In this document: piece after piece, positions 1 through 64,000 of the stretch
Layout of the letters: each line of letters starts with the position of its first letter
Position numbering within the stretch: position 1 is the stretch's first letter
Source: Pseudomonadota bacterium
GTDB lineage: Bacteria > Pseudomonadota > Gammaproteobacteria > Burkholderiales > Burkholderiaceae_C
DNA: 64,000 bases
Reading direction: 5' to 3'
Assembly (NCBI GenBank): GCA_020161065.1
Contig: JAIUPH010000005.1
Location: 1-64,000, forward strand
The notes under the pieces: generated by a model
Database searches by the model: none
Told to the model about the DNA's origin: nothing
Seen by the model: the letters and a program-made list of their open reading frames with translations, nothing else
Program-made: the position numbers and the translations under genes

Positions 1-129
1 CCACACCGAGCCGCCGAGCTTGGCGGCGGCTTCCTCGGCCTCGCGCACGCTGAAGGCGGCGTAGCCCCGCGGCACCGGCACGCCGTGCGCGCGCAGCAGT
101 TCCTTGGCCTGGTATTCGTGGATCTTCAT
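1..129 (-). CDS. sucC: Succinyl-CoA ligase (ADP-forming) beta subunit, 5' end only
   Basis: Only the first 43 codons lie in the window; the gene runs off the left edge. The translation begins [12 protein letters not shown] and continues with a VPVPRGY stretch and an [11 protein letters not shown] helix, the usual opening of the ATP-grasp beta subunit of succinyl-CoA synthetase, which makes succinyl-CoA from succinate, CoA and ATP in the TCA cycle. The start is supported by an AAAAGGA Shine-Dalgarno (138-144, minus strand) 8 bases upstream. It lies 72 bases downstream of the GntR gene on the same strand, so co-transcription is possible. A malate-CoA ligase beta subunit has a similar N terminus and cannot be excluded from so short a piece. 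Placement beside the mutase genes fits, because methylmalonyl-CoA mutase yields succinyl-CoA. Confidence 0.72.
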
Positions 130-201
130 CGGGCGGGTCCTTTTGGGTCCTTCACTTCGGAACGATGACGGTAGCGAAAGCGGCTGACCCGAAGCTGAAG
201 C

Positions 202-915
202 TCAGGCCGCCGCTTCCAGGCCGCTGGCGAAATGCGCCTTCATCAACGCGGTGGCGCGCGCCGCGTCGCGGGCTTCGATGGCTTGCATCAGCGCGCGGTG
301 CTCGGCCAGCGAATCGGCCAGCCGCCCCTGCTTGAACAGCGAGTGGTGGCGGTTGAGCTTCATCACCTTGCGCAGGTCGGTCACGATCTGCGTGCGCCAG
401 CGGTTGCCGGCGGCCTGCAGCAGCGCCAGGTGGAACTGCTCGTTGGTGGCGAAGAAGGCGTCGCGCTGGCGCACCTGCTTTTCCAACCGCTCGTGCAGCG
501 CGCGCAGCGTGGCGCGCTGGGCCTCGCTGGCCTGCGCGGCCACTTCGCCGGCGGCGTCGCTTTCCAGCAGGCCCAGCAGGTGGTAGACCTGGGCCACGTC
601 GTCGCGCGACATCTCGGTGACGTAGGCGCCGCGGCGCACCTTCATCGTCACCAGGCCTTCGACGGCCAGCACCTTCAGCGCCTCGCGCATCGGCGTGCGG
701 CTGATGCCGTACTCGGCGCAGAGCTTGAGCTCGTCGATCCAGCTGCCGGGTTCGAGCTGGCGCGCGAAGATCTGCTGGCGCAGGCGCTCGGCCACGTCCT
801 GGTAGAGGGCGCGGGGCGACAGCAGGCGCGGCGGCGGGGCGGGCGGGGTGTCGATGGCGGCCACGGCAGGCACGGATGTCAGGTCGGCGTTGGATTTGAA
901 TTCATAATTATGCAT
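202..915 (-). CDS. GntR-family (FCD-type) transcriptional regulator
   Basis: A 237-residue protein with an N-terminal winged helix-turn-helix (about residues 30-100; motif [17 protein letters not shown]) and a C-terminal all-helical FCD-like ligand domain (about 110-230). It is transcribed away from scpA, so it is the likely local regulator of the propionyl-CoA/methylmalonyl-CoA genes. Such regulators usually bind an acyl-CoA or organic-acid effector; the effector here is unknown. The first ATG (915) sits inside the palindrome at 907-918 and has no good Shine-Dalgarno, so the true start may be an in-frame GTG at 873, just before the DNA-binding domain. The longer open frame reaching into scpA is not credible because it overlaps the mutase coding start. 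The family is secure; the target is inferred from position. Confidence 0.85.
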
Positions 916-918
916 AAT
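890..918 (+). promoter_or_regulatory. Candidate promoter of the scpA-meaB-pccBA operon
   Basis: TTGGAT (890-895) and CATAAT (913-918) are separated by 17 bases. The -10 matches 5 of 6 consensus positions; the -35 is weak. A start near 925 would leave a leader of about 35 bases carrying the AGGAG at 948-952. The -10 overlaps the palindrome, as expected for repression by the divergent regulator. Confidence 0.4.
907..918. promoter_or_regulatory. Perfect 12-bp palindrome, candidate GntR operator
   Basis: ATTATGCATAAT is its own reverse complement. It lies in an unusually AT-rich patch (about 890-920) of an otherwise very GC-rich region, exactly between the divergent GntR and scpA genes. Short AT-rich palindromes of this kind are typical FCD-GntR operators. 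It covers the first ATG of the regulator (913-915, minus strand) and the proposed -10 of the scpA promoter, so binding could repress both directions. Confidence 0.6.
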
Positions 919-958
919 GACGGCAGACCGGCAAGGGCAGCGACCCCAGGAGACCCGA

Positions 959-3112
<2,154 letters not shown>

Positions 3113-3113
3113 T

Positions 3114-3157
3114 CCCCCCCGAAGCGCCTTCGGCGCCTCCCCCCAGGGGGCGCCGCC
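3114..3157. repeat. REP-like GC hairpin element after scpA
   Basis: A run of C, then GAAGCGCC-TTC-GGCGCC, then C6-A-G5 and a second GGCGCC. The two GGCGCC blocks (3132-3137 and 3149-3154) can pair around the C/G runs. Extragenic palindromes of this layout are common between genes in Burkholderiales. There is no T-tract, so it is not a classical terminator; it could stabilise the upstream mRNA end or reduce read-through. Confidence 0.5.
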
Positions 3158-3247
3158 AGCGAACCGGCAACGCCGGATCCGCGGTGGCCGCTGGCTTGCT
3201 GCTGATGCGTGCGACGAAGGTGCCGCTCGGCACCATCGACCGCTGAC

Positions 3248-4120
3248 ATGAACGTTGGACCAGCGCCCGCAGGCTTTGCGCTCGAAGCGGCGACGGCCGC
3301 TGACTTCGAGGCGCTGCTGGCCTTGCGCCTGCGCGCCATGCGCGACAGCCTGACGCGCGTGGGCCGCTACGACGAGCAGCGCGCGCGCGAGCGGCTGGCC
3401 GCCGGCTTCGACCCGGCGCACACGCGTCACATCGTCGTCGACGGGCAGCGCGTGGGCTTCATCGTGCTCAAGCGCCTGACGCGCGCGCTGCGCCTGGACC
3501 ACCTCTACATCGACCCGCCGTTCCAGCGCCACGGCATCGGCCGGCGCGTGCTGGACTGGATCTGCGCCAAGGCCGACCACCTGCAACTGCCGGTGGAACT
3601 GGTGGTGCTGAAGGCCAGCGACGCCAACCGCTTCTACCTGCGCCGCGGCTTCGTCGCCACCGGCGACGGCGACTGGGACATCGACTACCTGCGCCTGCCG
3701 CAAGGCCCCAGCGTGCAGACCGTGCGCGAGTGGTGGCACGCGCTGCAAGCGCGCGACTGGGCGCGGGCCCGCGCGCTGCTGCGTGCCGACCTGCAGGCCA
3801 CCTGGTGGACCAGCGGCGAACGCTTCGACGGCGCCGACGCCTTCATCGAGGCGCAGCGCCGCTACCCCGAAGGCTGGACCGTGCAGTTGCTGGAATGCAC
3901 GCGGCTGGAAGACGGCCGCGTGCTGGCGCTGCTGCGCGTGGACCAGCCGCCGCAGCATTTCTACGCCACCTCCATCGCGCGGGTCGACGACGGCCACATC
4001 ATCGGCCTGGAGGAATACTGGGCCACGTTGGAAGCGCCGCCCGCGTGGCGCGCGCCGCCGGCCATTGCCGGCCTCGGGCGCTTCGACCCGCTGGACGACC
4101 CGCGCGCCTTGACGCCTTGA
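3248..4120 (+). CDS. GNAT N-acetyltransferase fused to an NTF2/SnoaL-like domain
   Basis: A 290-residue two-domain protein. Residues 10-150 form a GNAT acetyltransferase, with the acetyl-CoA pyrophosphate loop QRHGIG (93-98) after a DHLYIDPPF strand. Residues 160-275 (from VREWWHALQARDWARARAL) look like a SnoaL/DUF4440-type NTF2 fold: a small cone-shaped domain with WW and YW aromatic clusters. The acceptor is unknown. The ATG at 3248 is used because the in-frame ATG at 3209 would leave an unsupported Arg-rich extension. It sits between scpA and meaB, two genes that are normally adjacent, and could be co-transcribed with them. Domain assignments are by eye; the NTF2 call is less certain than GNAT. 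Confidence 0.78.
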   Translation: MNVGPAPAGFALEAATAADFEALLALRLRAMRDSLTRVGRYDEQRARERLAAGFDPAHTRHIVVDGQRVGFIVLKRLTRALRLDHLYIDPPFQRHGIGRRVLDWICAKADHLQLPVELVVLKASDANRFYLRRGFVATGDGDWDIDYLRLPQGPSVQTVREWWHALQARDWARARALLRADLQATWWTSGERFDGADAFIEAQRRYPEGWTVQLLECTRLEDGRVLALLRVDQPPQHFYATSIARVDDGHIIGLEEYWATLEAPPAWRAPPAIAGLGRFDPLDDPRALTP

Positions 4121-4160
4121 CGCCGTGACTGCCGTGACTGCCGTGAGTGCCTTGAATGCC
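4107..4160. repeat. Degenerate 9-10 bp tandem repeat in the GNAT-meaB junction
   Basis: Six units of the form (t)gacgccttg / tgactgccg / tgagtgcct run from the last codons of the GNAT gene to the meaB start. They supply several stop codons in one frame. The array probably arose by slippage; nothing suggests a specific function. Confidence 0.45.
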
Positions 4161-5205
4161 TACCGCGCCAACTGAGCGTACCGTGAGCACCGCACTGCCG
4201 CCGGCCGACCAGGCCCTGCTCGACGCCCTGACCGGCGCGCCCGGCGCGCTGCAGCGGCGCGCGCTGGCCAAGACCATCACGCTGCTGGAATCGACGCGGC
4301 CCGACCACCGCGCCCGCGCCGACGATTTGCTGGGCGCCGTGCTGACGCACAGCGGCCGCTCGTTCCGCCTGGGCATCAGCGGCGTGCCGGGCGTCGGCAA
4401 AAGCACCTTCATCGAGGCGCTGGGGCTGTTCCTGATCGAGCGCGGCCACCGCGTCGCGGTGCTGGCGGTGGACCCGTCGTCGCGCGTCTCGGGCGGCTCC
4501 ATCCTCGGCGACAAGACGCGCATGGAGCGGCTTTCGGCCGAAGACCGCGCCTTCATCCGCCCAAGCCCCAGCAGCGGCACGCTGGGCGGCGTGGCCGAGA
4601 AGACGCGCGAGTCGCTGCTCGTCTGCGAGGCCGCGGGCCACGACATCGTGATCGTCGAGACCGTGGGCGTCGGCCAGAGCGAGACCGCGGTGGCCGGCAT
4701 GACCGACTGCTTCGTGCTGCTGCAACTGCCCAACGCCGGCGATGACCTGCAGGCCATCAAGAAGGGCGTGATGGAGCTGGCCGACCTGGTGGTCATCAAC
4801 AAGGCCGACCTCGACGAGGCCGCCGCCACGCGGGCGCGGGCGCAGATCACCAGCGCGCTGCGGCTGCTGGGGCTGCACCGCAATCCCGACCACCTGCATA
4901 ACGACGAAACGATATGGCACCCGCAGGTGCTGCAGCTCAGCGCGCTGAAAGGCCAGGGCTTGCAGCCGTTCTGGGACGCGATCACGCGCTTTCGCACGCT
5001 GCAGACGGCCAACGGCCGCCTGGCCGCGCGCCGCCAGCGCCAGGACCGCGACTGGATGTGGGAACGCATCGAGGCCGGCCTGCGCCAGCGCTTCAGCGGC
5101 GACGCCGCCGTGCGCGAGGCGCTGCCGCGCATGACCGAGGACGTGAAGGCGGGGCGCGTGGCGGCATCGGTGGCCGCGCGCCGGCTGCTCGAACTGATGC
5201 ACTGA
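4156..5205 (+). CDS. meaB: Methylmalonyl-CoA mutase-associated G-protein chaperone MeaB
   Basis: A 349-residue P-loop GTPase of the MeaB/ArgK (G3E) family, which gates adenosylcobalamin loading of methylmalonyl-CoA mutase and protects it from inactivation. Visible motifs: Walker [10 protein letters not shown] (76-84), the ETVGVGQSE switch segment, and NKAD for guanine recognition, followed by a C-terminal dimerisation arm. Length is normal for the family. The start is uncertain: the ATG at 4156 has no Shine-Dalgarno, and a GTG at 4183 is preceded by a weak GAGCG. It lies 37 bases before pccB, consistent with one operon. The older annotation 'ArgK / LAO transport kinase' is misleading in this context. 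Confidence 0.94.
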
Positions 5206-5242
5206 CCGACGCATTGACGAACGAACGAGGAAGCCAAGCACC

Positions 5243-6775
<1,533 letters not shown>

Positions 6776-6786
6776 GGAGCGGCGGC

Positions 6787-8814
<2,028 letters not shown>

Positions 8815-8821
8815 GGTCGCC

Positions 8822-9289
<468 letters not shown>

Positions 9290-9302
9290 AGGGCCGCTGG
9301 CC

Positions 9303-10100
9303 ATGCCGCAATTCGCCGCCAACCTGTCGATGCTGTACGGCGAGTTCGACTTCCTCGACCGCTTCGGCGCGGCGGCGGCCGACGGCTTCCGCGCCGTGGA
9401 GTGCCTGTTCCCGTACGAGTTCGACCGCCGCGAACTGCGCGCGCGGCTGGATACGCATGGCCTGCGGCAGGCCTTGTTCAACGGCCCGCCGGGCGACGCG
9501 GCGCGCGGCGAGCGCGGCCTGGCCAGCCTGCCCGGGCGCGAGGACGAGTTCCGCCGCGGCATTGCCGAGCAGGCACTGCCGTACGCGCAGGCGCTGCAAT
9601 GCCGGCGCCTGCACGTCATGGCCGGGCTGCTGCCGCCGGGCGCCGAGCGCGAACGCCACCGCGAGACCTACCTCGCCAACCTGGCCTGGGCCGCCGCGCA
9701 GGCGGCGACGGCCGGCGTCACGCTGTGCATCGAGCCGATCAACCCGCGCGACATCCCGGGCTACTTCCTCAACCGCCAGCACGAGGCGCACGCCATCGTG
9801 CGTGCCGTCGGCGCGCCCAACCTGAAGATGCAGTTCGACCTGTACCACTGCCAGATCGTCGAAGGCGACGTGACGGCCAAGCTGCGCCAGTACCTGCCCG
9901 GCGGCGACGTCGGCCACCTCCAGGTGGCCGGCGTGCCCGACCGCCACGAACCCGACGGCGGCGAGTTGAACGCCGGCTGGCTGTTCGAGCAGATCGACGC
10001 GCTGGGCTGGGCCGGCTTCGTCGGCGCCGAATACCGGCCGCGCGCCGGCACCCGCGCCGGCCTGGGCTGGTTTGCCCGATGGAAAGCCCTGCAGGCCTGA
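9303..10100 (+). CDS. hyi: Hydroxypyruvate isomerase (Hyi family)
   Basis: A 265-residue TIM-barrel sugar-phosphate isomerase-like protein (AP endonuclease 2 superfamily). It has the Hyi opening [13 protein letters not shown] and the metal/catalytic segments [23 protein letters not shown] and GAEYRP, which supply the two Glu, the Asp and the His of the active site. Family members interconvert hydroxypyruvate and tartronate semialdehyde in glyoxylate/glycolate metabolism; some act on other short hydroxy-ketones. It lies 13 bases after the VOC gene and 46 before the TRAP operon, so it may belong to either unit; the TRAP and aldehyde dehydrogenase genes make a link to small hydroxy-acid use more likely. 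Confidence 0.85.
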
Positions 10101-10146
10101 GCACAATGGCGGGTTTCCGGTTCACCCCTTCCAGGAGCCCCCCGTC

Positions 10147-11121
10147 ATGACCCGTCGCCCCCGTTCCCTTGCCCTTGCCGCCGCCTTGCTGGCCCTGGCC
10201 GGCGCCGCGTCGGCGCAGACCGTGCTGAAGATCGGCTACGCCACCACGAAAGAATCGCACTACGGCGTCGGCGCCACGGTGTTCTGCGACGAGATCGCCA
10301 AGGGCACGGCCAACCGCTACACCTGCCAGCACTTCGCCAACAGCGCGCTGGGCGGCGAGCGCGAGATGATCGAGGCGGTGCAACTCGGCACGCAGGACCT
10401 CGTCAACACCTCCACGGGCCCGCTGGGCAACTTCGTGCCCGAGGTGAAGATCTTCGACATCCCCTTCCTGTTCCGCAGCTATGACCACGCCCGCCACACG
10501 ATGGACGGGCCGATCGGCCAGAACGTGCTGAAGGCGATGCAGGCCAAGGGACTGGTCGGCCTGGGCTGGACCGAGAACGGCTTCCGCCACATGACCAACA
10601 GCAAGCACGCCATCGTCACCGCCGGCGACGCCAGCGGGCTGAAGATGCGCACCATGGAGAACAAGGTGCACATGGCGGGCTACAAGACCTTCGGCATCCT
10701 GCCCACGCCGATGCCCTTCCCCGAGCTGTTCACCGCGCTGCAGCAGGGCACGGTGGACGGCCAGGAGAACCCCATTCCCGTGATCCTGTCGAGCAAGTTC
10801 GCGCAGGTGCAGAAGTACTTGTCGCTGACCGGGCACGTCTACTCGCCGGCGGTGATCATCCTGTCGCCCAACGTCTGGAACAAGCTGTCCGATGCCGACA
10901 AGAAGGTGTTCACCGACGCCGCCGTGAAGGCCGGCGCCGCGCAGCGCAAGAAGGTCAACGACGACGAGGCCAACGGCATCGCGCAGTTGAAGAAGGACGG
11001 CATGCAGGTCGTCGAGAAGGTCGACGGCGAGAGCTTCCGCAAGGCCGTCGCGCCGGCCTACGCCGAGTTCGCCAAGGAGTTCGGCGCCGACAAGATCGCG
11101 GCCATCCAAGCCGTGAAGTGA
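10147..11121 (+). CDS. dctP: TRAP transporter substrate-binding protein (DctP family)
   Basis: A 324-residue periplasmic binding protein. A cleavable signal peptide (RRPRSLALAAALLALAGAASA, cut before QTVLKIG) is followed by the DctP fold, with the typical STGPLGNFVPEVKIFDIPFLF and NPIPVILSSKFAQVQKYLSLTGH segments, the latter just after the GTVDGQEN loop that positions the carboxylate-binding Arg region. The start at 10147 has AGGAG 10 bases upstream; an in-frame ATG at 10072 overlaps hyi and is rejected. It forms a three-gene tripartite transporter with dctQ and dctM, powered by the sodium or proton gradient. Substrates of this family are usually small organic or sugar acids. Confidence 0.93.
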   Translation: MTRRPRSLALAAALLALAGAASAQTVLKIGYATTKESHYGVGATVFCDEIAKGTANRYTCQHFANSALGGEREMIEAVQLGTQDLVNTSTGPLGNFVPEVKIFDIPFLFRSYDHARHTMDGPIGQNVLKAMQAKGLVGLGWTENGFRHMTNSKHAIVTAGDASGLKMRTMENKVHMAGYKTFGILPTPMPFPELFTALQQGTVDGQENPIPVILSSKFAQVQKYLSLTGHVYSPAVIILSPNVWNKLSDADKKVFTDAAVKAGAAQRKKVNDDEANGIAQLKKDGMQVVEKVDGESFRKAVAPAYAEFAKEFGADKIAAIQAVK

Positions 11122-11131
11122 AGCCCGCGCG

Positions 11132-11623
11132 ATGCGTGCGGTGCTGATGCGCGCCGACCGGCTGCTGACCGGCCTGGCGCTGAACCTGGCCTGCCTGCTG
11201 CTGGCCGTGATCTGCGTGCTGGGCCTGTGGCAGGTGCTGGCGCGCTTCGTGTTCTCGCAACCCTCGGTGTGGACCGAGGAGTCGATGCGCCGGCTGCTCA
11301 TCTGGTGCGTGATGCTGGGCGTCGTGGCGGCCTTCCGCAACGGCGCGCTGGTGTCGGTGGACCTGATGCTGCGGCTGTCGCGCGGCGCCTGGCAGCGCGC
11401 GGTGCGCACGACCATCACCGCCGTGTCGCTGGCCTTCCTGGCGGTGCTGATCTGGTACGGCAGCAACCTGGCCTGGCGCGTGCGGTTCCAGACCTTCGCC
11501 AGCATGGAGCTGTCGATGGCCTGGGCCTACGCCGCGCTGCCGGTGGGCGCGGCGCTGGCCGTCGTCGCCGTGCTGGCGCAGCACCTCGACCCGCGCAACA
11601 CCGAACTCGACAACGCCCAGTAG
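11132..11623 (+). CDS. dctQ: TRAP transporter small permease subunit (DctQ family)
   Basis: A 163-residue membrane protein with four predicted transmembrane helices (about residues 15-37, 50-68, 90-112 and 130-150) and the conserved W-T-E-E segment (PSVWTEESMRRLLIW) before helix 2. It is the small subunit that packs against DctM. It starts 10 bases after dctP and ends 7 bases before dctM, so the three are one transcription unit. DctQ proteins diverge fast, so the call rests on the motif, size and position together. Confidence 0.9.
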   Translation: MRAVLMRADRLLTGLALNLACLLLAVICVLGLWQVLARFVFSQPSVWTEESMRRLLIWCVMLGVVAAFRNGALVSVDLMLRLSRGAWQRAVRTTITAVSLAFLAVLIWYGSNLAWRVRFQTFASMELSMAWAYAALPVGAALAVVAVLAQHLDPRNTELDNAQ

Positions 11624-11630
11624 GCCCGCG

Positions 11631-12962
11631 ATGCCCCTGACCCTTCTCGTCACGATGCTGCTGGCCTTTGCCTTCAGCGTCTCGGTCGCGGTGTCGATCG
11701 GCGGCGCGGCCATGCTGGGGCTGGCGCTGTTCGACCCGGCGCGGCTGGTGCTGGCGCCCAAGGAGATGTTCACCGCGATCGACAAGTTCCCGCTGGCGGC
11801 GATCCCGTTCTTCATCCTGGCCGGCAACCTGATGGAGACCGGCGGCATCAGCCGGCGCCTGGTGGAGTTCGCCAAGAGCCTGGTCGGCGGCGTGCAGGGC
11901 GGGCTGCCGATGACCTGCGTGCTGACCTGCATGATTTTCGCCGCGGTGTCGGGCTCCAGCGTCGCCACCACCTTCGCGATCGGCGCCATCCTGATCCCGG
12001 CGCTGATCCAGCACGGCTACCCGAAGAACTACGCGGCTGCGCTGCAGGCCACCTCGGCCGAGCTGGGCGTGATCATCCCGCCGTCGATCCCCATGATCCT
12101 GTTCGGCGTCTCGGCCGAGGTCTCGATCGGCGAGCTGTTCATCGCCGGCTTCGGCCCCGGGCTGCTGATCGGCGGCGTGCTGATGCTGTTCGTGCACCTG
12201 TACTGCCGCTGGAAGGGCTGGGGCCTGAAGGACGGCGAAGGGCGGCTCTCGGTCGCCAGCGCGGCGCGCCAGGCGGCGTGGGCGCTGCTGATGCCGGTGA
12301 TCATCCTGGGCGGCATCTACGGCGGCGTGTTCACGCCCACCGAAGCCTCGGTGGTGGCGGTGTTCTATGCGCTGCTGGTGGGCCTGCTGATCCACCGCGA
12401 GCTGCGCCTGGCCGACCTGGTGGCCGTGCTGCGCAAGAGCGTGATCAGCTCGTCGGTGATCATGTTCATCATCGCCAACGCCGGGCTGTTCGCGTTCCTG
12501 ATCACGCGCGCCGGCGTGCCCGACGCCATCGGCGAATGGCTGGCGCGCGTGCTGCAGTCGCCGGGCTGGTTCCTGCTGGGCGTCAACGCCGCGCTGTTCG
12601 TGATCGGCATGTTCATCGAGACCAGCGCCGCCATCATCGTGCTGGCGCCCATCCTGGCGCCGGTGGCGGCGCACTTCGGCGTCGACCCGGTGCACTTCGG
12701 CACCATCATGGTCGTCAACCTGGCGCTGGGCATGATCACGCCGCCCTTCGGCGTCAACCTGTTCGCCGCCTGCACGGTGGCCAAGATCTCGCTGGACCAG
12801 ATCGTGCGGCACCTGGTGCCGTTCGTCGTCGTCGTGCTGGGCTGCCTGATGATCATCACCTACGTGCCCGCGGTCAGCCTGACGCTGCGCGACCTGGTCT
12901 ACGCGCGCCCGGCCGCCGCGGCACCGGCGCCCGCGCCCGCGCCCAAGATCGGCCCGCAATGA
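11631..12962 (+). CDS. dctM: TRAP transporter large permease subunit (DctM family)
   Basis: A 443-residue multi-spanning inner-membrane protein with about 12 helices and two hairpins, the elevator-type transport subunit. Characteristic segments include IPFFILAGNLMETGGISRRL, FAAVSGSSVATTFAIG, ATSAELGVIIPPSIPMIL and NLALGMITPPFGVNLF; the two GxI(T/I)PP motifs line the ion and substrate site. The protein ends in an Ala-Pro repeat tail that is not part of the transporter core. Its stop codon overlaps an ATG (ATGA, 12959-12962) of the next frame, so translation into the aldehyde dehydrogenase gene is likely coupled. Confidence 0.94.
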   Translation: MPLTLLVTMLLAFAFSVSVAVSIGGAAMLGLALFDPARLVLAPKEMFTAIDKFPLAAIPFFILAGNLMETGGISRRLVEFAKSLVGGVQGGLPMTCVLTCMIFAAVSGSSVATTFAIGAILIPALIQHGYPKNYAAALQATSAELGVIIPPSIPMILFGVSAEVSIGELFIAGFGPGLLIGGVLMLFVHLYCRWKGWGLKDGEGRLSVASAARQAAWALLMPVIILGGIYGGVFTPTEASVVAVFYALLVGLLIHRELRLADLVAVLRKSVISSSVIMFIIANAGLFAFLITRAGVPDAIGEWLARVLQSPGWFLLGVNAALFVIGMFIETSAAIIVLAPILAPVAAHFGVDPVHFGTIMVVNLALGMITPPFGVNLFAACTVAKISLDQIVRHLVPFVVVVLGCLMIITYVPAVSLTLRDLVYARPAAAAPAPAPAPKIGPQ

Positions 12963-12979
12963 CAGCTTCGGAGCCCGCC

Positions 12980-14428
12980 ATGACCCGCTTGTCCCCCCGC
13001 CTCAACCTGATCGACGGCGAACACCGCCCCGCGCTCGGCGGCCTGACGATCGACGTGGTCGACCCGGCCGACGGCCAGGTCTTCACGACGCTGCCGCGCA
13101 GCGACCAGCGCGACGTCGATGCCGCGGTGGCGGCCGCGCGCGCCGCCTTCCACGGCCCCTGGGGCCGCATGACGGCCACCGAGCGCGGCCGCGTGCTGAT
13201 GAAGCTCTCGGCGCTGATCACGCAAGCCCATGCCGAGCTGGCCGAGCTGGAATGCCGCGACACCGGCAAGCCCATCCAGCAGGCGCGCGTCGACATCACC
13301 GCCTGCGCGCGCTACTTCGAGTACTACGCCGGCGCCGCCGACAAGCTGCACGGCGAGACCATTCCCTATGCGCAGGGCAGCACCGTGATGGCGCTGCGCG
13401 TGCCGCACGGCGTCACCGGCCACATCGTGCCCTGGAACTACCCGGCGCAGATCTTCGGCCGCTCGGTGGCCGCCGCGCTGGCCGCCGGCAATGCCTGCGT
13501 CGTCAAGCCGGCCGAGGACGCCTGCCTCACGCCCTTGCGCATCGCCGCGCTGGCGCTGGACGCCGGGCTGCCGCCGGGCGCGCTGAACATCGTCTGCGGC
13601 CTCGGCACCGAGGCCGGCGCGGCGCTGGCGGCGCACTCGGGCATCAACCACATCTCCTTCACCGGCAGCCCGCAGACCGGCACCGCGGTGGCGCAGGCCG
13701 CGGCCGTCAACCACGTGCCCGTCACGCTGGAACTCGGCGGCAAGTCGCCGCAGATCTTGTTCGCCGATGCCGACCTCGACGCCGCGCTGCCGGTGGTCAT
13801 CAACGCCATCGTGCAGAACGCCGGCCAGACCTGCTCGGCCGGCAGCCGCGTGCTGATCGAGCGCAGCATCCATGCCGAGGTGATGAGCCAGCTGAAAGCG
13901 CGCTTCGAGGCGCTGCGCACCGGCCCCGGCGCCGGCGCGCCCGACTGCGGGCCGCTGATCAGCCGCAAGCAGCTCGACCGCGTCGAAGCCAAGGCCGCGG
14001 CGGCGCGCGATGCCGGCGGCCGCGTGGTCGCCCGCGCGCAACTGCTGGCCGACGCGCCGAAGACCGGCTTCTACTTCCCGCCGCTGCTGCTGGCCGACCT
14101 GCCCGCCACCCACGAGGTGGCGCAGGACGAAGTGTTCGGCCCGGTGCTGGCCGCCTTCGCCTTCGACGGCGAGAACGACGCCGCGCGCATCGCCAACGAC
14201 ACGCCCTACGGCCTGACCGCCGCCGTCTGGACGCGCGACGGCGGCCGCGCGCTGCGCATGGCGCAGCGCATCGATGCCGGCCAGGTCTTCATCAACAACT
14301 ACGGCGCCGGTGGCGGCATCGAGCTGCCCTTCGGCGGCATGAAGCACTCGGGCTACGGCCGCGAGAAGGCCTTCGAAGGGCTCAAGGGCTTCACGACGAT
14401 CAAGACCATCGCGATCCTGCACGGCTGA
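12980..14428 (+). CDS. NAD(P)-dependent aldehyde dehydrogenase
   Basis: A 482-residue enzyme of the ALDH superfamily (betaine/gamma-aminobutyraldehyde-like). It has the Rossmann-type cofactor segment TGHIVPWNYPAQ, the general base Glu251 in LELGGKSPQ and the nucleophile Cys285 in AGQTCSAGS, and ends with the usual PFGGMKHSGYGREKA. The start at 12980 is preferred because GGAG lies 7 bases before it; a start at 12959 (ATGA overlap with dctM) adds seven residues and is possible. It oxidises an aldehyde to the acid. The TRAP genes upstream suggest it acts on the imported compound or its breakdown product; the exact aldehyde cannot be told from sequence. Confidence 0.9.
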   Translation: MTRLSPRLNLIDGEHRPALGGLTIDVVDPADGQVFTTLPRSDQRDVDAAVAAARAAFHGPWGRMTATERGRVLMKLSALITQAHAELAELECRDTGKPIQQARVDITACARYFEYYAGAADKLHGETIPYAQGSTVMALRVPHGVTGHIVPWNYPAQIFGRSVAAALAAGNACVVKPAEDACLTPLRIAALALDAGLPPGALNIVCGLGTEAGAALAAHSGINHISFTGSPQTGTAVAQAAAVNHVPVTLELGGKSPQILFADADLDAALPVVINAIVQNAGQTCSAGSRVLIERSIHAEVMSQLKARFEALRTGPGAGAPDCGPLISRKQLDRVEAKAAAARDAGGRVVARAQLLADAPKTGFYFPPLLLADLPATHEVAQDEVFGPVLAAFAFDGENDAARIANDTPYGLTAAVWTRDGGRALRMAQRIDAGQVFINNYGAGGGIELPFGGMKHSGYGREKAFEGLKGFTTIKTIAILHG

Positions 14429-14439
14429 GCGGCGGGCCG

Positions 14440-15552
14440 ATGGTCAAGCCGAAGAAGCCGGTCAAGGCGGCCGCTGCGCCGGCGGATCAGGCGCCGGTGC
14501 AAGGCGCAGACCGCAAGCGCCTGCAGATGGCCGACATCGCGCGGCTGGCCGGCGTGTCGGTGTCCACCGTGTCGCGCGCGCTGGCCGGCAGCGAGCGCAT
14601 CGGCAAGGAAACGCGCGACCGCATCGCCGACCTGGCGCGCTCGCTGCACTACTCGATCAACGTCGGCGCGCAGAACCTGCGGCTGGGCCAGAACCGGACC
14701 ATCGCCGTCGTCATCCCGTACGACCGCGGGTCGCGCCAGCACATCTCCGACCCCTTCTTCCTGTCCATGGTGGGCAGCCTGGCCGACGCGCTGACCGAAC
14801 GCGGCTTCGACATGCTGCTGTCGCGCGTCGACGCCGACAACCTCGACTCGGCGGCGCGCGTCATCGAGACCGGCGTGGCCTTCGGCGTCATCCTGATCGG
14901 CCAGTGGCGCCACCACGACCAGCTCAACGCGCTGGCCGCGCGGCGCGTGCCCATCGTCGTGTGGGGCGCGCAGTTTCCGCAGCAGCTGTATTGCACCGTC
15001 GGCGGCGACAACCTGGCCGGCGGCGCGCTGGCCACGCAGCACCTGCTGGACCTCGGCGCGCGGCGCATCGCCTTCGTCGGCGACCCCGACCTGCCCGAGG
15101 TCTCGCATCGCCACCGCGGGCACGTCGACCGGCTGAAGGCCGCCGGCCTGGTGCCCGACGCCGCGCTGCTGGTCAACGTGCCGTTCGACGCCGACCAGGC
15201 GCGCGCCGGCATCACGCGGCTGTGCGAGCGCGGCGTCGCCTTCGATGCCGTGTTCGCCTGCAGCGACGTGCTGGCCTCGGCGGCCATGCAGGTGCTGCAG
15301 TTGTTCGGCCGCCGCGTGCCCGACGACGTGGCCGTGGTCGGCTACGACGACATCGAGTGGGCCAGCCACTCCAACCCGCCGTTGACGACGGTGCGCCAGC
15401 CGATTGCGCGCGCCGGCGTCGAGCTGGTCGACGCGCTGCTGCGCACCGTGCAGGGCGAGCCGGCGCCGCCGCGCATCCTGCCGGTGGAACTGGTGGTGCG
15501 CGCGTCGAGCACGCGCGCCCCGGCGCCGCCGCGCCGGCCCCGCGGGGCCTGA
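14440..15552 (+). CDS. LacI-family regulator of the sucrose locus (SuxR-like)
   Basis: A 370-residue repressor with a basic N-terminal extension, a LacI helix-turn-helix at about residues 30-50 (MADIARLAGVSVSTVSRALAG), a hinge helix, and a periplasmic-binding-protein-like effector domain (about 90-350; the core segment VAVVGYDDIEWASHSNPPLTTV is typical of GalR/LacI members). It lies immediately upstream of two inverted-repeat operators and the TonB receptor gene, and the downstream genes encode sucrose uptake and phosphorolysis, so sucrose or fructose is the likely inducer. It starts 12 bases after the aldehyde dehydrogenase stop and could be co-transcribed with it. Regulator class is secure; effector inferred. 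Confidence 0.88.
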   Translation: MVKPKKPVKAAAAPADQAPVQGADRKRLQMADIARLAGVSVSTVSRALAGSERIGKETRDRIADLARSLHYSINVGAQNLRLGQNRTIAVVIPYDRGSRQHISDPFFLSMVGSLADALTERGFDMLLSRVDADNLDSAARVIETGVAFGVILIGQWRHHDQLNALAARRVPIVVWGAQFPQQLYCTVGGDNLAGGALATQHLLDLGARRIAFVGDPDLPEVSHRHRGHVDRLKAAGLVPDAALLVNVPFDADQARAGITRLCERGVAFDAVFACSDVLASAAMQVLQLFGRRVPDDVAVVGYDDIEWASHSNPPLTTVRQPIARAGVELVDALLRTVQGEPAPPRILPVELVVRASSTRAPAPPRRPRGA

Positions 15553-15553
15553 T

Positions 15554-15569
15554 CCAATCGTTTGCGCAA
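15554..15569. promoter_or_regulatory. LacI-type operator 1 (sucrose locus)
   Basis: CCAATCGTTTGCGCAA is an imperfect inverted repeat centred on CG (15559-15560). It shares CAATCG(T/A)TTGCGCAA with operator 2, whose centre lies 48 bases away. It starts two bases after the regulator stop codon, which fits a looping or cooperative pair. Confidence 0.6.
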
Positions 15570-15598
15570 TTCCGCAGTCAACCTAGGGAATACGCCGA

Positions 15599-15617
15599 TG
15601 CGCAATCGATTGCGCAA
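15599..15617. promoter_or_regulatory. LacI-type operator 2 (sucrose locus), 18-bp perfect palindrome
   Basis: TGCGCAATCGATTGCGCA (15599-15616) is a perfect palindrome with the central CG typical of LacI-family sites. Its right arm contains the proposed -35 box of the receptor promoter, so bound repressor would exclude RNA polymerase. Confidence 0.72.
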
Positions 15618-15638
15618 GTGACCGCGCAACCCTACAGT
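15610..15638 (+). promoter_or_regulatory. Candidate promoter of the TonB receptor / sucrose operon
   Basis: TTGCGC (15610-15615), 17-base spacer, TACAGT (15633-15638; 4 of 6 consensus). The start would be near 15645, giving a leader of about 100 bases. Overlap of the -35 with operator 2 supports repression. Confidence 0.4.
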
Positions 15639-15746
15639 CGCGGCCAACGAACCCAAGGGCCGAAAGCTCCGTCGGGTCGGGTGCCAGGCGCTGTGCGCGC
15701 CTGCCTTTCTTCGCCGCCGAGGCATCGACGACAACTGGAGACCGTC

Positions 15747-18062
15747 ATGACGAGACATCCGATCCCGACCCGCATCGCACTGGCCGCCGCCGCGGCCTTG
15801 CTGGGCGCCGCCGCGCAGGCGCAGACGGCAGCGGTGGCGCCCGATGCCGCGAACGCGGCCAGCACTGCAAGCGCCGCGCCGGCGGCCGCGCCGGCCAAGG
15901 CCGACGACGCGCTCAAGCTCGACAGCATCGTCGTCACCGGCACGTCGACGCGGCTGTCGAAGATGAAGCAAAGCGTCTCGGTCAGCACGCTGGACGCCGA
16001 CCAGATCGAGAAGACCGGCGCCACCAGCGCCGCCGAGCTGCTGCGCTCGATTCCCGGCGTGCGCGCCGAGTCGTCGGGCGGCGAGGGCAATGCCAACATC
16101 ACCGTGCGCGGCGTGCCCATCTCGGCCGGCGGCGCGCGCTACGTGCAGTTGCAGGAAGACGGCCTGCCCGTGCTGCTGTTCGGCGACATCGCCTTCGGCA
16201 CGGCCGACCAGTTCGTGCGCGCCGACTACAGCATCGACCGGCTCGAAGTCATCCGCGGCGGCTCGGCCTCCACGCTGGCGACCAACTCGCCGGGCGGCAT
16301 CATCAACTTCATCAGCAAGACCGGCGACGAGCCCGGCGGCGCTTTCGGCCTGACGGTCGGCGCTAACCCGCGCGAGCTGCGGCTCGACGCCGACTACGGC
16401 GCGCAGCTCGGCGACAAGACGCGGCTGCACATCGGCGGCTTCCAGCGCGTCGGCGAAGGCGGGCGGCCGACCGACTTCAACGCCGCCAGCGGCGGCCAGA
16501 TCCGCGCCAACCTCACGCACGACTTCGGCAACGGCTACGTGCGCCTCAGCCTGAAGGCGCTGGACGACCACACGCCCACGCTGCTGCCGGTGCCGGTGAC
16601 GGTGTCCAACGGCCAGATCCACGCCATCGCTGGCATCGACCCGCGCAACGCGTTCTTCATCAGCTCCAACCTCACGCGCGACTCGGTGCTCAACAAGGAC
16701 GGCAGCTTCACCACCACCAACCCGCACGACGGGCTGCACGTCAAGAGCCTGGCGGTCGGCGCCGAGGCCTCGTTCAAGCTCGGCGACGGCTGGACCGTCG
16801 AAGACCGCTTCCGCAAGGCCTCCAACTCGGGGCGCTTCGTCGGCCTGTTCCCGTCGGACAACGGCAACAACGCCAGCGCCACGAGCGCGGCGACCACCTT
16901 CACCGGCGTGCTGTTCAACACCTCGCTGGACAACCTGGACAACCTGTTCAACGAGCTGAAGGTGACCAAGTCGTTCGCCGCCGGCGGCGGCAAGCTGGGC
17001 GTCACCGCGGGCCTCTTCACCGGCGTGCAGAACGTCGCCGAGACCTGGTTCTGGAACCGCTACAACCTGCAGCTCGTCGGCCAGGGCGCGCAGGTGGTCG
17101 GTAGCGCCGGCCAGGCCACCAGCGAGCCGCTGGGCGACGGCTTCACCACCTTCGGCGGCTGCTGCGCGCGCAGCTGGGACGTGCGCTACACGCAGACCTC
17201 GCCGTACGCCGCGCTGACCTACGAGCTGGGTGCCCTGAACCTCGACGCCAGCCTGCGCCGCGACAACCAGAAGGCCAGCGGCTACACCTTGTCGGCCGAC
17301 GCCGCCACGCGCACCTGGGACCCGGCGTCGCAGCAGACGGTGAACTACAAGGTGTCGCACACCTCGTACTCGGTGGGCGCCAACTACGCGCTCAGCCGCG
17401 ACCTCTCGCTGTTCGCGCGCAACAGCGAAGGCGTGTCGTTCAGCGCCGACCGGCTGCTCTACGGCAACCCGCTCGACGGCTCGGTGCCGATCTCGCTGAA
17501 CAAGGTCAAGCAGACCGAAGGCGGCGCCAAGTGGCGCAGCGGGCGCTTCAGCATGTTCGCCACGCTGTTCGACGCGCGCACCGACGAGAGCAACTACGAG
17601 GTCACCACGCAGACCTTCACCTCCAACAAGTACAAGGCCTCGGGCCTGGAGCTGGAAGCGGCGTGGCGCGCCGAGGGCCTGCGCATCGGCGCCGGCGCCA
17701 CCTTCACGCACGCCAAGATCACCGCAGCCAACGATGCCAGCGTGATCGGCAACAAGCCGCGCCGGCAGGCCGACCTCGTGTGGCAGCTGACGCCGTCGTA
17801 CACCGTGGGCGGCCTCGAAGTGGGCGCCGCCGTCGTCGGCACGACCAAGTCCTACGGCGACGACCAGAACACCATCACGATGCCGGGCTACGTGGTCGTG
17901 AACCCCTACGTCAGCTACCGCGTCAACGACAAGATGACCGTGGCGCTGTCGGCCAACAACGTGTTCAACGCCACCGGCTACACCGAGATCGAAGGCGACG
18001 GCCACGCGGCGCGCTCGATCAACGGGCGCAGCGTGCTGGCCTCGTTGAAGGTCCAGTTCTGA
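15747..18062 (+). CDS. TonB-dependent outer-membrane receptor, likely for sucrose
   Basis: A 771-residue outer-membrane protein. Signal peptide (about 1-26, ending AAQAQ), an Ala-rich linker, then a TonB-box-like DSIVVTG followed by the plug domain (about 60-185; RSIPGVRAESSGGEGNANITVRG) and a 22-strand barrel ending in an aromatic residue (KVQF), as outer-membrane insertion requires. CTGGAG lies 6 bases before the ATG. Context (LacI regulator, own TonB-Exb motor, sugar carrier, sucrose phosphorylase) mirrors the Xanthomonas sux carbohydrate locus, where the receptor imports sucrose at high affinity. A siderophore function is unlikely given these neighbours. Substrate is inferred from context only. 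Confidence 0.88.
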   Translation: MTRHPIPTRIALAAAAALLGAAAQAQTAAVAPDAANAASTASAAPAAAPAKADDALKLDSIVVTGTSTRLSKMKQSVSVSTLDADQIEKTGATSAAELLRSIPGVRAESSGGEGNANITVRGVPISAGGARYVQLQEDGLPVLLFGDIAFGTADQFVRADYSIDRLEVIRGGSASTLATNSPGGIINFISKTGDEPGGAFGLTVGANPRELRLDADYGAQLGDKTRLHIGGFQRVGEGGRPTDFNAASGGQIRANLTHDFGNGYVRLSLKALDDHTPTLLPVPVTVSNGQIHAIAGIDPRNAFFISSNLTRDSVLNKDGSFTTTNPHDGLHVKSLAVGAEASFKLGDGWTVEDRFRKASNSGRFVGLFPSDNGNNASATSAATTFTGVLFNTSLDNLDNLFNELKVTKSFAAGGGKLGVTAGLFTGVQNVAETWFWNRYNLQLVGQGAQVVGSAGQATSEPLGDGFTTFGGCCARSWDVRYTQTSPYAALTYELGALNLDASLRRDNQKASGYTLSADAATRTWDPASQQTVNYKVSHTSYSVGANYALSRDLSLFARNSEGVSFSADRLLYGNPLDGSVPISLNKVKQTEGGAKWRSGRFSMFATLFDARTDESNYEVTTQTFTSNKYKASGLELEAAWRAEGLRIGAGATFTHAKITAANDASVIGNKPRRQADLVWQLTPSYTVGGLEVGAAVVGTTKSYGDDQNTITMPGYVVVNPYVSYRVNDKMTVALSANNVFNATGYTEIEGDGHAARSINGRSVLASLKVQF

Positions 18063-18108
18063 ACGGCTGACGCCAGCGCCCGGCCGCCGCCTTCAGACGC
18101 AGGTCCGC

Positions 18109-18789
18109 ATGAGCTTCGTCGATCCTCCCAAGGCCTCGTCCCGGTACGCCACCGGCGTCGGCGTGGCCATCGTCATCCACATCGCGCTGGTGTGGGCCCT
18201 GATCAACGGCCTCGCGCACAAGATCGTGAAGGCGATCAGCGAGCCGATCGAGACGCGCATCATCGAGGAGATCAAGCCGCCGCCGCCACCGCCGCCGGCC
18301 ATCGAGCTGCCGCCGCCGCCGAAGTTCGCGCCGCCGCCGCCGCCGGCCTATGCGCCGCCGCCGGAAGTGCCGGTGGTCGCGGCGCCGCTGCCGCCCAGCA
18401 TCACGGCCACCGCCACGCCGCCGGCCGTGGAGCCGCCGCCGGTGGTGGCGCGCGCCGAGGCGCCCAAGCCAATGCCCGCGCCGCTGCCCGCGCCGCCGCC
18501 GGCCGTACCGGCGGCGCCGGTGTCGGCATCGGTCGCCTGCTCGAACTACAGCAAGGTGATGGGCGATGCGGCCTACCCGCGCGCCGCCACGAGGCTGGGC
18601 ATCGAAGAGGGCGACGCGCTGATCCAGTTCACGCTGACGGCCGGCGGCGAGATCAAGGACGTGAAGGCGCTGCGCGCCTCGCACCTGGCCTTCGCCGAGA
18701 ACAGCATCCGCCTGGTCGCCAGCTTCAAGTGCGCCGGGCGCAGCACCGACGTCACGGTGCAGGTGCCTTTTGCCTACAAGAGCGAGTGA
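18109..18789 (+). CDS. tonB: Energy transducer TonB
   Basis: A 226-residue protein with one N-terminal membrane anchor (about residues 15-36, VGVAIVIHIALVWALI), a long proline-rich periplasm-spanning region (about 55-145, runs of P with A, E, V and K), and a C-terminal TonB fold (about 150-226; YPRAATRLGIEEGDALIQFTL) that touches the TonB box of the receptor. It transmits the proton gradient from ExbB-ExbD to the outer membrane. It lies 46 bases after the receptor gene and just before exbB and two exbD genes, indicating a motor dedicated to this sugar receptor rather than the general iron system. Confidence 0.93.
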   Translation: MSFVDPPKASSRYATGVGVAIVIHIALVWALINGLAHKIVKAISEPIETRIIEEIKPPPPPPPAIELPPPPKFAPPPPPAYAPPPEVPVVAAPLPPSITATATPPAVEPPPVVARAEAPKPMPAPLPAPPPAVPAAPVSASVACSNYSKVMGDAAYPRAATRLGIEEGDALIQFTLTAGGEIKDVKALRASHLAFAENSIRLVASFKCAGRSTDVTVQVPFAYKSE

Positions 18790-18860
18790 ACGCCGTGCCT
18801 GACGCTCGCGCCGCCCGCAGCGATTGCGGAACCCCAACGCCCCACCCCGACAGGAACCCC

Positions 18861-19706
18861 ATGGCCGCCACGATCCGACGCCTGACGTCCCAGCTTCTTT
18901 CACGCGTCTCGGCGCGCTGCCGGCGCGCCGCCGGCGGCGCGGCGCTGGGGCTGGCCTTGTGCCTGACGGCGGCCGCGCCGGCGCTGGCGCAGACGGCGCT
19001 GGCGCCTGCTGGCGTGGCCAAGCCGGCCGCCGAAAGTGCCGTCGACAACCCGTACGGCCTGAAGGCCATCGTCGACCACGGCGACGTGGTGTCGAAGGGC
19101 GTGCTCGGCTTGCTGATGGCGATGTCGCTGGGCACCTGGTACGTGCTGATCTCCAAGCTGCTGGAACAGCGCAAGCTGCTGGCCGAGGCGCGCAACGTCG
19201 GCGCCGGTGCCGGCTTCTGGTCGGCCGGCTCGCTGCAGCAGGGCTCGCAGACGCTCAACAGCGACGGCGCCTTCCGCTACGTGGCCGACACCGCGCTCGA
19301 AGCCAGCAAGCACCACGGCGGCATGCTCAGCAGCGTGGACCTGCGCTCGTGGCTGACGACCTCTCTCGACGAAGCCGGCGACGAGGTTCAGCACCGCCTG
19401 CAAAAGGGCTTGTCGTTCCTGGCGACGGTCGGCGCCACCAGCCCCTTCATCGGCCTGTTCGGCACGGTATGGGGCATCCTGAACGCGCTCACCGCCATCG
19501 GCGTGGCCGGCCAGGCCAGCATCGACAAGGTGGCCGGGCCGGTCGGCGAGGCGCTGATCATGACGGCCATCGGCCTGGCCGTCGCGGTGCCCGCGGTGCT
19601 GGGCTACAACTGGCTGGTCGGCCGCAATGTCGCCGCGCTGCACGCCGTGACCACCTTCAGCTCCAAGCTGCGCGCCACCCTGCTGGGCGCGCCGGCGCAC
19701 GCCTGA
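18861..19706 (+). CDS. exbB: ExbB/TolQ-type proton-channel subunit
   Basis: A 281-residue membrane protein of the MotA/TolQ/ExbB family. It has an extended N terminus with a cleavable or anchoring signal (to APALAQT, about residue 45), then three membrane helices (about 75-95, 185-207 and 225-247). The conserved LSFLATVGATSPFIGLFGTVWGI motif in helix 2 lines the ion path. AGGAA precedes the ATG at 18861. Following tonB by 71 bases and preceding exbD by 10, it forms the pentameric stator around an ExbD dimer. The long periplasmic N terminus is common in proteobacterial ExbB paralogues tied to TonB receptors for carbohydrates. Confidence 0.93.
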   Translation: MAATIRRLTSQLLSRVSARCRRAAGGAALGLALCLTAAAPALAQTALAPAGVAKPAAESAVDNPYGLKAIVDHGDVVSKGVLGLLMAMSLGTWYVLISKLLEQRKLLAEARNVGAGAGFWSAGSLQQGSQTLNSDGAFRYVADTALEASKHHGGMLSSVDLRSWLTTSLDEAGDEVQHRLQKGLSFLATVGATSPFIGLFGTVWGILNALTAIGVAGQASIDKVAGPVGEALIMTAIGLAVAVPAVLGYNWLVGRNVAALHAVTTFSSKLRATLLGAPAHA

Positions 19707-19716
19707 GGCGGCTGCC

Positions 19717-20142
19717 ATGGGCATGAGCGTGGGCGCCGCCGGCGGCGTCGGCAAGGTCACTTCCGAGATCAACACCACGCCGCTGGTCGACGTGATGCTG
19801 GTGCTGCTGATCATCTTCCTGATCACCATCCCGGTCGTCGTCACCTCGGTGCCGGTGAAGCTGCCCAAGGAGGTCAACCAGCCGCGCACGAGCAAGCCCG
19901 AGAACATCGTGCTGTCGGTCAACGCCGACGGCGAGATCTACTGGAACGAGCTGCGCATCGCGAACGCCAACGCGCTGGTCGAGCGGCTGAAGACGCAGGC
20001 CCAGCGCGACCCGCAGCCCGAGGTGCACATCCGCGGCGACGGCGCCGCGCGCTACGAGGCCGTGGGCCGCGTGATCTTCGCCTGCCAGCGCGCCGGCATC
20101 GTGAAGATCTCCTTCGTCACCGAGCCGCCGCCGCGCCAGTAG
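19717..20142 (+). CDS. exbD: ExbD/TolR-type stator protein, copy 1
   Basis: A 141-residue protein with a short cytoplasmic N terminus, one membrane helix (about residues 22-44) containing the proton-carrying Asp in NTTPLVDVMLVLLIIF, and a periplasmic TolR-like domain. It lies 10 bases after exbB. It is related to, but clearly different from, the second copy 42 bases downstream, so the two may form a heterodimer inside ExbB. Confidence 0.93.
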   Translation: MGMSVGAAGGVGKVTSEINTTPLVDVMLVLLIIFLITIPVVVTSVPVKLPKEVNQPRTSKPENIVLSVNADGEIYWNELRIANANALVERLKTQAQRDPQPEVHIRGDGAARYEAVGRVIFACQRAGIVKISFVTEPPPRQ

Positions 20143-20184
20143 GCCGCGGCACGGGACCCCGTCGACACACAGGAGCCAGGCGTC

Positions 20185-20619
20185 ATGGGCAAGAGCGAGA
20201 ACGCGCGCGGCCGCCACCGGCAGCCGCCCGCCGTGATGGGCGAGATGAACACCACGCCGTTGATCGACGTGATGCTGGTGCTGCTGGTGATGCTGATCAT
20301 CACGATCCCGATCCAACTGCATTCGGTGGACTTGAACCTGCCCTCGGGCAAGACGCCGCCGGCGGCGGCCGAGCCCGAGATCGTCAGGCTCGACGTCGAC
20401 TTCGACGGCACCGTGTTCTGGAACGGCGAAGCCGTCGGCGGCCACCCCGCGCTGGAAGCGCGGCTGCGCGAGAAGGCGGCGCAGGCGGTGCAGCCCGAGG
20501 TGCAGTTGCGCCCCAACCGCCTGGTGCGCTATGACGCGGTGGCCGCCGTGCTGGCCTCGGCCCAGCGCCTGGGTCTGAAGAAGCTGGGCGTCGTCGGCAA
20601 CGAGCAATTCGCCCAATGA
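20185..20619 (+). CDS. exbD: ExbD/TolR-type stator protein, copy 2
   Basis: A 144-residue paralogue of the preceding gene, again with the conserved Asp in NTTPLIDVMLVLLVML (about residues 22-40) and a periplasmic domain that includes a proline/alanine loop (GKTPPAAAEPE). An AGGAG lies upstream of the ATG. Tandem, non-identical exbD genes after exbB occur in Xanthomonas and related TonB systems. The membrane segments are similar while the periplasmic domains diverge, suggesting distinct contacts with TonB. Confidence 0.92.
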   Translation: MGKSENARGRHRQPPAVMGEMNTTPLIDVMLVLLVMLIITIPIQLHSVDLNLPSGKTPPAAAEPEIVRLDVDFDGTVFWNGEAVGGHPALEARLREKAAQAVQPEVQLRPNRLVRYDAVAAVLASAQRLGLKKLGVVGNEQFAQ

Positions 20620-20731
20620 ACCCATGCCGCATCGACCCCGCCGCGCGCCGCGCCCCGACCCCCTACGCGGGTGGCCGAGCGGGCGCGGCGGTGGCTGATC
20701 GTCGCCCAACCCCCTTGCCGAGCCAACACCG

Positions 20732-22093
20732 ATGAGCACGCTCATGACCGCGAAGCCCCGGCTGTCGATGCGACAAATCATCGCGATGAACGTCGGCTTC
20801 TTCGGCATCCAGTTCAGCTTCGGCCTGCAGCAGGCCAACATGAGCCCGATCTACCGCTACCTCGGCGCCGACGAGGGCAGCCTGCCGCTGCTGTGGCTGG
20901 CCGGGCCGATCACCGGCTTGCTGGTGCAGCCCGTCATCGGCGCGATGAGCGACCGCACCGTCTCGCGCTGGGGTCGCCGCACGCCGTACTTCCTGATCGG
21001 CGCGCTGCTGTGCAGCCTGGGCCTGCTGGCGATGCCGTTCAGCCCGACGCTGTGGTTCGCCGCCGGCGTGCTGTGGATCCTGGACGCCGCCAACAACGTG
21101 ACGATGGAGCCGTACCGCGCCTACGTCAGCGACCGCCTGAGCGAAGCGCAGCTCGCCAAGGGCTTCTTGACGCAGAGCGCCTTCACCGGGCTGGCGCAGA
21201 CGCTGGCGTACCTGACGCCGTCGCTGCTGGTCGCCTTCGGCATGAACAAGGACGCCGTCGGGTCCAGCCACATCCCGCAGGTCACGATGGTGGCCTTCGT
21301 GCTGGGCGCCGTGTTCTCGCTGTCGACGGTGTGGTACTCGGTGGTCAAGGTGCCCGAGCTGCCGCTGAGCCCGGCCGAGCTGCAGGCGCTGCGCGCGCGC
21401 CCGGCCGGCGTGCGCGCGACGCTGGCCGACATCGTCACCGCCTTCCGCGAAATGCCCGCGACGATGCGCCGCCTGTGGTGGATGAAGCTGTTCCAGTGGT
21501 ACGGGATGATGTGCTACTGGATCTACATCGTGCCGGCGCTGGCCAAGACGATGTTCGACACCGCCGATCCGTCTTCGGCGGGCTTTCGCGACGCCGGGCT
21601 GCTGAATGGCCAGATCGGCGGCTTCTACAACGCGGTGGCTTTCGTCGCGGCCTTCGCGATGATGCCGTTCACCCAGCGCTGGGGCGCCAAGCGCGTGCAC
21701 GCGCTGTGCCTGGTGGCCGCCGGCATCGGCATGTGGTGCATTCCTGCCATCCGCGACAAGTGGCTGCTGTTCCTGCCCATGCTGGGCATCGGCCTGGCGT
21801 GGGCCAGCATCATGGGCAACCCCTACGTGCTGCTGGCCGGCAGCATCCCGCCCGAGCGGGCCGGCGTCTACATGGGCATCTTCAACATGTTCATCGTGGT
21901 GCCGATGCTCATCCAGATGGTGACGCTGCCGCTGTACTACCACTCGCTGCTCGGCGGCCAGCCCGACAACGTCATCCGCCTGGCCGGCGTGCTGCTGGTC
22001 GTGGCCGCCGTCGCGGTGCTGTTCGTCAAGGTGGCGCCGGCACCGGCGGCCGCCCAGGCCGCGTCGCCGCTGGCCGGACCTTCCCGCTCATGA
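20732..22093 (+). CDS. Inner-membrane sugar MFS carrier, likely sucrose (SuxC/SLC45-like)
   Basis: A 453-residue protein with 12 predicted membrane helices of the sugar:cation/SLC45-like MFS group. The loop 2-3 signature [15 protein letters not shown] is clear, and [16 protein letters not shown] is typical of sucrose/maltose carriers of this group. It would move sucrose from periplasm to cytoplasm after passage through the TonB receptor. The start may be 20732 or the ATG four codons later; neither has a strong Shine-Dalgarno. Its stop codon overlaps the start of the sucrose phosphorylase gene (ATGA, 22090-22093), strongly linking transport with phosphorolysis. Confidence 0.88.
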
Positions 22094-23544
22094 GAAACGC
22101 TGTCCAACTGATCACCTACGCCGACCGCCTGGCCGGCGGCGGCCTCGCCGAACTCGAAGCGCTGCTCGCCGGGCCGCTGGCCGGCGTGTTCGGCGGCGTG
22201 CACGTGCTGCCGTTCTACGACCCCATCGACGGCGCCGACGCCGGCTTCGACCCGATCGACCACACGCAGGTCGACGCGCGGCTGGGCGACTGGTCGTCGA
22301 TCGCCAGGCTGGCGGCGCGGCTCGACGTGATGGCCGACGTGATCGTCAACCACATGTCGAGCGGGTCGCCTCAGTTCAAGGATTATTCGGCGCATGGCCG
22401 GGCGTCGCGCTACGACGGGCTTTTTCTCACGCGCGAGACGGTGTTCCCCGGCGGCATCAGCGCCGCCGAGCAGGCCGCCATCTACCGCCCGCGGCCGGGC
22501 TCGCCTTTCACCGCCGTCACGCTGGCCAACGGCGAGCAGCGCCTGCTGTGGACCACCTTCACGCCGCAGCAGATCGACATCGACGTGCAGCATTCGCTGG
22601 GGCAGGCCTACCTCGAATCGATCCTGCGCACGCTGGCGGCCAACGGGGTGACGATGATCCGGCTCGACGCCGTCGGCTACGCCATCAAGAAGGCCGGCAC
22701 CAGCTGCTTCATGCTGCCCGAGACCTTCGACTTCATCGACCGCTTCGCGGCGCTCGGCCGCTCGCTGGGGCTGGAGGTGCTGGTCGAGGTGCACTCGTAC
22801 TACCGCAAGCAGATCGAGATCGCGCACCGCGTCGACTGGGTCTACGACTTCGCCTTGCCGCCGCTGGTGCTGCACGCGCTGTTCTTCCAGACCGCACAGC
22901 CCTTGCTGCGCTGGATCGACCTGCGGCCGGCCAACGCGCTGACCGTGCTCGACACGCACGACGGCATCGGCATCATCGACATCGCCGCCGATGCCGCCGC
23001 GCCCGCGGCGAACCCCGGCCTGGTGCCGCCGGCAGAGCTGGAGCGGCTGGTCGACATCATCCACGCCAACAGCGGCGGCCAGAGCCGCGAGGCGACCGGC
23101 GCCGCCGCATCCAACCTCGACCTCTACCAGGTCAACTGCAGCTTCTACGACGCCGTCGGCCGCGACGACGAGGCCTACCTGCTGGCGCGCGCCGTGCAGT
23201 TCTTCCTGCCCGGCATTCCGCAGGTCTACTACGTCGGGCTGCTGGCCGGCGGCAACGATGTCGAGCTGCTGCGCCGCACCCGTGTGGGGCGCGACATCAA
23301 CCGCCACCACTACACGCGCGCCGAGGTCGAGCAGGAACTGCAGCGGCCGGTCGTGCAGCGGCTGGTCGAGCTGATCCGCCTGCGCAACCGCCATCGCGCC
23401 TTCGGCGGCCGCTTCAGCGCCGAGGGCGGCGCCGGCGGCCAGGAGTTGACGCTGTGCTGGACCCTGGGCGAGCACTGGATCCGCCTGGCGGTGGACTTCG
23501 CGGCGCGCCGCTTCGACATCCGCGCCAGCGACGCCGACGCTTGA
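22090..23544 (+). CDS. sucP: Sucrose phosphorylase (GH13 subfamily 18)
   Basis: A 484-residue alpha-amylase-family enzyme that splits sucrose with phosphate to alpha-glucose 1-phosphate and fructose, saving one ATP. The early segment [24 protein letters not shown] is diagnostic for sucrose phosphorylases. Catalytic residues fit the known Bifidobacterium enzyme shifted by one: nucleophile Asp193 (RLDAVGY), acid/base Glu233 (VEVHSYY) and Asp291 in LDTHDGIG. No signal peptide, so it acts in the cytoplasm on sucrose delivered by the overlapping MFS gene. This differs from the Xanthomonas locus, which uses amylosucrase. Related glucosylglycerate or sucrose-6-phosphate phosphorylases are less likely given the neighbours. 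Confidence 0.92.
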
Positions 23545-23552
23545 GGGGACTC

Positions 23553-23577
23553 GAGCCTTCGCGCCGCGCGAAGCCTC
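23553..23577. terminator. Hairpin after sucrose phosphorylase
   Basis: GAGCCTTCGCGC and GCGCGAAGCCTC pair with one mismatch around a single C, nine bases after the stop codon. There is no T-tract, so it may be an mRNA 3' stabiliser or a weak terminator closing the sucrose operon. Confidence 0.45.
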
Positions 23578-23649
23578 GGTTCACAATTCGCGCATCGGCT
23601 CCAGCGGTGCGCGGGCTATGGTTCGGTCTCGCGCATCGCCCGCTTCGCG

Positions 23650-24585
23650 ATGCGCTTCGACCTCACCACCCTCAACCTCGTGCTGGCCATTGCCGACACC
23701 CGCAGCATCACCCGCGGCGCCGCGCGCGAGAGCCTGGCGCTGGCCGCGGCCAGCAAGCGCTTGTCGGACCTGGAAGCGCGGCTGGGCGTGCCGCTGTTCC
23801 AGCGCCGCGCGCGCGGCGTCGAGCCCACCGAGGCCGGGCGCGCGCTGCTGCGCCACATCCGCTCGCTCAACGCCTCGCTGCACGCGCTGGAGAACGAGGT
23901 GGTCGAGTTCTCGCGCGGCATCAAGGGCCACCTGCGCGTGGCGGCCAATGCCAGCGCCATCGCCGAGCACCTGCCGGCCGACCTGGCGGCCTTCGCCAAG
24001 GCGCAGGCCGGCATCCGCATCAGCCTGGAAGAGCTGACCAGCCGCGAGGTGCAGGCCGCGCTGGCCGAAGGCCGCGCCGACGTGGGCATCTTCATCGCCG
24101 ACGAGCCGCCCGAGCCGGCGCTGGACGCCCGGCCGTATCGCGAAGGCAAGCTGGCGATCCTGGTGCCGCGCGGCCACGTGCTGGCGAAGAAGGCGGCGCA
24201 ACGCTTCGACGCGCTGCTCGACTTCGACATCGTCGGCCTGCACGCCGGCTCGGCCGCGCACGAGCAGATGCGCGAACGCGCGCAGGCGCTGGGCCGCACG
24301 CTGAACGCGCGCATGCAGGTGCACGGCTTCGACGCCATCGCCCAGCTCGTCGAGGCCGGCCTCGGCGTTGCCGTGCTGCCGCAGGCGGTGGCGCAGCGCT
24401 TCGCCAAGGTCTTCAAGGTGCAGCCGCTGGTGCTGCAGGAAGACTGGGCGCGCCGCCGCTACTGGCTGGCCGTGCGCCGCCAGGCGGTGCAGCCGGCGCC
24501 GCTGCAACGCTTCATCGATACCTTGACACCCCCTTCACCATCATCACCACCATCACCCGCATCGCCACCCCGGAGGCAGCCATGA
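23650..24585 (+). CDS. LysR-family regulator coupled to leuC
   Basis: A 311-residue LysR regulator: N-terminal winged helix (about 1-60; [33 protein letters not shown]) and a C-terminal two-lobed effector domain (about 90-300). Its last codons contain the GGAGG Shine-Dalgarno for leuC (24572-24576) and its stop overlaps the leuC ATG (ATGA, 24582-24585). The pairing LysR-leuC is seen across Burkholderiales, so it probably controls leucine biosynthesis or a linked process, but the effector is unknown. The C-terminal tail is unusually rich in Pro and Ser because of a simple tcaccacc-type repeat in the DNA (about 24530-24570). Confidence 0.88.
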
Positions 24586-26006
24586 GCGCGCGCACCTTGT
24601 ACGACAAGCTGTGGGACGAACACGTCGTCCACACCGAGGAGGACGGCACCGCCGTGCTCTACATCGACCGCCACCTCGTGCACGAGGTGACCAGCCCGCA
24701 GGCCTTCGAAGGGCTGCGCCTGGCCGGCCGCAAGGTCTGGCGCGTCTCGTCGGTGGTGGCCACTGCCGACCACAACACGCCCACCACCGGCTGGGATCGA
24801 GGTTATGACGGCATCGCCGACCCCATCAGCAAGCAGCAGGTGACGACGCTGGACGCCAACATCAGGGCCTTCGGCGCGGCGGCTTACTTTCCGTTCCTGG
24901 ACAAGCGCCAAGGCATCGTCCACGTGATCGGGCCCGAGCAGGGCGCCACGCTGCCGGGCATGACGGTCGTCTGCGGCGACAGCCACACCAGCACGCACGG
25001 CGCCTTCGGCGCGCTGGCGCACGGCATCGGCACCAGCGAGGTCGAGCATGTGCTGGCCACGCAGACGCTGCTGGCCAAGAAGGCCAAGAACATGCTCGTC
25101 AAGGTCGACGGCACGCTGGCCCGCGGGCTGACCGCGAAAGACATCGTGCTGGCCATCATCGGCCGCATCGGCACCGCCGGCGGCACCGGCTACACCATCG
25201 AGTTCGCCGGCAGCGCCATCCGCGCACTGTCGATGGAAGGCCGCATGACGGTGTGCAACATGGCCATCGAGGCCGGCGCGCGCGCCGGGCTGGTGGCCGT
25301 CGACGACAAGACCATCGAGTACGTGCGCAACCGCCCGTTCGCGCCCAAGGGTGTCGAGTTCGAGCAGGCGGCGGCCCACTGGCGCACGCTGCACTCCGAC
25401 CCTGGCGCGCACTTCGACGCGGTGGTCGAGATCGACGCCTCGGCGCTGAAGCCGCAGGTCACCTGGGGCACGTCGCCCGAGATGGTGCTGTCGATCGACG
25501 ACCGCGTGCCCGACCCCGACAAGGAGAAGGACGGCAACAAGCGCGGCGCGATCGAGCGCGCGTTGCATTACATGGGCCTGCAGCCCAACAAGGCGATGAG
25601 CGACATCACCATCGACAAGGTGTTCATCGGCAGTTGCACCAACAGCCGCATCGAAGACCTGCGCGACGCCGCCGCGGTGGTGAAGAAGCTGGGCCGCAAG
25701 GTGGCCGGCAACGTCAAGCTGGCGCTGGTGGTGCCGGGCTCGGGCCTGGTCAAGGCGCAGGCCGAGAGCGAAGGCCTGCACGAGGTGTTCAAGGCCGCCG
25801 GCTTCGAATGGCGCGAGCCCGGCTGCAGCATGTGCCTGGCGATGAACGCCGACAAGCTGGAGCCCGGCGAGCGCTGCGCCAGCACCAGCAACCGCAACTT
25901 CGAAGGCCGCCAGGGCAACGGCGGCCGCACGCACCTGGTGAGCCCGGCGATGGCGGCGGCCGCGGCGATCGAAGGGCACTTCGTCGACATCCGTCGCATC
26001 GCCTGA
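24582..26006 (+). CDS. leuC: 3-isopropylmalate dehydratase large subunit
   Basis: A 474-residue aconitase-superfamily subunit that, with LeuD, isomerises 2-isopropylmalate to 3-isopropylmalate in leucine synthesis. The three [4Fe-4S] ligands are visible: Cys352 (IGSCTNSR) and Cys415/Cys418 ([12 protein letters not shown]). The N terminus ([14 protein letters not shown]) and length match the family. Translation starts within the stop codon of the LysR gene, so both are on one transcript. leuD follows after 17 bases. Confidence 0.96.
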
Positions 26007-26023
26007 AGGAGGACGATTCCACC

Positions 26024-26674
26024 ATGCAAGCCTTCACCGTGCACCAGGGCCTGGTCGCCCCGATGGACCGCGAGAACGTCGACACCGACGCCATCATCCC
26101 CAAGCAGTTCCTGAAGTCGATCAAGCGTTCGGGCTTCGGCCCCAACCTGTTCGACGAATGGCGCTACCTGGACAAGGGCGAGCCGGGGCAGGACCTCGCG
26201 ACGCGCAAGCCCAACCCCAACTTCGTGCTGAACCAGCCGCGGTACGCCGGCGCCAGCATCCTCATCGCGCGGCGCAACTTCGGCTGCGGCTCCAGCCGCG
26301 AGCACGCGCCCTGGGCGCTGGAGCAGTACGGCTTTCGCGCGCTGATCGCGCCCAGCTTCGCCGACATCTTCTTCAACAACTGCTTCAAGAACGGCTTGCT
26401 GCCGATTCAACTGGGCGAAGCGCAGGTGGCCACGCTGTTCGACGAAGTGGCGGCCTTTCCCGGCTACCGGCTGACCGTGGACCTGCCGCGGCAGGTGATC
26501 GTCAAGCCCGACGGCAGCGAGCTGCCCTTCGAGGTGCAGCCCTTCCGCAAATACTGCCTGGTGGGCGGCTTCGACGACATCGGCCTGACGCTGCGCCACG
26601 CCGACAAGATCCGCGCCTTCGAGGCCGAGCGCCTGGCGCGTATGCCTTGGCTGGCCACCCGCAACGTCGCTTGA
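26024..26674 (+). CDS. leuD: 3-isopropylmalate dehydratase small subunit
   Basis: A 216-residue swivelling-domain subunit of isopropylmalate isomerase. Family motifs include [15 protein letters not shown] near the N terminus and [13 protein letters not shown] in the middle, which contact the substrate carboxylates. A near-perfect AAGGAGG (26007-26013) precedes the ATG. In many relatives a short entericidin-like gene sits between leuC and leuD; here the 17-base gap leaves no room for it. leuB follows after 13 bases. Confidence 0.96.
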
Positions 26675-26687
26675 AAAGGAACCCGAG

Positions 26688-27758
26688 ATGAAGATCGCCA
26701 TCCTGCCCGGCGACGGCATCGGCCCCGAGATCATGGCCGAGGCCGTGAAGGTGCTGAACGCGCTGGGCCTGAGCTTCGAGACCGAGACCGCGCTGGTCGG
26801 CGGCGCTGCCTACGACGCCCATGGCCACCCGCTGCCCGAGGCCACGCTGGCGCTGGCCAAGGCGGCCGACGCGGTGCTGTTCGGCGCCGTCGGCGACTGG
26901 AAGTACGACAAGCTGGAGCGCCAGTTCCGCCCCGAGCAGGCCATCCTGGGCCTGCGCAAGCAGCTGGGCCTGTTCGCCAATTTCCGCCCGGCCATCTGCT
27001 ACGAGCAGCTGACGCAGGCCTCCAGCCTGAAGCCCGAGCTGGTGGCCGGGCTCGACATCCTGATCATCCGCGAGCTGACCGGCGACATCTACTTCGGCCA
27101 GCCGCGCGGGCGCCGCAGCGCCGTCGACGGCCACTTCCCCGGTGCCGAGGAAGCCTTCGACACCATGCGCTACAGCAAGCCGGAGATCGAGCGCATCGCG
27201 CACGTGGCGTTCCAGGCGGCGCGCAAGCGCGGCAAAAAGGTCACCAGCGTCGACAAGGCCAACGTGCTGGAGACCTTCCAGTTCTGGAAGGACGTGGTGA
27301 CCGAGGTGCACGCGCAGTACCCCGACGTGACGCTGGAGCACATGTACGTCGACAACGCCGCGATGCAACTCGTCAAGGCGCCCAAGGCCTTCGACGTGGT
27401 GGTCACCGGCAACATGTTCGGCGACATCCTGTCCGACGAAGCGGCCATGCTCACCGGCAGCATCGGCATGCTGCCCAGCGCGTCGCTCGACAAGAACAAC
27501 AAGGGCCTCTACGAACCCAGCCACGGCAGCGCGCCCGACATCGCGGGCAAGGGCGTCGCCAACCCGCTGGCCACCATCCTGTCGGCGGCGATGATGCTGC
27601 GCTTCTCGCTCAACCAGGAAGCCGCCGCCCGGCGCATCGAAACCGCGGTGAAAGCGGTGCTCGCGCAAGGCCTGCGCACGGCCGACATCTGGAGCGAAGG
27701 CACGACCAAGGTCGGCACGCGCGAGATGGGCGACGCGGTGGTCAAGGCGTTGGCTTGA
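26688..27758 (+). CDS. leuB: 3-isopropylmalate dehydrogenase
   Basis: A 356-residue NAD-dependent beta-decarboxylating dehydrogenase that converts 3-isopropylmalate to 2-oxoisocaproate in leucine synthesis. Family features: [14 protein letters not shown] start, the [14 protein letters not shown] substrate loop, [20 protein letters not shown] metal-binding segment and the NAD loop [18 protein letters not shown]. An AAAGGA lies just upstream of the ATG. It closes the leuCDB block; in related genomes asd would follow directly, but here two accessory genes intervene. Confidence 0.97.
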
Positions 27759-27781
27759 AGTACGGCCGGCGCCTCGTCGGA

Positions 27782-27831
27782 TTGTCAAATTGTCAATTGA
27801 ATTGCCAATTTGTACGATGACGGGCTAGCAT
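27782..27831 (+). promoter_or_regulatory. AT-rich promoter with TTGTCAA direct repeats, possibly leaderless
   Basis: Two TTGTCAA copies (27782-27788 and 27790-27796), then ATTGAATTGCCAAT, lie in the only AT-rich patch here. TTGCCA (27802-27807) and TAGCAT (27826-27831) are separated by 18 bases. A start 6-7 bases later would fall on the ATG at 27838, so the ATPase mRNA may lack a leader; no Shine-Dalgarno is visible. The repeats may be an operator. Confidence 0.4.
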
Positions 27832-27837
27832 GGCCTG

Positions 27838-29028
27838 ATGATTCCGCGCCAAGCGCTGCCACGCCTGCTGGAACTGGCCGGCTACTACCCCATCGTCGCG
27901 ATCACCGGGCCGCGCCAGTCCGGCAAGACGACGCTGGCGCGCGCCGCGTTCGCCGACAAGCCCTACGCCAGCCTGGAAGACCCCGACGTGCGCGCGCTGG
28001 CGGCGCACGACCCGCGCGGCTTTCTCGCCCAATACCCGGATGGGGCGATCCTCGACGAAGCCCAGCGCGCGCCGGATCTCTTCTCGTATCTGCAAACTCG
28101 GGTCGACGGCGAGCGCCGCATGGGCTTGTTCATCGTCACCGGTTCGCAGCAGTTCGGGCTGATGGAGGGGCTGTCGCAATCGCTGGCCGGGCGCGTGGGC
28201 TTGCTCCATCTGTTGCCCTTCTCCTGGGACGAGGTCGCCGCGACATGCTCGGGCGACCGGCTGGAAGACTGGCTGTGGCGCGGCAGCTACCCGCCGCTGT
28301 ACGACCGCGCGGTGCCGCCCCACATCTGGTTTGCCGACTACCTGTCCACCTACGTCGAGCGCGACGTGCGCCGCCTGCTGCAGGTGCGCGACCTCGACGC
28401 CTTCCATCGCTTCGTGCTGATGTGCGCGGCGCGAACCGGCCAGTTGCTCAACCTCTCGGCGCTGGCCGCCGATTGCGGCATCACCCATAACACCGCACAT
28501 GCCTGGCTCTCGGTGCTGGAGGCCGGCTACCTGGTGCTGCGGCTGGCGCCGTTCCACCGCAACTTCGGCAAGCGCCTGACCAAGACGCCCAAGCTGTACT
28601 TCCTGGACACCGGCTTTGCCGCGTGGCTGGCGGGCGTGCGCAGCGCCGACGAACTGGCCATCGGCAGCCTGCGCGGCCCCTTGTTCGAGACCTGGGTGGT
28701 CGGCGAATTCGCCAAGCGCCGCCGCAACGCGCTGGTGGCGGAAGAACTGCACTTCTGGCGCGATTCCGCCGGCAACGAAGTGGACCTGCTGGTGACGCGC
28801 GGCGACGAGGTCCTGGCCGCCGTCGAATGCAAGTCGGGCCGCACGGTCGCCGAAGACTGGTTCGCGCCGCTCTCGCGCTTCAGCGCCTTGAGCGGCACGC
28901 CGCGCCGCTTGCTGATCTACGGTGGCGACGCCGACCAACCGCGCAGCGGCGCCGCCGTGTTCGGCTGGCGCCGCATTGGCCGCGCGCTCGATCAGGCCTT
29001 TGCCGCGCCGGCGCCGCCGGCGGCGTGA
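27838..29028 (+). CDS. AAA ATPase with DUF4143 / PD-(D/E)XK-like C terminus
   Basis: A 396-residue protein of the AAA_14-DUF4143 type. Residues 15-140 form a P-loop ATPase: Walker A GPRQSGKT (24-31), Walker B ILDEAQ with Asp73-Glu74, and a sensor-like VTGSQQF. A winged-helix-like middle follows, and the C-terminal DUF4143 (about 200-370) carries Asp316 (EVDLLV) and Glu330-Cys-Lys332 (VECKSG), the spacing of a PD-(D/E)XK nuclease fold, possibly inactive. Family members are widespread, often patchily distributed, and mostly of unknown function. The next gene, an exonuclease-helicase fusion, begins two bases after the stop, so the two are probably a functional pair. Both interrupt the leuB-asd order. 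Confidence 0.85.
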   Translation: MIPRQALPRLLELAGYYPIVAITGPRQSGKTTLARAAFADKPYASLEDPDVRALAAHDPRGFLAQYPDGAILDEAQRAPDLFSYLQTRVDGERRMGLFIVTGSQQFGLMEGLSQSLAGRVGLLHLLPFSWDEVAATCSGDRLEDWLWRGSYPPLYDRAVPPHIWFADYLSTYVERDVRRLLQVRDLDAFHRFVLMCAARTGQLLNLSALAADCGITHNTAHAWLSVLEAGYLVLRLAPFHRNFGKRLTKTPKLYFLDTGFAAWLAGVRSADELAIGSLRGPLFETWVVGEFAKRRRNALVAEELHFWRDSAGNEVDLLVTRGDEVLAAVECKSGRTVAEDWFAPLSRFSALSGTPRRLLIYGGDADQPRSGAAVFGWRRIGRALDQAFAAPAPPAA

Positions 29029-29030
29029 CC

Positions 29031-34241
<5,211 letters not shown>

Positions 34242-34310
34242 GCGCAGGGCGCGACCGCGGCAACGCCGGCTGCGGTGGCAACGGGCTGGCGCCGCGCACC
34301 CGCTCGCCCG

Positions 34311-34316
34311 TATACT
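34311..34316 (+). promoter_or_regulatory. -10 element of the asd leader promoter
   Basis: TATACT matches 5 of 6 consensus bases; no clear -35 is seen. A start 6-8 bases downstream would be at about 34323-34325, on or next to the ATG of the leader peptide, so the leader mRNA may be nearly leaderless. Confidence 0.5.
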
Positions 34317-34324
34317 CCGCCCCC

Positions 34325-34426
34325 ATGTTTGCCGCCCGCCCGTTCGTTCCGAACCGCACCGTCGCCGCCAAGGCCGGTGCCGCCGCGCGCGCAAGCACCA
34401 CCAAAACCACGACCATTACCGGCTGA
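34325..34426 (+). CDS. Thr-rich leader peptide of the asd attenuator
   Basis: A 33-codon frame starts with MFAARPFVPN and ends in STTKTTTITG. Codons 25-32 read Thr-Thr-Lys-Thr-Thr-Thr-Ile-Thr: six Thr plus Lys and Ile, all end products of the aspartate-semialdehyde pathway that the next gene (asd) feeds. The same style of Thr/Ile codons marks the enterobacterial thr operon leader. The peptide's last bases and stop codon (ACCGGCTG, 34418-34425) are complementary to CAGCCGGT (34477-34484), which overlaps the 5' arm of a T-tailed terminator. Ribosome stalling at the Thr codons would leave that segment free and block the terminator; completion of the peptide would mask it. A database gene model would probably miss so short a frame. 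Confidence 0.7.
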   Translation: MFAARPFVPNRTVAAKAGAAARASTTKTTTITG

Positions 34427-34505
34427 ACGCAGCCTGGTTCGTCGTGCGCCCGTTCCCGGCCCAGACGAGCCGGGTGCAGCCGGTCCGGTCGGGACCGTTT
34501 GTTTG
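34418..34505 (+). promoter_or_regulatory. Attenuator RNA of asd: pause hairpin, antiterminator and terminator
   Basis: Segment 1 GGCTG-AACG-CAGCC (34421-34434) is a hairpin at the leader stop codon. A middle stem CCCGGC/GCCGGG (34455-34460 and 34469-34474) follows. The terminator is CGGTCC (34481-34486), loop of 5, GGACCG (34492-34497), then TTTGTTTG. The antiterminator pairs ACCGGCTG (34418-34425) with CAGCCGGT (34477-34484), eight perfect base pairs that exclude the terminator's 5' arm. The asd ATG lies 20 bases beyond the T-tract. Confidence 0.68.
34481..34505 (+). terminator. Rho-independent terminator in the asd leader
   Basis: Six-base-pair GC stem (CGGTCC / GGACCG) with a five-base loop, followed directly by TTTGTTTG. 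Its position between a Thr-rich leader frame and asd marks it as a conditional terminator. Confidence 0.7.
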
Positions 34506-34524
34506 ACTGAAAGGGCGATTGAAC

Positions 34525-35640
34525 ATGAACACCTTGGTTGGTCTGGTCGGCTGGCGCGGCATGGTCGGCTCCGTGCTGATGGAGCGCATGCGCGCAGAGA
34601 ACGATTTCGCGCTCATCGAGCCGCTGTTCTTCTCCACCTCCAACGCCGGCGGCGCGGCGCCGGCGCAGGCGAAGAACGAAACCAGGCTGCACGACGCCTT
34701 CGACATCGCCGCGCTCAAGCGCTGCGACATCGTCATCACCGCCCAGGGCGGCGACTACACGAGCGAGGTCTTCCCCAAGCTGCGCGCCGCCGGTTGGAAC
34801 GGCCATTGGATCGACGCCGCCAGCACGCTGCGCATGAAGGACGATGCGGTCATCGTGCTCGACCCGGTGAACCTGCCGGTGATCCGCGCCGCGATGAAGA
34901 AGGGCGGCCGCAACTGGATCGGCGGCAACTGCACGGTGAGCTGCATGCTGATGGGCGTGGGCGCGCTGTACAAGGCCGGCCTCGTCGAGTGGATGAGCAC
35001 GCAGACCTACCAGGCCGCCAGCGGCGGCGGCGCGCAGCACATGCGCGAGCTGCTCACGCAATACGGCACGCTCAACGCCGAGGTGAAGGCGCTGCTCGAC
35101 GACCCGAAGAGCGCGATCCTCGAAATCGACCGCAAGGTGATCGCCAAGCAGCGCGCGCTGTCGGCCGACGAGACGGCCAACTTCGGCGTGCCGCTGGGCG
35201 GCTCGCTGATCCCGTGGATCGACAAGGACCTCGGCAATGGCGTCAGCCGCGAAGAGTGGAAGGGCATGGCCGAGACCAACAAGATCCTCGGCACGGCGGC
35301 GCCGGTGCCGGTCGACGGCTTTTGCGTGCGCGTCGGCGCGATGCGCTGCCACAGCCAAGCGCTGACCTTCAAGCTGAAGAAGGACGTGCCGCTGGCCGAT
35401 GTCGAAGCGATGATCGCCGCCGACAACGCCTGGGTGACGGTGGTGCCCAACAACAAGGAAGCCACGCTGCGCGAGCTGACGCCGGTGGCCGTGACGGGCA
35501 CGATGACGATCCCCGTCGGCCGCATCCGCAAGCTGGCGATGGGCCCCGAGTACCTGGGCGCCTTCACCATCGGCGACCAGTTGCTGTGGGGCGCCGCCGA
35601 GCCGCTGCGCCGCATGCTGCGCATCCTGCTGGAGGCTTGA
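34525..35640 (+). CDS. asd: Aspartate-semialdehyde dehydrogenase
   Basis: A 371-residue enzyme that reduces aspartyl phosphate to aspartate semialdehyde with NADPH, the branch point to lysine/diaminopimelate, threonine, methionine and isoleucine. It starts with the nucleotide-binding [13 protein letters not shown] and has the catalytic Cys136 in GGNCTVSCM, matching Cys135 of the E. coli enzyme; length fits the proteobacterial long form. The ATG at 34525 has AAAGGG nine bases upstream, inside the region just after the attenuator T-tract. Expression is therefore probably set by read-through of that terminator. A large hairpin follows the stop codon. Confidence 0.97.
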
Positions 35641-35697
35641 ACGGCGGCGGCCTTACTCACCAGGCGTTGCCGATGGGCAACAATCGGGCGCCGCCGT
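35641..35697 (+). terminator. Two-tier hairpin after asd
   Basis: Outer arms ACGGCGGCG (35641-35649) and CGCCGCCGT (35689-35697) enclose an inner hairpin GTTGCC-gatg-GGCAAC (35666-35681). No T-tract follows, so termination may be partial or Rho-assisted. Confidence 0.45.
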
Positions 35698-35742
35698 GCG
35701 AAACAAAGCATTGCCAGGGTTAATGTCAGCCTTTGGATGAGC

Positions 35743-35771
35743 TTGTCAGCCTATATGCTTGATGCTATTGT
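35743..35771 (+). promoter_or_regulatory. Candidate fimV promoter
   Basis: TTGTCA (35743-35748), 17-base spacer, TATTGT (35766-35771), in an AT-rich patch. The start would be near 35778, giving an untranslated leader of about 115 bases before the fimV ATG. Confidence 0.5.
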
Positions 35772-35830
35772 GTTTTCCACCGCGTCAGCATGACCGGCGT
35801 GCCGCCCGGTGGGGTGAGTGGGATCGGAGT

Positions 35831-35868
35831 CGGCGGGTCTCTTTCGCGGAGCACCCGCCGATCGTTTT
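35831..35868 (+). terminator. T-tailed hairpin inside the fimV leader
   Basis: CGGCGGGT (35831-35838) pairs perfectly with ACCCGCCG (35853-35860) across 14 bases and is followed by ATCGTTTT. It lies between the proposed promoter and the fimV start, so it could be a conditional terminator; no leader frame or ligand-binding fold is evident. Confidence 0.45.
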
Positions 35869-35893
35869 GGGGGACGCCTTGGAACAACGCTCG

Positions 35894-38467
35894 ATGAATG
35901 CTGGTCGCTTTGCGCTGACCGCGGTGGCCCTGGCCGCCGGATGTTTGGCAAGCTCGCCGGCCTGGTCGCTGGGGCTCGGGCGCCTGACCGTGCAATCGGC
36001 GCTGGGCGAGAGCCTTCGCGCCGAGATCGACGTCACCAGCTTGTCGCCCGACGAGGCGGCGTCGCTGGTGCTGCGCATCGCCTCGGCCGAGACCTACCGC
36101 GCCGCTGGCGTCGAATACAACGCCGCGCTCAGCGGCGCGCAGGTGACGCTGCAGCGCCGCCCCGATGGGCGATCGGTCCTGCGCGTGTCCAGCGAGCGCC
36201 CGCTGGTCGAGCCTTTCGTCGACGTGATCGTCGAAGCCACCTGGGCCAGCGGCCGCCTGGTGCGCGAATACACGCTGCTGCTCGATCCGCCTGCGCGCCT
36301 GGCGGCACCGCCGGCGCCGCCCACGCCGGCCGCCGCCGCCGCGGTGCCGGCGCCGACCACGGGTGCTGCGCCGGCGCCGGCGCCCGCCGCCATGCCGGCC
36401 CCGGCCGCGACCGCCGGCCGGCCCGCGCCGGCGCCGCGCACGGCGCGTGCCGATGCCGCGGGCGACGAGCTGCGCGTGCGCAGCGGCGACACGCTGTCGC
36501 GCATCGCGGCGCGCAACGCGCGGCCGGGGGTCTCGCTGGAGCAGATGCTGGTCTCGCTGTTCCGCGGCAACCCGCAGGCCTTCGTCGGCGACAACATGAA
36601 CCGGCTGAAGGCCGGCGCCGTGCTGACGCTGCCGTCGGCCGAAGACGCGCGCAAGGTCGGCGCGGCCGAAGCGCGCGACGTGATCCAGGCGCAAAGCGCC
36701 GACTTCGCCGCCTACCGCCAGCGCCTGGCCGGCGGCGTGACGACCAAGGCCGACCAGAGCTCCAGCCGCCAGGCCCGCGGCAGCGTGCAGGCGCGCGTCG
36801 ACGACCGCAAGGCCGCGGCCGCCGCCAGCCCCGACAAGCTGACGCTGTCGCAAGGCGCGGTGAAGGCCAGCGCGCCCGAAGCCCGCCTCTCGCGTGAAGC
36901 CGAGAAGAAGGACAGCGCCACCCGCGTGGCCGAGCTGTCGCGCAACGTCGATGATTTGAAGAAGCTGCAGCAGGGCACGACCGCGCCGGCACCGGCCGCC
37001 GCGCCGGCGCCGGCCGTCGCACCGGCGCCTGCAGCGGCGCCTGCGCCTGCTCCCGCGCCGGCTACGGCCGTGGTGCCGGCCCCGGTGGCGACCCCCACGC
37101 CGACCCCCGCGCCGGCCGCCGTCGAAGCATCGGCTCCGGCCCCGGCCGTCGCCGCCAGCATGCCCACGCTGATGCCGGCACCGGCGGTGACGGCGTCGGC
37201 GTCGGCCGCCGCGTCACGCCCCGCCGCCGCGCCGCCGCCGCCGGCCGAAGAGCCCGGTTTCCTGGCCAGCCTGCTCGAAACGCCGTGGGCCATTCCCGGC
37301 GCCGTCGTGCTGGTCGGGCTGCTCGCCGCGCTGGGCCTGTACCGTGCTCGCAGCGCGAAGAAGAAGGGCGGCGAGACCTCGTTCCTGGAAAGCCGCCTGC
37401 AGCCCGATTCGTTCTTCGGCGCCAGCGGCGGCCAGCGCATCGACACGCGCGAGGCGGCCGGCGCCACCTCGTCTTCGGCCGCGTCGTCGATGAGCTATTC
37501 GCTCAGCCAGCTCGACGCCATCGGCGATGTCGACCCGGTCGCAGAGGCCGACGTCTACCTCGCCTATGGCCGCGACCTGCAGGCCGAGGAGATCTTGAAG
37601 GAGGCGATGCGCGCCAACCCGCAGCGCATGCCCATCCGCACCAAGCTGCTGGAGGTCTACGCCAAGCGGCGCGACATCAAGGGCTTCGAACTGCTGGCCT
37701 CGCAGGTCCATTCGCTGACCCAGGGCACGGGTGAGGACTGGGAGAAGGTCCAGGAGATGGGCCAGCAGATCGACCCCGACAACCCGCTGTACCAGCCCGG
37801 CGGCCAGCCGGCGCCGGTGCCCGGCCCGGGTGGCGAGCCGATCGAGCCGCTGGGCGCGGCCACCCAGCCGCATGCGGCGCGGCCCACGCCGCCGGTCTTC
37901 GTGCCCGATTCGTCGCTCGATTCGCGCCCGGCCGACCTCGACCTGGACCTCGACCTCGGCCATGGCGATACGCCGGCGGCTGCCGAGATCACGCGCCCGC
38001 TGCCGCCCTCGGCCGACATCAACTTCGACGGCGCCACGGTCGACTTCGAGCCGCCGCCGCTGGACGAAGCCAGCACGCAGCCGGCCGCGATGCTGGCCAC
38101 GCCGCCGTCGGCGATCGATGGCGGCATCGACTTCGACCTCGACGCCTTGTCGCTGGACGAGCCGGCGCCCAAGACCATGCCGCTGCCGCGTGCCGACATC
38201 GGCGGCGAAGCGCTGGACTTCGGCAGCTTCAGCCTGCCCAATGCCGAGCAGACGACCATCGCGATGAAGCGGCCCGAGGCCGCCGCCGCCGAGCCGCCGC
38301 CGATCGACGAAGATGGCGACCCGCTGGCGCGCAAGCTGGAACTGGCCGAAGAGTTCCGCCAGATCGGCGACGTGGAAGGCGCGCGCGACCTGCTGGAAGA
38401 AGTGATCGCCAAGGCCGACGGCACGCTGAAGAACAAGGCGCAGGTGATGCTGGACGGCCTTGCCTGA
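35894..38467 (+). CDS. fimV: FimV/HubP-family peptidoglycan-binding polar scaffold protein
   Basis: An 857-residue inner-membrane protein. Signal peptide (about 1-24, ending SPAWS), then the FimV N-terminal domain (GLGRLTVQSALGESLRAEI, about 25-135), a Pro/Ala linker, a LysM domain (about 192-250, LRVRSGDTLSRIAARN) that binds peptidoglycan, a second Pro/Ala-rich stretch, one membrane helix (about 465-485) and an acidic cytoplasmic part ending in the FimV C-terminal TPR-like motif (ARKLELAEEFRQIGDVEGARDLL). In relatives such proteins organise type IV pili and pole-localised machinery. The ATG at 35894 is taken because the signal peptide follows at once and GGAAC lies 8 bases upstream. It overlaps truA by 8 bases. 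Confidence 0.93.
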   Translation: MNAGRFALTAVALAAGCLASSPAWSLGLGRLTVQSALGESLRAEIDVTSLSPDEAASLVLRIASAETYRAAGVEYNAALSGAQVTLQRRPDGRSVLRVSSERPLVEPFVDVIVEATWASGRLVREYTLLLDPPARLAAPPAPPTPAAAAAVPAPTTGAAPAPAPAAMPAPAATAGRPAPAPRTARADAAGDELRVRSGDTLSRIAARNARPGVSLEQMLVSLFRGNPQAFVGDNMNRLKAGAVLTLPSAEDARKVGAAEARDVIQAQSADFAAYRQRLAGGVTTKADQSSSRQARGSVQARVDDRKAAAAASPDKLTLSQGAVKASAPEARLSREAEKKDSATRVAELSRNVDDLKKLQQGTTAPAPAAAPAPAVAPAPAAAPAPAPAPATAVVPAPVATPTPTPAPAAVEASAPAPAVAASMPTLMPAPAVTASASAAASRPAAAPPPPAEEPGFLASLLETPWAIPGAVVLVGLLAALGLYRARSAKKKGGETSFLESRLQPDSFFGASGGQRIDTREAAGATSSSAASSMSYSLSQLDAIGDVDPVAEADVYLAYGRDLQAEEILKEAMRANPQRMPIRTKLLEVYAKRRDIKGFELLASQVHSLTQGTGEDWEKVQEMGQQIDPDNPLYQPGGQPAPVPGPGGEPIEPLGAATQPHAARPTPPVFVPDSSLDSRPADLDLDLDLGHGDTPAAAEITRPLPPSADINFDGATVDFEPPPLDEASTQPAAMLATPPSAIDGGIDFDLDALSLDEPAPKTMPLPRADIGGEALDFGSFSLPNAEQTTIAMKRPEAAAAEPPPIDEDGDPLARKLELAEEFRQIGDVEGARDLLEEVIAKADGTLKNKAQVMLDGLA

Positions 38468-39272
38468 TGCGGCCCGCCCCGGCCGCATTGCGCTGGGGCT
38501 GAGCTACCGCGGCGGCGCCTACCAGGGCTGGCAAAGCCAGCCGGGCGGCCGCACGGTGCAGGACCATCTCGAAGCGGCGCTCGCCGCCTTCACCGCGCAG
38601 CCGCGCGAACGCATCGTCACCTTGTGCGCCGGCCGCACCGATGCCGGCGTGCACGGCATCAACCAGGTGGTGCACCTCGATGCGCCGGTCGTGCGCGAGG
38701 CCTTCTCCTGGGTGCGCGGCTGCAACCGCTTCCTGCCCGCCGACATTGCGGTGCAGTGGTGCCGCGCCGTGGCACCGGCCTTCCACGCCCGCAACAGCGC
38801 GCGCGGCCGGCGCTACCGCTTCATCGTGCTGCAGTCGCCGGTGCGGCCGTCGATCGAGCAAGGCATGGCCGGCTGGGTGTACCGCCCCTTGGACGGCGAC
38901 GCGATGCGCGACGCCGCCGTGCGGCTGCTCGGCACGCACGACTTCAGCTCGTTCCGTTCGGCCGAATGCCAGGCGGCGTCGCCGGTCAAGACGCTGCGCG
39001 CGCTGAGCATCGATCGCCGCGGCGCCTATTGGCGCTTCGACTTCGACGGCAGCGCCTTCCTGCACCACATGGTGCGCAACATCGTCGGCAGCCTGCTGCT
39101 GATCGGCAGCGGCCGCCGGCCGCCGGCGTGGATGGCGGAGGTGCTGGCCGCGCGCCGCCGCGCGGCCGCGGCGCCGACCTTTCCGGCCGACGGCCTGTAC
39201 TTCCTGGGCCCGTACTACGATGCGGCGCATGGGATCCCCGACCACAATCCGGCGCTCGACTGGCTGCCCTGA
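38460..39272 (+). CDS. truA: tRNA pseudouridine synthase A (positions 38-40)
   Basis: A 270-residue enzyme that converts uridines 38-40 of tRNA anticodon arms to pseudouridine. It has the catalytic Asp61 in AGRTDAGVHG, the N-terminal RIALGLSYRG strand and the C-terminal FLHHMVRNIVGSLL motif. The reading frame has no ATG or GTG before the conserved N terminus; the only usable start is TTG at 38460, inside the last codons of fimV (8-base overlap). The out-of-frame ATG at 38467 cannot be used. Translation is therefore probably coupled to fimV. The downstream gene trpF starts 3 bases after the stop. Confidence 0.93.
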   Translation: MPDAARPGRIALGLSYRGGAYQGWQSQPGGRTVQDHLEAALAAFTAQPRERIVTLCAGRTDAGVHGINQVVHLDAPVVREAFSWVRGCNRFLPADIAVQWCRAVAPAFHARNSARGRRYRFIVLQSPVRPSIEQGMAGWVYRPLDGDAMRDAAVRLLGTHDFSSFRSAECQAASPVKTLRALSIDRRGAYWRFDFDGSAFLHHMVRNIVGSLLLIGSGRRPPAWMAEVLAARRRAAAAPTFPADGLYFLGPYYDAAHGIPDHNPALDWLP

Positions 39273-39275
39273 GGC

Positions 39276-39914
39276 ATGAGCCGCACGCGCATCAAGATCT
39301 GCGGCCTGACGCGCGAGGCCGATGTCGACGACGCGATCGACGCCGGTGCCGACGCGCTGGGCTTCGTGCTCTACCCGAAGAGCCCGCGCGCGCTGCCGCT
39401 GGAGCGCGCGGCGGAACTGGCCGGCCGGCTGCCGCCTTTCATCACGCCGGTGCTGCTGTTCGTCAACGCCTCGCCGGTGGAGGTGATGCGCGCCGCCGAG
39501 CGGCTGCCGCAGGCGCTGCTGCAGTTCCACGGCGACGAGACGCCCGAGCAATGCCTGGCCGCCGGGCGGCCGCACCTGCGCGCCGCGCGCATGGCGCCGG
39601 GGTTCGATCTGCTAGAGTTCGCGGCGCGCTTCCAAAGCGCGCAGGCGCTGTTGCTAGACGCCCATGTCGAGGGTTATGGCGGCGGCGGAAAGGCTTTCGA
39701 TTGGTCACTGATTCCACGAAACGTGCCCCTTCCGGTCGTTTTGTCTGGTGGGTTGAATCCGGCAAACGTGACCGATGGGGTGCAGGCCGTCCGGCCCTGG
39801 GCCGTTGACGTGAGTTCCGGCGTCGAGTCGGCCAAGGGCGTCAAGAACGCCGCGCTGATGCGCCGGTTCTGCAAGGCGGTTCGCGAAGCGGACGACCGCA
39901 TCGCCAGCCGCTGA
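39276..39914 (+). CDS. trpF: Phosphoribosylanthranilate isomerase
   Basis: A 212-residue TIM-barrel enzyme performing the Amadori isomerisation of phosphoribosylanthranilate, third step of tryptophan synthesis from chorismate. The N-terminal [10 protein letters not shown] provides the catalytic Cys, and [14 protein letters not shown] near the C terminus gives the catalytic Asp and the phosphate loop. It begins 3 bases after truA and lies 55 bases before trpB. The 3' third is slightly less GC-rich than its neighbours. Confidence 0.95.
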
Positions 39915-39969
39915 ACCCCTCCCAAGCCTTGCGCCGCCCGTGCGCCAGGCCTTTCGTGGAAGCCCTGAC

Positions 39970-41231
<1,262 letters not shown>

Positions 41232-41235
<4 letters not shown>

Positions 41236-42053
41236 GCCGCATCGCCAAGACGCTGGCCGCGCTGAAGGCCCAGGGCCGCAAGGCGCTGATTCCCTACGTC
41301 ACCTGCGGCGACCCGCATGCCGACGGTACCGCGGCCGTGATGCACGGCCTGGTCGAAGGCGGCGCCGACCTCATCGAGCTGGGCGTGCCGTTCAGCGACC
41401 CGATGGCCGACGGCCCGGTGATCCAGCAGGCCAGCGAACGCGCGCTGGCGCGCGGCATCGGCCTGCCGCAGGTGCTGGCCGCGGTGCGCGAGTTCCGCAC
41501 CCGCGATGCGCGCACGCCGGTCGTGCTGATGGGCTACGCCAACCCGGTGGAGCGCTGGGACGGGCTGCACGGCGCCGGCAGCTTCATCGCCGCCGCGGCG
41601 GCCGCCGGCGTCGACGGCCTGCTGGTGGTGGACTACCCGCCGGAGGAGTGCGAGACCTTCGTGCAGCAGCTCAAGGCCGCCGGGCTGGACCCCATCTTCC
41701 TGCTCGCGCCCACCTCCACCGAGCAGCGCATGCAGCAGGTGGGCCGCATCGCGACGGGCTACGTGTACTATGTGTCGCTGAAGGGCGTGACCGGCGCCGG
41801 CCACCTCGACACCGAGGCGGTGGCGCAGATGCTGCCGCGCATCCGCCAGCACGTGAGCGTGCCGGTGGGCGTGGGCTTCGGCATCCGCGACGCGGCCACC
41901 GCGCAGGCCGTGGGGCGGGTGGCCGATGCGGTGGTGATCGGTTCGCGCCTGGTGCAGATCCTGCAGCCGCAGTCGCGCGACAATGCGCCGGCCGCGGCGC
42001 GCGACTTCATGGTCGAGATCCGCACCGCCCTGGACGAACTGGCCAAGGAGTAG
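41232..42053 (+). CDS. trpA: Tryptophan synthase alpha subunit
   Basis: A 273-residue TIM-barrel subunit that cleaves indole-3-glycerol phosphate and passes indole to TrpB through a tunnel. The catalytic Glu and Asp are in [19 protein letters not shown], the loop-6 region [11 protein letters not shown] is normal, and VGVGFGIRD is the phosphate site. It overlaps trpB by four bases (ATGA) and precedes accD by 6 bases, in the order typical of betaproteobacteria. Confidence 0.97.
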
Positions 42054-42059
42054 GTCCGC

Positions 42060-42932
42060 ATGAGTTGGCTCGAAAAGCTGCTGCCGCCCAAGATCCAGCC
42101 CACCGACCCCACCGAGCGCCGCACGGTGCCCGAGGGGCTGTGGATCAAGTGCCCCTCGTGCGAGACGGTGCTGTACAAGACCGACCTGGAGCAGAACCTG
42201 AACGTCTGCCCCAAGTGCGACCACCACCACCGCATCGGCGCGCGGGCGCGGCTCGACGCCTTCCTCGACCCCGAGGGCCGCTACGAGATCGGGCAGGAGG
42301 TGCTGCCCACCGATCCGCTCAAGTTCCGCGGCAGCAAGAAGTACCCCGACCAGTTGAAGTCGGCGCTGGAGACCACCGGCGAGACCGACGCGCTGATCGT
42401 CATCGGCGGCGCGGTGATGAGCGTGCCGGTGGTCGCCGCCTGCTTCGAGTTCGACTTCATGGGCGGCAGCATGGGCTCGGTGGTCGGCGAGCGCTTCGTG
42501 CGCGGCGTCGAGACCGCGGTGGAGCAGAAGGTGCCCTTCATCAGCTTCGCCGCCACCGGCGGCGCGCGCATGCAGGAAGGCCTGCTCAGCCTGCTGCAGA
42601 TGGCCAAGACCAACGCCGCGCTGACGCACCTGGCGAAGGCCAAGCTGCCCTACGTCAGCGTGCTGACCGACCCCACGATGGGCGGCGTCTCGGCCAGCTT
42701 CGCCTTCGTCGGCGACCTGGTGCTGGCCGAGCCCAAGGCGCTGGTCGGCTTTGCCGGGCCGCGGGTGATCGAGAACACCGTGCGCGAGAAGCTGCCCGAA
42801 GGCTTCCAGCGCAGCGAGTTCCTGCTGCAAAAGGGCGCAATCGACATGATCGTCGACCGCCGCCAGATGCGCAGCACCATCGCCCGCGCGCTGGCCATCC
42901 TGCAGCGGCAGAGCGCCGATGCCGTCGCCTGA
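42060..42932 (+). CDS. accD: Acetyl-CoA carboxylase carboxyltransferase beta subunit
   Basis: A 290-residue subunit of the enzyme making malonyl-CoA for fatty-acid synthesis. An N-terminal zinc ribbon has Cys31, Cys34, Cys50 and Cys53 (CPSC...CPKC), followed by the crotonase-fold carboxyltransferase half with [12 protein letters not shown] and [11 protein letters not shown] oxyanion loops. Length and start ([11 protein letters not shown]) are standard. It is the last gene before a clear terminator (42953-42981), so trpFBA-accD probably end together. Confidence 0.97.
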
Positions 42933-42952
42933 CGCCCGCCCAGGCCTGAACG

Positions 42953-42981
42953 CCGGGCCCGCGAGGGCCCGGTTTGCTTTT
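42953..42981 (+). terminator. Rho-independent terminator after accD
   Basis: CCGGGCCC (42953-42960) and GGGCCCGG (42965-42972) form an 8-bp stem with a GCGA tetraloop, followed by TTTGCTTTT. It lies 20 bases after accD and 11 before folC. Confidence 0.85.
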
Positions 42982-42992
42982 GGGGCCCTGCC

Positions 42993-44270
42993 ATGAGCCT
43001 GCCCACCACGCTGGACGGCTGGCTGGCCCATTGCGAGCAGCAGCACCACAAGGTGAAGGACCGGCCGCTCGACGGCCTGCGCGCCTTGCGCGACCGGCTG
43101 GGCCTGAGGTTCGCGTGCCCGGTGATCATCGTCGCCGGCACCAACGGCAAGGGCTCCACCTGCGCGATGCTGGACGCCATCGCGCGCGAGGCCGGCTACC
43201 GCGTGGGCCTGTACAGCAAGCCGCACCTGGTGCACTTCGAAGAGCGCTGCCGCATCGATGGCCGCATGGTCGACGGGCAAGCCCTGCTGCCGCACTTCCA
43301 GGCCGTGGAGGCGGCGCGCCAGGGCCTGGCGCTGACCTGGTTCGAGTTCACCACCTTCGTCATCCTGCACGCGCTGGCCCACGCCGCGCTGGACCTGGTG
43401 GTGCTGGAGGTGGGGCTGGGCGGCCGGCTCGACGCCGTCAACGTGATCGACGCCGACTGCGTGGTGCTGACCAGCATCGACCTCGACCACATCGAGACGC
43501 TCGGCCCCGACCGCGAGACCATCGGCCTGGAAAAGGCCCACGTGATGCGGCCCGGCCGCCCGGCCGTCATCGCCGACCCGCAGCCGCCGCGCAGCGTGGT
43601 CGAGTACGGCGAGCGCATCGGCGCCGACCTCTGGCTGGTGGGCCGCGACTTCAACCACAGCGGCGACCGCCAGCAGTGGAACTGGGCCGGCCGCGGCCGC
43701 CGCTTCAATGCGCTGGCCTACCCGGCGCTGCGCGGCGCCAACCAGTTGCTCAACGCGGCCGGCGCGCTGGCCGCCTTCACCGCGCTGCGCGAGCGGCTGC
43801 CCATCACGGCGCAGGCGGTGCGCGTCGGCCTGGCCACGGTGGAGCTGCCCGGGCGCTTCCAGATCGTGCCCGGCCAGCCGGCGCTGGTGCTCGACGTCGC
43901 GCACAACGTGCAGGCGGTGTCGGTGCTGGCACGCAACCTCGACGCCATGGGCTTTTATCCGCGCACCCGCGCGGTGTTCGGTGCCATGCGCGACAAGCAG
44001 CTGGCGCCGATGATCGAGCGCATCCGCGAGCTGATCGACCACTGGGACCTGTGCGCGCTGCCGACGCCGCGCGCCGCCACGCCCGAGGAGCTGGCGGCGC
44101 TGCTGCCCGGCGCGTCGCTGCAGTGCCATGCCGACCCCGCCGCGGCCTTGCGCGCGGCGGCGGCCGCGTCGGACCCGGCCGATAGAATCGTGGTCTTCGG
44201 GTCCTTCTTCACCGTCGGCGGTGTGCTGAAGGACGGCCTGCCGCGATTGTCGGCACCGCACGCCGGTTGA
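42993..44270 (+). CDS. folC: Dihydrofolate synthase / folylpolyglutamate synthase
   Basis: A 425-residue Mur-ligase-family enzyme that adds glutamate to dihydropteroate and to folates. Walker A-like GTNGKGSTCAMLD (about residues 50-62), the LGGRLDAVNVIDAD metal segment, and the C-terminal ligase domain with VLDVAHNVQAV are visible. The start is the first ATG after the accD terminator; the Shine-Dalgarno is weak. FolC upstream of a SPOR-domain protein, cvpA and purF is a widespread proteobacterial arrangement. Confidence 0.95.
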   Translation: MSLPTTLDGWLAHCEQQHHKVKDRPLDGLRALRDRLGLRFACPVIIVAGTNGKGSTCAMLDAIAREAGYRVGLYSKPHLVHFEERCRIDGRMVDGQALLPHFQAVEAARQGLALTWFEFTTFVILHALAHAALDLVVLEVGLGGRLDAVNVIDADCVVLTSIDLDHIETLGPDRETIGLEKAHVMRPGRPAVIADPQPPRSVVEYGERIGADLWLVGRDFNHSGDRQQWNWAGRGRRFNALAYPALRGANQLLNAAGALAAFTALRERLPITAQAVRVGLATVELPGRFQIVPGQPALVLDVAHNVQAVSVLARNLDAMGFYPRTRAVFGAMRDKQLAPMIERIRELIDHWDLCALPTPRAATPEELAALLPGASLQCHADPAAALRAAAAASDPADRIVVFGSFFTVGGVLKDGLPRLSAPHAG

Positions 44271-44301
44271 GCCGCCCGCAGCGGCCCGGCTTCCACCCCT
44301 C

Positions 44302-45180
44302 ATGGCCCTGCCTTCGTTCCTGCGACGCAAAGACTCCAAGCCCGCGGCCCCGCCGCCGGCTGCCGACCGGGCGCCCGACGACACCGGCCCCGTGCAGCAG
44401 GCCCGCGTGCGAGCCCGCCGCCGGCTGATCGGCGCCGTCGTGCTGCTGGCCATCGGCGTGGTCGGCTTCCCGATGCTGTTCGAGACCCAGCCGCGGCCGC
44501 TGCCCGGCGACATCCCGATCGAGCTGCCGCGGCGCGACGCCGCCGCCGCCCCCAAGCCCGGCGCCGTGCCGCGCCACGCGCCGGCGGTGACCGAGCTGCC
44601 GCCGGCCGAGCCCGCGGCCGCGGTGGCCACGACGCCGGCGGAAACCCCGCCGCCGACCGCGCCGACCACCGCGCCGACGAACGCGCCGACGAAGACCGCG
44701 CTGCCGGCCGAAGCGCCGCCGCCGCCCGCCGTCGCCAAGGTCGAGCCGCCGAAGCCCGAGCCGCGGCCCGAGCCCGTCAAGCCCGAAGCGCCGAAGGTCG
44801 AGACCGCGAAGGCCGAGCCAGCGCCCAAGCCGCACGATGCGCCCAAGGCCGACGGCGAGCGCGCCCGCGCGCTGCTGGAAGGCCGCGCCGACAAGCCGGC
44901 CGCGGCCACCGTTGCCGCCGCCGCCACGGCGTCCGACGCCAAGGCGGCGGCCAGCCGCTTCGTCGTGCAGGTCGGCGCCTACACCGATGCCGCCACGCTG
45001 CGCGAGGTGCGCGCCAAGGTCGAGAAGCTGGGGCTCAAGACCTACACCCAGTCGGTCGACACGGCGGCCGGCACGCGCACGCGGGTGCGCGTGGGGCCGT
45101 TCCCCGACAAGGCCGAGGCCGAGCGCGCCAGCGCCCGGCTCAAGAACGCCGGCCTGCCCGGCGCGGTGCTGACGCTGTGA
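44302..45180 (+). CDS. SPOR-domain inner-membrane protein (DedD-like)
   Basis: A 292-residue bitopic protein. A short cytoplasmic part is followed by one membrane helix (about residues 38-60, RRLIGAVVLLAIGVVGFPMLF), a long Pro/Ala/Lys/Glu-rich periplasmic linker (about 75-215), and a C-terminal SPOR domain (about 215-290; FVVQVGAYTDAATLREVRAKV) that binds glycan strands stripped of peptides at the septum. This architecture and the folC-cvpA neighbours match DedD, an accessory cell-division protein. Its stop overlaps the start of cvpA. Confidence 0.88.
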   Translation: MALPSFLRRKDSKPAAPPPAADRAPDDTGPVQQARVRARRRLIGAVVLLAIGVVGFPMLFETQPRPLPGDIPIELPRRDAAAAPKPGAVPRHAPAVTELPPAEPAAAVATTPAETPPPTAPTTAPTNAPTKTALPAEAPPPPAVAKVEPPKPEPRPEPVKPEAPKVETAKAEPAPKPHDAPKADGERARALLEGRADKPAAATVAAAATASDAKAAASRFVVQVGAYTDAATLREVRAKVEKLGLKTYTQSVDTAAGTRTRVRVGPFPDKAEAERASARLKNAGLPGAVLTL

Positions 45181-45680
45181 TGCTGCCCGAGCTGCCCTGG
45201 ATCGACTGGACGCTGCTGGCCGTGCTGCTGGTCTCGGTGGTGGTCGGCCTGGTGCGCGGCTTCGTGTTCGAGGTGATGTCGCTGGTCGGCTGGGTGGTCG
45301 CCTGGTTCGGCGCGCAGTACCTGGCGCGCGAGGTCTCGCCTTACGTGCCGGTGGGCACGCCGGGCTCGGCGGGCAACATGGCGGCCACCTACCTGCTGTG
45401 CTTCGTCGCCATCCTGATCGTCTGGGCGCTGCTGGCCAAGCTGCTGCGCCTGCTGGTGCAGGCCACGCCGCTGAGCCTGCCCGACCGGCTGCTCGGCGCC
45501 GGCTTCGGGCTGCTGCGCGGCGGCGTGCTGCTGCTGGCCGTGGCCACCGTGGTGGCGCTGACGCCGGCGGCGCATTCGGCGCCCTGGCAGGCGTCCGAAG
45601 GCGCGCGCTGGCTGGGCATCACGATGCAGGGCCTGAAGCCGCTGCTGCCCGACGAGCTGGCGCGCTACCTTCCGACCTGA
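45180..45680 (+). CDS. cvpA: CvpA family membrane protein
   Basis: A 166-residue inner-membrane protein with four predicted helices (about 8-27, 30-48, 68-90 and 103-123), starting [31 protein letters not shown]. Relatives are needed for colicin V production and envelope homeostasis, and the gene is nearly always next to purF. The ATG at 45180 overlaps the stop of the SPOR gene (TGATG); a GTG one codon earlier is also possible. purF follows after 13 bases. Confidence 0.9.
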
Positions 45681-45693
45681 GGATACAACCACC

Positions 45694-47201
<1,508 letters not shown>

Positions 47202-47202
<1 letters not shown>

Positions 47203-48410
47203 TGAGCATTCCAAGACCCGATCTGCCGGCCGACGCGCGGCTGGAAACCCTGGCCGTGCGCGACGGCCTGCCCGCCTCGCGCTGGGGCGAGAACTCCGAG
47301 GCCGTCTACCTGACGAGCTGCTTCGTCCACCCCGATGCCGAGACCGCCGCGCGCCGCTTCGCCAACGAGGAAGACGCCTTCGTCTACAGCCGCTTCTCCA
47401 ACCCCAACGTCACCATCATGGAGCGCCGGCTGGCGGCGCTGGAAGGCATGCCCGCGTGCATCGGCACCGGCAGCGGCATGGGCGCGATCCTGCTGCTGTT
47501 CATGGCGCTGCTGAAGGCCGGCGACCACGTGATCTGCTCGCAAAGCGTGTTCGGCTCGACGGTCAAGCTGCTGCAGTCCGAGTTCGGCAAGTTCGGCGTC
47601 GAATCCAGCTTCGTCAGCCAGACCGACGTGGCGCAGTGGAAGACCGCGGTCAAGCCCAACACCAAGCTGCTGTTCGCCGAGACGCCGACCAACCCGCTGA
47701 CCGAGGTCTGCGACATCCAGGCCCTGGCCGACGTGGCGCACGAAGCCGGCGCGCTGCTGGTGGTGGACAACTGCATGTGCTCGCCGGCGCTGCAGCAGCC
47801 GGTGAAGTTCGGCGCCGACATCGTGATGCACTCGGGCACCAAGTTCCTCGACGGCCAGGGCCGCGTCAACGCCGGCGCGCTGTGCGCGTCGCAGGAGATG
47901 GTGGACAACAAGTTCGTGCCCATCATGCGCAGCGCGGGGATGAGCCTGTCGCCGTTCAACGCCTGGATCGTCGCCAAGGGCATGGAGACGCTGTCGGTGC
48001 GGCTGCACGCGCAAAGCGCGGCCACGCTGGAGCTGGCGCGTTGGCTGGAAGCGCACCCCGCGGTCGAGCGCGTCTACTACCCCGGGCTGCCCTCGCACCC
48101 GCAGCACGAGCTGGCGATGCGCCAGCAGTCGGGCATCGGCGGCGCGGTGCTGGCCTTCAACGTGCGCGGCGGCCGCGAGCAGGCCTTCGGCGTCATCGAC
48201 GGCACGCGCATCTGCAGCATCGCGGCCAACTTCGGCGACGTGCGCACCATCATCACCCACCCGTCGAGCACCTCGCACGGCCGGCTGACCGAGGCGCAGC
48301 GCCAGGCCGCAGGCATCGTGCAGGGCATGATCCGCCTCGGCGTGGGGCTGGAGAACCTCGACGACCTGAAGGCCGACCTGGCGCGCGGGCTCGACAAGAT
48401 CGCATCATGA
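47202..48410 (+). CDS. metZ: O-succinylhomoserine sulfhydrylase
   Basis: A 402-residue PLP enzyme of the Cys/Met metabolism family, converting O-succinyl- (or O-acetyl-) homoserine and sulfide to homocysteine for methionine synthesis. PLP Lys214 lies in [14 protein letters not shown]. The N-terminal segment [20 protein letters not shown] and adjacency to purF match MetZ rather than MetB/MetC. It overlaps purF by one base and gltX by four (ATGA), so the three are one message. It uses homoserine made downstream of asd, which lies in the same chromosomal block. Confidence 0.94.
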
Positions 48411-49834
48411 ACGGCGTGCGCACCCGCATCGCGCCGTCGCCCACCGGCTTCCTGCACCTGGGCACCGCGCGCACGGCGCTGTACTCGTGGGCTTTCGCGC
48501 GCCACCACGGCGGGCAGTTCGTGCTGCGCATCGAGGACACCGATGTCGCGCGCTCGACCGACGCCTCGGTGCAGCAGATCCTCGACGCGATGCACTGGCT
48601 GGGCCTGCACTACGACGAAGGCCCCGTCTACCAGATGCAGCGCCTCGCGCGTTACCACGCGGTGGTCGAGCAGATGATCGCCGCCGGCAGCGCCTACCGC
48701 TGCTACTGCACGCCGGAAGACCTGGACGCGATGCGCGAGGCCCAGCGCGCGCGCGGCGAGAAGACGCGCTACGACGGCCGCTGGCGCCCGGCGCCGGGCA
48801 AGACGCTGCCGCCGGTGCCGCCCGACGTGAAGCCGGTGGTGCGCTTCGCCAATCCGCCGACCGGAAGCGTTAGCTGGACCGATCTGGTCAAGGGCCCGAT
48901 CAGCATCAGCAACGAAGAGATCGACGACCTCATCATTCTTCGCCCGCCGCCCGACGACGCGCCCGACGGCACGCTGGGCGTGCCGACCTACAACTTCGCG
49001 GTCGTCGTCGACGACTGGGACATGAAGATCAGCCATGTGTTCCGCGGCGACGAGCACATCAACAACACGCCCTGGCAGATCAACATCTTCCGCGCGATTG
49101 CAGGGCAGGGCACGCCGCTGCCGCAGTACGGGCACTGCCCCATCATCCTCGGCGAAGACGGGCTCAAGCTGTCCAAGCGGCGCGGCGCCGTCAGCGTCAC
49201 CGCCTACCAGGAGGCGGGTTATCTGCCCGAGGCCATGCTCAACTACCTGGCCCGGCTGGGCTGGAGCCATGGCGACGACGAGCTGTTCAGCCGCGAGCAG
49301 ATGGTGCAGTGGTTCGACGGCAGCCACCTCGCCAAGAGCCCCGCGCAATGGGACCCGGCCAAGCTGGCCTGGGTCAACGCGCAATACCTCAAGCAGGCCG
49401 ACGATGCGCGCCTGGCCGTGCTGGCCGCCGAACAGCTGGCGCGCCGCGGCGTGGTGATCGAGCACGCCGAATCGCTGCAGCCCGGCTGCGCCTTGTACAA
49501 GGACCGCTGCAGCACCGTGGTGGAGCTGGCCGACTGGCTGCAACTGCCCTTCATCGAACTGCGGCCGCGCGACGAAGACCTTGCCGCCCACGTCACCGAC
49601 GCCGTGCGCCCGGCGCTGCGGGACCTGCGCGAGCGGCTGACCGAAATCGACTGGGACAAGGCCGCGATTGCCGCCGCGATCAAGGACGTGCTGGCGCGGC
49701 ACAAGCTCAAGATGCCGCAGTTGGCGCCGGCCTTGCGCGTGCTGGTCTGCGGCCGCGTGCAGACGCCGTCGATCGACGCCGTGCTGGCCCTGTTCCCGCG
49801 CGACACGGTGCTGCGCAGATTGCGCGAGGTCTGA
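48407..49834 (+). CDS. gltX: Glutamyl-tRNA synthetase
   Basis: A 475-residue class I aminoacyl-tRNA synthetase charging tRNA-Glu. It has the HIGH-type signature in [15 protein letters not shown] (His16 region), the KLSKR loop at 254-258 and a helical anticodon-binding C terminus. Zinc-ligand-like cysteines (CYCTPEDL) are partly present. Length is typical for a bacterial GltX. It overlaps metZ and is followed 38 bases later by a tRNA cluster that includes its own substrate, tRNA-Glu. A tRNA promoter is embedded at its 3' end. Confidence 0.96.
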
Positions 49835-49849
49835 GAACTAGGCTATAGT
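49820..49849 (+). promoter_or_regulatory. Candidate promoter of the tRNA-Ala-Glu-Asp cluster
   Basis: TTGCGC (49820-49825), 18-base spacer, TATAGT (49844-49849; 5 of 6). The -35 lies inside the last codons of gltX. Transcription would start near 49856, about 17 bases before the first tRNA. Confidence 0.55.
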
Positions 49850-49872
49850 CATGGACTCGCTTGAACAGCGCC

Positions 49873-49948
<76 letters not shown>

Positions 49949-49978
49949 ATCAAGCGTTGTTCGTGCGGGAACGGTCAT

Positions 49979-50054
49979 GACCCCTTCGTCTAGAGGCCTA
50001 GGACACGACCCTTTCACGGTTGTAACAGGGGTTCGAATCCCCTAGGGGTCGCCA
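49979..50054 (+). tRNA. tRNA-Glu (anticodon TTC)
   Basis: A 76-base cloverleaf with acceptor arms GACCCCT/AGGGGTC, anticodon loop CTTTCAC (anticodon TTC) on an ACGACC/GGTTGT stem, a GGTTCGAATCC T-arm and encoded CCA. It follows gltX, whose product charges it. Confidence 0.95.
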
Positions 50055-50130
50055 ACACAGTTGGCGTAAGTTGGGCAATACAAGTTCTGGCAGCACTTGC
50101 GGTCGCGAGACCGAAACGCTGCCACCGCGC

Positions 50131-50207
50131 GGAGCGGTAGTTCAGTTGGTTAGAATACCGGCCTGTCACGCCGGGGGTCGCGGGTTCGAGCCCCGTCCGC
50201 TCCGCCA
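50131..50207 (+). tRNA. tRNA-Asp (anticodon GTC)
   Basis: A 77-base cloverleaf with acceptor arms GGAGCGG/CCGCTCC, anticodon loop CTGTCAC (anticodon GTC) on a CCGGC/GCCGG stem, a GGGTTCGAGCCC T-arm and encoded CCA. Confidence 0.96.
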
Positions 50208-50215
50208 ATCAATTC

Positions 50216-50254
50216 AACGGGTTGCAGCAGAAATGCCGCAACCCGTTTTTCTTT
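50216..50254 (+). terminator. Rho-independent terminator of the tRNA cluster
   Basis: AACGGGTTGC (50216-50225) and GCAACCCGTT (50238-50247) form a 10-bp perfect stem with a 12-base loop, followed by TTTTTCTTT. The remaining 219 bases up to the next gene (50474) contain no gene or motif I can support. Confidence 0.92.
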
Positions 50255-50473
50255 GCGTTGCCGCGAGGCGCAGACCGCGGAGCGCACCGCTTCACCGCAT
50301 GACGGGATGTATGCCAATCCTGCCGGTTGGCGATATGGCGTTCACGTAATCCGTTATTCGAGATGAAAATGCGGTCGTGAGTCGGCCGGGCGGCCGGGAG
50401 ATCCGGGATGGTGTTCTCCGCCCGCGATACGGTGCTCGCGCAGGAGGCCATGATGCAGACCCTGTGCCGTTGG

Positions 50474-51655
50474 TCAGAGCGCCCCGCCGGCGCGCAGGGC
50501 GGCCAGCTCCGGTTCGCCGTATCCCAGCTCGCGCAGGATCGACTCGCTGTGCTCGCCGACTGCGGGCACGGCATCCATGCGGTAGTCGAAGTCGCTGTTC
50601 ACGCCGGGCGGCAGCATGGCCGAGAGTTCGCCCGCGGGCGAGCCGATGGTGCGAAAGCGCTCGCGTGCGTTCAGTTGCGGGTGATGCCACAGCGCGCCCG
50701 CATCGTTGACCTGTGCGTTGGCGATCTGCGCCGCGTCCAGCCGCGCGATGACCTCTTGCGCGCTCAGCGGGGCGAACGCTTCTTCGATCAGCCGCTTGAG
50801 CGGCGCGCGGTTCTCGCTGCGCCTGGCGTTGGTGTCGAAGCGCGGGTCGCTCATCAGCTGGGGTTGCCGCAGCACCTTCTCGCAGAAGGACTTCCACTCG
50901 CGCTCGTTCTGCAGCCCGAGCATGACGGTCTTGCCGTCGCCGGCCGTGAAGGGCCCGTACGGGTAGATGGTGGCGTGCGCCGCGCCGTTGCGCGAAGGCG
51001 CGGCCTGCCCTTCGTAGGCGTAGTACATCGGAAAGCCCATCCACTCGCCCATGGCCTCCAGCATGGAGACGTCGACGCGCGATCCCCGCCCCGTCCGCGC
51101 CCGCTGCAGCAGCGCGGCCAGGATGCCGGTGTAGGCATACATGCCCGCCGCGATGTCGGCGATGGAGTTGCCGGCCTTGGCGGGCTCGTCCGGCGTGCCG
51201 GTGATGGACAGAAAGCCGGCCTCGCTTTGCACCATCAGGTCGTAGGCCTTCTTGTCGCGGTAGGGGCCGTCGTCGCCATAGCCCGAGATGTCGCAGACGA
51301 TGAGGCGGGGATGGTCCGCGCTCAGGCTGGCGTGGTCGAAGCCCATGCGGGCCGCGGCACCGGGCGCCAGGTTCTGCACCAGCACGTCGGCTCGGCCCAC
51401 CAGCCGCTTGAGCGCTGCCAGCGCCTGCGGCCGCTTCAGGTCCAGCGCCAGGCTTTGCTTGGAACGGTTGACCCACACGAAGTGCGACGCCAGGCCCTTG
51501 GTGCGGTGGTCGTACTCGCGCGCGAAGTCACCCGCGCCGGGCCGCTCCACCTTGATCACCCTCGCGCCCAGGTCGGCGAGCTGGCGCGTGCAAAAGGGCG
51601 CCGCAATCGCGTGCTCCAGCGACACGACCGTGATGCCGTCGAGTGGGGGTTCCAT
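50474..51655 (-). CDS. CaiB/BaiF family CoA transferase (itaconate/mesaconate-type candidate)
   Basis: A 393-residue family III CoA transferase, which moves CoA between carboxylic acids through an enzyme-bound aspartyl anhydride. The catalytic Asp is Asp139 in AYDLMVQSEAGF; the N terminus GITVVSLEHAIAAPFCTRQLADLGA and the loop SVLEAMGEW-like DVSMLEAMGEW are typical. It is the third gene of a leftward unit (hydratase, acyl-CoA dehydrogenase, transferase), with one base between it and the dehydrogenase stop. The set resembles the ich-dehydrogenase-ict part of the Pseudomonas aeruginosa itaconate locus, or mesaconyl-CoA transferase of the 3-hydroxypropionate route. Donor and acceptor are therefore probably succinyl-CoA and a C5 dicarboxylate, by inference only. 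Confidence 0.85.
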   Translation of the reverse strand: MEPPLDGITVVSLEHAIAAPFCTRQLADLGARVIKVERPGAGDFAREYDHRTKGLASHFVWVNRSKQSLALDLKRPQALAALKRLVGRADVLVQNLAPGAAARMGFDHASLSADHPRLIVCDISGYGDDGPYRDKKAYDLMVQSEAGFLSITGTPDEPAKAGNSIADIAAGMYAYTGILAALLQRARTGRGSRVDVSMLEAMGEWMGFPMYYAYEGQAAPSRNGAAHATIYPYGPFTAGDGKTVMLGLQNEREWKSFCEKVLRQPQLMSDPRFDTNARRSENRAPLKRLIEEAFAPLSAQEVIARLDAAQIANAQVNDAGALWHHPQLNARERFRTIGSPAGELSAMLPPGVNSDFDYRMDAVPAVGEHSESILRELGYGEPELAALRAGGAL

Positions 51656-51656
51656 T

Positions 51657-52826
51657 TCAGAAGCTCCGGGGCAGGCCCAGCGCGTGCTCGGCGATGAAGG
51701 AATAGATGAGGTTGGTCGAGATCGGCGCCACCTGGTACAGGCGCGTTTCGCGGAACTTGCGCTCCACGTCGTATTCGTGGGCGAAGCCGAAGCCGCCATG
51801 GGTCTGCAGGCACATGTCGGCCGCCTGCCACGAGGCCTTGGCCGCCAGGTACTTGGCCATGTTGGCCTCGGCGCCGCAGGCCTGGTGCGCATCGAACAGC
51901 GAACACGCCTTGAAGCGCATCAGGTTGGCCGCCTCGGTCTCGATGTAGGCATCGGCCATGGGGAAGGCGATGCCCTGGTTCTGGCCGATGGGCCGGTTGA
52001 AGACCACGCGCTCGCTGGCGTACTTGCGTGCCTTGTCGATGAACCAGTAGGCATCGCCGATGCACTCCGCCGCAATCAGCGTGCGTTCGGCGTTCAGGCC
52101 GTCCAGGATGTACTTGAAGCCCTTGCCCGACTGGCCGATCAGGTTCGCGGCCGGAATCTCGAGGTTGTCGAAGAACACCTCGTTGGTCTCGTGGTTGACC
52201 ATGTTCGGAATGGGCCGGACGGTCATGCCGTTGCCGATGGCTTCGCGCAGGTCGACGATGAAGATGCTCATGCCATCGCTCTTCTTCTGCACCTCGGCCA
52301 CGGGCGTGGTGCGCGCCAGCAGGATCATCAGGTCGGAATGCTGGATGCGCGAAATCCAGACCTTCTGCCCGTTCACCACGTAGCGGTCGCCCTTGCGCAC
52401 GGCGGTGGTCTTCAGCTGGGTCGTGTCGGTGCCGGTGGTCGGCTCGGTGACGGCCATCGACTGCAGGCGCAACTGGCCGCTGGCGATGCCGGGCAGGTAC
52501 TGGCGCTTCTGCTCGGCCGACCCGTGGCGCAGCACGGTGTTCATGTTGTACATCTGGCCGTGCAGCGCGCCGGCATTGCCGCCGGAGAAATTGATCTCCT
52601 CCATGATCACGGAGGCTTCGGCCAGCCCGAGGCCCGAGCCGCCGTAGTCCGCGGGAATCAGCGCCGCCATCCAGCCCGCGCCGGTCATCGCGTCGACGAA
52701 GGCTTCCGGGTAGCCGCGCGCCGTGTCGACGCTTTGCCAATAAGCGCTGTCGTAGCGGCCGCACAGGTCGCGCAGCGCTTCGCGCATCTCCTGGTGATCG
52801 TCGGGGGCGGGGATCTCGGTCTTCAT
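51657..52826 (-). CDS. Acyl-CoA dehydrogenase family protein
   Basis: A 389-residue FAD flavoprotein. The N-terminal helical, middle beta (SMAVTEPTTGTDTTQLKTTA, flavin/substrate loop) and C-terminal helical domains (THGGFGFAHEYDVERKFRETRLYQVAP) are in the normal order. At the site where many members have the catalytic Glu of IYEGT, this protein has LYQVAPIST, so the base must come from elsewhere or the chemistry differs, as in isovaleryl-CoA-type enzymes. It starts at 52826 after a 35-base gap from the hydratase gene and runs into the CoA transferase. It may oxidise a branched or dicarboxylic C5 acyl-CoA such as methylsuccinyl-CoA; substrate not provable here. Confidence 0.87.
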   Translation of the reverse strand: MKTEIPAPDDHQEMREALRDLCGRYDSAYWQSVDTARGYPEAFVDAMTGAGWMAALIPADYGGSGLGLAEASVIMEEINFSGGNAGALHGQMYNMNTVLRHGSAEQKRQYLPGIASGQLRLQSMAVTEPTTGTDTTQLKTTAVRKGDRYVVNGQKVWISRIQHSDLMILLARTTPVAEVQKKSDGMSIFIVDLREAIGNGMTVRPIPNMVNHETNEVFFDNLEIPAANLIGQSGKGFKYILDGLNAERTLIAAECIGDAYWFIDKARKYASERVVFNRPIGQNQGIAFPMADAYIETEAANLMRFKACSLFDAHQACGAEANMAKYLAAKASWQAADMCLQTHGGFGFAHEYDVERKFRETRLYQVAPISTNLIYSFIAEHALGLPRSF

Positions 52827-52861
52827 GGTGTGCTCGTCTCGTCGGGTCCGAAAAGGGGGCG

Positions 52862-53749
52862 TCACGCGAAGCGGATGTCCGCCTGCATCGTGAGCCAGCC
52901 CTCGTGGTCGTGGGCCCACAGCTTGGCGCTCTTTCCGTCGGCGGCGGGCTTGCCGCAGACCCGGAAGGGATGGAGGTCGAGGGTCGGGCGCACCGCCTTG
53001 AAGCTGAAGGCGGCCACCTGGGCACCGGGCCGCTCGCGGCGGGCCAGTTCCACCAGCAGCGTGGCAATCATCGGTCCGTGCACCACCAGCCCGGCGTAGC
53101 CTTCCTGCTCGGTCGCGTAGCTGCGGTCGTAGTGGATGCGATGGCCGTTGAAGGTGAGCGCCGAGTAGCGAAACAGCAGCACCGGGTCGGGCACGATCTC
53201 GCGCGACCAGACGGCGTCGGTCGGCGCGGCCTCGGGCGCGGGCGATACGTCGCCAGGCTGCGCCAGCGCGCGGTAGACGATGTCCTGCTCTTCGCTGATG
53301 CAAGGCGTGCTGCCGCGCCGAACCTCGTGCTGCACCTTGACGAACACCAGGTCGCCGGTGCGGCCGGCCTTGTGGGCGACCGAAGCGATGCGCGACGTGC
53401 GTTGAATCGCGTCGCCCACCTGCAGCGGCGCATGCCATTGCAGGCGGCTGCCGGCCCACATGCGGCGCGGCAGCGCCACCGGCGGCAGGAAGCCGCCGCG
53501 GCGCGGGTGGCCGTCGACGCCGATCTCGTCCCGCGGCGCCTGCGGCAGGAAGTACAGCCAGTGCCACAGCGGCGGCAGGTCGGCCGGCAGGTCGGCCGGA
53601 CGCAGGTTCAAGGTGGCGGCCATGCCGCGCACCGGCACCTCGGTCACGCTGTCCGCCAGGGTTTCGGTACGGCCTTCCCAGCTGCGAAGATGGGCCAGCG
53701 CCTCGGGGGTCATGCGGGGGGCGGTGTGGTCGGTGGGGTGGGTCTGCAT
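52862..53749 (-). CDS. FAS1/MaoC-like acyl-CoA hydratase (itaconyl-/mesaconyl-CoA hydratase-like)
   Basis: A 295-residue double hot-dog protein. The N-terminal half contains FLPQAPRDEIGVDGHPRRGGFLPPVALPRRMWAGS, typical of mesaconyl-C4-CoA hydratase and itaconyl-CoA hydratase relatives; the C-terminal half has the hydratase-like segment FRYSALTFNGHRIHYDRSYA, with the His predicted to be catalytic. It hydrates an unsaturated dicarboxyl-CoA. The start at 53749 gives a normal length; an ATG at 53713 is possible. It is the first gene of the leftward unit and diverges from a LysR gene across 94 bases. The citramalyl- or malyl-CoA lyase expected next in such pathways is absent from the window. Confidence 0.82.
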   Translation of the reverse strand: MQTHPTDHTAPRMTPEALAHLRSWEGRTETLADSVTEVPVRGMAATLNLRPADLPADLPPLWHWLYFLPQAPRDEIGVDGHPRRGGFLPPVALPRRMWAGSRLQWHAPLQVGDAIQRTSRIASVAHKAGRTGDLVFVKVQHEVRRGSTPCISEEQDIVYRALAQPGDVSPAPEAAPTDAVWSREIVPDPVLLFRYSALTFNGHRIHYDRSYATEQEGYAGLVVHGPMIATLLVELARRERPGAQVAAFSFKAVRPTLDLHPFRVCGKPAADGKSAKLWAHDHEGWLTMQADIRFA

Positions 53750-53793
53750 GCCCCGATGTTCGCTCACGGCGGGCCACCAAGACAATGCGCAAG

Positions 53794-53814
53794 TTTGGAG
53801 CGCAGCCTTCCAAA
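53794..53814. promoter_or_regulatory. LysR-type inverted repeat between hydratase and LysR genes
   Basis: TTTGGA (53794-53799), 9 bases, TCCAAA (53809-53814): a perfect interrupted palindrome in the 94-base divergent region. Such dyads are the usual recognition site of LysR regulators, which commonly control the divergent gene and themselves. Confidence 0.6.
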
Positions 53815-53843
53815 TTTCAAAAGCCTGCTGGTCTAATGCGGCG

Positions 53844-54749
53844 ATGGACTTCGACCTGCTCGATTTGCGGCTGTTCCAGGCCATCGCGTCGCTGTCGAAC
53901 ATGACCCGCGCCGCGCAGGCGCAGCACCTGTCGTTGCCCGCCGCCAGCGCGCGCGTGCGGGCGCTGGAGCGGCATGCCGGCGTGCCCTTGCTCCAGCGCG
54001 AAGCCCGCGGCGTGCGCTTGACGCCGGCCGGCGAGGCCTTCCTGCACCACGCACGGGGCATCCTGCGGCAGACCGAGGCACTGCGGCTGGACTTGCGCGA
54101 CTGCGTTCGCGGGCTGCGCGGGCATCTGCGCATCCATGCCAACACCACCGCGGTGACCGACATCCTTCCCGCGGTGCTGCCGGCCTTTCTGCGCGGCAAT
54201 CCGAAGGTCAACGTCGACATTCAGGAGCGGCAGAACGAAGAGATCGCGCCCGCCGTGCTGGAGGCGCGGGCGGACGTCGGCATCGTCTCCACCCGCATGG
54301 AAGTGCCGGGCCTGCGCAGCTTGCACTTCAGCACCGACCAGCTGGTGCTGGTGGTTCCCAAGGGCCATCGCTTCGCGCGCCGCAAGCGCATGGCGTTCGC
54401 CAGCACGCTGGAAGAGTCGCACGTCGGCACGCGCGCCGGCAGCACCTTGCGCCAGCATCTGGTCCACGTCACGGCGCTGATGGGACGATCGATCCACTTC
54501 CGCGTGGAGCTGTCCAACTTCGACGCCGTGTGCCGCATGGTGGCCGCCGGCGTGGGCATTGGCGTGGTGCCGGAGATCAGCGCGAGACGGCACCTGGCGC
54601 TCCTGCCGATCGTTCAAGTCGAACTCAGCGATGCCTGGCGTGTGCGTGAACGTTGCGTGCTGATCCGTGACGACGAGGCGCTGCCGGGCTATGCCAGGTC
54701 GCTGGTGGACTCGCTGCTCGGCTTCGAGGCCTGGCCGGCGCAAGTCTGA
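53844..54749 (+). CDS. LysR-family regulator, divergent to the CoA-ester cluster
   Basis: A 301-residue LysR protein: winged helix (about 1-62; LFQAIASLSNMTRAAQAQHLSLPAASARVRALE) and effector-binding domain (about 90-295). It is divergently placed to the hydratase-dehydrogenase-transferase unit with an inverted repeat between, the standard arrangement for LysR control by a pathway intermediate. Upstream of the chosen ATG the frame continues but overlaps the hydratase gene on the other strand and lacks family similarity. It ends before a long hairpin shared with the convergent LacI gene. Confidence 0.9.
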   Translation: MDFDLLDLRLFQAIASLSNMTRAAQAQHLSLPAASARVRALERHAGVPLLQREARGVRLTPAGEAFLHHARGILRQTEALRLDLRDCVRGLRGHLRIHANTTAVTDILPAVLPAFLRGNPKVNVDIQERQNEEIAPAVLEARADVGIVSTRMEVPGLRSLHFSTDQLVLVVPKGHRFARRKRMAFASTLEESHVGTRAGSTLRQHLVHVTALMGRSIHFRVELSNFDAVCRMVAAGVGIGVVPEISARRHLALLPIVQVELSDAWRVRERCVLIRDDEALPGYARSLVDSLLGFEAWPAQV

Positions 54750-54759
54750 AGTGCCGCCA

Positions 54760-54794
54760 GCGAGCGCCTGTCGCCGCGGCGGCGAAGCGCTCGC
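54760..54794. terminator. Long hairpin between convergent LysR and LacI genes
   Basis: Outer arms GCGAGCGC (54760-54767) and GCGCTCGC (54787-54794) enclose an inner TCGCCG/CGGCGA stem (54771-54776 and 54780-54785). Located in the 66-base tail-to-tail gap, it likely stops transcription from both sides; there is no T-tract. Confidence 0.6.
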
Positions 54795-54815
54795 GCCGCG
54801 GCGCATCACCGCTCT

Positions 54816-55847
54816 TCAGGCGGCCGCCGCCGGCACCGGCCCGGTCGATTCGCGCACCACCAGCGAGGCCTCGACTTCGTAGTGCAAGGCCGTCGGCAAC
54901 GACGCCAGCGTGTGCACCAGGTACTCGCCGGCGCGGGTCCAGATCTCGTCGGTCGGCAGGTGCATGGTGGTCAGGCTGGGCCGCAGGTGCCGGCTCCACT
55001 CCAGGTCGTCGAAGCCCATGATCGACAGGTCTTGCGGCACGCGCAGGCCGCGGCGCTCGGCTTCCAGCAGCACGCCGTAAGCGATGACGTCGTTGCCGCA
55101 GACCAGCGCGGTCGGCCGCGCGGCGGCGTCGGGCGGCAGCAGCGTGCGCGCGGCCTGGCGGGCATCGTCCAGGTGGTAGGGCACCTCCACCGTCCAGCGC
55201 GGCTCCAGCGTCAACCCCGCTTCGGCCAGTGCGCGGCGCACGCCCAGCACGCGGGCCGACGCGCGGTCGTTGTGCAGCGCCAGCGCACCGACCATGCCGA
55301 TGCGCCGATGGCCGAGCCCGATCAGGTGCCGGCAGGCGCGGTAGGCGGCGGTCTCGTTGTCGGCGCCGACGCAGGCATAGGGCCGCTCGGGGTGGTAGAC
55401 GCCGACGTTGACGAACGGAATGCGCTGCGTGGCCAGCAGGCGGCGCAGGCCGTCGGTGTGCACGTCGCCGCGCAGGATCAGGCCGTCGACGCCGCGCGCG
55501 ATCATGTTCTGCGCCTGGCGCTGCTCGACCTCGGGGTCGTAGCCGCTGGTGGCCAGCAGCAGCAGGTAGTTCTTCAGCGAGAGGTAGCGTTGCAGCGCCT
55601 CGACGCCGCGCGCGAACATCGCGTTGTCCACCGTCGGGATCACGGCGCCGATGGTGCGCGTGCGGCGCGACGACAGCGCGCGCGCGGCCGCGTCGGGGAT
55701 GTAGCCCAACTCTTGCGCTGCCGCGTCGATGCGCGTGCGCAGCTCCGGCCGCACCGAGACCGTGTGGTTGAGCGCGCGCGAGACGGTGGCGATCGACACG
55801 CCGGCATGGCGCGCCACGTCGCGGATGCCGATCGTCTTGGGCTTCAT
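54816..55847 (-). CDS. LacI-family regulator of the ABC sugar operon
   Basis: A 343-residue LacI-type repressor: HTH at about residues 8-28 (IRDVARHAGVSIATVSRAL), hinge LSSRRTRTIGAVIP, and a PBP-like effector domain ending near 335, with the family segment LSIMGFDDLEWSRHLRPSLTT. It diverges from the ABC transporter operon. Two similar GAAAC(A/C)GTTTTC sites lie in the shared intergenic region: one 6 bases from its own start codon and one over the presumed start point of the transporter promoter. Autorepression and control of the operon are therefore likely; the inducer would be the transported sugar or its phosphate. Confidence 0.9.
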   Translation of the reverse strand: MKPKTIGIRDVARHAGVSIATVSRALNHTVSVRPELRTRIDAAAQELGYIPDAAARALSSRRTRTIGAVIPTVDNAMFARGVEALQRYLSLKNYLLLLATSGYDPEVEQRQAQNMIARGVDGLILRGDVHTDGLRRLLATQRIPFVNVGVYHPERPYACVGADNETAAYRACRHLIGLGHRRIGMVGALALHNDRASARVLGVRRALAEAGLTLEPRWTVEVPYHLDDARQAARTLLPPDAAARPTALVCGNDVIAYGVLLEAERRGLRVPQDLSIMGFDDLEWSRHLRPSLTTMHLPTDEIWTRAGEYLVHTLASLPTALHYEVEASLVVRESTGPVPAAAA

Positions 55848-55852
55848 TTTGA

Positions 55853-55864
55853 GAAACAGTTTTC
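55853..55864. promoter_or_regulatory. LacI operator A, near the regulator start
   Basis: GAAACAGTTTTC, an imperfect inverted repeat, lies 6 bases upstream of the LacI gene's ATG. It matches operator B at 11 of 12 positions. Binding here would block the regulator's own translation-initiation region or promoter. Confidence 0.6.
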
Positions 55865-55955
55865 AGACAACGATACCGCAATGCTGCCAGCCCTCGCGGC
55901 GCCGATCTCCAGGGAAATCACCTATGAAAGTCTTAATTCGATCATGGGTGATGCG

Positions 55956-55984
55956 TTGACCAGGCCGGCCGCAGCTTCCAGAAT
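55956..55984 (+). promoter_or_regulatory. Candidate promoter of the ABC sugar operon
   Basis: TTGACC (55956-55961; 5 of 6), 17-base spacer, CAGAAT (55979-55984; 4 of 6). Transcription would start near 55991, within operator B. Confidence 0.5.
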
Positions 55985-55987
55985 GTT

Positions 55988-55999
55988 GAAACCGTTTTC
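55988..55999. promoter_or_regulatory. LacI operator B, over the transporter promoter start
   Basis: GAAACCGTTTTC is a near-palindrome centred on CG, 11 of 12 identical to operator A, 135 bases away. It follows the proposed -10 by three bases, a repressing position. Confidence 0.65.
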
Positions 56000-56029
56000 T
56001 AACCGACAAAACCGTCCCAAGGAGACCCC

Positions 56030-57319
56030 ATGCGAACGATGTTCCGCCTGACTGCCGTGGCTTTCGCGCTGGGCCTGGCCCTGGGCGCGCAGGCGCAGGA
56101 CTTCAACTGGCGCAAGCACGAAGGCAAGACCGTCACCTTCCTGGTCAACAACAACCCGATCGGCAACGCGCTGGTCAAGTTCAAGCCCGAGTTCGAGAAG
56201 CTGACCGGCATCACCGTCAAGGTCGATGGTTATCAGGAGCAGCAGATGCGCCAGCGCCTGGTGACGGTGATGAATGCGCGCAGCGACGAGGTCGACCTGT
56301 TCATGTCGCTGCCCTCGCGCGAAGGCCTGCAGTTCGCCAAGGCCGGCTGGTACGCCGACCTCAACGACTTCATCAAGAGCGCGGCCGCGAAGGACTACGA
56401 CTTCAAGGACTTGAGCGCGGGCATGGTGGCCGACGCCACATACGACGGCAAGGTGATGGGGCTGCCGCTGAACGTCGAAGGCCCGGTGGTCTACTACCGC
56501 AAGGACCTGCTGCAGAAGTGCGGCGTGCCGGTGCCCAAGACGCTGGCCGAGATGGAGGCCGGTGCCGCCAAGCTGAAGGCCTGCGACGCCAACGTGGCGC
56601 CTTTCGTCAGCCGCGGCTTGAAGCCGGCGGCGCCTTTCACCTTCAGCGTGTTCCTGCACAACCACGGCGGCGAGTACATGAAGGACCGCAAGTCGCAGCT
56701 GTGCAGCGCGGCCGGCCAGGCGGCGCTGGGCCAGTACAGCCGCATGCTGAAGGACTTCGGGCCGCCGGGCGTCGTCAACTACAGCTTTCCGCAGATCAGC
56801 TCGCTGTACCGCGAAGGCCGCGCGGTGATGGCCTTCGAGTCGACCAACGAATTGCGCAACGTGATGGACGGCGGCGCGCGGCTGAACGACACCGGCATCA
56901 TGCCGCTGCCCGCGGGCCCCGGCGGCAGCAAGCCGACCGTGATCGGCTGGACGCTGTCGATCAGCGCGCACAGCAAGAACAAGGACGCCGCGTGGTACTT
57001 CCTGCAATGGGCCACCGGCCGCGGCATGCAGGAGAAGCTGGCGCTCGAAGGCATCGCGCCGCCTCGCGCCAGCGTGGCCGGCGCGCCGGAGTTCAAGAAG
57101 TGGATCGACGAAGTGCCGGTGCGCCGCGAATGGATCGCCGCGCTGAACACGCTCAGCCAGACCGGCATCTCCGAGGTCGGCTATCCCATCGTCGCCAACC
57201 CGGCCTCGCGCGAGCCCATCGGCCAGGCCATCAACGAGCTGCTGCTCGGCCAGAAGACCGTCGCGCAGGCCTGCGCCGATGCCGATGCGGCGTTGAACGC
57301 CTTGATTGCCAAGAACTGA
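56030..57319 (+). CDS. ABC sugar transporter substrate-binding protein (family 1)
   Basis: A 429-residue periplasmic protein with a signal peptide (about 1-23, ending LGAQAQ). It has the family-1 extracellular binding fold, for example the GITVKVDGYQEQQMRQRLVT and GLPLNVEGPVVYYRKDLLQKCG segments. AAGGAG lies about 6 bases before the ATG. Family-1 binding proteins paired with two permeases and one UgpC/MsmK-like ATPase are the CUT1 type, which imports di- and oligosaccharides, polyols, sulfoquinovose-type sugars or glycerol derivatives. It is the first gene downstream of the LacI operator, so it should be the most highly expressed. Confidence 0.92.
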   Translation: MRTMFRLTAVAFALGLALGAQAQDFNWRKHEGKTVTFLVNNNPIGNALVKFKPEFEKLTGITVKVDGYQEQQMRQRLVTVMNARSDEVDLFMSLPSREGLQFAKAGWYADLNDFIKSAAAKDYDFKDLSAGMVADATYDGKVMGLPLNVEGPVVYYRKDLLQKCGVPVPKTLAEMEAGAAKLKACDANVAPFVSRGLKPAAPFTFSVFLHNHGGEYMKDRKSQLCSAAGQAALGQYSRMLKDFGPPGVVNYSFPQISSLYREGRAVMAFESTNELRNVMDGGARLNDTGIMPLPAGPGGSKPTVIGWTLSISAHSKNKDAAWYFLQWATGRGMQEKLALEGIAPPRASVAGAPEFKKWIDEVPVRREWIAALNTLSQTGISEVGYPIVANPASREPIGQAINELLLGQKTVAQACADADAALNALIAKN

Positions 57320-57383
57320 GCGCCGAGCACTGGAGCGCCAGGAACCGCAGCGGCAAGACCGAGCGCCCACGGCAGCGCCTGCG

Positions 57384-58124
57384 ATGAGCTTGTTCGCATT
57401 TCCCGCCGGGTTTCGCGTGCTGGTGGTGGGCGGCGCCGGTGACATCGGCTCGGCCATCGCCGCGGCCTTGCTGGCCGAAGGCTGCGAGGTGGTGGCCACC
57501 GGCGTCGATGGCGCGGCCGTCGCCGCCTGCCGGCTGCCGGCGGGCGAGCGCTTGTCGCTGCGCCCGCTCGACGTGACCGACGACGCGGCCATCGCCGCCT
57601 TCGTCGGCGGCCTCGGCCGGCTCGACGCGCTGGTCAATGGCGCTGGCATCCTGGCGCGGCACCGCGAGTACGAGTTGCCGGTGTTCCAGAAGGTGCTCGA
57701 CGTCAACCTCACCGGCACCTTCCGCCTGTGCACGGCGTGCAAGCCGCTGCTCGCCAACAACGGCGAGCGCGGCGGCGCCATCGTCAACATCGCCTCGATG
57801 AACGCCACGGCGGCGCTGCCGTGGATCCCCGCGTACTGCGCCAGCAAGGCCGGCGTCGTGATGCTGACCAAGTCGCTGGCCATGGCCTGGGCGGCCGACG
57901 GCATCCGCGTCAACGCGCTGGCGCCGGGCTATGTCGAGACGGCGATCAACGCCGAAGGGCGCAAGGACCTCGCCTTCCACGCCCGCATCGCCGGCCGCAT
58001 TCCGCTCGGCCGCTGGGCGCAGCCGGCCGACATCGCGCCCGGCGCGGTGTTCCTGTGCTCGCCCGCGGCGCGCTACGTCAACGGCACCGTGCTCGCCGTG
58101 GACGGCGGCTTTCTCGCGGGCTGA
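57384..58124 (+). CDS. SDR-family NAD(P)-dependent oxidoreductase
   Basis: A 246-residue short-chain dehydrogenase. The cofactor loop GGAGDIG (16-22), the catalytic Ser138 (NIASMN), Tyr151 and Lys155 (AYCASKAG) and a C-terminal GTVLAVDGGFLAG are all present. It lies between the binding-protein and permease genes, so it acts on the imported compound, most likely oxidising a sugar or polyol hydroxyl group. The start at 57384 is used because the in-frame ATG at 57306 overlaps the preceding gene. The exact substrate is not predictable. Confidence 0.9.
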   Translation: MSLFAFPAGFRVLVVGGAGDIGSAIAAALLAEGCEVVATGVDGAAVAACRLPAGERLSLRPLDVTDDAAIAAFVGGLGRLDALVNGAGILARHREYELPVFQKVLDVNLTGTFRLCTACKPLLANNGERGGAIVNIASMNATAALPWIPAYCASKAGVVMLTKSLAMAWAADGIRVNALAPGYVETAINAEGRKDLAFHARIAGRIPLGRWAQPADIAPGAVFLCSPAARYVNGTVLAVDGGFLAG

Positions 58125-58128
58125 CGCG

Positions 58129-58998
58129 ATGAGCCAGTCCATCGGCACCCGCCGCCAGCTCTACGCGCTGTCGACGCCGGCGGTCGTCTTCACGCTGGCG
58201 TTGATCGCCTTCCCGTTCGGCTACACGATCTGGCTCAGCCTGCACGAGGTGGCCATGGGCGCCGCGCCGCGCTTCAACGGCGTGGCCAACTATGCCGCGA
58301 TGCTGCGCGACGCCGAGTTCTGGAACGGGCTGTGGATCACCTTCGCCCTGTACCTGCTCTCGCTGCTGCTGCAACTGGTGTTCGGCACCTGGATCGCGCT
58401 GCTGCTGCACGGCGCCAAGCGCCTGTCGGGCCTGGTGCGCACGCTGATGATCTCGCCTTTCGTGCTGCCGCCGGTGGTGGTCGGCATGATGTGGCTGGTC
58501 ATCCTCGACCCGGCGATCGGCGCCGCCAACTGGCTGCTGCAGCAGGGCGGGCTGCCGCGCTCCGACTGGCTGGCCTCGCCGACCTGGGTGATCCCGACCA
58601 TCGCCTTGATCGACACCTGGCAGTGGACGCCGTACGTGGCGTTGATCGTGCTGGGCGGCCTGCAAGGCCTGCCGCCCAACGTCTACGAGGCGGCGCAGAT
58701 CGACGGCGCCTCGCGCGCGCGCATCTTCCGCCGCATCACGCTGCCGCTGCTGCTGCCCACGCTGGTCACCGCGGCCATCCTGCGCAGCGTCGACCTGCTG
58801 CGCTTCTTCGACATCATCTACATCACCACCCAGGGCGGGCCGGGCAATGCGTCTAACACGCTCAACATCTACGGCTTCCGCAAGGGCTTCGAGTTCTTCG
58901 AGATCGGCTACGCCAGCGCCTTGATGATCACGCTGTCGACCATCGTGCTCGGCGCCGTGCTGGTGCTGACGCAGGCGCGCAAGCGCGTCGCGTGGTGA
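58129..58998 (+). CDS. ABC sugar transporter permease, MalF-like subunit
   Basis: A 289-residue inner-membrane protein with six predicted helices. The cytoplasmic EAA loop is YEAAQIDGASRARIFRRITLP, which docks on the ATPase. It starts 4 bases after the SDR gene and lacks the large periplasmic insert of MalF, as usual in CUT1 importers. It pairs with the next gene to form the channel. Confidence 0.93.
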   Translation: MSQSIGTRRQLYALSTPAVVFTLALIAFPFGYTIWLSLHEVAMGAAPRFNGVANYAAMLRDAEFWNGLWITFALYLLSLLLQLVFGTWIALLLHGAKRLSGLVRTLMISPFVLPPVVVGMMWLVILDPAIGAANWLLQQGGLPRSDWLASPTWVIPTIALIDTWQWTPYVALIVLGGLQGLPPNVYEAAQIDGASRARIFRRITLPLLLPTLVTAAILRSVDLLRFFDIIYITTQGGPGNASNTLNIYGFRKGFEFFEIGYASALMITLSTIVLGAVLVLTQARKRVAW

Positions 58999-59009
58999 GG
59001 GGCGGCCCG

Positions 59010-59822
59010 ATGGACGAGCGCTGGATCCGCCGCCTCAACACGCTGCAGATCGTCGTCGTCGCGATCCTCATCCTGCTGCCTATCGCCTGGATGCTGCTGG
59101 GCTCGTTCAAGCCCTCGTCGCAGGTGACGGCGTACCCGCCCAAGCTGTTCTTCGCGCCCACGCTGGACAACTACCGCCAGTTGTTCCAGACCACGCCGTT
59201 CGCCCACTACACCTGGAACAGCGCCGTCGTCACCGTGGGCTCGACGCTGATCGGCCTGCTGCTCGGCGTGCCGGCCGCCTTCGCGGTGAGCTGGACGCGC
59301 ATCAACTGGCCGGCCACCGTGACGCTGCTGGCGCGCATGGCGCCGGGCACGCTGTTCCTGCTGCCCTGGTACCTGGTGTTCCGTGAACTGGGCATGATCG
59401 GCAGCTACTGGGCGCTGATCCTGACGCACGCCGTCATCACCATGCCCATCGCGCTGTGGGTGCTGCTGCCGTTCTTCGACAGCATTCCGCGCAGCGTGCT
59501 CGAAAGCGCGCAGGTCGACGGCTGCAGCGTGCCGCGCATCCTCTGGCGCATCGCGCTGCCGCTGGTGATGCCGGGGCTGGTGGTGTCGGCGATCCTCGCC
59601 TTCGTGTTCTCTTGGAACTACTTCCTGTTCGCGCTGGTGCTGTCGAACGGCGACACCAAGACGCTGATCGCCGCGTCGTTCAACTTCATCGGCGAGGGCG
59701 CCACCTACTGGGGCGCGCTGATGGCCGCCGCCACGCTGATCGCCCTGCCGCCGCTGGTGCTGGCGTTCATCGTGCAACGGCGTCTGGTCGCCGGGCTGGC
59801 GATCGGCGCGGTCAAGGGTTGA
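59010..59822 (+). CDS. ABC sugar transporter permease, MalG-like subunit
   Basis: A 270-residue inner-membrane protein with six predicted helices and the EAA loop LESAQVDGCSVPRILWRIALP. The ATG at 59010 is preferred over GTG at 58992 because a GAGGGGCGG purine stretch precedes it. It begins 11 bases after the first permease gene and belongs to the same transcription unit. Confidence 0.93.
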   Translation: MDERWIRRLNTLQIVVVAILILLPIAWMLLGSFKPSSQVTAYPPKLFFAPTLDNYRQLFQTTPFAHYTWNSAVVTVGSTLIGLLLGVPAAFAVSWTRINWPATVTLLARMAPGTLFLLPWYLVFRELGMIGSYWALILTHAVITMPIALWVLLPFFDSIPRSVLESAQVDGCSVPRILWRIALPLVMPGLVVSAILAFVFSWNYFLFALVLSNGDTKTLIAASFNFIGEGATYWGALMAAATLIALPPLVLAFIVQRRLVAGLAIGAVKG

Positions 59823-59834
59823 GGAGTGTCGTCG

Positions 59835-60809
59835 ATGCAAACCGCCTTCTTCCACGGCGAACGCCGGATCACGCTGCACGAGACGCCGCGCCCCGAGCCG
59901 GCGCCCGGCGAGGTGTTGCTGCGCGTGCGCCGCGTGGCGCTGTGCGGCTCGGACGCCAAGCCCTGGGTCAAGGGCCAGAAGGTGACGCCGGGGCACGAGA
60001 TCCTGGGCGTCGTCGAGCAGCCCGGCCACCGGCTGCACGGCCAGCGCTCGCTGGTCTACATCCCGGTGTTCTGCGGGCATTGCAGCGCTTGCACGATCGG
60101 CGACACGCACATGTGCCAGACGATTTCGCTGCTGATGGGTTGGGACAAACCTGGCGGTTATGCCGAGTACCTGGCGGTGCCCGAGCAATGCCTGCTGCCG
60201 GTGCCCGACGACATCGAGGACGAGCTGGCGCCGCTGCTGCTGGACACCATCGGCACCACGGCGCACGCGATCCGCTTCGTGATGCGGCTGGCGCCGCCCG
60301 ACGAGCCCGGCGCCGTGCTGGTGACCGGCGCGGGGCCGGTGGGGCTGGGCGGCATCATCGCGCTGCAGAACCTGGGTTACCGCGACATCTTCGTCTCCGA
60401 CCTGAAGGAAGAGCGCCTCGCGCTCGCCGAATCCTTCGGCGCGCGGCGCCACCCGGTCGGCGATGCCTCGCGCAAGTTCCGCCTGATCGTCGAATGCAGC
60501 GGCGCGCACGCGGCGCGCAGCCTGGGCATGGAGATCGTCGCGCCGCGCGGCGTGCTGGTGCTGGTCGGCGAGAACGACAACCCCTGGCCGGTGCAGGAGA
60601 ACAAGGCGATCCGGCGCAAGGACTTCCACATGGTGCGCACGTTCTATTTCCCGGTCGGCGACTTCGCCGCCAACGTCGAATGGCTGCGGCGCGACAAGGC
60701 GAAGTACCGCCGCCTGGTCGACGCGCAGTTCGGCCTGGACGCGCTGCCCGAGATGTTCGCGCGCTTCGCCGCCGGCGAACTGGTCAAGCCGATGCTGGCG
60801 TTCGACTGA
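59835..60809 (+). CDS. Zinc-dependent medium-chain alcohol/polyol dehydrogenase
   Basis: A 324-residue MDR enzyme. Catalytic zinc ligands include Cys37 (ALCGSD) and His54/Glu55 (PGHE); the structural zinc site has Cys80, Cys83, Cys86 and Cys94. The nucleotide fold has VLVTGAGPVGLGG. GAGGAG lies 8 bases before the ATG. It resembles sorbitol/threonine-type dehydrogenases that oxidise a polyol to a ketose. In an operon with a ketose-type kinase and aldolase it probably creates or removes a keto group of the imported sugar before phosphorylation. Slightly short for the family. Confidence 0.88.
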   Translation: MQTAFFHGERRITLHETPRPEPAPGEVLLRVRRVALCGSDAKPWVKGQKVTPGHEILGVVEQPGHRLHGQRSLVYIPVFCGHCSACTIGDTHMCQTISLLMGWDKPGGYAEYLAVPEQCLLPVPDDIEDELAPLLLDTIGTTAHAIRFVMRLAPPDEPGAVLVTGAGPVGLGGIIALQNLGYRDIFVSDLKEERLALAESFGARRHPVGDASRKFRLIVECSGAHAARSLGMEIVAPRGVLVLVGENDNPWPVQENKAIRRKDFHMVRTFYFPVGDFAANVEWLRRDKAKYRRLVDAQFGLDALPEMFARFAAGELVKPMLAFD

Positions 60810-60810
60810 G

Positions 60811-61881
<1,071 letters not shown>

Positions 61882-61887
61882 CCGGCC

Positions 61888-62895
61888 ATGGCCGACCGCC
61901 GGCACGAAGGGCTTGCGATGGCGAACGACGAGCGCGCCGCGTTGCACCAGCGCATGCGCGGAACACTGCAGCAGCGCTTGAGCGCTGCGCCGCCGCTGGT
62001 GTGCGTGGGCCTGACGGCCTACGACCTGACCTGGGAGGTCGAAACCCTGCCGAGCGGCAGCGGCAAGAGCCGCGCCGCGAACTTCCGCCAGGGCGGCGGC
62101 GGCATGGCCGCCAACGCCGCGGCCGCGGTGGCCCGGCTGGGCGGACGCGTGCATTTCTGGGGCCGCGCCGGCGACGACGCCGCCGGCCACGCGATGGCCG
62201 ATGAACTGCGGGCGCTCGGCGTCGACGTCAGCGGCCTGCGGCTGTTCGCGGGCGCGCGCTCGTCGGTGTCGGGCGTCGTCGTCGATGCGCAAGGCGAGCG
62301 CAGCATCGTCAACTTCCGCGGCGCGGCGCTGCCCGACGATGCGGCCTGGTTGCCGCTGGCCGTGGTCGCCGGCGCCGGCGCCGTGCTGGGCGACGTGCGC
62401 TGGCCGGCGGGCGTGGCCGCCGCCTTCGCCACCGCGCGCCGGGCCGGCGTGCTCACCGTGCTGGATGGCGATGTCGCCGAGCCGGCCGTCTTCGATGCCT
62501 TGCTGCCGCTATGCGACTACGCGGTGTTCTCGCAGCCCGGCCTGGCCGGCTATGCGCCGGGCCTGGGCGACGACGAAGCGCGGCTGCGCCACGCGCTGGC
62601 GCGCGGCTGCCGCGTTGCGGCGGTGACGCTCGGCGAGCGCGGCGTCGTCTGGTCCGATGGCCCCGCGCTGCAGCGCCAGCCGGGCTTTCGCGTCACCGCG
62701 GTCGACACCACCGGCGCCGGCGACGTGTTCCACGGCGCGCTGGCGCTGGCGCTGGCGGCGGGCGTGGACGCGGCCGAATCGTTCCGCTTCGCGGCCGCGG
62801 TGGCCGCCTTGAAGTGCCAACAACCCGGTGGGCGCGCCGGCATCCCGGACCTGCCGCAGGTGCTGGCCGCGCTCGACCAACTCAAGGAGTCATGA
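61888..62895 (+). CDS. PfkB-family carbohydrate kinase, YihV (sulfofructose kinase)-like
   Basis: A 335-residue ribokinase-fold kinase with the catalytic Asp279 in TTGAGDVFHGA. Its sequence follows E. coli YihV closely along the chain: SGK (Lys60), GERSIVNF (Asn142), LGDVRW (Arg171), VLTVLDGD, AVFSQPGLA and ALKCQQPGGRAGIPD. Lys60, Asn142 and Arg171 line up, by recall, with Lys27, Asn109 and Arg138 of YihV, residues reported around the sulfonate site. This suggests 1-phosphorylation of a ketose 6-sulfonate or a ketose 6-phosphate, but YihS, a sulfoquinovosidase and the SLA reductase are absent here. About 33 residues precede the YihV start; an in-frame ATG at 61918 or 61954 may be the true one. 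Confidence 0.82.
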   Translation: MADRRHEGLAMANDERAALHQRMRGTLQQRLSAAPPLVCVGLTAYDLTWEVETLPSGSGKSRAANFRQGGGGMAANAAAAVARLGGRVHFWGRAGDDAAGHAMADELRALGVDVSGLRLFAGARSSVSGVVVDAQGERSIVNFRGAALPDDAAWLPLAVVAGAGAVLGDVRWPAGVAAAFATARRAGVLTVLDGDVAEPAVFDALLPLCDYAVFSQPGLAGYAPGLGDDEARLRHALARGCRVAAVTLGERGVVWSDGPALQRQPGFRVTAVDTTGAGDVFHGALALALAAGVDAAESFRFAAAVAALKCQQPGGRAGIPDLPQVLAALDQLKES

Positions 62896-62896
62896 C

Positions 62897-63937
62897 ATGC
62901 AACTTCGCCTCGGCAAAACCTGGGGCCTGCGGCGCATGGCCGACGATGCCGGCCATTTCACGATGGTCGCGCTCGACCAGCGCCCGCCCATCGTCAACCT
63001 CGTGGCCGCCAAGCGCGGCATCGCGCCTTCGGAGGTCGGCTTCGCCGACATGACGGCGGTGAAGCGGCTGCTGGTCGAAGTGCTCGGCCAGGGTTCGAGC
63101 GCGATGCTGATGGACCCGAACTTCGCGTTGCCGGCGGCGCTGGACCAGTTGCCGCCGCACACCGGCCTCGTCATCACGCTCGAAGACCATCGCTTCCGCG
63201 ACACCGATGGCGGCCGGCTTTCGCATTCGATCCGCGACTGGAGCGTCGAGAAGATCAAGCGCGCCGGCGCCGACGGCGTCAAGGTGCTGGCCTGGTACCG
63301 GCCCGACGCGGCGGCCGACGTGCTGGCCCACCAGCGGCACTACGTGCGCAGCATCGGCGATGAATGCCGGCGCTGGGACATCCCCTACGTGCTGGAGTTG
63401 CTGGTCTACCCCTTCCCGAAGAGCGCCGGCCACACCACCGACTACGTCGAGGCGCCGGAGAAGATGCCGCAACTGGTGCTCGACAGCGTGGCCGAGTTCG
63501 CCAAGCCCGAGTACGGCGTCGACCTGTTCAAGCTGGAAGCGCCGCTGCCCGGCGCCACGCTGCCGGCGCCCGACGGCAGCGCCGCGCACCGCAGCGCGCA
63601 GCGCTGGTTCGACGACATGGGCGCGTTGTGCCGCGGCGCCGGCATCCCGTGGGTGATGCTGTCGGCCGGCGTCACGCCGCCGCAGTTCCTGCGCGTGATG
63701 GACTACGCCTACGCGGCCGGCGCCAACGGCTTCCTGGCCGGCCGCGCCATCTGGTGGGAGGCGATGCAGTCGTTCCCCGACCTCGCCGCCTGCCGCGCGC
63801 TGCTGCAGGCTCAGGGCGTCAACACCCTGGCCGAACTGGGCGCGCTGACGCGGCGCGCCGGCCACGCCTGGCGGCCCGACTACAGCGCGTTCGCCGCGAT
63901 GCATGCCGAAGGCGAGCTGTGCGCGGCTTACGCTTGA
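62897..63937 (+). CDS. Class I aldolase of the LacD/YihT family
   Basis: A 346-residue TIM-barrel aldolase related to tagatose-1,6-bisphosphate aldolase LacD and sulfofructosephosphate aldolase YihT. Visible features: MVALDQR (24-29), GVKVLAWYRPD with Lys129, DLFKLEAPLPG with Lys212 as the likely Schiff-base lysine, VMLSAGV, and FLAGRAIWW with Arg283 near the phosphate site. AAGGAG precedes the ATG at 62897 and the gene starts 1 base after the kinase stop. It would split the kinase product into dihydroxyacetone phosphate and a three-carbon aldehyde. It is longer than YihT (292) and LacD (about 325), mainly by an insert near residues 175-195. Confidence 0.85.
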   Translation: MQLRLGKTWGLRRMADDAGHFTMVALDQRPPIVNLVAAKRGIAPSEVGFADMTAVKRLLVEVLGQGSSAMLMDPNFALPAALDQLPPHTGLVITLEDHRFRDTDGGRLSHSIRDWSVEKIKRAGADGVKVLAWYRPDAAADVLAHQRHYVRSIGDECRRWDIPYVLELLVYPFPKSAGHTTDYVEAPEKMPQLVLDSVAEFAKPEYGVDLFKLEAPLPGATLPAPDGSAAHRSAQRWFDDMGALCRGAGIPWVMLSAGVTPPQFLRVMDYAYAAGANGFLAGRAIWWEAMQSFPDLAACRALLQAQGVNTLAELGALTRRAGHAWRPDYSAFAAMHAEGELCAAYA

Positions 63938-63947
63938 AACGAGCGGA

Positions 63948-63975
63948 CACCCGGCGGCGCAGGCGCCGCCGGGTG
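63948..63975 (+). terminator. 13-bp GC hairpin after the aldolase gene
   Basis: CACCCGGCGGCGC (63948-63960) and GCGCCGCCGGGTG (63963-63975) are exact reverse complements with a two-base loop, 10 bases after the aldolase stop codon. No T-tract. It closes the ABC/kinase/aldolase operon or stabilises its mRNA. Nothing else is recognised up to 64000. Confidence 0.6.
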
Positions 63976-64000
63976 GGTGGCTGATGCGCGCCGGGTGCGC

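Follow-up and report, generated by a model that had tools for sequence, protein, structure and literature searches.

A probable Thr/Ile/Lys attenuator upstream of asd in Burkholderiales, with sensing codons in a free leader or, as it appears, in the C-terminal tail of LeuB

Aspartate-semialdehyde dehydrogenase (Asd) acts where the pathways to lysine, threonine, methionine, isoleucine and the diaminopimelate of the cell wall branch off, and Thr, Ile and Lys are all produced downstream of it. Is the asd gene controlled by the supply of these amino acids? The question arises from the window (the whole 64,000-nucleotide stretch of DNA analysed here), in which leuB is followed by 6.5 kb with two frames, a TATACT box, a 33-codon ORF, alternative hairpins and asd. 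A preliminary description had proposed that asd is under Thr(/Ile/Lys) transcription attenuation, through a leader peptide, an antiterminator helix and a T-tailed terminator. The parts named there were recovered. The coordinates given for the 33-codon frame, the eight-pair helix and the terminator were correct, and the C-terminal end of the frame, read directly from the sequence, is S-T-T-K-T-T-T-I-T-G followed by the stop codon, Thr, Lys and Ile making up 8 of the 9 final codons. The eight-pair helix is complete, the downstream gene is asd by its match to the TIGR01745 model, and a consensus scan returned a terminator-like hairpin at 34481-34497 followed by TTTGTTT. Since five terminator-like sites were found on both strands of 3.2 kb and 1.7 were expected from shuffles, this hit alone is unremarkable. 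Comparable leaders are present in other free-leader loci.

Features of the asd upstream region in the window. Coordinates are those of the window and all features lie on the + strand.
26688-27758, +: leuB; the product ends VVKALA and has no tail; 6.5 kb 5' of the leader.
34311-34316, +: -10-like box TATACT, 8 nt 5' of the leader ATG; predicted promoter of the leader itself.
34325-34426, +: leader ORF, MFAARPFVPNRTVAAKAGAAARASTTKTTTITG, 33 codons; ATG 34325-34327, stop TGA 34424-34426.
34397-34420, +: putative regulatory codons 25-32, Thr Thr Lys Thr Thr Thr Ile Thr, as read from the sequence.
34408-34446, +: possible alternative helix between Thr codons (CACGAC 34408-34413) and the hairpin b 5' arm (GTCGTG 34441-34446).
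34418-34484, +: candidate antiterminator helix, ACCGGCTG 34418-34425 with CAGCCGGT 34477-34484, 8/8 pairs; encloses hairpin b.
34421-34434, +: hairpin s1 at the stop codon, GGCTG 34421-34425 with CAGCC 34430-34434; arms covary over 162 loci.
34433-34474, +: hairpin b, CCTGGTTCGTC 34433-34443 with GACGAGCCGGG 34464-34474, 11 pairs including G-U.
34481-34504, +: intrinsic-terminator-like hairpin (CGGTCC-GGTCG-GGACCG, 34481-34497) and TTTGTTT, from the consensus scan.
34525-35640, +: asd, aspartate-semialdehyde dehydrogenase (TIGR01745, PF01118/PF02774); presumed controlled gene.

The interval between leuB and the leader (27759-34310) holds a 396-codon ORF at 27838-29028 that reads like an AAA-type ATPase. 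It also holds an open frame at 28623-34241 with DEAD-helicase and UvrD-helicase domains on one chain (Pfam, on 28992-34238).

In order to evaluate how common such a frame is, asd upstream regions were drawn from four sources: same-genus loci (30 of the 55 that matched), the species collection (its 80 best contigs), 150 same-family genomes (89 loci not already included) and order-level genomes (80 of the 119 that matched). One locus (L098) was left out because it had too little upstream sequence. The first set, which is all but the last-added regions, had 239 entries with enough upstream sequence, window included, and gave 227 distinct regions, identical ones being counted once. The 80 named contigs (L031-L110) lacked a family code; they were assigned to the window's family, f1, by similarity of their Asd, which is at least 84% identical over the best segment. 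A Thr/Ile/Lys-rich frame ending 65-165 nt 5' of asd was found in 162 of the 227 distinct regions, with a Thr score cut-off that, like the RNA core pattern used below, was fixed after inspection of the data. The frame is the end of LeuB in 81 loci (form A) and a free ORF in another 81 (form C, to which the window belongs); 57 loci have an untailed LeuB near asd (form B) and 8 have none of these (form D). In both frame-bearing forms the median distance from stop codon to asd is 93 nt. Within f1, the frame is present in 160 of 189 distinct loci (A 81, C 79; the others are B 26 and D 3). Outside this family it was seen in 4 of 78 order-level loci, namely all three examined in family f13 (L123, L249, L250) and one of three in f31 (L120). 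A chance origin of the frame is ruled out because it is conserved over so many loci. In the four outside loci, leader starts and downstream sequence differ from those of the main family; on this sequence evidence the f13 leaders are perhaps of independent origin.

The free leaders share a promoter-like signal. A -10-like hexamer (at least 4 of 6 matches to TATAAT, with A at position 2 and T at position 6) lies 4-12 nt 5' of the in-frame ATG in 79 of 81 loci, the start being taken as the in-frame ATG with the best box; shuffled sequences reach 8.9%. The commonest hexamer is TACAAT. The usual spacing from -10 box to transcription start would place the start of the RNA at most a few nt away from the leader ATG. 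Since the box mostly sits 6-9 nt 5' of the ATG (75 loci), the free leader is probably carried on a leaderless mRNA, and in the window the predicted 5' UTR would be a few nt at most. Thirty-three codons is the length of 44 of 79 leaders. The last ten residues of the 81 free leaders are 44% Thr, 19% Ile and 17% Lys (80% in sum), and the 33-codon leaders end in KTTTIKG at 70% or more per position. Among the 44 leaders of this length, single-base variants were synonymous in 8 of 15 cases at codons 25-33 (4.1 expected) and in 12 of 41 at codons 2-10 (11.4 expected); the peptide-level signal is therefore small and confined to the Thr-rich end. Many of the same 44 leaders begin MFaArpFxLN, a start for which attenuation alone gives no explanation. 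At one locus (L088) an 11-codon leader, MNKIKTTGTKG, directly follows the LeuB stop, with TACAAT in between.

In form A the same residues are found at the C-terminus of LeuB. When 29 LeuB proteins were aligned, 28 sharing 82-91% identity with that of L032, the tailed LeuBs proved to carry 7-16 extra residues (such as TGKTITTKT or TTTTKTIKS) past AVVAAL/AVVAAI or a similar motif. Untailed LeuBs in the alignment, including the window's, stop at VVKAL/VVAAL, give or take a few residues, and the best-matching solved LeuB chain, 4iwh, stops where the tail starts (query 1-356 of 365). The last ten residues are 36% Thr, 21% Lys and 17% Ile in form A versus 30% Ala, 15% Val and 12% Leu in form B. Leader and tail do not occur side by side: in the 45 of 81 form C loci with leuB within 700 nt upstream, the last ten residues of LeuB hold no Thr in 44 and one Thr in the remaining locus. 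In this sample a LeuB tail and a nearby free leader are thus mutually exclusive, which is what a shared function would predict. Codon usage in the 81 tails differs from that of the LeuB body, with ATT for Ile in 79/136 versus 78/540 codons and AAA for Lys in 82/167 versus 43/394, a bias that possibly reflects slow codons or a constraint on the RNA. The AlphaFold model of a tailed LeuB was poor (mean pLDDT 55.7).

Mapped onto a FastTree of 130 Asd proteins, the A/C label requires 10 changes, and starred branches force at least 4 changes for A and at least 2 for C; with 24 of 127 branches starred, the tree is poorly supported and this count is rough. In this tree the window's Asd falls among relatives of the LeuB-tail form (sister L004, support 88). 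Its leader is similar to Comamonadaceae leaders, unlike this grouping; possibly the leader and its promoter were gained at the time the operon was split.

If the frame has a regulatory role at asd, it should be linked to the RNA that follows it. The RNA core TCGTY...CGAGYCGG accompanied the frame in 132 of 162 loci and was present in 1 of the 65 that lack it (p = 7e-32), that is in 71/81 of form A, 61/81 of form C, 1/57 of form B and 0/8 of form D; the sole B match (L210) has a degenerate tail, IGKATTN. By eye, three further B loci (L182, L213, L222) and one D locus (L029) keep related sequence. By the preliminary description, relatives that keep the terminator without the Thr-rich frame would count against attenuation. 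Element and frame do occur together in most loci; L222, L213 and L029 retain the element, as judged by eye, with no Thr-rich frame adjacent, and L222 and L213 speak against strict coupling. The LeuB of L029 has a tail, SAGKTITKTT, that ends 364 nt 5' of asd, away from the asd-proximal RNA element.

The element appears to be specific for asd. A model of the free-form RNA placed its best match directly 5' of asd in all 26 chosen genomes, 16 of which were in the training set, and every non-asd match among the first-look candidates scored (134 per genome) had an E value above 0.4. It also matched asd in six LeuB-tail genomes outside the training set (E 1e-13 to 0.017), so that forms A and C are most simply one homologous element dedicated to asd. 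A multi-gene regulon was rejected: one exact match to the tail pattern occurs in the window's genome and, with two mismatches, there are 5 other sites versus 12 in a reversed control; the finding of asd alone below E 0.4 among the 134 first-look candidates scored in each of the 26 genomes also argues against it. A known Rfam element or named leader family was rejected too. In the window Rfam at gathering score returned three tRNAs and no leader family; with E values up to 1, no Rfam match was obtained in eight related loci; and no Pfam or NCBIfam model matched the leader ORF. The three tRNA genes lie in succession at 49873-50204.

Conserved Thr codons with covarying stems were part of the original proposal, and two stems do covary, the hairpin at the stop codon and the one after it. 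Column covariation on a MAFFT alignment of free-leader loci was blurred by gaps and was replaced by an arm-exchange control, in which each arm is paired with its own or with a foreign partner from another locus, and by an aligned-structure score. The p values for hairpin b, for the s1 duplex energies, for the pairings thr-b5 and s15-post and for the extra helix of form A belong to an arm-exchange series of 28 uncorrected tests, in which small p values against pairing also occur (free-leader s15-b3, own partner worse in 55 of 77, p = 0.0025). For hairpin s1 the own partner was better in 127 of 162 loci (p = 4.5e-12). This signal is driven by the LeuB-tail loci (70 better, 11 worse), where matched changes such as GGGCT:AGCTC, AGAC:GTCT, GACGT:ACGTC and AGCG:CGCT are seen; in form C alone it was not significant (48 better, 33 worse, p = 0.19). 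Duplex energies gave p = 1.2e-5 for A and p = 0.08 for C. For hairpin b, no arm was recognisable in 4 of 81 free-leader and 8 of 81 LeuB-tail loci; the own arm was better in 65 and worse in 12 of 77 form C loci (p = 1.1e-8), and better in 44 and worse in 28 of 73 form A loci (p = 0.0014). In an alignment of 47 form C loci (9 of the 56 non-redundant ones being left out), 93.5% of cells pair over the 3 pairs of s1 and 10 pairs of b. The covariation score of this structure was 0.143 versus 0.124 in shuffles, none of 500 shuffles reaching it, and slid structures did not exceed 0.075. Three pairs are changed on both sides, a number reached by 61 of 500 shuffles, and further pair types were no more frequent than in shuffles (279/500).

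The other pairings behave differently. The candidate antiterminator helix, frequently GGGCTG:CAGTCC, was better than with shuffled codons in 49 of 57 loci (p = 7.5e-9) and showed no covariation on exchange (30 better, 27 worse, p = 0.72); the helix put forward in the preliminary description is thus conserved but not covarying. No covariation was detected by arm exchange for the helix between Thr codons and the b 5' arm (thr-b5, p = 0.38), both of whose sides, CACGAC and GTCGTG, are frequent in the free-leader alignment, and s15-post gave no signal (p = 0.40). In form A an extra helix between the loop of b and bases after b was favoured (own partner better in 50 and worse in 23 of 73 loci; uncorrected p = 0.01), with GGACCCC:GGGGTCC and ACAAACCC:GGGTTTGT as examples found by eye.

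Termination was evaluated from U-tracts (5 of 8 T within the last 75 nt) and from hairpins of -6 kcal/mol or better directly before them. U-tracts were found in 58/81 form C, 30/81 form A and 22/65 form B and D loci, and the preceding hairpin in 48/81 form C loci, 16/81 form A loci and 7/65 loci without the frame. In LeuB-tail loci U-tracts are not above background (30/81 vs 22/65, p = 0.73). These counts support intrinsic termination for form C and not for form A in general.

Switching was then assessed by equilibrium folds of isolated RNA, which carry no kinetics, on 40 non-redundant form C loci with a U-tract (16 of 56 have none and were left out). In these 40 loci, the terminator 3' arm paired with a probability of 0.32-0.48 as long as the ribosome edge stood between 12 and 3 nt short of the stop codon; at 0 to +9 nt the probability was 0.70-0.73, and at +13 it fell back to 0.50. 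The means were 0.42 at -6 and 0.73 at +6 from the start of the stop codon (lower in 33 loci, higher in 3; p = 5.7e-8), and the values for the window went from 0.67 to 1.0. Shuffling the last two codons and the stop raised the -6 value from 0.42 to 0.53 (p = 0.038; unshuffled lower in 21, higher in 13), hence the sequence-specific part of the switching is modest. Stalling had been proposed to free the antiterminator arm; the folds shift in the direction expected, but the contribution of the 5' arm is weak. With the whole RNA free of ribosomes, the mean terminator probability in 58 form C loci was 0.13, so untranslated RNA is predicted to read through; this and the drop at +13 differ from the behaviour that classical attenuators should show. 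Form A folds gave 0.21 at -6 and 0.37 at +6 (p = 0.013; the 22 of 60 non-redundant loci with a U-tract).

Together, these results make it likely that the region is a ribosome-mediated attenuator that ties asd expression to the supply of Thr, Ile and Lys. What is established here is the sequence and its conservation, the co-occurrence of frame and element, covariation in two hairpins and the exclusion between tail and leader; from these we infer translation, stalling, termination and the direction of the response. In the window, a promoter of its own would drive the 33-codon leader, whose mRNA would have practically no 5' UTR. With charged tRNAs in ample supply, a ribosome at the stop codon would cover the last codons and the stop hairpin, the U-tailed hairpin at 34481-34504 would form and transcription would end. 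When Thr (or Ile or Lys) is short, the ribosome would stall within codons 25-32 and leave the last codons free to pair downstream around hairpin b; this pairing would prevent the terminator and asd would be transcribed. In relatives with a tailed leuB directly before asd, the sensing codons would be the last codons of leuB, and the ribosome finishing LeuB would be the sensor. With somewhat less assurance, we consider it probable that about half of the element loci have no leader peptide, that the Thr/Ile/Lys tail on LeuB sets asd expression there through ribosome speed, and that the element has moved repeatedly between this tail and a leaderless mini-ORF. Attenuation of asd as first proposed gains from the conservation of the frame and its association with the core, and needs amending in that the sensor would be the LeuB tail in half of the loci.

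Other mechanisms could use the same elements. Ribosome position could expose the RNA after the stop codon so that Rho or an RNase, rather than an intrinsic terminator, decides the outcome, an alternative that we regard as possible though clearly less probable, and that is most plausible for the LeuB-tail form. There, U-tracts stay at background, a terminator-like hairpin is found in only 16 of 81 loci and the extra helix reaching beyond b is favoured, at an uncorrected p value. The U-tailed hairpin of 48 of 81 free-leader loci, the window included, versus 7 of 65 loci without the frame, argues against Rho or processing and for intrinsic termination. Translational control, by alternative structures that hide or expose the asd ribosome-binding site, would agree with the identical median stop-to-asd distance in the two forms, but we judge it unlikely. 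Predicted accessibility of the asd start was 0.46-0.48 in all states in 60 non-redundant LeuB-tail loci (e-6 vs e+13, p = 0.29) and changed little, from 0.48 to 0.44, in 56 free-leader loci (p = 0.001). Being nearly independent of ribosome position, it led us to reject occlusion of the ribosome-binding site.

Could the peptide rather than its codons be what matters? In SecM-like nascent-chain arrest, stalling would be caused by the peptide and not by a shortage of charged tRNA. The strong conservation of KTTTIKG in 33-codon leaders and the presence of the motif on a full-length protein in the other form are in line with this, but the tails vary in sequence and length (ITGKTITTKT, ITTTTKTIKG, ITKTTKS) and keep their Thr/Ile/Lys content, which suits composition better than a fixed arrest motif, and we rate arrest as slightly less probable still than translational control. 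Least probable of all, and very much so, is that the tail serves LeuB or the free peptide as a protein, unrelated to asd. Free leaders do share the start MFaArpFxLN, and some leader peptides act in trans, as excerpts of PMC7298713 describe for peTrpL; against a role of this kind, untailed LeuBs and 4iwh end at the tail position, and the tail accompanies the asd-proximal RNA element. We therefore retain attenuation by a ribosome that responds to Thr, Ile and Lys.

Ribosome-mediated attenuators are well known in enterobacteria, in the thr operon leader ThrL and in the trp, his, leu and ilv leaders. The present element resembles thr-type leaders by a short frame rich in end-product codons, a stop codon near alternative hairpins and, in the window form, a U-tailed hairpin before the gene. 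Unlike enterobacterial leaders, it precedes asd, has Lys codons besides Thr and Ile, is probably leaderless, has no Rfam match and, in half of the frame loci, has its sensing codons in a full-length enzyme. In SecM-type systems, ribosome stalling on the C-terminal codons of a longer protein encoded upstream governs the gene that follows. SecM is a dedicated regulator that senses secretion through an arrest peptide; LeuB, unlike it, is a metabolic enzyme whose tail looks like an amino-acid sensor. The streptococcal asd RNA motif also lies upstream of asd and is in Rfam; the families searched presumably included it and the Thr leader, and the present element differs in having no Rfam match in the window or in the eight related loci. 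Another possible parallel comes from Sinorhizobium meliloti, a member of another class of bacteria. Excerpts of PMC7298713 describe its trpL transcript as starting at the ATG of the leader ORF, a leaderless attenuator of the type predicted here that differs by its Trp codons, its target trpE(G) and its 14 residues. Threonine genes elsewhere are placed under attenuators in excerpts of PMC1262725, and the asd RNA motif of streptococci is named in those of PMC6212727. No description of an asd attenuator in Betaproteobacteria was found in titles and abstract starts of the open-licence papers retrieved, and asd does not occur in the main texts of PMC2965389, PMC4833913 and PMC1262725. To judge from the sequences, the novelty would lie in asd being the target, in the sensing of Lys codons as well, in a leaderless start and, most of all, in an enzyme tail acting as sensor.

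If true, a Thr/Ile/Lys attenuator at asd would explain how flux is set in a large group of Burkholderiales. The switches between forms A and C provide natural pairs for testing attenuator origins. The LeuB-tail form, if true, would mean that attenuation is possible without a dedicated leader peptide; other attenuators may then hide in ordinary gene tails, where leader searches would miss them.
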